The notes under the pieces were generated by a model. The model had not been told where the DNA came from. It saw only the letters and a list, made by a program, of their open reading frames with translations, and searched no databases. Position numbers and translations under genes: made by a program. Shown here in pieces: positions 1-34,938 of a stretch of DNA of 34,938 nucleotides (its first letter is position 1; each line of letters begins with the position of its first letter). The DNA lies in the NCBI GenBank assembly GCA_903827245.1, contig CAIKHO010000005.1, forward strand, positions 1 to 34,938. The letters are read 5' to 3'. This DNA is from an uncultured Opitutia bacterium (GTDB lineage: Bacteria; Verrucomicrobiota; Verrucomicrobiia; Opitutales; Opitutaceae).

Positions 1-2
1 CT

Positions 3-146
3 TGGGTGTGGGTCGTAGGACTGACCGCAGCATGCGGTCAGAGTATGATCGCCATTGCCTCGCTTTGGGCGTGGCGCACTCAGAATACGAGAGCCCGGCC
101 CATCGTAGACGCGAGCAAGCCAGCCGGCTATAATGGACAGGCCTAA
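3..146 (+). CDS. C-terminal end of a probable membrane protein (partial)
   Basis: The frame is open from the window edge to a TAA at 144-146 and encodes 47 residues. The visible part holds one hydrophobic stretch of about 24 residues (WVWVVGLTAAC... to ...ASLWAW), followed by a basic, polar tail (RTQNTRARP), which is the usual look of a last membrane helix with a positive cytoplasmic end. The start lies outside the window, so the family cannot be named. It could be a chance open frame, but the helix-plus-basic-tail pattern argues for a real gene end. A TATAAT hexamer at 129-134 overlaps its end and could serve the sigma-factor gene downstream, though no good -35 box is visible. Confidence 0.4.
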   Translation, partial: WVWVVGLTAACGQSMIAIASLWAWRTQNTRARPIVDASKPAGYNGQA

Positions 147-288
147 ACCATGAGCCTCCAGCGACGATGAATTTGCCAGTGATTCTCTTGAAACCGACCT
201 TTGGACGCAGGGACGCTCCTTGCGGATGCCTGATACCAAGACCGAAAACCGGGCGTCCGCAATGAACGCCCCTACGCTCTAGCCCATC

Positions 289-1833
289 ATGACCGACGAC
301 TCCCAGTTGCTGCGCCGGTACGTCGAAGAGCGCTCGGAGGGAGCATTCACCGAGCTCGTGAACCGGCATGTCAACCTGGTGTATTTTGCCGCCCTGCGGC
401 GCGTCGGGGGCGACCGGCATCTCGCCGACGATGTCACCCAAAGCGTCTTTGCCGACCTCGCCCGCAAGGCCGCGTCGCTGCAAGACCGGCCCGTCCTCAC
501 CGGCTGGCTCTACACGAGTACGCGCTTTGCCGCGGCCCAAGCGGTGCGTTCCGAACAGCGCCGGCGAACCCATGAACAGGAGGCCCACACCATGAATGAA
601 CTTCACTCCGCGCCCGAGACCGACTGGGAGCAACTCCGGCCCGTCATCGACGAGGCGCTGGACGAATTGAACGACAGCGAGCGCGAGGCGCTCCTGCTGC
701 GCTTTTTCGAGAACCGTCCGCTTGCCGAGGTCGGCGCCCGGTTCTCCCTCAGTCCCGATGCGGCCCGGATGCGGGTGGACCGCGCGCTCGACAAGCTCCG
801 CGGCCTGCTCGCCGCACGGGGCATCGCCTCGACCGCCGCCGCCCTCGCCGCGGTCTTCGCCAGCCAGTCGGGCCTGGCGGCCCCCGCCGGCCTCGTCGCC
901 CGGGTGGTCACGGGTGTCATCGGCCCGGCCGGCGCCGCCACCACGGCCACCATCGGCCTGTGGAAAATCCTCGCGGGCGGGGCGATCGCGGCCCTCGGGA
1001 TCGGGCTGTTGGTCCAGCGGGTCGCGTCTCCCAAGGACTGGCCGGAAGACTCCGCCGCGACGCCATCAGTCCATGAAACTGCGCCGTCCGCGGCCAAGGC
1101 CACCGTGCCGCCGCTCGCAGAGCGCCTTGCGCCTGCACCGGCCATTCCGATCGCGCACGCCGCGCCTGAACCGACCACAGCACCGACCGCATCCCCGGCC
1201 GGCACCGAGGAATTCAGCCGGCTTTCTGAGCTACAGAAGGATATCCTGAAAAAACTCTGGGAGCATCAGAAAGTTTCCCCCGACCAACCCCCGCTGCGCT
1301 GGGGCTTCCGGCCCGGGCCGAATTCGCCGGATCTCATGGCTTTTGACGTCGCGGTCGGCCGTCTACGCTCCCTCGGCTGGGTTGGCACGTTCGCGAAGAC
1401 CGGCGGGGTTTACCTCACGGACCAAGGCAGCGCGTACTGCCAGGCCACTGCACCGGAGATCGATGCCTACCCGCTTAAAACCCAGCTCTTCCGCGGCGCA
1501 GATTCGGCGACTGCCGGCATGGAGGATATTGCCGCGAGCGAATTCGGCCAACTGGCCGAAAAGGAGAAAGACATCCTGAAAACGCTCTGGGCGCACGAGA
1601 AGGCCTTCCCCGGCCAGCCCTGGTCGTACAAGCCGGGACCGAACAATCCGAATCGCGCGGACTTCGAGACCGCAGTCGCCAGCCTTCTCCCCAGCGGCTG
1701 GGTGGCGCTCAAGGCGAACGCCGGGACCGTTTATCTCACGGAACAGGGCAAGGCCTTCTGTGCCGCTCAGGCACCGGCCATCGACGCCTACCCGTTGAAG
1801 ACGCTCCAACTTCGTTCAGGACTTAAACCTTAG
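289..1833 (+). CDS. ECF-type RNA polymerase sigma factor with membrane segment and two C-terminal winged-helix-like repeats
   Basis: The protein has 514 residues; a stand-alone ECF sigma factor has about 180-200. Residues ~18-90 look like sigma region 2 (LADDVTQSVFADLARK is the core binding to polymerase) and ~115-172 like region 4, a DNA-binding HTH for the -35 element. An Ala/Gly-rich stretch follows, with a likely membrane helix at ~224-243, then a Pro/Ala-rich linker (~250-308). The tail holds two copies of a ~90-residue domain, ~312-401 and ~420-508. Each has a helix (KDILK.LW.H), a GPN.P turn, a second helix ending in GWV, a beta wing ending in VYLT(D/E)QG, and an IDAYPLKT terminus. This resembles a winged-helix fold. 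ECF factors with C-terminal membrane extensions are known in related phyla. I infer that the tail senses a signal and controls the sigma part. No separate anti-sigma gene is visible nearby. Confidence 0.9.
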   Translation: MTDDSQLLRRYVEERSEGAFTELVNRHVNLVYFAALRRVGGDRHLADDVTQSVFADLARKAASLQDRPVLTGWLYTSTRFAAAQAVRSEQRRRTHEQEAHTMNELHSAPETDWEQLRPVIDEALDELNDSEREALLLRFFENRPLAEVGARFSLSPDAARMRVDRALDKLRGLLAARGIASTAAALAAVFASQSGLAAPAGLVARVVTGVIGPAGAATTATIGLWKILAGGAIAALGIGLLVQRVASPKDWPEDSAATPSVHETAPSAAKATVPPLAERLAPAPAIPIAHAAPEPTTAPTASPAGTEEFSRLSELQKDILKKLWEHQKVSPDQPPLRWGFRPGPNSPDLMAFDVAVGRLRSLGWVGTFAKTGGVYLTDQGSAYCQATAPEIDAYPLKTQLFRGADSATAGMEDIAASEFGQLAEKEKDILKTLWAHEKAFPGQPWSYKPGPNNPNRADFETAVASLLPSGWVALKANAGTVYLTEQGKAFCAAQAPAIDAYPLKTLQLRSGLKP

Positions 1834-1871
1834 GCATCCGCTCAATTTCGGAAATCGCCCTGCCGCCAAAG

Positions 1872-2183
1872 ATGACGACCGCGAAAAATGCCTTGGTTCG
1901 GAATCTGGCACTCGCGTGCCTGTTGCTGGAGATCGTTTTTTTTGGGCTTTGGATCGGGTCCGACCGGAGCACTTATGGGTATCTCTACCACGACGGATTT
2001 ATCATTTTTATGGGTCTCGTCGGAACCTTGTTCGGCTACCTAAATTTTTCGGAGCCACTCTCAACATCCAAGACGCTTGTGCCTGACAAACAACTGGCGA
2101 AATTCACAATGGCAGTGAGCTTGTTCGCAATGATCGCAGGCTTGGCGGAATTGGCCGGCCACCTGCTATTTAAAATTACCTGA
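1872..2183 (+). CDS. Small membrane protein of unknown function
   Basis: The 103-residue product has three predicted membrane helices, roughly residues 9-28, 40-58 and 78-98, and no recognisable motif. It begins 38 bases after the sigma-factor stop codon on the same strand, so the two may be co-transcribed. Its base composition is clearly more AT-rich than the sigma gene (for example the run tcgttttttttgggct), which hints at a different origin or weak codon selection. The start is the only ATG near the end of the preceding gene that keeps the first helix intact. I do not recognise a family; a partner of the membrane-anchored sigma factor is possible but unproven. Confidence 0.6.
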   Translation: MTTAKNALVRNLALACLLLEIVFFGLWIGSDRSTYGYLYHDGFIIFMGLVGTLFGYLNFSEPLSTSKTLVPDKQLAKFTMAVSLFAMIAGLAELAGHLLFKIT

Positions 2184-2195
2184 AGATGTGACAAG

Positions 2196-2273
2196 CGCCT
2201 GGGGTAACGCGGTGCTTCAGCCCGCGTCTTTTGCCACGGGAGTGCGAGCTAAAGCACCGCATTACTCCAAGCC
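2196..2273. repeat. Imperfect inverted repeat / hairpin after the small membrane gene
   Basis: The left arm (2196-2224, core GGTAACGCGGTGCTTCAGC) and right arm (2244-2273, whose complement reads GGAGTAATGCGGTGCTTTAGC) pair with only a few mismatches around a ~20-base loop. It lies between converging genes and could stop transcription from both sides, although there is no clear T run. The rest of 2184-2416 holds nothing else I recognise. Confidence 0.6.
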
Positions 2274-2416
2274 TTCGCCGCTTCTTCCTTGGGTAATTCT
2301 CAGTAACACAGGATCATCGCGGGCAGCTCCTGAACGCATCATGGTTCCGATGAAATTCTTCATGCCGGGCTTGCCCTGAATATATTCACAGGGCGCCCAA
2401 ACATTGCGGAAGCCAA

Positions 2417-2836
2417 TTACGCCACGAGCGGATCCGCCCGGAACTTTTCGCTCAGCTCGAAGAAGACCGTCTGCGCCTTCAACCAGCGGGGGTCGGCGCG
2501 GATTTCCACCATAGTCCGGCCCGTGTGGTTGCAGACCAGGAAACTCGCGGTGCCGGTCTTGAGGAGCGCGTCGTAGCGCGTGCCGCCCGCCTCGGGCGCG
2601 AACTCGAAGTCGCCCTCGGCAAATGGCCGGCCCGCGATGAGCACCCGGAGCGGCTCCGCGTCTGCCGCCACGTTCGCCCGGAAATTCTCCACCCGCGGAC
2701 CCGCGTAGGCCAGCACCCCGCCGTGCTTCGCGGCCAGCGACAGCACCGCCCATTCGTCGAAGATGATTTTGCCGTAGAGCGCGTTCATGCGCTCAAGGCT
2801 GGCCTGGATGTGCTGGCGGGCGGTCGCGAGGTCCAT
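2417..2836 (-). CDS. Conserved-looking cytoplasmic protein, function unknown
   Basis: I start the 139-residue product at MDLATARQHI; a longer frame exists upstream, but its extra residues read through a dispersed intergenic repeat and look non-coding. There is no signal peptide or membrane helix. The order is an N-terminal helix (1-20), an alternating strand region with DEWAVLSLAAKHGGVLAYAG (28-46), then a C-terminal part with TASFLVCNHTGRTMVEIRAD (96-115) and a final helix. The general layout loosely recalls small roadblock/profilin-like domains, but no diagnostic motif supports that. Coding bias (G/C in third positions) is strong, which supports a real gene. It is separated by 229 bases from the next reverse-strand gene upstream. 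Confidence 0.65.
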   Translation of the reverse strand: MDLATARQHIQASLERMNALYGKIIFDEWAVLSLAAKHGGVLAYAGPRVENFRANVAADAEPLRVLIAGRPFAEGDFEFAPEAGGTRYDALLKTGTASFLVCNHTGRTMVEIRADPRWLKAQTVFFELSEKFRADPLVA

Positions 2837-2897
2837 GCGCGCGAGGAAGGCGAATCCGCCGCCCGTGGCAAGCCGGCGTACAGATTTATGACGGATG

Positions 2898-3028
2898 GTT
2901 TCGCGCAGAGGCACCGAGGCGCAAAGGAAGACCGAGGTCTGGAATATCGGAAGTTATGGCAACAAACCCGGGTGCAAAAAAATTCCTGTTCCTTCTCCGC
3001 TCTGCGCCCCCGCGCCTCTGCGCGAAAC
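2898..3028. repeat. Dispersed inverted repeat, GCAGAGGCGC family, copy 1
   Basis: Perfect 15-base arms GTTTCGCGCAGAGGC (2898-2912) and GCCTCTGCGCGAAAC (3014-3028) enclose about 100 bases that contain further partial matches (GGCGCAAAGGAAG, CTCTGCGCCCCCGCG). The same motif recurs at 5137-5278 and in fragments near 16070, 26580 and 27045. It lies in the gap between two reverse-strand genes. Confidence 0.75.
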
Positions 3029-3065
3029 AGGCTTGAAGTAGCCATCGCAAACCGGACGCCGATTG

Positions 3066-3542
3066 CTACTTGGCCAGACGCACCACGTCGCCGGCAGCCA
3101 CCGGCACGGTGACGTCGGGGTTTTGCGCCGCGGCGTAGACCGTCTTGCCGGCGCGCAGGATCGCGACCGACTGCTGCGCGGCCCGGACTTTCGCCAGCTC
3201 ACTCGCTGCGGCCAGCGTCATGCCCTGCTGCCACGGCACGCGCACCACGGGTCCGCCTGCGGCATCGACAAAGGTCACCATGCCTGTGCGCGCCAGCTTC
3301 GCGGCGTTCTCCATGCCATCAGATGCCACCGAGCCGCCGGCGTTCACCGCGGCCGACGCGACCTTGCCGGTCGTGGTCACGACCGCTCCGGCCGTCTTGC
3401 CGGCCACGACTACCGTCGTCGCCGCCAGGGTCACGGGCGTGGTCACCGCGGTCACCACGATGCAGCCACCGACCAGCAGGGTCGCTCCGGCCAGCACGAC
3501 CGGCACAACCTTCAACCCGAGCGGGCAGCGGGCGCGCTTCAC
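3066..3542 (-). CDS. Putative lipoprotein, possible beta-grasp (SLBB-like) C-terminal domain
   Basis: I place the start at a GTG (3542-3540) that overlaps the TGA of the upstream hydrolase gene (GTGA), typical of translational coupling. The 158-residue product has a basic N-terminus, a hydrophobic stretch and a lipobox-like LLVGGC around residues 22-27, so it is probably exported and lipidated. A Val/Thr/Ala-rich helix-like region follows (about 28-85). The last ~65 residues (from FVDAAGGPVVRV to GDVVRLAK) resemble the soluble-ligand-binding beta-grasp fold of polysaccharide export proteins, which typically end in GD-hydrophobic-hydrophobic-x-hydrophobic. That similarity is by eye only. It may act with the exported hydrolase in the periplasm. 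Confidence 0.7.
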   Translation of the reverse strand: MKRARCPLGLKVVPVVLAGATLLVGGCIVVTAVTTPVTLAATTVVVAGKTAGAVVTTTGKVASAAVNAGGSVASDGMENAAKLARTGMVTFVDAAGGPVVRVPWQQGMTLAAASELAKVRAAQQSVAILRAGKTVYAAAQNPDVTVPVAAGDVVRLAK

Positions 3543-4342
3543 TGCTTCGGCGCGAAGATCTCGCCGAGGAAAACCTGCATGTGCGCCCACGAGCGCCGGT
3601 CGGCGGCGGCGTTGTAGCCGATCTGGCCGGTCAAGCCGTTCGCCGCGGCGACCTTGTCCGCGTCGGGGTTGGTGAAGGCATGCACGGCGCCCGCATAGCT
3701 GATGAACTGGTAGTCGAACTTTCCGTCGTCCATCGCCTTCGCAAACGTATCCCGCGATTCCTTGGAGACGAATGGGTCCACCGCTCCCTGGCAGATGAGG
3801 ATCCGCGCCTTGTTTTTCGCCGCCGCGTCCGCCGGCACCGGGATCAGGCCGCCGTGGAAGCTCACGATGCCCGCCAGCGGCGCACCGCTGTAGGCCAGCG
3901 CCTGGACGGTCGAGCCGCCGAAGCAGTAGCCGATCGCCGCCACGCGCGCCGGGTCAACGAGGCCCGTCTTCAATAGCTGGTCGAGGCCCGCCTGCGCCCT
4001 GTCCGCCATCAGCGGCTGGCCGTAGAACGGGGTCGATAGCTCGGTCGCCTTCTTCGCGTCCGTGGTCACGATCCCCTGACCGTACATGTCGAGGGCGAAC
4101 GCCACGTACCCGAGCTTCGCGATCTGCTCCGCCCGGCCCTTCACGTAATCGTTCAGGCCCCACCACTCGTGGACGATCAGCACGCCCGGGAGCTTGCCGC
4201 CCGCGGTGCGGGCATCGTCGTAGGCCAGCCAGCCTTCGAGTTTCACTCCCGCCTGCACATAAGCGACGGGCTTGGTGACGATCTTGGCCTGCATGGACAG
4301 GGCGGTGGAAACGAGAGCGAGGACGGCAACGAATTTTTTCAT
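3539..4342 (-). CDS. Exported dienelactone hydrolase family protein
   Basis: The chosen start gives MKKFVAVLALVSTALSMQA, a clean signal peptide; a longer upstream frame has no such peptide. The 267-residue product is an alpha/beta hydrolase of the dienelactone hydrolase family. Its catalytic triad is visible: Cys140 in GYCFGG, Asp189 in GAVDPFV and His221 in AGAVHAF, with the conserved Glu59 in HEWWG near the active site. Family members cleave cyclic or linear esters and lactones with a cysteine nucleophile. A signal peptide is a departure from the classical cytoplasmic ClcD enzymes of chloroaromatic degradation, so the natural substrate is probably something else, perhaps an ester met in the periplasm. 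It overlaps by 4 bases the lipoprotein gene that follows. Confidence 0.9.
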   Translation of the reverse strand: MKKFVAVLALVSTALSMQAKIVTKPVAYVQAGVKLEGWLAYDDARTAGGKLPGVLIVHEWWGLNDYVKGRAEQIAKLGYVAFALDMYGQGIVTTDAKKATELSTPFYGQPLMADRAQAGLDQLLKTGLVDPARVAAIGYCFGGSTVQALAYSGAPLAGIVSFHGGLIPVPADAAAKNKARILICQGAVDPFVSKESRDTFAKAMDDGKFDYQFISYAGAVHAFTNPDADKVAAANGLTGQIGYNAAADRRSWAHMQVFLGEIFAPKQ

Positions 4343-4413
4343 GGCGGGAAATTCGTAAGCCGCCGCGGCCCGGTCGTCAAATGCCGCCACGACCTAATCC
4401 CGGAGGGAGATTA

Positions 4414-4482
4414 GCCACAGATTACACCGATGGCACAGATGATCGCATGCGTCATCCGTGCCCATTGGTGCAATCAGTGGCC
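4414..4482. repeat. Dispersed inverted repeat, CCACAGATTACA family
   Basis: The left arm GCCACAGATTACACCGATGG (from 4414) pairs imperfectly with the right arm ending CAATCAGTGGCC (4453-4482). About four of every five positions match. A half copy lies at 14907-14935. It sits between the CBS gene end and the dienelactone hydrolase promoter region. Confidence 0.7.
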
Positions 4483-4501
4483 AAAATTGCCCGGACGCCG
4501 A

Positions 4502-4945
4502 TTACGTCGGGTAACCGCCCGCGATGTATTGGCGCAGGTGTTCAACCTCGGCGCGATGGGTGTCAGCCAGCCAGCGCGACACGTCGCCGATCGAGATCAG
4601 TCCGAGCAGCTCGCCGTCGCAGACCACCGGGAGATGCCGGCAGCGCTTGTTCGTGAAGAGTCCCATCACCTCGCCCAGGGTCATGTCGGGCGCGATGGTC
4701 TCCAGGCGCGCGGTCATCACGGCCGACACGCGCGTGGTGCGCGGATCGATCCCGGCGGCCACCACGCGCGACAGCACATCGCGCTCGGTGAAGATACCGC
4801 AGAGACGCCCGCCCTCGACCACGAGGACGGAACCGATTTTCTTTTCATTCATCACGCGCACGGCGTCGGCCACGGTGTCCGACGGCGCCACGGCTTGTAC
4901 AGCAGAGCCCTTGCGGCTCAAAAGCACGGCCACAGGTGTATTCAT
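4502..4945 (-). CDS. CBS-domain pair protein
   Basis: The 147-residue product begins MNTPVAVLL and is built almost entirely of two CBS motifs, about residues 5-62 and 71-128. Characteristic segments are VMNEKKIGSVLVVEGGRLCGIFTERD in the first motif and LFTNKRCRHLPVVCDGELLGLISIGD in the second. The final ~20 residues form a helix (RAEVEHLRQYI). Stand-alone CBS pairs bind adenine nucleotides (AMP, ATP, NADH or SAM) and regulate partner enzymes or report energy state. Neither neighbour names the partner. A longer frame from a GTG upstream exists but runs into the presumed promoter. A perfect 8-base dyad lies ~50 bases upstream of this start. Confidence 0.88.
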   Translation of the reverse strand: MNTPVAVLLSRKGSAVQAVAPSDTVADAVRVMNEKKIGSVLVVEGGRLCGIFTERDVLSRVVAAGIDPRTTRVSAVMTARLETIAPDMTLGEVMGLFTNKRCRHLPVVCDGELLGLISIGDVSRWLADTHRAEVEHLRQYIAGGYPT

Positions 4946-4995
4946 GGGGTAGGGGGTTGACCCGAAGGTATCGCGAAGCCGCGTTCGCACAATGC

Positions 4996-5018
4996 ATTTT
5001 TCCGCCGCAGGGAAAAAT
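4996..5018. promoter_or_regulatory. Perfect 8-base dyad upstream of the CBS gene
   Basis: ATTTTTCC, a 7-base spacer, then GGAAAAAT lies 51 bases upstream of the CBS-pair gene start. The AT-rich arms stand out in GC-rich surroundings. It could be a regulator binding site or an mRNA hairpin. A second GC-rich dyad (CCCCGAT/ATCGGGG, 5023-5042) follows immediately. Confidence 0.35.
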
Positions 5019-5136
5019 ACGCCCCCGATCCGGCCATCGGGGAAAACGGATGCGCGCGCTTTTACATCCCGCCCGCCGTGATCTTTCCGTTCGCCCGATC
5101 GGTTTCAAGCGCCCGGCCAGAACCGGGTCGCGAACA

Positions 5137-5278
5137 ATTTCACGCAGAGGCGCGGAGGAGGCAGAGATCGACTTCGATGCCTTACTCTGCGTCCTCCACG
5201 CCTCTGCGTGAAATTCCGGATGCCGGGGCCACACCCTGCCTTACTCCGCGGCTTTGCGCCTTTGCGCGAAACCGGCCT
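5137..5278. repeat. Dispersed inverted repeat, GCAGAGGCGC family, copy 2 plus a half copy
   Basis: Arms of 30 bases (5137-5166 and 5185-5214) match with about two mismatches; the outer 16 bases, ATTTCACGCAGAGGCG, are perfect. Further right, 5241-5278 carries an extra right half (GCCTTTGCGCGAAACCGGCC) close to the right arm at 3014-3035. The 475-base gap 4946-5420 otherwise holds only the dyads listed at ~5000-5042 and no recognisable gene. Confidence 0.75.
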
Positions 5279-5420
5279 GGAAGGATTGATCCCAAACTGA
5301 ATCACGAGCCGGAGCCGAGGGAGTTTGCGCCCGTCCGTTTTTTAGGTTTGTCGTTATAGTCCGGGCCGCGAATCCAGAATCCTCACCGGCCACGCCAAAC
5401 CAGCATCCACCCGCGTCTTC

Positions 5421-5966
5421 ATGTCCAAAGCCCCTCCCCTCCTTCCCGCCGAGACCCTGTTCCGCATGGTACGCCTCGCGCGCCGCGATGGCATCGTGGT
5501 GCTGGGGCTTTCCGGCTCGCTCGCGATCGCCTCCGCGGCCCTAGGCGATTACGGCGGCGCCCTAGTCGGGGTGGTGATTGCGGGAGCCGGGGTGTTTGAG
5601 CTGCACGGCGCCACCCTCCTCACCGCCGGCAAGGCGCAGGGGGTGAACTGGCTGGTCGGGAGCCAGCTGTACCTGCTCGTGGCCGTGCTCGGCTATGTTT
5701 TCTGGCGGCTGCAGGCGTACGATCCCGAGTGGGTGAAGCAGTTCACCGCGCCGATGCTCCACACGGCGGAAATGCAGGCGAAGCTCGAGGAGGCCGGCGC
5801 CACCGACGCGGACATGCTCCGCATGATGCGGCTGATTTATCACGTGACCTATGCCGTGGTCGCCATCCTGACGGTCTTCTACCAGGGCGGCATGGCACTG
5901 TATTACCATCGCCGCCGAGCCGCGGTCACCGCGGCGCTGGGGGAGCAGGGGGAAGGACATTTGTAA
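5421..5966 (+). CDS. Membrane protein of unknown function
   Basis: The 181-residue product has four likely membrane helices: about 24-42, 45-63, 79-96 and 138-160, with a soluble, charged segment between the third and fourth (residues ~98-136, rich in E, K and M). The end is basic (YYHRRRAA), suggesting a cytoplasmic C-terminus. No family motif is recognised. The next gene on the same strand, a molybdoenzyme, starts 183 bases later across a long AT-rich inverted repeat, so the two may not share a transcript. The stop codon TAA lies inside the left arm of that repeat. Coding bias is strong and the frame looks intact. Confidence 0.7.
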   Translation: MSKAPPLLPAETLFRMVRLARRDGIVVLGLSGSLAIASAALGDYGGALVGVVIAGAGVFELHGATLLTAGKAQGVNWLVGSQLYLLVAVLGYVFWRLQAYDPEWVKQFTAPMLHTAEMQAKLEEAGATDADMLRMMRLIYHVTYAVVAILTVFYQGGMALYYHRRRAAVTAALGEQGEGHL

Positions 5967-6138
5967 TTGGGAATTTGGAATTGGCCGGGGCGAAATTGGG
6001 CCGAGAGCAACGGAGAGGAACCCGAGTTGGCGTGATGCCTTGGTCCGTAACTTGGTTAAAATGGCCCAGGCAACGCACGCACCACCCCGGACTCAGGAAC
6101 TGACAAATTACCAATTCCAAATTCCTAATTCCCAATTA
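5964..6138. repeat. AT-rich dispersed inverted repeat, AATTGGGAATTTGGAATTGG family, copy 1
   Basis: The left arm (5964-5984) reads TAATTGGGAATTTGGAATTG; the right arm (6111-6138) is its complement with a 7-base insertion. The 120 bases between have no gene. The arm begins exactly at the stop codon of the upstream gene. A second copy is at 27931-28029. Confidence 0.75.
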
Positions 6139-6149
6139 CCAATCCCCCC

Positions 6150-6791
6150 ATGTCCAAGGAGCGCTACATCGAGGCCAAGCAGAAATGGGCGGAGAAACAG
6201 AAGGCTCGCGGCGTCGCGGCCCGTGCCGTGGCGGCGAAGGACCGCCTGCCGCCGGGGCAGAAGCTCACCACCGGCTTTCCGGTGCTCGACCTCGGGGTGC
6301 AACCGTACATCCCCCTCGACCAGTGGACCCTCACTCTCGATGGGGCGGTCACGAAACCCACCGTGCTGGACTGGGCGGCTTTCAACGCGTTGCCGCAGGT
6401 CGCCGACCTCAGCGATTTCCACTGCGTGACGACCTGGAGCAGGTACGACTGCCGCTGGGGCGGCGTGGCGTTCACCACGCTCTACGAGCTGGCGCAGCCG
6501 AAGCCGGAGGCGCGATTCGTTTATTTCACCGGCTACGACGGCTACTCGACCAATGTGCCGCTCGAACATTGCCTCGATGACGACGTGCTGGTCGCGACGT
6601 CGTTCGACGGCCAGCCGCTGTCGCGCGAGCACGGCGGGCCCGCGCGCGTGATCATCCCCAAGCTCTATGCTTGGAAAGGCTCCAAGTTCGTCCGCGGCCT
6701 CACCTTCCTCGCCGAGGACAAGCCCGGCTTCTGGGAAGTCCGCGGCTACTCCAATGTTGGCGATCCCTGGACGGAGGACCGCTACGGATGA
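6150..6791 (+). CDS. Sulfite-oxidase-like molybdopterin oxidoreductase (cytoplasmic type)
   Basis: The 213-residue protein matches the oxidoreductase molybdopterin-binding domain of the sulfite oxidase superfamily. The cysteine that would bind molybdenum is Cys92 in DFHCVTTWS. Further family segments are WGGVAF (103-108), TGYDGYSTNVPLE, the RVIIPKLYAWKGSKFVRGL cofactor-binding region and a closing GFWEVRGYSNVGDPWTEDRY. There is no Tat or Sec signal, unlike the YedY/MsrP periplasmic enzymes, and no second immunoglobulin-like domain, unlike true sulfite oxidase. The basic N-terminus (KERYIEAKQKWAEKQKARG) is probably helical. The substrate is unknown; related small proteins are simply annotated sulfite-oxidase-like. 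No MsrQ-like haem partner is next to it. Confidence 0.9.
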   Translation: MSKERYIEAKQKWAEKQKARGVAARAVAAKDRLPPGQKLTTGFPVLDLGVQPYIPLDQWTLTLDGAVTKPTVLDWAAFNALPQVADLSDFHCVTTWSRYDCRWGGVAFTTLYELAQPKPEARFVYFTGYDGYSTNVPLEHCLDDDVLVATSFDGQPLSREHGGPARVIIPKLYAWKGSKFVRGLTFLAEDKPGFWEVRGYSNVGDPWTEDRYG

Positions 6792-6809
6792 GCCCGACCC
6801 CGCTATACG

Positions 6810-6882
6810 GTGGAGCGTGTTGACCCCAACACGCTGGATCGAGGCGGCTTTGCCGCAACGCGTTGGGGTCAACGCGTTCCAC
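6810..6882. repeat. Dispersed inverted repeat, GCGTGTTGACCCCAACACGC family
   Basis: The left arm GTGGAGCGTGTTGACCCCAA (from 6810) and the right arm ending GGGGTCAACGCGTTCCAC (6882) pair with a few mismatches. A small inner hairpin GCGGC-TTT-GCCGC fills the centre. A left-half copy is at 10805-10829. It lies 19 bases after the molybdoenzyme stop codon and may act as a terminator. Confidence 0.75.
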
Positions 6883-6995
6883 CTTCGGAGCCGCATTTTC
6901 GGGTCTTCATCCCGAGTCCACCAATAATTCGTCGACGCCACCCGCCCGAAAATCCACCCTGCTGCCGGCGCCACTCACACGAACGTTTCACCCCC

Positions 6996-7520
6996 ATGAA
7001 AATTCCCGCCGCCTTCCGCCTGCCCGCCCTGTTTTTCCTCGCGGCCGCCACCGCCCTCGCGGCTGCGCCCGATTTCAACGGCACCTGGAATCTCGATCTC
7101 GCGCGCAGCCAGCTTCCCGGCCGCCCCAACCTCGGCCCTTCCGCCCTCGACCAGGTGCTCACCGTCAAGCTCGACGACGCCACCCTCGCCGTGTCGACCC
7201 AGACGACCAGCGCGCTCGCCGGCAAGGTGACGACCAGCGACTCCTATGCGCTGGACGGCAAGCCCCACGACTTCACGCCTGCCACTCGCCCCGGCGGCGC
7301 CCCGGCCAAGGGGATCCGCACGGCCACGCGCACGGATGACCACACCGCCGTCGTCATCCTCGAGGCCGTCACGCGCGGCACCGAGGCCGATGCCATCACG
7401 GTCCACAACACGCACACGTGGACCGTTTCCGCCGACGGCCAGTCCCTCACGGTCGTGACCACCATTCACGGGACCCAAGGCGAGATTTCCACCACGCGCG
7501 TGTTTGCGCGGGCGCGATAG
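6996..7520 (+). CDS. Small exported protein of unknown function
   Basis: The start at MKIPAAFRLP gives a signal peptide with the core LPALFFLAAATALA and a probable cut after LAAA; upstream in-frame sequence is a repeat and is not coding. The 174-residue product begins its mature part with PDFNGTWNLDLARSQLP, a motif I have often seen in small exported Acidobacteria and Verrucomicrobia proteins. The rest is Thr/Ala/Val rich with alternating polar and hydrophobic residues, consistent with a lipocalin-like or other beta-barrel fold (for example TVHNTHTWTVSADGQSLTVV). The sequence shows no catalytic residues. It is likely periplasmic or extracellular and may bind a small ligand. Confidence 0.75.
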   Translation: MKIPAAFRLPALFFLAAATALAAAPDFNGTWNLDLARSQLPGRPNLGPSALDQVLTVKLDDATLAVSTQTTSALAGKVTTSDSYALDGKPHDFTPATRPGGAPAKGIRTATRTDDHTAVVILEAVTRGTEADAITVHNTHTWTVSADGQSLTVVTTIHGTQGEISTTRVFARAR

Positions 7521-7698
7521 ATTCCTGCGGATAAAATCGTCCTAATCGGCTGGCCCGCGAGTGCGTTGCCCGGCCGGAGCGACGAGAGCGGCGATATGCG
7601 TCGTCTCAGCCCGCTGCGTTTCTTAAAATGCGTTTCCAGCCCGAACACCGATAGCAGCCATTCAACCCTTCACCCGCCAAGCCGGCCACTGACCAACC

Positions 7699-7929
7699 AT
7701 GAGAGACGACTACCTGCAGCAAGCCCTCAAGTCGATCGATGACCCGAACATCCTGGTCAACGTGGTCTCGCGCCGCGTGAAACAGCTCAACAACGGTACG
7801 CGCGCGCTGGTGCAGTCGCTCGAGAAACTTTCGCCCACGGACATCGCGCTCCGCGAGATCATCGAGGGCAAGATCAGCTACGAACTGGTGGAGCCCCCGC
7901 CCGATCCCAAGCCAATCGGCCGGAGGTAA
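7699..7929 (+). CDS. rpoZ: DNA-directed RNA polymerase omega subunit
   Basis: The 76-residue protein carries the omega-subunit pattern: a start rich in D/Y/L, then VNVVSRRVKQLNNGTRALV (residues ~21-39), which matches the conserved (A)xxRxxQ(L/I)xxGxxP(L/M)V core, and a helix ending in IALREIIEGKI (~49-59). Omega helps fold and assemble the beta-prime subunit and in some bacteria takes part in the ppGpp response. The length is typical. It stands alone, with 178 bases of unremarkable sequence upstream and a strong palindrome (7971-8047) downstream, which probably ends its transcript. Confidence 0.88.
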   Translation: MRDDYLQQALKSIDDPNILVNVVSRRVKQLNNGTRALVQSLEKLSPTDIALREIIEGKISYELVEPPPDPKPIGRR

Positions 7930-7970
7930 GCGGGCAGCCCCGCCAGGATCATGCCGGTGGATCGCTTGCG

Positions 7971-8047
7971 AACGTAGCAGCCGAGGTCACGAGGCTGGAT
8001 TAAGGTGCGTGGCCCAAACTCAGCCTCGTGACCTCGGCTGCTACGTT
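7971..8047. repeat. REP-like palindrome, GTAGCAGCCGAGGTCACGAG family, copy 1
   Basis: Two perfect 27-base arms (7971-7997 and 8021-8047) surround a 23-base loop. The right arm touches the stop codon of the converging PEP-CTERM gene. Copies 2 and 3 are at 10935-11004 and 34693-34760. The sequence GGATCGCTTGCG just before this copy is repeated just before copy 3, so the element is longer than the palindrome. Confidence 0.9.
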
Positions 8048-8778
8048 CAGCAGTCTCGGCGCCGATGAATCGCCAGCTGGCGTCCGCTCGCAAAGGCAAG
8101 CAGCGCCAGACCGAAACCGAGCAAGGCCCACGTGCCGGGCTCGGGGACGAAAGTGGCCTTGAAGGCCAGGTCGTTGGTCACCGGCGAGCTTTGCAGCGTG
8201 ACCGACCACGCGGTGGTCGTCCAATCCAGCGTGGTTGAGTTATTAATGTAGACGAAATCTCCGCCCGAATAGGGATTGGCCCCGTTCGGCTGGCCCCAGT
8301 TTGCCGTCCCGTTGCCGCCGAGCCCGGTCGAACTCGCGAAGATGACGTATTTCTGGCCGGGTGACAAAGACAGGCTGCCGGGGCTGAACGTCACATTCTG
8401 GAACGAGAGCGGACCGGAGGTCGGGCCAATGATGGTCGTGGGCACACTCGTATAGAGCGCCGGCCCGGAGGCATGCGGACTGGACGGAACGGAGTCATCC
8501 CACGCATAGACATACGCCTTGATCGTGAGGGAAGTATTCAGCGTCGGCTCGATCTCGAACTGAAAACTGGAAAGGAAATGATCCCCGATCGGCACCGTGA
8601 CGGTCTCACCATACGTCTGCGTCACCCCGGGATCGCCGCTGAAACTGAAGACCGTCGAGATTCCGTCCCAGCCGGCGATGGTGTTGATGATCGTCTGCCC
8701 GTACGAGGAGATCGACGCGCCCGCGAGCCCACAACCGAGGACCAGAAGCGAAAAAATCCTTCCTTGGCGCAGCTTCAT
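8047..8778 (-). CDS. PEP-CTERM sorting-signal exported protein
   Basis: The 243-residue product has a signal peptide (MKLRQGRIFSLLVLGCGLAGASISSYGQ) and ends with a PEP-CTERM tail: VPEPGTWALLGFGLALLAF followed by a basic end (HRRRD). In the known system, this tail is recognised by an exosortase (EpsH/XrtA-like) during export, often together with exopolysaccharide production. The middle is rich in Ser, Thr, Gly and Asn, with beta-strand character (for example SLSLSPGQKYVIFASSTG), and has no catalytic motif. No exosortase gene lies in the window. I start at the ATG at 8778 because the longer upstream frame lacks a signal peptide. Confidence 0.92.
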   Translation of the reverse strand: MKLRQGRIFSLLVLGCGLAGASISSYGQTIINTIAGWDGISTVFSFSGDPGVTQTYGETVTVPIGDHFLSSFQFEIEPTLNTSLTIKAYVYAWDDSVPSSPHASGPALYTSVPTTIIGPTSGPLSFQNVTFSPGSLSLSPGQKYVIFASSTGLGGNGTANWGQPNGANPYSGGDFVYINNSTTLDWTTTAWSVTLQSSPVTNDLAFKATFVPEPGTWALLGFGLALLAFASGRQLAIHRRRDC

Positions 8779-9001
8779 CTCAAAGCGGAAGCTAGCATTC
8801 GCCACGGCACGATTCCAGCCGATATTGGGGGCGGGCGCAGAGCTTGGCCACCACGCGAAATCCGCCCGCCGGATTTTCCTGCCGCTCCGCTTCCCCTGAA
8901 ATTTACTGTTCTTTTCCGGCGTCGTGCGGAAGATGGCGCCTGCCCCGTCAGTCTTTCCCCCCCTTAACCCCTGCCGGTGTCCTGCACCCGGCATCATCGC
9001 C

Positions 9002-10780
9002 ATGAGATTACTTCCCCTGCCCCGCATTTGTTGCGCCCTCGTGTTCGTCCTTTCCACGGCCTGCCTCACCCGCGCCGCAGACCAGGTGCCCGCCGCCTTC
9101 AACGTACGCAACTATGGCGCGACCGGCGACGGCAAGACCCTCGACACCGACGCCGTCAACAAGGCCATCGACGCCGCAGCCGCGGCCGGCGGCGGCTCCG
9201 TGGTTTTCCCGAGCGGCACGTACCTCTGCTACTCCATCCGGCTGCGGAGCAACATCGAGCTCAACCTCACCCGCGGCGCGACCATCCTCGCCGCCGACCA
9301 GCCGGCGCAGGGCCAGCCCGGCTACGATCCGTCCGAGCCCAACCGCTGGGGCGACCTAGCCTACCAGGACTCCGGCCACAGCCACTGGCACAACAGCCTC
9401 ATCTGGGGCGAAAACCTGGAGAATATCTCCATCACCGGCATGGGCCGCATCTGGGGCCGAGGCCTCCTCCGCTCGGGTGGCGAGCGTTCCGGCCAGGGCA
9501 ACAAGTCCATCGCCCTCAAGCTCTGCCGCAACGTCAACCTCAAGGACTTCACCATCCAGCAGGGCGGCTGGTTCGCCGTCCTCGTCACCGGCGTCGACAA
9601 CCTCACCATCAGCAACCTCAAGGTCGACACCAACCGCGACGGCTTCGACATCGACTGCTGCCGCAATGTCCGCATTTCCGACTGCCTCGTCAACTCGCCC
9701 CAGGATGATGGCATCGTCCTGAAGAGTTCCTACGGGCTCGGCTTCGCCCGCTCCACCGACAACGTCGCCATCTCCAACTGCCAGGTCAGCGGCTACGTCA
9801 TGGGCACCGTGCTCGACGGCACCTACCAGGTCCCGCCCAGCGGCGGCGGCACCGGACGCATCAAGTTCGGCACCGAGTCCAACGGCGGCTTCCGCAACAT
9901 CTCTATCGCCAACTGCATTTTCGTCCACTGCAACGGCCTCGCCCTCGAGAGCGTTGACGGCGCCATCATCGAGGACGTGACGATCAGCAACATCTCGATG
10001 CAGTACATCTCGAACCCGCCGATCTTCATCCGCCTCGGTGCGCGCATGCGCGGACCGCAGGGGGTGGCAATCGGCGCGATCCGCCGCGTCAACATCAGCA
10101 ATGTCGTCGTGGCCTACGCCGCCTCCCGCGCAGCCTCGATCATCAGCGGCATCCCCGGCCACCCGGTCGAGGACGTCAATCTCAGCAACATCCGGATCCT
10201 CTACAAGGGTGGCGACGGCGTGATCGCGCCGCAAAAAGCCGGCGCCGCGCGCGGTGGCAACCGCCGCGCCGACGGCCGTGGCACCGGCCTGCCGCCCGCC
10301 CCGCCCGATGCCTTCGGCGTGATGGAGAATGAGGACGGCTACCCCGAGCCCACCATGTTCGGCACACTCCCCGCCTACGGCCTGTATGTGCGGCACGCGC
10401 GCCGGGTGACCGTGGACCAGGTTGACCTGAGCGTGATCGCCGAGGACGCCCGCCCGCCCATCATGCTCTACGACGTGGCCGGCGTGACCTTCCGGAACAC
10501 CCGGGTGCAAGCCGCCGCGGGCGTCCCGGCCTTCAAGCTCAACCAGGTGTCCGATTTCTCCACGGAGCGGTTCGCCGGCGTGCCCGACCAACAGCGCGAA
10601 CGGGTGGACGACGACTCCATCGCCGGCAAAGGCCTGCCGCTCCCGGGCTCGACCTACACCGCCGCCGCGCCCGCGGAGAATGTGCCCGAAAGCGCCAACA
10701 CCCCGATCCCCCGCGGCACACCCGGTCCAGGCGGCCCGCCGGTCGCGACGCCTCCGGCGGCAGCCGCGCCCAAGCCCTGA
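9002..10780 (+). CDS. Exported GH28-like pectin-degrading enzyme (polygalacturonase family)
   Basis: The start at MRLLPLPRIC gives a signal peptide with a cut near TRAADQ. The 592-residue product starts its mature part with FNVRNYGATGDGKTLDTDAV, the usual opening of right-handed parallel beta-helix pectinases. Repeated beta-helix rungs (NISITGMGRI, NLTISNLKVDT, NVRISDCLV, NVAISNC) follow. Asp213 and Asp216 in NRDGFDID and Asp235-Asp236 in QDDGIVLKS match the GH28 acidic catalytic set, and RIK is at 286-288. The GHG histidine motif of classical polygalacturonases is not visible at the expected place. The last ~60 residues are Pro/Ala rich, like a linker. It probably acts on pectin or rhamnogalacturonan outside the cytoplasm. 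It is divergent from the PEP-CTERM gene. Confidence 0.85.
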   Translation: MRLLPLPRICCALVFVLSTACLTRAADQVPAAFNVRNYGATGDGKTLDTDAVNKAIDAAAAAGGGSVVFPSGTYLCYSIRLRSNIELNLTRGATILAADQPAQGQPGYDPSEPNRWGDLAYQDSGHSHWHNSLIWGENLENISITGMGRIWGRGLLRSGGERSGQGNKSIALKLCRNVNLKDFTIQQGGWFAVLVTGVDNLTISNLKVDTNRDGFDIDCCRNVRISDCLVNSPQDDGIVLKSSYGLGFARSTDNVAISNCQVSGYVMGTVLDGTYQVPPSGGGTGRIKFGTESNGGFRNISIANCIFVHCNGLALESVDGAIIEDVTISNISMQYISNPPIFIRLGARMRGPQGVAIGAIRRVNISNVVVAYAASRAASIISGIPGHPVEDVNLSNIRILYKGGDGVIAPQKAGAARGGNRRADGRGTGLPPAPPDAFGVMENEDGYPEPTMFGTLPAYGLYVRHARRVTVDQVDLSVIAEDARPPIMLYDVAGVTFRNTRVQAAAGVPAFKLNQVSDFSTERFAGVPDQQRERVDDDSIAGKGLPLPGSTYTAAAPAENVPESANTPIPRGTPGPGGPPVATPPAAAAPKP

Positions 10781-10804
10781 GCGCAGGCGCGGTGGGCGGA
10801 AAGG

Positions 10805-10829
10805 GGGAGCGTGTTGACCCAACGCGCTT
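10805..10829. repeat. Half copy of the GCGTGTTGACCCCAACACGC repeat
   Basis: GGGAGCGTGTTGACCCAACG and the next few bases match the left arm of the element at 6810-6882. No right arm is present, so this is a truncated remnant. Confidence 0.55.
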
Positions 10830-10934
10830 GGTCCTGTCCGCTCTCAAACCAGCGTCTTGAGTTCAACAGGCTCTACCGTCAACGGCATGAGTCCGGTTGA
10901 GCCGGAACGATGAAGTTGAACTGCAGCGATCGGT

Positions 10935-11004
10935 GTAGCAGCCGAGGTAACGAGGCCGGGTTGGGTGACTCACCTCAAACCGGCCTCCTCACGTCGGCTG
11001 CTAC
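10935..11004. repeat. REP-like palindrome, GTAGCAGCCGAGGTCACGAG family, copy 2
   Basis: The left arm starts GTAGCAGCCGAGGTAACGAG and the right arm ends CACGTCGGCTGCTAC; the arms carry a few mismatches, so this copy is more decayed than copy 1. It lies between the converging GH28-like and tgt genes. Confidence 0.8.
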
Positions 11005-11140
11005 CGGCGATTGCATCGGTTTCGATTGAGAGGAAATCATCTGCAATTGCAGGAGCTTGCAGGAAGGCGATGAGTACCTCCCGGCGCGACGGCACGAAGT
11101 CCTAAAAATCGGGGGAATTTCGCCCGTATTTCCGGAATTA

Positions 11141-11382
11141 TACCAACGTCCCGTTGGTTTTGGACTTATGTCCTGCAGGGTGGCCGCCGACCTCCCGCCG
11201 TCGCTCGATCTATGGCGGGCTGCAATGGCTTCGCGAGGGCGCCGTAGTCTTGGCGAAGGTGGCCGGGCGGCGGTGTAGCGCATCATCCACCCGGAATCCG
11301 CCGCCCGGAGGTCGGCGGCCACCTAGGCCTACTGCATGAATTGGCCAGTAGGCTAAAGTGCAAAACCTAGCGGACGTTGGTA
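11141..11382. mobile_element. MITE-like element with ~30-base terminal inverted repeats, copy 1
   Basis: The left end TACCAACGTCCCGTTGGTTT and the complement of the right end, TACCAACGTCCGCTAGGTTT, match over about 30 bases. The element is 242 bases and has no coding capacity. A second, inner inverted repeat (GGTGGCCGCCGACCTCC near 11179 and GGAGGTCGGCGGCCACC near 11308) would fold it into a long hairpin. TA dinucleotides border both ends, in the style of IS630/Tc1 elements. A shorter copy is at 22176-22349. With the repeats above, it accounts for most of the 659-base gap 10781-11439. Confidence 0.7.
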
Positions 11383-11439
11383 TTAAGCACACGTTTCGCG
11401 TGAACCGCTTAAAGCGGAGTGCAATGGCTGCGTCCGCGT

Positions 11440-13479
11440 TCACACCCCCGGTGCGAATTGCGGGTGGGCCTCGAAGCGTTGCTCGAACGCGGCCTTTTGC
11501 GACTCGTCGAGCCCGGGTGGATATTTCGAGCCGCTGCGGCGCCAGCGGGCGAGCCACTCCGCGCCGAGGAGGCGGGGTGAATCAGGGCTGTCGTCCTTGG
11601 GATCGAGCCGGGTGAAGGCCACCGTGGTGGTCGCCTTGGGCCCGGTGCCGATGCCTTCCGCCACGAAGAATCCCGCGCAGAGGAGTGCCACCCGCACGGC
11701 CGTCGCCGCCGAGTAAGTGTAAAGCTCGGCCGACCGGCCCTGGCAGTGGCGATGAATCCGCCCAAAGACGTCGGTATGCCACAGCGCCGCGTCCGTCTTT
11801 GACGAAAACGGATCGTAGAAAATCAGGTCGGGGACCGGCGCGGCTTCAAGGTGGTCGAGGAAATCCCCCCGGAGCAGCCGCCATTCGATGTGGCCCGACG
11901 CGTGGCGCCAGGATCCGTCGCGGAGGAGCCCTTGGGGTGCGGCGTGGCGCAGATGGGGAAACCAGGCGGCGTGCCGCGCGGCAAGGGTGAGCGGATCCAG
12001 GTCGCGTTCGAAGCTGACGATCGTCAGCGTACGCAGGGCGGCCGGACCCGCGGCCGCGAGTTCGCCTTCAGCGCACTCCAGCGCGGCCATGGCGTTGGAC
12101 GCGGCGCCGAGGCCGACGTCCCAGATCACGAGCGGTTGTTCGTCGTCGGCCCGCCGGCGGCGCAGGCGGACGGCGAGCCGGGATTGCCCGATATAGAGCC
12201 GGTCGGCTTCGTCCGCCGGCGCGGACACCGAGTGCATGACCTCGCCGGAACTGACCTGGCGGATGCTGGAAAAACCTTCCGCCGAAGTCTGCATCTCATA
12301 GTCGCCGAGCCGGGGCGGATGCCGGACGCGGGCCGCCGCGGGGTGGACCGGAGGGTTGTCGTCATCGTCGCGCGCAAGCTCGAGACGCTGGCGTTCGTAG
12401 TAGGCCGGGAATTCGCCACGCAGAATATGCGCGCGCATCTCGGCCATCAACCGCTGGTAAAAGGCGATGTTATGGGTCGCAAGCAGCTGCCAGCCGAGGA
12501 TCTCGTCGGACTTGATGAGATGATGAAGGTACGCGCGCGGATGGCTGCGGCAGGTGGGACAGCCACAGTCCGCGTCGAGGGGTTCCTCGGAAAATTTATA
12601 GACCGAGCGGCGGCAGTGAATGCGCCCGTGGGAAGTGAAGGCGGTGCCGCGCTGGGCCAGCTGCGTGGGGATGATGCAGTCAAACATGTCCACACCCCGG
12701 TGCACGGATTCCAGGATGTCGACCGGCGTGCCCACGCCCATGAGGTAGCGCGGGAGGTTTTTCGGCAGATGGTCGGTCGTGTGGTCGGTGAATTCGTAGC
12801 GTTGCGCGTGGGTTTCCCCGACCGCGAGTCCGCCGATGGCGAGGCCGTCGAAGGGCAGCGCACGGAGAAACTCGGCGCTGCGGACGCGGAGGTCGCGGTG
12901 ACAGGCGCCCTGCACGATGCCGAACAGCGCCTGCGGCGAATCGCCGCGCGCCCGCAGGGAGCGCTCCGCCCAGCGGTGGGTCAGGTGCATCGCGGCCTCG
13001 GTCTCGGCGTGCGGCGCCGTGGAAGGGATGCACTGGTCCAGCACCATCATGATGTCGCTGCCGATGATGCGCTGCATCTCGATGCTGGACTCGGGCGAAA
13101 GAAAATGAACCTCGCCATCCACGTAGCTGCGGAATCTGGCGCCGGCCTCCGTCATGACCCGGGACTCGGGCAGCGAAAAAATCTGGAAGCCGCCCGAATC
13201 CGTGAGCACGGGACGGTCCCAGTTCATGAACCGGTGGATGCCGCCGAATTTCTCGAAGACCTTGGGGCCGGGCCGGAGCAGCAGGTGATAGGTGTTGGCG
13301 AGGAGCACCTGCACATCGAGGGCCTTCAGTCCCTCCACGGTCATGTTCTTGACCGTCGCCTGGGTGCCCACCGGCATGAACACGGGCGTGCGCACCTCGC
13401 CATGGGCGGTCCGGAAACGCCCCGCACGGGCCTTGGAGTTGGAGGATTCCTTTTCGAGCGTGAAGGAGAGGCGGGACAT
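11440..13479 (-). CDS. tgt: Fusion of tRNA-guanine(34) transglycosylase (Tgt) and an MnmC-type SAM methyltransferase domain
   Basis: The 679-residue protein starts at MSRLSFTLEK. Residues ~1-370 form Tgt, which swaps guanine for the queuosine precursor at wobble position 34 of GUN tRNAs. Seen are Asp94 (LTDSGGFQ), Asp267 (GVDMFDC, the nucleophile) and the zinc ligands Cys305, Cys307, Cys310 and His336. The two arginines that touch tRNA in the Zymomonas enzyme (PTRxxR) are Gln273 and Gln276 here. Residues ~390-640 match the MnmC N-terminal methyltransferase (Methyltransf_30): IGQSRLAVR, VIWDVGLGAASNAM as the SAM loop, DLIFYDPFSSKTDAALW and LYTYSAATAVRVAL. In E. coli that domain makes mnm5U34. 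A plain Tgt has about 375 residues. No FAD-dependent MnmC2 domain follows. Confidence 0.93.
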   Translation of the reverse strand: MSRLSFTLEKESSNSKARAGRFRTAHGEVRTPVFMPVGTQATVKNMTVEGLKALDVQVLLANTYHLLLRPGPKVFEKFGGIHRFMNWDRPVLTDSGGFQIFSLPESRVMTEAGARFRSYVDGEVHFLSPESSIEMQRIIGSDIMMVLDQCIPSTAPHAETEAAMHLTHRWAERSLRARGDSPQALFGIVQGACHRDLRVRSAEFLRALPFDGLAIGGLAVGETHAQRYEFTDHTTDHLPKNLPRYLMGVGTPVDILESVHRGVDMFDCIIPTQLAQRGTAFTSHGRIHCRRSVYKFSEEPLDADCGCPTCRSHPRAYLHHLIKSDEILGWQLLATHNIAFYQRLMAEMRAHILRGEFPAYYERQRLELARDDDDNPPVHPAAARVRHPPRLGDYEMQTSAEGFSSIRQVSSGEVMHSVSAPADEADRLYIGQSRLAVRLRRRRADDEQPLVIWDVGLGAASNAMAALECAEGELAAAGPAALRTLTIVSFERDLDPLTLAARHAAWFPHLRHAAPQGLLRDGSWRHASGHIEWRLLRGDFLDHLEAAPVPDLIFYDPFSSKTDAALWHTDVFGRIHRHCQGRSAELYTYSAATAVRVALLCAGFFVAEGIGTGPKATTTVAFTRLDPKDDSPDSPRLLGAEWLARWRRSGSKYPPGLDESQKAAFEQRFEAHPQFAPGV

Positions 13480-13762
13480 GGGCAGGGCGCGGATGCGGGG
13501 GTCGGAAGACCGGAAACCCAGAAGGACGGACACTGCACGGCGAAAGTCAGCTGCGGATTTTGCGGCCGGAATTCCTTGAACTAGGACCCGGTAATCCGTG
13601 ACAAAAAATCCGGCTGCCATGACCAGCCTTCATGTCCTCGTGGTTCCGTTACCCATGAATGCGGGTTGTAACACGCCGTCTACCATCCGATCCTCCGTCT
13701 TCTGTCCTGCGTTTTCTGTCCCCAGGCCTTCGGCGTCCGCCGCCCACCCCAACCCCTTCCCC

Positions 13763-14413
13763 ATGTCCCACGATCCCCACGCCGAGTTCGATCACGCCGC
13801 AATGGACAAGATCGATCTCAGCCCCATCGGCGCGCTACCCGGGACTCCCGCCTATCAGGATGCTTTGAAGCGACTCTACGCGGCGCAGCAGGTTTACGCT
13901 CATGCCGACCACAAGGGCGGTCATGTCACAGCGCGCTCGCTCGCCCGGCTCCCGCTTTTTCATGCACAGAACCTCGAGGCGTTCATCGCGGGGCAAATCG
14001 CGGAAGACGTGCTGGAGTCCAATACCGCGATCTACGACCGCTACGTGCAGTCGTTGCCAGCCGGCCTGCGGGTCCGGGCGGAAAGCTGCCGGATCCCGGT
14101 GACCGGCAAGGCCGTCCACCACCGCGCCAAGCACGGGACGGTGATCCACGATCCGCTGCACACGCTGTTCCTCGTGCCCGGCGCCGGCCCCCACCCCGGG
14201 CTGCCCGGGAACTACCTGCACGGATCCTTGTTTCATGTCGGGCCCGACGAGGCGACCGGCACTTGGGAAGTGCATGTGCACGACTCCGACGACGGCGCGT
14301 CCAAGTTCAGCGCTCCCACCCGGACCGAGGCACTGGCCAAGCTGCAGGAGCTGCTGGCCAGCGCGCCCTTTCACCTCAACGAGCTGGGAGCGCTCGGCTT
14401 CAGGCTGACGTAG
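13763..14413 (+). CDS. Cytoplasmic protein of unknown function
   Basis: The 216-residue product begins MSHDPHAEFD; an upstream frame continues through sequence with no coding character. It is rich in His and Ala, with no signal peptide or membrane helix. The N-terminal half is helical (AYQDALKRLYAAQQVYAHADH). A middle segment contains conserved-looking GTVIHDPLHTLFLVPGAGPHPG, and a later one has HVHDSDDGASKF. The clustered His and Asp could bind metal, but I do not recognise a family. It is divergent from tgt (283-base gap, in which I see nothing else) and converges on the CDGSH gene. Confidence 0.7.
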   Translation: MSHDPHAEFDHAAMDKIDLSPIGALPGTPAYQDALKRLYAAQQVYAHADHKGGHVTARSLARLPLFHAQNLEAFIAGQIAEDVLESNTAIYDRYVQSLPAGLRVRAESCRIPVTGKAVHHRAKHGTVIHDPLHTLFLVPGAGPHPGLPGNYLHGSLFHVGPDEATGTWEVHVHDSDDGASKFSAPTRTEALAKLQELLASAPFHLNELGALGFRLT

Positions 14414-14447
14414 AAGGCCGGAAACGAAACCGGCTCGAACCATGTCG

Positions 14448-14507
14448 AAGCGGCTTTACGCCGCAACGGTCCGACCGGCGAGACAGCATCGCAGCCCAAA
14501 GCCGCTT
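14448..14507. terminator. Possible bidirectional terminator hairpin
   Basis: Perfect 10-base arms AAGCGGCTTT (14448-14457) and AAAGCCGCTT (14498-14507) lie between two converging genes, with a short inner ACGCCGCAAC segment. No long T run is present, so the activity is uncertain. The AGCGGCTTTACGCCGCAACG part resembles the centre of the repeat at 6810-6882. Confidence 0.4.
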
Positions 14508-14529
14508 GTGTCTCCTGCAGCCGGCCGCC

Positions 14530-14769
14530 TCAAAGCGCCTTGTGCGAGCCGTCGCACGTGGCGCCGGCCTTCGAGTGCTTGCAGCCACAGAAGTAAACCG
14601 TGCCGGTCCTTTCCGCCTTGAACATCGTGGGTGAAAATCCCGTGCCCTTGTGCGAACCGTCGCAATATGGCTGGCTCTTGCTGCCGCCGCAGGCGCACCA
14701 GGCGTAGGTTTTGCCGGCCTCGACGTTTGTCGGATAAGGGGATTTCTGGGCGATGATGGGGATGCTCAT
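14530..14769 (-). CDS. Double CDGSH-type iron-sulfur protein
   Basis: The 79-residue protein carries two CDGSH zinc-finger-like motifs, each binding one 2Fe-2S cluster through three Cys and one His. The first is Cys25, Cys27, Cys36, His40 (WCACGGSKSQPYCDGSH); the second is Cys61, Cys63, Cys72, His76 (CGCKHSKAGATCDGSH). This is the mitoNEET/MiNT family. Tandem forms are common in bacteria and are usually cytoplasmic. They are thought to handle electrons or clusters in redox or iron metabolism. The length is typical of the bacterial two-motif type. It stands alone, converging with the unknown gene upstream. Confidence 0.93.
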   Translation of the reverse strand: MSIPIIAQKSPYPTNVEAGKTYAWCACGGSKSQPYCDGSHKGTGFSPTMFKAERTGTVYFCGCKHSKAGATCDGSHKAL

Positions 14770-14906
14770 GATAGGGAGATCAGTTACCTAAGAAGGATAA
14801 AGTCGAAACATATCCTTGTCGATGGTCGAAGCCTGCCGTCTTGAATCCGCCACTGAAGGTAGGGCGGGTAAAACGCCGCCACATGGACTCGGCCTAACGC
14901 TCGCAA

Positions 14907-14935
14907 CCATCGGTGCCGTCCGTGAAATCAGTGGC
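14907..14935. repeat. Half copy of the CCACAGATTACA repeat
   Basis: CCATCGGTGCCGTCCGTGAAATCAGTGGC, given here in part as GTGAAATCAGTGGC, matches the right arm of the element at 4414-4482. It lies in the 256-base gap between the CDGSH and cupin genes, which holds nothing else that I recognise. Confidence 0.5.
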
Positions 14936-15025
14936 AAAAACGGATCGGAATCAAACGGCGGGTCCGGAGATCCGCCCTACGAGGCGAGCCTTGCGACCGT
15001 CAGTGAAAGGCGTCAAACCCGCACC

Positions 15026-15466
15026 ATGAAACCCCTAGCCCTTCTCGCCTTGCTCGCCCTCGGCGTTGCCGTCCGGGCCGCCTCGCTCGATGTGCCCCCC
15101 ACTGACGTAATCATGCTCGACCACGCCAAGGTCGACGACTCCTTCGCGAAGGGGCTCCCGTTATTGCTCAATACCAGCTACAAGATCTCGGCGGGCCGCC
15201 GCGTGATGCCGGGCTCGGTCGAGTTTCATGGGCGCGACACCGACATCATCTATGTGACCGAGGGCACGGCGACCTTTGTCACCGGGGGCACCATGGTGGA
15301 GCCCAAGCAGACCGGGCCGAATGAAACGCATGCCACCGCCATCACGGGCGGTGTGGCGCACCATCTGACCAAGGGCGACATGATCGTGATTCCCGCCGGC
15401 ACGCCGCACTGGTTCAAGGAAGTGCCCGGAACCTTTCTCTACCTCCTTATCAAGGTGACGAAGTGA
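15026..15466 (+). CDS. Exported cupin-domain protein
   Basis: The start at MKPLALLALL gives a short signal peptide (LLALLALGVAVRAAS). The 146-residue product is a single cupin beta-barrel. Motif 1 is EFHGRDTDIIYVTEG and motif 2 is GDMIVIPAGTPHWF; together they offer His and Glu residues that could bind a divalent metal. Upstream in-frame sequence is intergenic repeat and is excluded. Small exported cupins have varied roles, such as sugar isomerases, dioxygenases or plain binding proteins, and nothing nearby fixes the substrate. After it, 15467-15644 has only a weak GAACCG/CGGTTC dyad at 15611-15626. Confidence 0.82.
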   Translation: MKPLALLALLALGVAVRAASLDVPPTDVIMLDHAKVDDSFAKGLPLLLNTSYKISAGRRVMPGSVEFHGRDTDIIYVTEGTATFVTGGTMVEPKQTGPNETHATAITGGVAHHLTKGDMIVIPAGTPHWFKEVPGTFLYLLIKVTK

Positions 15467-15644
15467 GGGCGTCCACCGCGGCGTAATCGGGGTCAGGCAG
15501 GAATGGCGCCAATTTCCATAGGATTCCCTGTGGAGACGGCGTTAACTTTCGTCAAAGAGATGATCGGCCCGAACCGTCACCGCTCTCGCGGATACAAAAT
15601 TAACATGCAAGAACCGGACCCGGTTCCGGGCCTGCAGATTCCGG

Positions 15645-15800
15645 TCATTTCTTCGCGCTCAAACCGCCCATCAGATAGATGACGAGAACGATCAACAAGA
15701 CGAGGCCGAGGCCGCTGCCGCCATAGACGGGGCCTCCCACGTAGAAGCCGCCGCCGCCGAACAACAGGAGAAGAACGATGATCAGAAGGAGTGGATTCAT
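15645..15800 (-). CDS. DUF3309-like small hydrophobic protein
   Basis: This gene encodes 51 residues starting MNPLLLIIVLLLLFGGGG. Two hydrophobic helices (about 3-14 and 31-44) flank a Gly-rich, Tyr-containing turn (GGGGFYVGGPVYGGSG), and the end is basic (SAKK). That pattern matches the small DUF3309 family of Gly-rich membrane peptides found in Proteobacteria and others, whose function is unknown. The gene starts 3 bases after the stop codon of the CsbD-like gene, so they form an operon. In other genomes I recall such proteins next to stress genes, which fits. Confidence 0.8.
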   Translation of the reverse strand: MNPLLLIIVLLLLFGGGGFYVGGPVYGGSGLGLVLLIVLVIYLMGGLSAKK

Positions 15801-15803
15801 GGC

Positions 15804-15983
15804 TCAGTTCCCCTCGGATTTCTGGCGAGCTCCGACGCTTTTCTGGATCTTGCCGATAAGCTCCTGGGCACGGCCCTTGGCCTGAAGCAGACGGTTGCCC
15901 ATGACCTTGCCGACGACAGCCTTGGTGTCACCCTTGACGATGTTCGCGGTACCGGCGGCCTTGTTGCGAGTGCTAGCTTTCAT
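15804..15983 (-). CDS. CsbD-family small stress protein
   Basis: The 59-residue basic protein begins MKASTRNKAA. The stretch GTANIVKGDTKAVVGKVMGN followed by LLQAKGRAQELIGKIQKSVG is the CsbD pattern, in which N(x)xKG repeats precede a hydrophobic-charged helix. CsbD in Bacillus subtilis belongs to the sigma-B general stress regulon; the molecular role is unknown. It leads the two-gene operon with the DUF3309-like gene and has a candidate ECF-type promoter ~45 bases upstream. The length is near the family norm (~60-70). Confidence 0.85.
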   Translation of the reverse strand: MKASTRNKAAGTANIVKGDTKAVVGKVMGNRLLQAKGRAQELIGKIQKSVGARQKSEGN

Positions 15984-16027
15984 GTGATTTGGATTTGGGG
16001 GTTGTCGAATATGGTGAGCGTGCGAGC

Positions 16028-16056
16028 GACTGACCCAGCAGTCGCACCGGGGTTCC
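16028..16056 (-). promoter_or_regulatory. Candidate ECF-type promoter for the CsbD operon
   Basis: On the reverse strand, GGAACC (16056-16051) is followed after 16 bases by GTCAGTC (16034-16028). GGAAC plus a GTC-like -10 is the classic ECF sigma-factor promoter pattern. It lies ~45 bases before the CsbD-like start. The wider 313-base gap 15984-16296 contains a fragment of the GCAGAGGCGC repeat (near 16060-16095) and nothing else I recognise. Confidence 0.35.
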
Positions 16057-16296
16057 GCTGCGCGAAAATTTCACGCGCAGACCGCGAAGGCGGCCAAAAT
16101 GCCGCAACGCACGGCAAACTGGACCAGACTGCGGATTGATTGAAAATCCAAGTCGCCGAAATTGAGCGATCCCAGCCAGACTCATGCTGCCCAAATGAGA
16201 ACCGCTATGGGGAAACGAGCCGCCTTTTCGCGGAGACGAGGCCGGTCAGCGAAACAGGCCGCTTGATATCCAAGGCCGCAATATGACCTGTCCCTT

Positions 16297-16824
16297 TCAA
16301 ATTCCTGCGGCAGGATTTGTGGCGGTCCCGAAGGAAGCTACCTTTTCATAGGTTGCCTGCATGCGCCTCCAAGCCTGCATGACATTTCCCTGCACATCCG
16401 CCCACGTGCCCGCCGTCGCATTGTCCAGACTGGCAAGCCCGGCTTCCAAGTCGGCGCGGGCTCCGTTGAATTCCCTTATCGCACCATCCCGGGCCCTGGA
16501 AGTGGCGTCCGGGATGCCGGCTAGCTTTGGCGCCATCTCAATCTCATGAACCTTATTGTCCAGTTTCGCCGCCATCCGGTTGAGGTCGGTGGCGAGTTCG
16601 GCGCGATTCCCGTAGATGTAGTCCTTCATGCCATTCCCGGAATCCGTAGTCGCCGCCTTGACGCCATTGATGTCATCCTTGGTGGCTTGAACGGTCTTCC
16701 CGGCATCATTTGTTGCAGTTTGAACGATCGAGCTGGCGCCGTCGTTTTTTGCACAACCGGAAACCGAGAGGACCGCAGCACTCAGGGCCGCGATGAAAAG
16801 GAAGAATGGGCGAGGGGTTTTCAT
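16297..16824 (-). CDS. Lipoprotein of unknown function, helical
   Basis: Starting at MKTPRPFFLF, the 175-residue product has a lipoprotein signal with the lipobox VSGC (Cys24), so it is likely anchored in a membrane. The mature part is almost all helical and Ala/Asp/Asn rich (for example TNDAGKTVQATKDDINGVK and AGIPDATSRARDGAIREF), with periodicity suggesting coiled coils or a helical bundle. Met-rich or catalytic motifs are absent. It precedes the CsbD/DUF3309 pair on the same strand, 313 bases away, so the three may be part of one stress-linked group. Confidence 0.78.
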   Translation of the reverse strand: MKTPRPFFLFIAALSAAVLSVSGCAKNDGASSIVQTATNDAGKTVQATKDDINGVKAATTDSGNGMKDYIYGNRAELATDLNRMAAKLDNKVHEIEMAPKLAGIPDATSRARDGAIREFNGARADLEAGLASLDNATAGTWADVQGNVMQAWRRMQATYEKVASFGTATNPAAGI

Positions 16825-17046
16825 GATATCGATCAACCCTAGCGAAACTCAATGACCGGCGCTATGGGGTGTAAACCGGGAGAGGGGAATCATTTCCCCT
16901 TCGCCGGCATGGAGCCATCCGCTTGGGCGAGTCGCCTATGGAGCTGTCGGCGCAATCGAACCACGCATGCCAACGTCCGCGAGGTTTCGTACTTTGGCCT
17001 CCTAGCCAATTCATCCCTGTAGGCACAAGTGACCGTCGGGCGGCAG

Positions 17047-18090
17047 TCAGGGACTGGCGGACACGGGCTGCGGCCCGGGTGCGGGGCGCAGGGCGGAACC
17101 TTCGAGCCAGGTCCCGCGGGTTATCGTGGTGTGCGGATTGGCCGGGAGGCCGCGGTCGTTGCGAATCATCTTTTCGATCACGAGGCGCGCGGCCGTTCCA
17201 CCGAGGACAAAGGGATTCTGGCAGATTCCGGGCACGGCACTCTCCGGCGTGGCGTTGACGTTGAAAAACTGCATCGGGCCCACCCCGCGCTGGTCGACCC
17301 ATCCCTGCACGAGATCGAGATACAGCCGGGAGGTGACAATGGCGTCCGGCCGGTACCGCCGGCACCATGACGCGAAGGACGCCGGATGCCAGGCGGGCAG
17401 GATCAGGGGCGGGATCGCGGCAAAAAACGTGTCATGTTTTTGCTCCACCCAATACGCGGCACCGTTCAACTGCTCGGTGCGCTCATGCCCGTTCGTGGAC
17501 AAAAACAATCCGACCCGCCGGATTTTCCGCAGGCGGCATTCCATCATGATGCGGCGCATCCCGGCGTAATGGTCATGCACGAGGCGGTCGAACGGCGGGC
17601 CGGTAAAGGTGTACTCGATGACCACGGTGCAGTACCTGTCCCAATCGAGGCTGAAATCCCCGCGCGCCTGTGGCAGCGGGCCGACAATCATCCCGTGGAT
17701 GTTACGGGCCCGCAGGATGGAGTTGAGCCGCTGCTCGGTGAGATCGCCGGCGCCCAAGGCGAACAGATCCACCTTGTAGCCATATTCCTCCGCGACCGAC
17801 CGGGCACCTGCCAGATACTGCTCGTAAGGGGAGCCCGGATGTCTGGCGCCCACGACGAAGGCGATGGTATCGTGAAAACGCCGCTCCTTGCGAGAGCGCC
17901 GGAGCGCGATCAAGGCCGACACCAAGGGATGCGGCCGGTAATTCATTTCCTGGGCGATCCGACGGATGCGGCTGCGAGTTGTCTCCGAAAGACGCGTGTC
18001 GTTCCGGAGGGCCAGCGAGACGGTCGTCTGATGGACCCCGGCGGCCGCAGCGACATCTTTCATCGAGGGAGGACGCGGGTGGGATGACAT
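17047..18090 (-). CDS. LacI/GalR-family transcriptional regulator
   Basis: The 347-residue protein begins with a LacI helix-turn-helix (MKDVAAAAGVHQTTVSLALRND, residues ~10-31) and the hinge region RIRRIAQEMNYRPHP (~41-55). A periplasmic-binding-protein-like sensor domain follows (~75-330; for example IHGMIVGPLPQ, RPDAIVTSRL and a closing RLVIEKMIRNDRGLP). Such proteins repress sugar genes until a sugar or sugar phosphate binds. It is divergent from the TonB-dependent receptor gene, with 193 bases between the two start codons, a common arrangement in carbohydrate-scavenging bacteria. The probable target is the shared promoter region. The inducer cannot be read from the sequence. Confidence 0.92.
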   Translation of the reverse strand: MSSHPRPPSMKDVAAAAGVHQTTVSLALRNDTRLSETTRSRIRRIAQEMNYRPHPLVSALIALRRSRKERRFHDTIAFVVGARHPGSPYEQYLAGARSVAEEYGYKVDLFALGAGDLTEQRLNSILRARNIHGMIVGPLPQARGDFSLDWDRYCTVVIEYTFTGPPFDRLVHDHYAGMRRIMMECRLRKIRRVGLFLSTNGHERTEQLNGAAYWVEQKHDTFFAAIPPLILPAWHPASFASWCRRYRPDAIVTSRLYLDLVQGWVDQRGVGPMQFFNVNATPESAVPGICQNPFVLGGTAARLVIEKMIRNDRGLPANPHTTITRGTWLEGSALRPAPGPQPVSASP

Positions 18091-18162
18091 GTCAGTTTTT
18101 ATTCATTGATAAGAACAAACACGGCATCGCTAGCAGGCAAGTATGCAATATCCCCGTCCACA

Positions 18163-18178
18163 TGCCTCTACGGAGGCA
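18163..18178. promoter_or_regulatory. Candidate operator dyad between lacI-type and receptor genes
   Basis: TGCCTC-TACG-GAGGCA is a perfect 6-base dyad with a 4-base centre, 73 bases before the LacI-type start and 106 bases before the receptor start. LacI-type operators are usually dyads of this size. A looser pair, AAGAACAAA (18111) and TTTGTTCTT (18227), also flanks the region. Neither has been tested. Confidence 0.35.
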
Positions 18179-18283
18179 GACCTTGTTACCTACCCTGTCC
18201 GAAGTGCCGCAGCCTGAGATCATGCATTTGTTCTTCATGGACAGATGCGTCCACGGGTCCGGCCAATCCAAGCACCTAGCACC

Positions 18284-21200
18284 ATGAAAATGCCCCGTTG
18301 TTTATCGACCTGTTCCGCGGACCGCCTCTGGGCATCCGCTTTGATGGCGGCTGCCTTGCTCTATCCCTCGCAGACTTGGGCCCAGGCTGCCGCGCCGGAT
18401 GCGGCCGCCCTCGCCAAGTATGACAAGAACCACAACGGCGTACTGGACCCGGATGAAATTTCCGCGATGCACGCCGACCAGGCCAAGGCGGCGCAAACCC
18501 CGGTTTCGAGTGCGCCGGGAGCGACCAACAACCAGGTCGTGACCCTGAACCCCTTCGCGGTCGATGCGAGTAAGGACATCGGCTATTACGCGGAGAACAC
18601 GCTCGCCGGCTCGCGCCTGAACACCAACGTCGGCGATCTGGCCAGCTCGATCACGGTCGTGACCAAGCAGCAGCTCGAGGACACCGGTTCGCTCAACATC
18701 AACGATGTGTTCCTGTACGAGGCGAACACCGAGGGAGCCGCGACTTATACGCCCCTCCAAATCAATCGCGGCCAAGCTGCGGATGTGATCGGCGGATATA
18801 GTGACACCGGCTCAGTCACCAATGCGGCGACCGCCAACCGCGTCCGCGGTCTTGGCTCGGCGGACACGGCCCAGAACAACTATCCGACCCTGGCCCGCCT
18901 GCCCTTCGACTCCTACAATACACAGTCGGTCGAAATCAACCGCGGCCCGAACTCGATGCTTTTCGGCTCCGGCGGCGCCTCAGGCATCGTCAACAATTCG
19001 ACCGCGGAGGCGGCGTTGAACGTGCAGAAAAGCCAGGTCGCGTTCCGCTTCGGCAGCTTTGGCGCGCATCGCGAGAGTCTCAGCACCAACGTGCCGCTGG
19101 GCAAGAAGGTGGCCCTCTATGTGGCGGGGCTTTACGACGACCAGGAATATGAGCGGAAGCCCTCGTCGACCATCACCCGCCGCCAGTACGCCGCGATTAC
19201 GGTCCAGCCCTGGGCTTCGAGCAAGCTGACGGGTGATTACGAGCACTATTCCAACCAGGCGCACGCGCCGAATTTCGTCGCGCCGCTCGATGAGATCACC
19301 ACGTGGCTCAACGCGGGCAAGCCGGCCTGGGACCCAACCACGCAGATGATTACCTTCGCCAACGGCACGATCGCGGGGCCGTTCCTGAATTCAACGCTCG
19401 ACCCGCGGTACACGGCCAACCTCAAGGCCGCCGGCTACACCGCCAACGGCTCCGGCGCCTTCACCAGCTCGACCTCGGCCTTCTACGTTCCCTCCTTCAC
19501 TCCCGAAACCCATAACACGATCTTCGTGAACAATGGCCAGATCACCAGCGCCTATTTTTCCAGCGGTGGCTCGGGCGCCGGCACCAATGGCTCGGCCGCC
19601 ATTCCGACCGCGACCGCGCGGACGCTGCAGCAATGGATCGCCCAGAACGAGAGCATGATCATCACCACCCAGGCACCCACCCCGGTGCCGACGGTCGCCG
19701 GCGCCACCGGCTATACCACTTGGTATGAACGCGGCATCACCAACCCGGCCCTTTACGATTATACCCGGGATAGCGTCGCCGCCTCGAACTATGGCGCTTC
19801 GGAGGCCCAGAACTTTCACCTGGAATTCAACCAGCGGATCTTGAGCAATCTCAACATGGAACTCGGCTGGTTCCGTCAGGAAATCCAGCAATGGGACCAC
19901 TATGGGGTGGGTCAGGGAAACCAGCTCGAGCGAATCCAAGTGGACGCCAACTCCAAAATGATGGACGGAACACCCAATCCCTATTTCGGCGACCCGTACA
20001 CCTACGATTATCAAATGGTGACGAAGTACACCCCGGAACAGAGCAACAATCTGCGCGCGTTGCTGGCGTACGACTACGACTTCACCAAGCATGAGGGCTG
20101 GACCCGCTTCCTCGGCAAGCACCGCCTCGTGGGGCTGGCCAGCCAGCAGAAAGACTGGACCAACAACGTGAACTACACCGTTTCGTACGACTCCGGCGAT
20201 CCGCGGTTCCTGCCCAACGTGAATCCGCCCATTGCCAACAATTTCATCTTTGGCTCCGGCTCCAACAATCTCGAACGCCATTACTACGTCGGCACGGCCG
20301 GGAACGGAGCCATTACGAAGGGATCGCAACAGCTCGGCGAACCGGGCTTCGGCGGGCCCGGCAAGGTGCAATTTCACTATTACGACTGGAACTCGACCAA
20401 CACCTGGCAAACAACCACGATGGGCATCGACGCCAATCAAAGCGGCGGCGGCGCTCAGGACAAAATCACGTCGTCGACCAGTTTTGCCTATCAGGGCAGT
20501 CTCTGGAGCGATCGGGTCATTCCGTTGCTTGGCACTCGCTATGATAAAGTCAGGATCTGGACCCATGCCAGCGGCATCCCGACGCCGGTCGCCTATACAA
20601 ATGGTTTCGGCAATTACGCAGTCACCAAATGGATGGATCCTACTCCGTTGGACTCAGGTGGCGATACCACCACGCTGGGTGGGGTCATGCGGCCGTTCGG
20701 CGGCTGGAGGTACATCGATGAGCGCGCGGCCCAGGGAAACTACTTCTGGGATTTCGTCCGCGGTCTGGCCTTCAGTTACAACCATTCGTCAAATTTCACC
20801 GCGCCCACGTCGCGTAACACCGACTTCTATGGCGTAAACCTGCCCAAGCCCTCCGGCCAGGGACAGGATTACGGCATCCGGGGCAGCATGCTCAACAACA
20901 AGCTTTCCTGGAGCGTCAACTGGTACAAATCCACCGCCGAAAAAGCCCTCGCCACCGCGGCGTCGCTCCCGATCGGCCGGGCGGAACGCATCGACAACAG
21001 CGCGCTCTACACGTGGGCGACCGAGGTTGTGCGCATCCGCAATGGCGAGGATCCAGCCGGGCAGTTTTTCAATAACAACACGGCCGTGCCGCTCACGGTC
21101 GACGAGCAGATCGCGATCAACAAGCTGACCGAAGGACCCAACTCGTTCGTCAATCAATTTGACGTCAACAGCAACGGCGTGAACCAGGTGAAATGGAACT

Positions 21201-22039
21201 CCGGCATTATCCAAGGCACCAATTCATTGAAGTCGAAGGGCGTGGAACTTTCGATCATCTTCAATCCGACGCGCAGCTGGAACATCAAGATTACCGCCGG
21301 ACAGCAGGCTTCGAGCTACAGCAATGCAGCCGGCGAGCTTTCGCAATGGCTCTATGGCCAGGGCGGAACCACCACCAATCCGACCCCCACCAGCCGCCTG
21401 AACTACTGGCAGACCTTGACGGCACCGGACCTGCAGACCGTCTATACCCTGAATAGCGGCAATAAACTGTTTCTGGGTAATTTCTGGGGCAGTTACGGCT
21501 ACACCGGTGACGCGGGCTCCAACACGACGGGCCCCACCAGCACCCCGAAGAGCACCTACTACGGTATCGTCGACTCGCAGTTGTATTCCTTGATCACCCT
21601 GCAAAACCAACGGACGCCGAGCGAGCGGGAATATTCCGCCAGTCTGATCAGCAACTACGCGTTCACGGAAGGCAGGATGAAGGGCTGGGCGGTGGGTACC
21701 GGCGTGCGTTGGGCCTCCAATGCCGTCTCCGGTTACTACGACAGCTACGATCCGGCCCTGTTCACCCATCCGTCCGACACCCAGAATCTGATTTCCTATC
21801 CGGACCTAAAGTCCCCGCAACATACTCCGGCTTTGTTCAACTTGGATGCATGGGTTTCCTACACCACGCGCCTGCCGGTTTTTGGGAAAAGCGTTCGGGC
21901 AAAGTTCCAGCTCAACGGCCGGGCTCTGACTGAGAGTGGCGGACTGACCACCATTCTCTATGAACCCGATGGCACGCCTGCCCAATACCGCATCAACGAT
22001 CCGCGGACATTCTTCATGACCTCGACGTTCGACTTTTGA
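18284..22039 (+). CDS. TonB-dependent outer-membrane receptor with an N-terminal EF-hand
   Basis: The 1251-residue protein starts at MKMPRCLSTC and has a signal peptide ending near QTWAQA. Directly after it lies a perfect 12-residue EF-hand loop, D47-K-N49-H-N51-G-V-L-D55-P-D-E58, that should bind calcium. Then come a TonB-box-like VVTLNPFAV (~85-93), the plug domain (GYYAENTLAGSRLN, SSITVVTKQQLED, up to ~200 with EINRGPNSMLFG) and a long beta-barrel ending in TFFMTSTFDF; the terminal Phe is typical of outer-membrane barrels. The size, well above the usual 650-1000 residues, is common for receptors of this group that import oligosaccharides. It is divergent from the LacI-type gene. The cargo is unknown. 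Confidence 0.93.
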   Translation: MKMPRCLSTCSADRLWASALMAAALLYPSQTWAQAAAPDAAALAKYDKNHNGVLDPDEISAMHADQAKAAQTPVSSAPGATNNQVVTLNPFAVDASKDIGYYAENTLAGSRLNTNVGDLASSITVVTKQQLEDTGSLNINDVFLYEANTEGAATYTPLQINRGQAADVIGGYSDTGSVTNAATANRVRGLGSADTAQNNYPTLARLPFDSYNTQSVEINRGPNSMLFGSGGASGIVNNSTAEAALNVQKSQVAFRFGSFGAHRESLSTNVPLGKKVALYVAGLYDDQEYERKPSSTITRRQYAAITVQPWASSKLTGDYEHYSNQAHAPNFVAPLDEITTWLNAGKPAWDPTTQMITFANGTIAGPFLNSTLDPRYTANLKAAGYTANGSGAFTSSTSAFYVPSFTPETHNTIFVNNGQITSAYFSSGGSGAGTNGSAAIPTATARTLQQWIAQNESMIITTQAPTPVPTVAGATGYTTWYERGITNPALYDYTRDSVAASNYGASEAQNFHLEFNQRILSNLNMELGWFRQEIQQWDHYGVGQGNQLERIQVDANSKMMDGTPNPYFGDPYTYDYQMVTKYTPEQSNNLRALLAYDYDFTKHEGWTRFLGKHRLVGLASQQKDWTNNVNYTVSYDSGDPRFLPNVNPPIANNFIFGSGSNNLERHYYVGTAGNGAITKGSQQLGEPGFGGPGKVQFHYYDWNSTNTWQTTTMGIDANQSGGGAQDKITSSTSFAYQGSLWSDRVIPLLGTRYDKVRIWTHASGIPTPVAYTNGFGNYAVTKWMDPTPLDSGGDTTTLGGVMRPFGGWRYIDERAAQGNYFWDFVRGLAFSYNHSSNFTAPTSRNTDFYGVNLPKPSGQGQDYGIRGSMLNNKLSWSVNWYKSTAEKALATAASLPIGRAERIDNSALYTWATEVVRIRNGEDPAGQFFNNNTAVPLTVDEQIAINKLTEGPNSFVNQFDVNSNGVNQVKWNSGIIQGTNSLKSKGVELSIIFNPTRSWNIKITAGQQASSYSNAAGELSQWLYGQGGTTTNPTPTSRLNYWQTLTAPDLQTVYTLNSGNKLFLGNFWGSYGYTGDAGSNTTGPTSTPKSTYYGIVDSQLYSLITLQNQRTPSEREYSASLISNYAFTEGRMKGWAVGTGVRWASNAVSGYYDSYDPALFTHPSDTQNLISYPDLKSPQHTPALFNLDAWVSYTTRLPVFGKSVRAKFQLNGRALTESGGLTTILYEPDGTPAQYRINDPRTFFMTSTFDF

Positions 22040-22097
22040 GCCAAATCAGGGGTAGTCACTAGGTGCTTTGTGCTATAGCCGTAGGTCTTGGCTCTCA

Positions 22098-22130
22098 AAG
22101 CTTCCCGCCGAAAGGCGGGAAGCTTTTTTT
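22098..22130 (+). terminator. Strong Rho-independent terminator after the receptor gene
   Basis: A perfect 12-base stem (AAGCTTCCCGCC / GGCGGGAAGCTT) closed by a GAAA tetraloop is followed by a T run (22126-22130). It lies 59 bases after the receptor stop codon. The sense of the T run shows that it works on the forward strand. Confidence 0.92.
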
Positions 22131-22175
22131 ATGCCCACTGGAAACGACCCGCAGGATCCCGTTTGTCCGCGGCTA

Positions 22176-22349
22176 TGCCAACGTCCCGTTGGCTACAGAT
22201 TCATAGCATCGAAGGGTGCCGCCGATCTCTGGGCGGCGGTGTGGCGCATCAGCCACCCGGAATCCGCCGCCCGGAGGTCGGAGGCCACCTGGGCCTACCG
22301 GCATGAATTGGCCAGTAGACTAAAGTACAAAACCTAGTGGACGTTGGTA
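22176..22349. mobile_element. MITE-like element, copy 2 (shorter)
   Basis: The right 120 bases (ATGAATTGGCCAGTAGACTA, then AGTACAAAACCTAGTGGACG) match copy 1 (11141-11382) nearly base for base. The left end TGCCAACGTCCCGTTGGCTA also matches copy 1, but ~70 internal bases are missing, removing part of the inner inverted repeat. With the terminator it accounts for the gap 22040-22452. Confidence 0.7.
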
Positions 22350-22452
22350 TTAAGCCTGGCTTGAGGCAGGAGCGGTCATAATCAAGCCACCGGGTACCAG
22401 CGCCTACGTTCCATCCTATACTCGTGAATCGGTTGCCCTGCCCGTCGATCGT

Positions 22453-24498
22453 TCACGGTCGCACCGCCCGAATCCCGGACAGGATTTGCCGGGCCGTCTC
22501 ATTGGCCGGCTCGAGCCGCAGGACCTCCTCCAGATGCGCCCGGGCCTCATCGCGTCGTCCCGGTTGATCGAGCAAGGTGATCGCAAGATTGAGGTGCGCC
22601 GGGACGAAATCCGGCTTCAAGCGCAGGGTCGCTTCATACTGGGTGATCGCGTCATTCGTCCGCCCCGGCATTTTCAGCCACAGGTTGCCCAGGTTGAAGT
22701 GCGCCTCGGCGAAAATCGGATTCAGATGCAGCACTTCCTCGTATTCGGCAATGGCGTCGTTCAATCGATCCGGCAGACCCGACAGGGCGCCGCCAAGATT
22801 GTTGTGCGCCGCGGCATATTCCGGATTCAGGCGCACCGCCTTCTCGTACTCGGCGATCGCATCGTTCAGCCGCCCGGGCGTGTTCAGCCATAGATTGCCC
22901 AGATTGAAGTGCACCACGGCGGAATCCGGCTTGAGGCGCAACGCCGCTTGAAATTCGGCGATCGCGTCATTCGACCGGCCCGGCAGGCCCGACAAGGCGT
23001 TGCCCAGATTATTGTGGGTCTCGGCATAGTCCGGATTCAAACGCAGCCCCTCCTCGAATTGCGCGATGGCCTCCTGGATCCGGCCCGCTGACATCAGGGC
23101 TTCGCCCAGATCGCTGTGGGCGCGCGCATTGCCCGGGCGTTTCGCCACCGTATCGCTCCAGATGGCCAGCGTGCTGCGATAGTCGGCGTTGCGTTGGGCC
23201 GTAAGAATACCGAGGCCGATGGACAGAGCCAGCAAGGCCGCAAGGTAGCACCGCAACGCGTTGGCGTATGTCTCCCCGCTGCCACACCCCATCCGAGTGA
23301 CGAGCGCATGTCCGCCACAGACCGCCAGCGCGACGACCGCGGCGAGCGGAAGGTACATGCGATGCTCGGCCATCGTCTGGGTCACGAGCGGAACCACGCT
23401 CGAGCTCGGGGCCAGGATCACAAAAAACCAGGCGCCCAGAAACCCCAGCACCGGCCGGCGCCACAGGGCGATCGCCGTCCCTGCCAACAGCAAGGCCAGC
23501 GCCACTGTCTGCGGTGCAACCGCACCGAGGTGCTTGTCCACACCCGTGCCGTAGTCGACCACCAGCGGATGCGGCCAAACCGCCAGCTTGAGATAAAGCA
23601 TCAGGGCCCGGCACTGCGTCAGCGCGTACGACCAGCTGCTCACGCCCAACCCGAAGCCCGCCGCCCCGGCCCGGCTTCCGCCCGCGTGCACCACGAGGTA
23701 GCCCAGCATGAGCCATGTCGCCGCCAGTCCGGTAAAATAGCGCCCATGCCGCACCCAGGCAGCCCGGAAGCTTCCCGCGACGAATGTGCGGTCATACAGC
23801 CCCACGAGCAGAGGCGCGGAGACCATCACCTCCTTCGTCGCCATGCCGAGCAGGCAGGCCATGATCGAGAGTGCCGCCCAGGCGATCGCGGTGAAGGCCC
23901 TTCCGTCCGCGTACCGGATGAAACCATAGAGCGTCAGCAGGTAAAACAGACCCATCAACGACTCCGTCCGTTGCACGACGAAGGTCACCGATTCCGTCTG
24001 TAACGGGTGCAGCGTCCAGAGGAGCGCCACGAAGAAGGCCAGAAGCAAGGGTACCCGATCCGCACGAAGGGCGGAGCCAATTTCATTCTCGCCTGAGCCC
24101 ACCGGGACCGGGCCGAAGGCGAATGCGGGCATTAAGGATCGTACAAGCGTGCGCCGGACGATCCCGAAGAGCGTGAGCGCAGCCAGCACATGGATCACCA
24201 GGTTGACCGTATGGTATCCCCGCACATCGAGGCCGCCCCAGGCATAATTGACGGCCAGCGAAAGGTTGACCAAGGGCCGGCCCGCCACGGAGCTGCCCTC
24301 CGACGCCGGCGGCGACAGCACCCGGCCGATGGCCCCCAAATGCCGGATCGACGGATTGTCGACGATCGACACCTGGTCATCGAAAAAAAAGGGCGCCGAA
24401 AAACTGCCGCCATAAGCCCACCAGGCTGCTAAAACCAGCAGCCCGACGGCCGTGACGGTAGACCACCAGCTCCGATTTGGTGCGGATTCTATTTTCAA
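22453..24498 (-). CDS. Multi-pass membrane protein with C-terminal TPR repeats (TMTC/GT-C-like)
   Basis: The 681-residue protein has about ten membrane helices (first ~14-33, last ~410-430). The first loop contains FFFDDQVSIVDNPSIRHLG, and later come RPLVNLSLAVNYAWGG and YHTVNLVIHVLAAL. This arrangement, an acidic pair after the first helix, resembles GT-C glycosyltransferases and the eukaryotic TMTC O-mannosyltransferases, which also carry TPRs. From residue ~456, six TPR units of 34-35 residues follow (each of the form AxxHxNLGxxLxxxGRxxDAIAxxExALxLxP). A role in transferring a sugar to proteins or lipids in the envelope is an inference; bacterial proteins of this type are mostly uncharacterised. 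The product lies opposite the receptor gene; the genes converge. Confidence 0.85.
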   Translation of the reverse strand: MKIESAPNRSWWSTVTAVGLLVLAAWWAYGGSFSAPFFFDDQVSIVDNPSIRHLGAIGRVLSPPASEGSSVAGRPLVNLSLAVNYAWGGLDVRGYHTVNLVIHVLAALTLFGIVRRTLVRSLMPAFAFGPVPVGSGENEIGSALRADRVPLLLAFFVALLWTLHPLQTESVTFVVQRTESLMGLFYLLTLYGFIRYADGRAFTAIAWAALSIMACLLGMATKEVMVSAPLLVGLYDRTFVAGSFRAAWVRHGRYFTGLAATWLMLGYLVVHAGGSRAGAAGFGLGVSSWSYALTQCRALMLYLKLAVWPHPLVVDYGTGVDKHLGAVAPQTVALALLLAGTAIALWRRPVLGFLGAWFFVILAPSSSVVPLVTQTMAEHRMYLPLAAVVALAVCGGHALVTRMGCGSGETYANALRCYLAALLALSIGLGILTAQRNADYRSTLAIWSDTVAKRPGNARAHSDLGEALMSAGRIQEAIAQFEEGLRLNPDYAETHNNLGNALSGLPGRSNDAIAEFQAALRLKPDSAVVHFNLGNLWLNTPGRLNDAIAEYEKAVRLNPEYAAAHNNLGGALSGLPDRLNDAIAEYEEVLHLNPIFAEAHFNLGNLWLKMPGRTNDAITQYEATLRLKPDFVPAHLNLAITLLDQPGRRDEARAHLEEVLRLEPANETARQILSGIRAVRP

Positions 24499-24818
24499 TG
24501 TGGACGGGGGCGAGGTCCGGTAACCGGCTGCCTCGTCCGAGTGAAATGAGCCGCCAACGTCCGATCAAGGAATGCAACGACCCCGGCAATGAGGAGGACT
24601 TCGGCTTCGGGCATCATTGCAGGGGAAGCCCTTGGATAACCTTGCGCAAGCCGAGCGCAACGCCGGGTTTCCGGGAAACCTACATCGAGCACTGTGCGCG
24701 CTGACTCCGCGGGACCTCGGTCCCACCGTGCGGCCGGACCTGCACGCCCAAAATAAGGTGGAAAATCAATTTTCTTGCGCCGCGGGGCGGGCGCGTGTCT
24801 TTTTTCCCTCCCGCTCAC
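24499..24818. other. Intergenic region with no recognisable feature
   Basis: The 320 bases between the membrane-TPR gene start and tRNA-Leu show no convincing gene or repeat. It must hold the promoter of the reverse-strand gene and that of the tRNA, but I could not identify clear boxes. Confidence 0.5.
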
Positions 24819-24904
24819 GCCCGGGTGGTGGAATTGGTAGACACGCAGGTCTCAGAAGCCTGTGCCTTAACAGCATGGGGGTTCGAGTCCCCCCTCGGGC
24901 ACCA
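24819..24904 (+). tRNA. tRNA-Leu, anticodon CAG
   Basis: The sequence folds as a class II tRNA. The acceptor stem is GCCCGGG with CTCGGGC (one G-U pair), the D-arm is GGTGGAATTGGTAGAC, and the anticodon stem CAGGT/GCCTG encloses the loop CTCAGAA with anticodon CAG, which reads CUG. A long variable arm (TGCCTTAACAGCA), the T-arm GGGGGTTCGAGTCCCCC, discriminator A and an encoded CCA end complete it. CUG is the major Leu codon expected in a GC-rich genome. Its 3' end is duplicated ~970 bases downstream. Confidence 0.97.
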
Positions 24905-24919
24905 TATCACAGCTTTCCC
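24877..24919. repeat. Attachment-site-like direct repeat, tRNA end (copy 1)
   Basis: The 3' half of tRNA-Leu and the 15 bases after it (from GGGGTTCGAG to GCTTTCCC) match 25847-25887, with one deleted C and two or three changes. Tyrosine-integrase elements use tRNA 3' ends as attachment sites and leave such direct repeats. Confidence 0.75.
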
Positions 24920-25262
24920 AACTTGGGACAGCCTTGGACAAATGTGACGTTTCTCCTCTGAAAGGGACGATTTTCCCCGACGCGGTCGAGTCGCCGCTTT
25001 GGACAACGTTTCCCTCGTTTGGACTCAATTTCCCAGATTTTGAGGACAGTATTGAGGACAGTCCTTGGGACGGCCAAGCCAACGCCAATTTGTCCATTTC
25101 AGCGAAGAGCGGGATGCTGTTCGGATCGGTGTAGCGGTCGGTTTGCTTCCATTCCCCGTGACGGGCAAGCTTCACGCGCACCAGCTCGGAAACGCCCACC
25201 GTAGTGGGCGAAGAACGACTCCAGATTGCGCCGCAGCGCGAAGCCCCGCTTTGCTTCGGCAA
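24905..25262 (-). pseudogene. Tyrosine-recombinase (integrase) C-terminal fragment
   Basis: In the reverse frame, GVSELVRVKLARHGEWKQTD then RYTDPNSIPLF looks like the end of a tyrosine recombinase: an Arg-His-Gly pair that fits the second conserved motif and a YTDP whose Tyr (codon at 25133-25131) would be the nucleophile. The upstream frame shifts near 25200 into another frame that continues with ALRRNLESFFAHYG, so the gene is broken. The tail runs to the edge of tRNA-Leu and includes GLSSILS, repeated in the second fragment. No intact N-terminal or catalytic core is found nearby. It is the relic of an element that used tRNA-Leu. Confidence 0.6.
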
Positions 25263-25647
25263 TGCTCAGCACACCGCCGCCTGTCTCCCAGGTCTTCCCG
25301 TCATCTCCCAACAACCAGTTACGGCCTTCACGGTCGACCCCCGTGTCTGGTGTAACGGCATAGGACGTGACCTGCACACCTTGGCCGGCGATCCCGCGAT
25401 AAGTGACCGCAGTTTTTCGCAGGCGATAAGGCGACTTCGGGTAATTGTTACTATTCTGACAAGGAAGGGCGGCAGGCCGGGCCGCGCTGCGCGCGGCTCC
25501 GGCCTGCTCGCCCAATCCTTTGCTTTGAATGGGCGCGATTTCACCCGTGTCCCGTTCCTGGCCGGATTCGCGTCCCTTCTTCGCATCGGCTCCCGATGCT
25601 GGCCGCTCACCGGTCGAAATCTCCCCACGAACCACCTCCGCGCTCAC
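25099..25647 (-). other. Open frame within the integrase scar, status unclear
   Basis: A reverse frame of 182 residues starts with a GTG that overlaps the TGA of the fragment at 25644-25846 (GTGA). Its middle (YPKSPYRLRKTAVTYRGIAG... GRNWLLGDDGKTWETGG) looks protein-like but belongs to no family I know. Its last ~55 codons overlap the integrase fragment in another frame. It may be a hybrid of two broken genes. Confidence 0.25.
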
Positions 25648-25846
25648 GGCGGCGGTTCTCCTTTCGCCGCGTCAACAATGGCGTTGATTGCCGCGCGCAG
25701 TTCTGGCCGCAGATTTGCCCAAGCAAAGACAACCTTTGCCAGTCCCTGACTTAGGTCCCCAGAGTTTAGGGACAGTATTGAGGACAGTCCGATTTTTGCA
25801 TCTTTACATCGGTCTTCATCCTCAGAGGCTTCCGTTGCCCCGCCTT
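25644..25846 (-). pseudogene. Second integrase-tail-like fragment beside the second attachment repeat
   Basis: The reverse frame from ~25846 to a TGA at 25646-25644 encodes ...KIGLSSILSLNSGDLSQGLAKVV, then FAWANLRPELRAAINAIVDA and a short tail, with no start codon before the attachment repeat. Endings of the kind LAxVVxAWxxLPxxxRAAIxAxV are familiar to me from integrases of this bacterial group. It shares GLSSILS and 20 bases (GGACTGTCCTCAATACTGTC) with the first fragment, which suggests that two similar integrase 3' ends were brought together. Confidence 0.45.
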
Positions 25847-25887
25847 GGGGTTCGAGTCCCCCTCGGGCACCATATCGACGCTTTCCC
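25847..25887. repeat. Attachment-site-like direct repeat (copy 2)
   Basis: GGGGTTCGAGTCCCCCTCGG, then GCACCATATC and GCTTTCCC, repeat the tRNA-Leu 3' end and its downstream flank. It has no D-arm or anticodon arm, so it is not a tRNA. It ends 38 bases before the KDPG aldolase start. Confidence 0.8.
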
Positions 25888-25925
25888 TCATGATTGCGCC
25901 GCGGGTATCTAAAGTACCAGCCCCC

Positions 25926-26564
25926 ATGAAAAAGGAAGCCATCCTCGCCAAGTTCAAAGCCGAGAAGGTCATCGCCCTCATTCGCGCCGACAGCCCCGAC
26001 GGGCTGCTCGACTGCGCCAAGGCCCTCGCGGCCGGCGGGCTCACGAGCATCGAGCTCACCATGACCACCCCGGGGGCCATCCGGATGATCGAGCAGGCCA
26101 CCAGCGAGCTGCCCGACTTCATGTTCGGCCTCGGCACCGTGCTCGACACCGAGACCGCCCGCGCCGGCATCCTCGCCGGCGCCAAGTTCATCGTCACCCC
26201 CGCCTTCCGCCCCGAGGTGATCGCCCTCTGCCAGCGCTACAGCGTGCCGATCTTCAGCGGCGCCCTCACGCCGACGGAGATCCTCAACACCTGGGAGGCC
26301 GGCGCCGACGCCGTGAAGATCTTCCCCGCCGAGTTCTTCGGCCCCGCCTACATCAAGTCCGTCAAGGCCCCCTTCCCCCAGATCGAGGTCGTGCCGACCG
26401 GCGGCGTGAACGCCGAGAATGTCGGCGAATTCCTGAAGGCGGGCGCGTTCGCCACCGCCGCCGGCAGCTCGCTCGTCGAGGCCAAGGCGCTCAAGGAAAA
26501 GAACTGGGCCGCCATCACCGCCAAGGCCAAAGCGTTCGTCGCCGCCGTCGCCGCGGTGAAGTGA
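25926..26564 (+). CDS. eda: KDPG/KHG aldolase
   Basis: The 212-residue protein (start MKKEAILAKF) is a class I aldolase TIM barrel. The Schiff-base lysine is Lys131 in AVKIFPAE, and Glu43 in SIELTMTTP and Arg20 in ALIR complete the active site. It splits 2-keto-3-deoxy-6-phosphogluconate to pyruvate and glyceraldehyde 3-phosphate (Entner-Doudoroff and uronate pathways), and related enzymes also act on 2-keto-4-hydroxyglutarate. This suits a bacterium that degrades pectin and uronates. The length is typical. The gene lies just beyond the integrase scar, so the insertion did not break it but may have changed its promoter. Confidence 0.95.
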   Translation: MKKEAILAKFKAEKVIALIRADSPDGLLDCAKALAAGGLTSIELTMTTPGAIRMIEQATSELPDFMFGLGTVLDTETARAGILAGAKFIVTPAFRPEVIALCQRYSVPIFSGALTPTEILNTWEAGADAVKIFPAEFFGPAYIKSVKAPFPQIEVVPTGGVNAENVGEFLKAGAFATAAGSSLVEAKALKEKNWAAITAKAKAFVAAVAAVK

Positions 26565-26677
26565 GTCAGGGGCCGGGCGCGCAAAGCCGACGAAGGCCGC
26601 CCCTCCGAGGTTATCTTCGTCCCTTCGTGCCTTCGTGGTTAAAATTCCCTCGCCGGCCGCCCGCGTGCGTCGCGGTG

Positions 26678-27028
26678 CAAGTCTATCATCACTGGCTGAT
26701 GAGCGGGACCGTTTTGCTCACGACGGCCCTGTTTTATTTCCTGACGCGCCACCACCCGCTCATCGCCCTCAGTCGCGAGGGTTACGCCATCGGCCTTGGC
26801 ATCGGCCTGGGATACAGCCTTACCGGCGTCCTGATGTGGTTCGGCACGCCGCTGGGGCGCTACCTGAACTACGTTTGCAGCTTGCTCTACCTGACCCGCC
26901 CGCGCCTCGGTCTGCGCGCCTGGGCCGAAATGGGCCGCCCGGAATTCAAGGCGCACTTTGCGCCCCGCGATGATCGTTCCAAACCGGTTTCGCGCAGTGG
27001 CACAAAGCCGCTGGGCGGCGACAACTGA
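26678..27028 (+). CDS. Small membrane protein of unknown function
   Basis: I propose a GTG start at 26678 (MQVYHHWLMSG...); an ATG at 26699 is the alternative. No clear ribosome-binding site decides between them. The ~116-residue product has two membrane helices (about 8-25 and 38-58) followed by a basic, soluble tail (LTRPRLGLRAWAEMGRPEF). There is no known motif. The upstream gap contains a fragment of the GCAGAGGCGC repeat. It could be co-transcribed with eda (113-base gap), but nothing links its function. Confidence 0.6.
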   Translation, partial: QVYHHWLMSGTVLLTTALFYFLTRHHPLIALSREGYAIGLGIGLGYSLTGVLMWFGTPLGRYLNYVCSLLYLTRPRLGLRAWAEMGRPEFKAHFAPRDDRSKPVSRSGTKPLGGDN

Positions 27029-27134
27029 ACCTGAAAAGCGCGGTTGAACGCAAAGTCACAGAGAGCACGGAGGCCAGGCCGGCAACTGGGATAATGGATT
27101 TTCCTGCGCCATCGCGCCTCGGCGCGAACCCTTC

Positions 27135-27905
27135 TCAGTCTTCCGGGAGAAACTTCGCGATGTCCGGGATACGTTTCAGCCGGCGGCCGGCGGTGTCCTT
27201 GGCGAGGTAGACGTCCTCCTCGGGGGCGGCGGTGATTTCCTCTTCGCCCTCCTTTTCCTCATCCTCGTCCTCGTCGATCTCCTCGCCGTCGGCGTCGGTG
27301 AGGATCCACTCCTGCTCGTCGTCGAGGAAGTGCGCCATCCGGCGGGCCTGGGGCTCGAGCAGGAGCGCGGGATTTTTCACGCGGCCGGACTTCACCAGCT
27401 CAAAGACGCACGGATAGAACAGTCCCTTGAAATGGGCGAGGAAGTTGCTGAGCCACTTGTTCGCCACGCACTCGCGGCGCGTGAGGAGCACGACATCGGC
27501 GAAGTGGATGCAGGCCTCGTACCACGCGAGCAGCGGCGGGTTCTTCTCCGCGAGCTGGCAGTTCACCACGCAGAGCACCCGCGCGAGCTGGCCGCCCTGC
27601 GCCGCGACCCAGGCCTTGAAGGCCTCGATCTGGTCGATGGGATTATGCCGCCCGTGCGTGAAAAAGAACACATGCGTGGCGCCCGCCGGCAGCGTGCCGT
27701 CGATGGTCCCGTTCTCCCAGGTCCAAAGGCCCAGGTTCGGCAGCCGGTCGTCGAAATCGCTCGTGACCTCTCCCTCGGCGAACATCACCGCCGCCTGGTG
27801 ACCCTCCCCCAGCCCGCCTTCGATCAGGTCGGCCACAACCTCGCGCCGGCCTGAGCTGGCGGCGCCGAGGATGAGATAGACGAGGGGTTTTTCCGGAGCA
27901 GGCAT
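27135..27905 (-). CDS. CobW/P-loop-like protein with degenerate Walker A and acidic tail
   Basis: The 256-residue product opens with YLILGAASSGRREVVADLI, the position and shape of a P-loop, but the lysine-Ser/Thr of GxxxxGK(S/T) is replaced by Arg-Arg. Later segments fit the COG0523 (CobW/metal chaperone GTPase) order: VLCVVNCQ where that family has the Walker B-like strand, and FADVVLLTRRECV where it has ADVVLLNK. A strongly acidic stretch (DEDEDEEKEGEEE, residues ~210-222) sits near the end. This suggests a pseudo-GTPase or an unusual nucleotide-binding protein. I recall relatives in Verrucomicrobiota, but their function is unknown. It is convergent with the small membrane gene. Confidence 0.7.
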   Translation of the reverse strand: MPAPEKPLVYLILGAASSGRREVVADLIEGGLGEGHQAAVMFAEGEVTSDFDDRLPNLGLWTWENGTIDGTLPAGATHVFFFTHGRHNPIDQIEAFKAWVAAQGGQLARVLCVVNCQLAEKNPPLLAWYEACIHFADVVLLTRRECVANKWLSNFLAHFKGLFYPCVFELVKSGRVKNPALLLEPQARRMAHFLDDEQEWILTDADGEEIDEDEDEEKEGEEEITAAPEEDVYLAKDTAGRRLKRIPDIAKFLPED

Positions 27906-27930
27906 GGGAGGTCGGAGGAATCGGTGGCTT

Positions 27931-28029
27931 GGAATTAGTAATTAGTAATTTGGAATTAGTCCAAACTACCAGGCGACACATCACCCGGAGCCGGCCACCA
28001 ATTCCCAACTCCAAATTTCCAATTCCCTT
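27931..28029. repeat. AT-rich dispersed inverted repeat, AATTGGGAATTTGGAATTGG family, copy 2
   Basis: The left arm (27931-27961, CTTGGAATTAGTAATTAGTA...) and right arm (28000-28029, CCAATTCCCAACTCCAAATT...) are complementary with mismatches. The centre (AGGCGACACATCACCCGGAG) is unrelated to copy 1. It lies between the aroC end and the start of the CobW-like gene, both on the reverse strand. Confidence 0.7.
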
Positions 28030-28032
28030 TGC

Positions 28033-29139
28033 TCAGAACTTGAATGTCCCGTTCTGCGCCGCGTGCCGCATCCAATGGTCGAGCAACACGAGCGCGGCCA
28101 TGGCCTCGACAATCACAACGGCGCGCGGCACGACGCACGGGTCATGACGCCCACGCGCGGCGAGTTCGGTCGGCGCGCCGTGCACGTCGACGGTCTGCTG
28201 CGGCTGGAGGATCGTGGCGGTGGGCTTGAACGCGACGTTGAAGACAATCTCCTCGCCGTTGCTGATGCCGCCCTGCACGCCGCCGGAGCGGTTGGTGGCG
28301 GTGCGGACGCGGCCGTCGCGGGCGACAAAGGCGTCGTTGTGCTCACTGCCCTTCAGCCGCGCGCCAGCGAAGCCACTGCCGATCTCGAAGCCCTTGGTGG
28401 CCGGCAGGGAAAGCATGGCCTTGGCGAGGTCGGCCTCGAGGCGGTCGAACACCGGCTCGCCCAATCCGGGCGGGATGCCGCGCACCCGGCACTGGATGAT
28501 GCCGCCGACGGAGTCGCCCACGCTGCGCACCTGCTTGATGCGCTCGATCATGGCGGCGGCGGTGGCGGGATGCGGGCAGCGCACCGGGGTGGCCTCGACC
28601 TCGGCGAGCGTGGGAAACCGGTCCAGCGCCCCCGCGGGCACGGTGATGTCGTGCACTTGGGTGAGAAAGGCGCGGATCTCGACCGGCTGGGCCGGAGCGG
28701 CCCGCGCGAGGATCTTGCGGGCGATGGCGCCGGCGGCGACCCGGCCGACCGTCTCGCGGGCGGAGCTGCGGCCGCCGCCCTGGTGGTCGCGGAGACCGAA
28801 CTTGGCCTGATAGGTGTAGTCGGCGTGCGACGGGCGGAATTTCTCCCGCATCTCGTCGTAGGCGCCGGGCCGCGCGTCGGCGTTTCGCACGAGCATGGCG
28901 ATGGGCGTGCCCGTGGTGCGGCTCTCAAAGAGGCCGGATAGGATTTCCACGCGGTCCTCCTCCTTGCGCGGGGTGACGATGTCGCTCTGCCCCGGCCGGC
29001 GACGGTCGAGATCGGCCTGGATTTCAGCCGGAGTCAGCGGCAGGCCGGGCGGGCAGCCATCCACGACGACGCCCACCGCGGGGCCATGGCTTTCGCCCCA
29101 CGTGGTGATGGAAAAGAGTTTTCCGAAGCTGTTTGGCAT
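28033..29139 (-). CDS. aroC: Chorismate synthase
   Basis: The 368-residue enzyme begins [19 protein letters not shown], and carries the family signatures GESHG (15-19), RPSHADYTY (102-110) and [10 protein letters not shown] (121-130). It makes chorismate from 5-enolpyruvylshikimate 3-phosphate in an FMN-dependent elimination, the last step of the shikimate pathway to aromatic amino acids. The length is normal. An upstream in-frame extension is possible but has no family similarity. It is divergent from gspD with 174 bases between starts, and no other aro gene is nearby. Confidence 0.97.
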
Positions 29140-29313
29140 CGTGATTCGCGAGATTTGGCGGCACCCCTTCCTCTCGCAAGCGGCAAATCCGCCTGTACTT
29201 GGCAACCTTGCGCAGGCTGTGGCGTCTTAACACAACACCGTTTACAAGCCGGAGCGGCTCGCCTTTGATTCCGCCCCGGTTTGCCGGCTACCTCAAAATC
29301 CCTCTTATTCTGC

Positions 29314-31464
29314 ATGAGCTTGCGCCTTCCCCGCCTGTGCCTCGCCGCCTGTCTTGCCGCCGTACTTACCCTGCAGGCTCACGCCCAGCCCGCCTCCACT
29401 CCGGCCTCACTCGCCGACCCGCTCGTCGGGCCGATCAAGCTGCCCGACTCCGACATTGATACGGTCCTCGGCGCACTCGAGATCTACACCGGCAAGAGCA
29501 TCCTCCGCCCCCAGGCCCTGCCCACCGCGACCTACAATCTCAAGATCGACAAACAAATCCCGAAGTCCGAGGCCATCCTCGCGATCGAGACGATCCTTGA
29601 ACTCAACGGCATCGGCATCGTGCCTTTGGACGACAATTTCATGAAGGCGGTCGCCCTCCAGACCGTCCGCACCGAGGCGCCGCTCATGATCACCGGCTCG
29701 AGCCTCGACCTCCCGCCGAGCAGCAAGGTGGCCACGAAGATCTTCATGCTGAATTTCCTGCGCGTGAACGAGCTCGTCCAGCAGATCCAGGGCATGCTCA
29801 CCCCCGCCATCGGCGGCGCCCTCAGCGTAGTGCAGCTGCCCAATGCCAACGCGGCCCTCATCACCGACACCGTGACCAACCTCCAGCGCATCGAGTCCCT
29901 GCTCAAGGAGGTCGACCAACCTGTCACCGGCAACCTCGCGCCGAAGTTCTACATCCTCAAAAACGGCGCCAAGGCCAGCGACCTTGTCGCCCGCATCAAC
30001 ACCATCGTCGCACCCCTCCGGGCCCAACTCGGCACCGCCACCACCTACACGGCCGACGACCGGACGAACCAGATCATTCTCATCTCCCACCCGGCCCAGC
30101 ACGCGCTGTTTGACTCGCTCATTGCCGCGCTCGACGTGAAGGCCGATCCCAATACCCGCAACGAGGTCATCCCCCTCATGCACGCCCTTGCCACGGACGT
30201 GGCCACGCTGCTGACCAACCTTGTGAGCGGCCAGAATTCCGCCGCCCAGCGCGCCGCGGCCCAATCGGTGCGGCCCGGCCAAGGCATCGCGGGCGCCGGC
30301 GGGCTGAATGCCAACGGGGCGAATATCGGCTTCAACCCCCAGGGCGGCACCGTCGGGCCACAGGGACCCGTCCAAGGGGCCGCGCCCGCCCAGCCCGCAC
30401 CGGTGGTCCTCACGCCCAATATCAATTTCGCCACTCTCACCGGCCAGAATACCGACACCGGCGCCACAGGATCCAACCAGTTCAGCAGCCTTTTGACCGT
30501 CCAGCCCGATGTGCGCAGCAATGCCATCGTCGTCTCCGGCACGGCGGATGACCTCCGGCTCATCAAGGACCTGGTGGAGAAGATCGACGTCCTCCTCGCC
30601 CAGGTCCGCATCGAGGTGATCGTGGCCGAGGTCACGCTGACCGACACCGATCGCAGCGGCATCTCCGCCCTCGGCCTGACGGTCGGCACCGACACGCCCG
30701 CGGGCGCTGGCGGCGACAACGGCCGCGGTACGCATATTACAGGCTTCAACGGCACCCTTGCCGGCTGGGCCGTCACCTCGGGCGTGGTCAACCCGCTGGC
30801 GTTTCAGGCCGCATTCAGCGACGCCGGCAGCCGCAACAACCTTAAGGTCATTTCCGCGCCTACCATCGTCACCACGCACAGCAAGCAGGGCGAGGTCATC
30901 GTCGGCGAACAGGTGCCGGTCGTCACCAGCGTCACCTCGACGCCCTCGGCCTCGGCCACCGCGACCAACGGCTTCGACACCAACCAGACGGTGAGCTACA
31001 AGGACATCAACCTAGACCTGAAGGTGACGCCCTTCATCGGTACCGACGGCAGCATCCAGCTCACGATCGACCAGCTCATCCAGGACCAGATCGGCAGCGT
31101 CTCGGTCAACGGCAACCCGCAGCCGATTATCGGCACCCGGCACGCCACCTCGACGATCAACGTCTACGACCAGCAGATGATTGTCCTCGGCGGCCTGCAG
31201 CGCAACTCGATCACCAACGATCGCTCAAAGCTGGGCTTCATCTACGAGATTCCGATCCTCAGCAACCTGTTCGGCGACCGGACCAAGACCTCTTCAAGGA
31301 CCGAGCTGCTCCTTTTCATCCGTCCGCACGTGCTGCCCGCGACAGAGGGTACCAGCGACACGATCAAGTCGATCGACAGCCTCTCGAACAAACAGGAGAT
31401 CAAAGACTATCTGAAGGATCCCTCCAAGGGTCCCAAGGAAGGCGTGATCGAGCACTTCAAGTGA
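29314..31464 (+). CDS. gspD: Secretin (GspD/PilQ type) of a type II secretion or type IV pilus system
   Basis: The 716-residue protein has a signal peptide (MSLRLPRLCLAACLAAVLTLQAHA). N-terminal N0/N1-like domains follow (for example IDTVLGALEIYTGKSILRPQ and ELVQQIQGMLTP), with repeated KH-like units. An insert rich in Gln, Gly and Asn lies at ~302-390. The C-terminal secretin core contains NLKVISAPTIVTTHSKQGEV, IVGEQVPVV and VLGGLQRN... near ~508-640, then a final EIPILSNLFGDRTKTSS. Secretins form the outer-membrane gate of such machines. It overlaps gspE by 4 bases (GTGA). Confidence 0.95.
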   Translation: MSLRLPRLCLAACLAAVLTLQAHAQPASTPASLADPLVGPIKLPDSDIDTVLGALEIYTGKSILRPQALPTATYNLKIDKQIPKSEAILAIETILELNGIGIVPLDDNFMKAVALQTVRTEAPLMITGSSLDLPPSSKVATKIFMLNFLRVNELVQQIQGMLTPAIGGALSVVQLPNANAALITDTVTNLQRIESLLKEVDQPVTGNLAPKFYILKNGAKASDLVARINTIVAPLRAQLGTATTYTADDRTNQIILISHPAQHALFDSLIAALDVKADPNTRNEVIPLMHALATDVATLLTNLVSGQNSAAQRAAAQSVRPGQGIAGAGGLNANGANIGFNPQGGTVGPQGPVQGAAPAQPAPVVLTPNINFATLTGQNTDTGATGSNQFSSLLTVQPDVRSNAIVVSGTADDLRLIKDLVEKIDVLLAQVRIEVIVAEVTLTDTDRSGISALGLTVGTDTPAGAGGDNGRGTHITGFNGTLAGWAVTSGVVNPLAFQAAFSDAGSRNNLKVISAPTIVTTHSKQGEVIVGEQVPVVTSVTSTPSASATATNGFDTNQTVSYKDINLDLKVTPFIGTDGSIQLTIDQLIQDQIGSVSVNGNPQPIIGTRHATSTINVYDQQMIVLGGLQRNSITNDRSKLGFIYEIPILSNLFGDRTKTSSRTELLLFIRPHVLPATEGTSDTIKSIDSLSNKQEIKDYLKDPSKGPKEGVIEHFK

Positions 31465-33206
31465 GCAGCGCGCCGCCCCCCATGTCCGCGCTTGTCCACG
31501 ACTCCCTGCCCGCCGTCATCGCCGGGCGCCTGACCGATGAGCAACGCCAGGCCCTCGCCGAGGCTTCGCGCGAGAAGCGTCTCGAGGTCCTGAACGCCGC
31601 GCTCGGCCTGCCCGAGTCCGAGACCCTCAAGCTGCTGGCCGAGGCCGCCGGCCTCGACATCGCGCTCAACCTGGAGACCGATCCCGATGCGCGCGGCATC
31701 CTGCCTGCCCGCCTCGTCTACGACTATCAGTTCATTCCCATCCGCTATGGCGCCCCCACCGAGGACCGGCCGGAGCCCGAGGCGCTGCTCAAGCTGCCGC
31801 TCCATCTCGCCACCGCCTGGCTGCCGGACGACGTGATGACCGACTGGTTGCGCACGTTCACCTCCCGGCCGCTTGTCTGGCACCTCGCCGTGCCGGAACG
31901 CGTGCACCAGCTCATCATCGAGAATTTCGGCGTCGGCTCCGGTTCGCTGGAGGACTCTGACGACGGCTATGTCGCCCCCGAGGCCCTGCACAAGGTCGAG
32001 GAAGTGGTCGACGAGGACGCCGCGGTCGTGCGCTTCGTCACCGACGTGATCTCGCAGGCCATCGAGGACCAGGCGACCGACATCCATTTTGAGCCGCAGG
32101 AGGAACAGCTCCGCATCCGTTACCGCGTGGACGGCCTCCTCGTGCCCGTGCCGGTGCCGGAAAACCTCCTGCGCTTCCAGGACGCCATCATCTCGCGCCT
32201 CAAGATCATGGCGCGCATGAACATCTCGGAAAAGCGCCTGCCGCAGGACGGCCGCATCAACTTCAAGGCCCGCGGCGCCACGCTCGACATCCGCGTGTCC
32301 ACCGTCCCGACCATCTACGCCGAGTCCATCTCGCTGCGCCTCCTCAACCAGAAAAAGGAGGCCTACACGATGGACCGCCTCGGCATGAGCGCCGACGAGC
32401 AGGCCCAGATCGTCCAGATCCTCGACTACCCGCACGGCATCATCCTCGTGACCGGCCCGACCGGCTCCGGCAAGTCGACCACGCTCAATGCGTTCCTGCG
32501 GAAGATCAATGCCACCGACCTCCGCATCATCACCATCGAGGACCCGATCGAGTACGAGGTCCCCGGCGTGAACCAGATGCAGGTGCGGCCCGAGATCGGC
32601 CTCACGTTTGCCGACGCCCTCCGCCACGTGCTCCGCCAGGATCCCGACGTGATCATGGTCGGTGAAATCCGTGACAAGGACACCGCCGAGATCGCGATCC
32701 GCGCGTCGCTCACGGGCCATCTGGTCTTCTCCACCCTGCATACGAACGACGCGCCCGGCGCCATCACCCGCCTCGTCGACATGGGGATCGAGCCCTTCCT
32801 TGTGGCCTCGGCCATCGAGCTCGTCATCGCCCAGCGCCTCGTGCGCCGGCTCTGCCCGGAGTGCTCGCGCCCCGCGCCCATCAGCAAGATCAAGCTGATC
32901 GAAAGCCTCGCGATTCTCGGCTGCCCGGCGGATGACGCCGAGGTGGTCCATGAGCTCAAGTCGCCCGTCGGCTGCGACCGCTGCCGCGGCACCGGCTACC
33001 GCGGCCGCGTCGGTGTCTTTGAAATCTTCCGCCTCAACGACGAGATGCACGAGCTCGTCCTCAAGCGCGAGAGCACGCGCACCCTCGCCGAATGCGCGCG
33101 CAAGAACGGCATGCGCACCCTCGGCCAGAGCGGCTGGGAAAAGGTGAAGGCCGGCCTCACGACCCTCGAAGAAGTGCTGCGCGTCATCACGGTGGCGGAG
33201 AAATGA
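31461..33206 (+). CDS. gspE: GspE/PilB-type secretion or pilus assembly ATPase
   Basis: The GTG start at 31461 overlaps the gspD stop (GTGA), implying coupled translation; an ATG 21 bases later is the alternative. The 581-residue protein has an N-terminal GspE/MshE-like domain (~1-150), then the hexameric ATPase core: Walker A GPTGSGKST (332-340), an Asp box (ITIEDPIEYEVPGV), and Walker B DPDVIMVGEIRD (395-404). A zinc site is formed by Cys465/Cys468 and Cys505/Cys508. It powers pseudopilus or pilus assembly from the cytoplasm. The length is close to the norm. Confidence 0.96.
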   Translation: MSSAPPPMSALVHDSLPAVIAGRLTDEQRQALAEASREKRLEVLNAALGLPESETLKLLAEAAGLDIALNLETDPDARGILPARLVYDYQFIPIRYGAPTEDRPEPEALLKLPLHLATAWLPDDVMTDWLRTFTSRPLVWHLAVPERVHQLIIENFGVGSGSLEDSDDGYVAPEALHKVEEVVDEDAAVVRFVTDVISQAIEDQATDIHFEPQEEQLRIRYRVDGLLVPVPVPENLLRFQDAIISRLKIMARMNISEKRLPQDGRINFKARGATLDIRVSTVPTIYAESISLRLLNQKKEAYTMDRLGMSADEQAQIVQILDYPHGIILVTGPTGSGKSTTLNAFLRKINATDLRIITIEDPIEYEVPGVNQMQVRPEIGLTFADALRHVLRQDPDVIMVGEIRDKDTAEIAIRASLTGHLVFSTLHTNDAPGAITRLVDMGIEPFLVASAIELVIAQRLVRRLCPECSRPAPISKIKLIESLAILGCPADDAEVVHELKSPVGCDRCRGTGYRGRVGVFEIFRLNDEMHELVLKRESTRTLAECARKNGMRTLGQSGWEKVKAGLTTLEEVLRVITVAEK

Positions 33207-33364
33207 AATCGGGAGACAGGATGACTGAAGACGGGAGACAGAGGGCCGGTGTCGGGAGCCTGTTCTCCGCCCAGCGATCGCATTTCTCCTCCTCCCCATC
33301 CTCCGTCCCCTGTTCCCTGTCGCCTGCCCTCCGTCACCTGTCACCCGTCACCTGACCCAGTCCC
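33207..33364. repeat. Repeat-rich gap between gspE and gspF
   Basis: The 158 bases contain imperfectly complementary arms: GGGAGACAGGATGACTGAAG...GGAGACAGAG on the left and CTGTCGCCTGCCCTCCGTCA...CACCTGTCACC on the right, with short direct repeats CACCTGTCACC/CACCCGTCACC. No gene is present. It separates gspF from the coupled gspDE pair. Confidence 0.5.
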
Positions 33365-34624
33365 ATGCCCCGTTTCGCCTATTCCGCCCGCGACCGCGCG
33401 GGAACCTCCGTCACCGATGTGCTCGAGGCTCCCAGCCGGCGGGATGCGCTGCGTCTGCTCGTCACGCGCGGCCTGCAGGTCGGCACCATCAGCGAGCAGT
33501 CGGGTGGACCGGGCCGGGCCGTCGCCAAGAAGGGAGCCGCGGGCAAGCCAGGTCGCCGCGCGCTGCTGTCTTCCAGCCGGGAAGTGGTGCCGGCGCGGCG
33601 GGACCGCCTCACGTTTCTGCAGGCGTTGTACGACCTCACGACCAGCGGGCTGTCGGCCGGTGAATCCGTGCGGCTGCTTTCCCAGCGCATCAAGGAGCCC
33701 GCGCTGCGCGTGCTCTGCACGGGCCTTTGGGAAAAACTGAGCGAGGGCGCGCCGCTGTCCCGCGCCATGGCGGCCTATCCCGACGTCTTCGACGGCTCGA
33801 CGATCAACCTCATCCAGGCCGGCGAAGCCACGGGCTCGCTCAATGACACGCTGGCCCGGCTCATCAGCCATTTCACCGAGCAGCGCGAACTCCAGCGCCA
33901 GCTGCTGACCGCCCTCGCCTACCCGACCTTCATGGTCTTCGTGGCGGGCGGCGTGATCATATTCTTCCTGACGTTCCTGCTGCCACGGCTGCAGGATCTC
34001 CTCCACTCGCTCGGCGGCAAGCTGCCCACCTCGACACGGATCCTGATCGGCACCTCGCAATTCGCCATTCACTACGGCCTGTTTGTCGCGGGGTTCCTGG
34101 TCTTCGTGGCGGCGTCGTTCTGGCGCTGGCGCGCCACGGAAGCCGGCCGCGCCACCACCGACGCGTGGATGCTCAAGATTCCCCTGCTCGGGGAGTTCAT
34201 CGTGGCGCAAACCGTGCTCGCTTTCAGCCAGACCCTTTCCGTGCTCCTGGAAAACGGCATCACCGCCTCCGAGGCGCTGCGCATGACCGAGCGCCAGATC
34301 GGCAACCGGGTGCACCGGGAAGCCTTCAAGACCGCCACCGGCCGCGTGATGGAGGGCGAGGCGCTCTCACTCGCGCTCACCCGCACCGCCTGCTTCCCCG
34401 ACCTCGTGCTCGACCGCCTGGCCGTCGGCGAGAACACCGGCAACGTCGTGCCCAGCCTCAAGCAGGTTGCACAGGCCTACCAGAAGCAGATCTCCACCCA
34501 GCTCAGCTTCTTCACCAACATCATCGCCACCTCGGTCCTGCTGTGCGTGTTCATCTTTGTCGGCTTCATTGCCTTCGCGATCGTCAGCGCGGTCTTCCAG
34601 GCCAGCCAGAGCATGAAATCGTAG
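33365..34624 (+). CDS. gspF: GspF/PilC-type inner-membrane platform protein
   Basis: The 419-residue protein has two copies of the T2SS_F helical domain: about 78-200 (FLQALYDLTTSGLSAGESVR... LIQAGEATGSLNDTLARLI) and about 280-400 (FSQTLSVLLENGITASEALR... LAVGENTGNVVPSLKQVA). Membrane helices lie at ~189-206, ~238-256 and ~389-412. The N-terminal ~60 residues carry the usual FAYSARDRAG and LEAPSRRDALRLL. It forms the platform that connects the ATPase to the pilin subunits. It follows gspE on the same strand. Pilin, GspG or PilM-type genes are not in the window. Confidence 0.95.
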   Translation: MPRFAYSARDRAGTSVTDVLEAPSRRDALRLLVTRGLQVGTISEQSGGPGRAVAKKGAAGKPGRRALLSSSREVVPARRDRLTFLQALYDLTTSGLSAGESVRLLSQRIKEPALRVLCTGLWEKLSEGAPLSRAMAAYPDVFDGSTINLIQAGEATGSLNDTLARLISHFTEQRELQRQLLTALAYPTFMVFVAGGVIIFFLTFLLPRLQDLLHSLGGKLPTSTRILIGTSQFAIHYGLFVAGFLVFVAASFWRWRATEAGRATTDAWMLKIPLLGEFIVAQTVLAFSQTLSVLLENGITASEALRMTERQIGNRVHREAFKTATGRVMEGEALSLALTRTACFPDLVLDRLAVGENTGNVVPSLKQVAQAYQKQISTQLSFFTNIIATSVLLCVFIFVGFIAFAIVSAVFQASQSMKS

Positions 34625-34692
34625 GCCGGGTCTCTGACCCGCCATCTGCGGCCCTGGGTCTTACCCGTGCAATTGGATCGCTTGCGGGGGGG

Positions 34693-34760
34693 GTAGCAGC
34701 CGAGGTCACGAGGCTTAGTTTGGGCCACTTTCAAGCCAGCCTCGTGACCCCGGCTGCTAC
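34693..34760. repeat. REP-like palindrome, GTAGCAGCCGAGGTCACGAG family, copy 3
   Basis: The left arm GTAGCAGCCGAGGTCACGAG (34693) and right arm CTCGTGACCCCGGCTGCTAC (ends 34760) pair with one mismatch over the outer 20 bases. The GGATCGCTTGCG motif before it (34675-34686) is shared with copy 1. It lies between the converging gspF and surface-protein genes. Confidence 0.88.
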
Positions 34761-34793
34761 GTCCGACCGCATGATCCCAGCTCGTGATCTAGA

Positions 34794-34938
34794 TTACTGG
34801 ACCTCGTAGATCTCGATGAGGGCGATGCCGGTGGTCTGGTTCGCGCCGGCGACCTGGGCGGTGTAGGCGCCCGCAGGCAGGGTGATCAGGAGCGCGGAGT
34901 CCTTGCTGCCGGCGCCGAGGGCGAAGGGGCCGGGCACC
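34794..34938 (-). CDS. C-terminal end of a probable surface or exported beta-rich protein (partial)
   Basis: The reverse frame enters from the window edge and stops with TAA at 34796-34794. The 47 visible residues read PGPFALGAGSKDSALLITLP, then AGAYTAQVAGANQTTGIALI and EIYEVQ. This matches the ending of beta-sandwich repeat modules (LPxGxYTAxVxGxxxxTGxxLVExYxL) that I know from large secreted Opitutaceae proteins. The full protein lies outside the window. Confidence 0.7.
   Translation of the reverse strand, partial: VPGPFALGAGSKDSALLITLPAGAYTAQVAGANQTTGIALIEIYEVQ

Follow-up and report, generated by a model that had tools for sequence, protein, structure and literature searches.

The window, a stretch of 34,938 nucleotides from an uncultured Opitutia bacterium of the family Opitutaceae (contig CAIKHO010000005.1), carries on its minus strand a single open frame of 726 amino acids (11440..13620) that encodes a Tgt domain followed by a methyltransferase tail. 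An upstream ATG lies at 13620, and 13479 is the likely start, giving 679 residues, because MSRL is the N terminus in 62 of 74 fusion relatives when a script picks the start codon nearest the profile start; this agrees with the extent of 11440-13479 given in the original prediction. A Pfam search of the protein at an E value of 0.01 returned only TGT (E 6.1e-147) and Methyltransf_30 (PF05430; E 4.6e-12, 46.4 bits against a cut-off of 22) and found no FAD oxidase domain (MnmC1). Thus, a complete Tgt is fused to a methyltransferase tail in one frame, the tail passes the Methyltransf_30 profile check that had been proposed for it, and all three motifs quoted for the protein beforehand are present. 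The features of the gene are collected in Table 1.

Table 1. Features of the fusion gene and its product. Zm, Z. mobilis TGT; G000, the window's genome.
Feature	Residues	Position in window	Strand	Basis or remark
tgt2-mtase fusion gene		11440..13479	(-)	679 aa, stop codon included
Tgt domain	16-363	12391..13434	(-)	PF01702 at G000:C5:12391-13434, E 8.7e-148
LDQC	147-150	13030..13041	(-)	D148 and C150 correspond to Zm D156 and C158, kept; Q149 corresponds to Zm E157
GGLAVGE	216-222	12814..12834	(-)	preQ1-type base pocket, Zm G230-E235 region
FDCIIPTQLAQ	266-276	12652..12684	(-)	nucleophile D267 corresponds to Zm D280
Linker	371-390	12310..12369	(-)	fast evolving; aa identity 0.45-0.75 in 8 pairs
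MnmC2-type SAM methyltransferase domain	391-679 + stop	11440..12309	(-)	profile and fold matches
SGEVMHS	411-417	12229..12249	(-)	E413 at the place of MnmC Asp26
SAM loop WDVGLGAASN	453-462	12094..12123	(-)	motif present, aligned
Catalytic motif DPFSSKTDAALW	556-567	11779..11814	(-)	D556 and F558 at MnmC Asp178 and Phe180
TYSAATAVR block	588-596	11692..11718	(-)	motif and alignment

In a structure model of the two-domain protein (pTM 0.62), the block means of pLDDT in the linker were 61 and 64 and the relative placement of the domains was poorly fixed, so we make no claim of a channel between the two sites. Scans of 11200-13800 for promoters and terminators produced no signal beyond chance, and the only match to Rfam and ARAGORN searches across the window was a tRNA-Leu. 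Elsewhere in the window are genes for a PEP-CTERM protein (8047-9111, minus strand) and for a LacI-family regulator (17047-18090, minus strand), the latter divergent from a gene for a large protein with a TonB-receptor plug domain (18245-22039, plus strand).

Distribution of the fusion gene

When 84,980 species genomes were scanned with two tail patterns, 542 stretches matched, 504 of them encoding a relative of the tail, and we kept and examined the best 80 of these 504. Both domains lie in one frame at 74 of the best 80 loci, including L107, which is cut at its start; of the remaining six, L066, L072, L085, L088 and L098 are truncated within the gene by the end of a contig and L112 is split. 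Most of the 80 are labeled Opitutaceae or other Verrucomicrobiota, and the other labels are Deltaproteobacteria, Riflebacteria, Spirochaetes, Acidobacteria (Sulfopaludibacter), Binatia and Bacteroidetes; since many of these loci are on contigs of metagenome-assembled genomes (MAGs), some labels may reflect misbinning. The recurrence of the domain order across Verrucomicrobiota, which the original prediction had put forward as a point to search, therefore holds, and it extends to several phylum labels.

Because the window's genome consists of 91 contigs, one might suppose that misassembly or a frameshift had joined two genes. We give this next to no credence, and the 74 loci fused in one frame in other genomes already refute it. 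In addition, over 8 pairs the dN/dS ratio was about 0.06-0.15 for Tgt and 0.13-0.25 for the tail, with several of the underlying dS values near or above 1, and purifying selection acts on both domains.

We also sampled 285 genomes of the window's phylum at a completeness of at least 95%. The full fusion was found in 29 of these, 5 more, all of one genus (g80), show a long frame that matches the tail in part, and 12 tail matches are stand-alone copies. Three of the 29 fusions (G157, G233 and G266) were flagged with one stop inside the matched stretch, which may be the natural end, because the G266 gene (L210) has an intact frame once translated. In genus g80, the four genomes that we translated (G166, G170, G231 and G293, with G167 left out) encode a Tgt with a degenerate tail, the methyltransferase being shortened at L224:2847-4568 (G166), L225 (G231), L226:2598-4328 (G293) and L214 (G170); in two of these sequences that we inspected, the DPF motif has been lost and Methyltransf_30 no longer matches. 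Clustering of the neighbors of 93 loci revealed no general partner gene, as the largest cluster spans 11 loci and a fixed place beside the fusion is held at no more than 8, mostly within the same small group. Relatives of the tail were absent from 50,697 phage and 72,556 plasmid records.

A divergent Tgt beside a second Tgt

The fusion protein scores 452.7 bits against the NCBIfam Tgt model TIGR00430, over the equivalog cut-off of 306.75, and its Tgt part superposes on Z. mobilis TGT (1ozm/1q2r) with Z 51.4 and 1.7 Å over 365 residues. Zm positions 102, 103, 107, 156, 158, 203, 260 and the zinc ligands are unchanged in 75 of 75 aligned rows of the fused type, as are positions 230-233 and 235 of the base pocket and the nucleophile D280; position 106 is Phe or Tyr. 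The pocket motif GGLAVGE is invariant in the 59 fusion rows of alignment A3. Asp280 is described as the nucleophile of Tgt and Asp102 as the base (PMC6165067), and GGLAVG is given as the preQ1-type pocket, with queuine-type pockets reading GG[LS][AS]G (PMC11570991).

Other residues near the active site differ from those of canonical enzymes. The position of Zm E157 is Glu in 59 of 59 canonical (Tgt1) rows and Gln in 72 of the 75 fused-type rows. The positions of R286 and R289 are both Arg in all 59 canonical rows; Q273 and Q276 stand in their place in the window's protein, and Gln is found in 74 and 66 of the 75 rows, respectively. We take R286 and R289 of the Z. mobilis enzyme to read U35. 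Arg286 is placed, in one study, in a helix lining the cavity that joins the ribose-34 and phosphate-35 pockets of the twisted dimer (PMC5395182). Since the fused Tgt lacks this arginine pair, whose presence is our own criterion for a canonical Tgt and not a published definition, we class it as a distinct paralogous subfamily, Tgt2. In a quick tree built without bootstrap, 32 fused rows occupied one side of a branch of length 1.12 with SH-aLRT 100, apart from the 59 canonical rows. Bacterial Tgt and Tgt2 have in common the whole domain, the nucleophile, the general base, the preQ1 pocket and the zinc ligands; they differ in clade and in the three mostly Gln positions, and Tgt2, unlike ordinary Tgt, carries a C-terminal methyltransferase and occurs alongside another Tgt.

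On the sequence comparisons, the fused Tgt is a divergent paralogue found on top of another Tgt. In the 285-genome sample, at least two TGT matches were present in 34 of 34 fusion-type genomes versus 5 of 251 others, and a second fused tail was absent from all 34. The same was true of TGT matches in 42 of 42 genomes searched from those behind the best 80 loci, a set that shares at least five assemblies with the phylum sample (by QueA position, G313=G117, G316=G297, G318=G106, G326=G217 and G342=G286). In at least G316, G318, G319, G322, G338 and G344 the second TGT gene is seen merely as fragments, and in G331 the fused gene was split in this search. Tgt2 was never seen as the sole Tgt in the fusion genomes searched.

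The window's genome encodes a canonical Tgt (C56:90828-91901), QueA (C1:41561-42640) and QueF (C44:7877-8110). We considered the fusion as a stand-in for a missing QueA and rejected this, because QueA, which acts on preQ1-tRNA, is present in 79 of 80 genomes when controls are counted (in 30 of the 31 with an intact fusion) and in 42 of the 42 behind the best loci. The one genome lacking a QueA match, G002, belongs to the window's genus, is 98% complete and has both Tgts and QueF, so preQ1 may be the end product there. One further genome, G241, has two Tgt and two QueA matches and no match to the fused tail.

QueF had no match in 3 of the 31 intact-fusion genomes of the window's phylum. It was clear in 6 of 12 fusion genomes labeled as other phyla, with a seventh (G324) barely over the cut-off, and in none of the three Riflebacteria fusion genomes. 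These three (L122, L126 and L131, in G336, G339 and G343) have the fusion and QueA with no QueF match over the cut-off, and each has two nearly full-length MnmG matches. Where QueA is present and QueF is not, preQ1 could therefore come from salvage or from an unrecognized enzyme, or the MAGs could be incomplete; these gaps count against a reaction that depends on preQ1.

The methyltransferase domain and its relatives

We compared a profile of 58 tails with PDB sequences and found five clear matches, all MnmC or MnmC2 (3vyw, 1.4e-10; 2qy6, 3e-10; 3pvc, 2.4e-8; 3ps9, 4.8e-8; 3awi, 5.7e-8); the sole other match up to an E value of 1 was a precorrin enzyme at 0.47. The model of the tail (pLDDT 91.9) superposes on 3vyw with Z 23.5 and 3.1 Å over 242 residues and on the other MnmC entries with Z 19.4-22.1, spermidine synthases coming next at 17.5. 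The MnmC2 model NF033855 also matches the tail (5.3e-18, 65.7 bits), under its equivalog cut-off of 136. A candidate second PF05430 protein in the window's genome, on contig C27, was set aside since Spermine_synth fits it slightly better (25.5 versus 22.7 bits).

The tail had been labeled originally as the MnmC N-terminal domain, or MnmC1. The kinship to the methyltransferase of MnmC stands and the name does not, since MnmC1 designates the FAD oxidase domain and the methyltransferase domain is MnmC2, or MnmC(m) (PMC3648344). That paper is also the source for Asp26 and for Asp178, the proposed base that activates the amine. Within DPFSSKTDAALW, the D, F, S and K are invariant in the 59 fusions of alignment A3 and the T and D are conserved at 90% or more; E413 is invariant in the same alignment, its pairing with Asp26 being taken from the alignment to 3pvc. 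Compared with MnmC2, MnmC(m) and MnmD (3vyw, 3ps9 and 2qy6), the tail has the same fold, SAM loop position and catalytic Asp and Phe, and it differs in lying behind a Tgt, in lacking the FAD domain, in scoring under the equivalog cut-off and in the loop after the catalytic Asp, which reads KTD in the fusion tails and KNP in E. coli MnmC. KTD is found in 0 of 20 aligned unfused relatives, among which the loop varies too, and the place of its D is taken by N in 11 of 12 stand-alone rows and in 6 of the 8 other unfused rows.

In a tail tree rooted at its midpoint, with a bootstrap that had yet to settle, the fused tails group as a single clade (99/96) that joins stand-alone enzymes of the same class (100/100), apart from a radical-SAM group. 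One genome, G244, has both a fused copy and a stand-alone MnmC2-like copy. The radical-SAM group came from weaker tail matches of ~590 amino acids that we had taken for bifunctional MnmC; this was wrong, as five of the eight fetched (L215, L217, L218, L219 and L220) carry TIGR01212 over its cut-off in the same frame, while L216 was outside the TIGR01212 test and L222 and L223 are short frames. In these five, which come from families in other classes of the phylum, a TIGR01212 radical-SAM protein is fused to an MnmC2-type methyltransferase (for example, L215:316-2223 in G088), probably as a one-chain route to mnm5U. As in the Tgt2 fusion, the MnmC2-type domain of L215 is the C-terminal half; the partner and the clade are different, and the loop is KNP in L215 and varies in the rest of the group. 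We take TIGR01212 to be MnmL. A search of the MnmM paper (PMC9976899) did not find that name.

Possible reactions of the fusion enzyme

The side chain of preQ1 is an aminomethyl group, the same -CH2-NH2 kind of group as in nm5U. According to PMC3648344, it is the amine of nm5U, a primary aminomethyl amine on the wobble base, that the MnmC2-type family methylates. An intact preQ1 pocket joined to an amine methyltransferase would thus be most simply read as an inserter and N-methylator of preQ1, and on balance we lean toward a function in which Tgt2 inserts preQ1 and the fused domain methylates its amine, giving N-methyl-preQ1 at position 34. In this reaction, Tgt2 would swap guanine for preQ1 (7-aminomethyl-7-deazaguanine) via the covalent tRNA-aspartate intermediate of ordinary Tgt, and the MnmC2-type domain would move the methyl group of SAM to the primary amine just delivered, the product being 7-(methylaminomethyl)-7-deazaguanosine. 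With the sites joined, the amine would be methylated ahead of any use by QueA, which would take these tRNAs out of the queuosine pathway. The separate canonical Tgt1 and QueA would still make queuosine (Q) on other tRNAs, and because both are retained, the product would branch off from queuosine and not replace it. The loss of the two arginines beside the nucleophile leaves room for a different tRNA set, and Tgt2 may act on one. What is observed is the two domains with intact active-site residues, a single paralogous clade, the presence of another Tgt and, in nearly all cases, of QueA, and purifying selection on both domains; the base, the methylated product, the tRNA set and the competition with QueA are inferred. 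An analogy is offered by MnmC and the radical-SAM fusion, in which an MnmC2-type domain is likewise linked to the enzyme providing the amine that it methylates, a role that we presume for the radical-SAM partner.

The tail could instead be an ordinary MnmC(m)/MnmD that converts nm5(s2)U34 to mnm5(s2)U34, with the Tgt part serving as a second wobble enzyme or as an anticodon-binding scaffold. We consider this unlikely, and the gene content of the fusion genomes bears on it from both sides. The tail belongs to the MnmC2 fold family and keeps the catalytic residues. A separate mnmG, one of the genes that the original prediction wanted looked up, is represented in the window's genome by a match at C21:65898-67769, and MnmG was over the cut-off in 63 of 69 genomes searched, two of the doubly sampled genomes appearing twice. 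With MnmG, which nm5U requires, in nearly all fusion genomes searched, nm5U would be available to the fusion enzyme, although no convincing MnmG was found in three fusion MAGs, G332, G333 and G341, which may be incomplete. TIGR01212 was over the cut-off in 0 of the 31 intact-fusion genomes, and none of the 20 fusion genomes from the window's family had MnmM over its cut-off; a further methyltransferase of this kind was thus not seen in them. MnmM (YtqB) methylates a wobble aminomethyl amine (PMC9976899), as is proposed for the fusion tail, and belongs to a separate Pfam family, PF06962. Within the window's family, its absence from fusion genomes against its presence in 4 of 18 non-fusion genomes is a weak exclusion that nm5U methylation would predict as well. 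MnmM was also found in 3 of 3 genomes tested of genus g80, where the tail is degenerate and Tgt2 is kept, and this can be read as redundancy.

Against nm5U as the substrate, MnmM is over the cut-off in 6 of the 31 intact-fusion genomes (G131, G199, G232, G233 and G259, all of one genus, and G266), despite the mutual exclusivity reported for mnmM and mnmC (PMC9976899), and G244 has a stand-alone MnmC2-like copy in addition to the fused one. Furthermore, among the 9 non-fusion members of the family in which PF05430, TIGR01212 and MnmM were all searched, 6 lack any match over the cut-off, so mnm5U methylation seems dispensable there. KTD occurs only in the fused rows, though the loop is variable among the unfused ones, and the site for base exchange in Tgt2 is fully constrained, as would not be required of a scaffold. 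In G014, G015, G020 and G177, the PF06962 matches lie in long frames of 553-691 amino acids, which are possible fusions or overlong frames.

It is about equally doubtful that Tgt2 inserts a 7-deazaguanine and the tail methylates something else, be it the secondary amine of a Q-type base, another inserted base or another atom of the anticodon loop. The mostly Gln residues at R286 and R289 beside an intact nucleophile, together with a KTD loop peculiar to the fusion, mean that both specificities may have moved; some fusion genomes lack QueF, and g80 keeps Tgt2 with no recognizable methyltransferase motif. However, Tgt2 shares its pocket residues with enzymes that use preQ1, and the catalytic pair of Asp and Phe is consistent with methylation of an amine.

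N-methylation of inserted preQ1 thus remains the function that we slightly favor. It retains the link to wobble modification that the original prediction drew, and the idea advanced there that the chain coordinates two wobble modifications is less favored in view of the second, divergent Tgt, the KTD loop and the MnmM of 6 of 31 intact-fusion genomes. The alternative suggested at the same time, a queuosine intermediate as the target, appears to be the better reading, and the resemblance of side chains would specify that intermediate as preQ1. More tentatively, and with rather less confidence than we place in the reaction itself, we propose that a horizontally spread Tgt2 fusion makes N-methyl-preQ1 on a tRNA set that does not receive queuosine, so that the G34 tRNAs of these bacteria would be split between two 7-deazaguanine end products. 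Within the open-licence literature, a scope that excludes most subscription papers and preprints, we recognized no paper on a Tgt-methyltransferase fusion or on methyl-preQ1.

The fusion is probably present in hundreds of species, given 504 tail-relative stretches and fusion at 74 of the best 80 examined. The domain pair may also serve as a compact tool for placing an amine at a single RNA position and capping it there. If the proposal is true, sequence alone will have predicted both a tRNA nucleoside that is new and a point at which queuosine synthesis branches. Why G34 tRNAs carry Q is still debated, and such a natural enzyme, by turning preQ1 toward a different end product, would offer a way to test what the Q side chain does.
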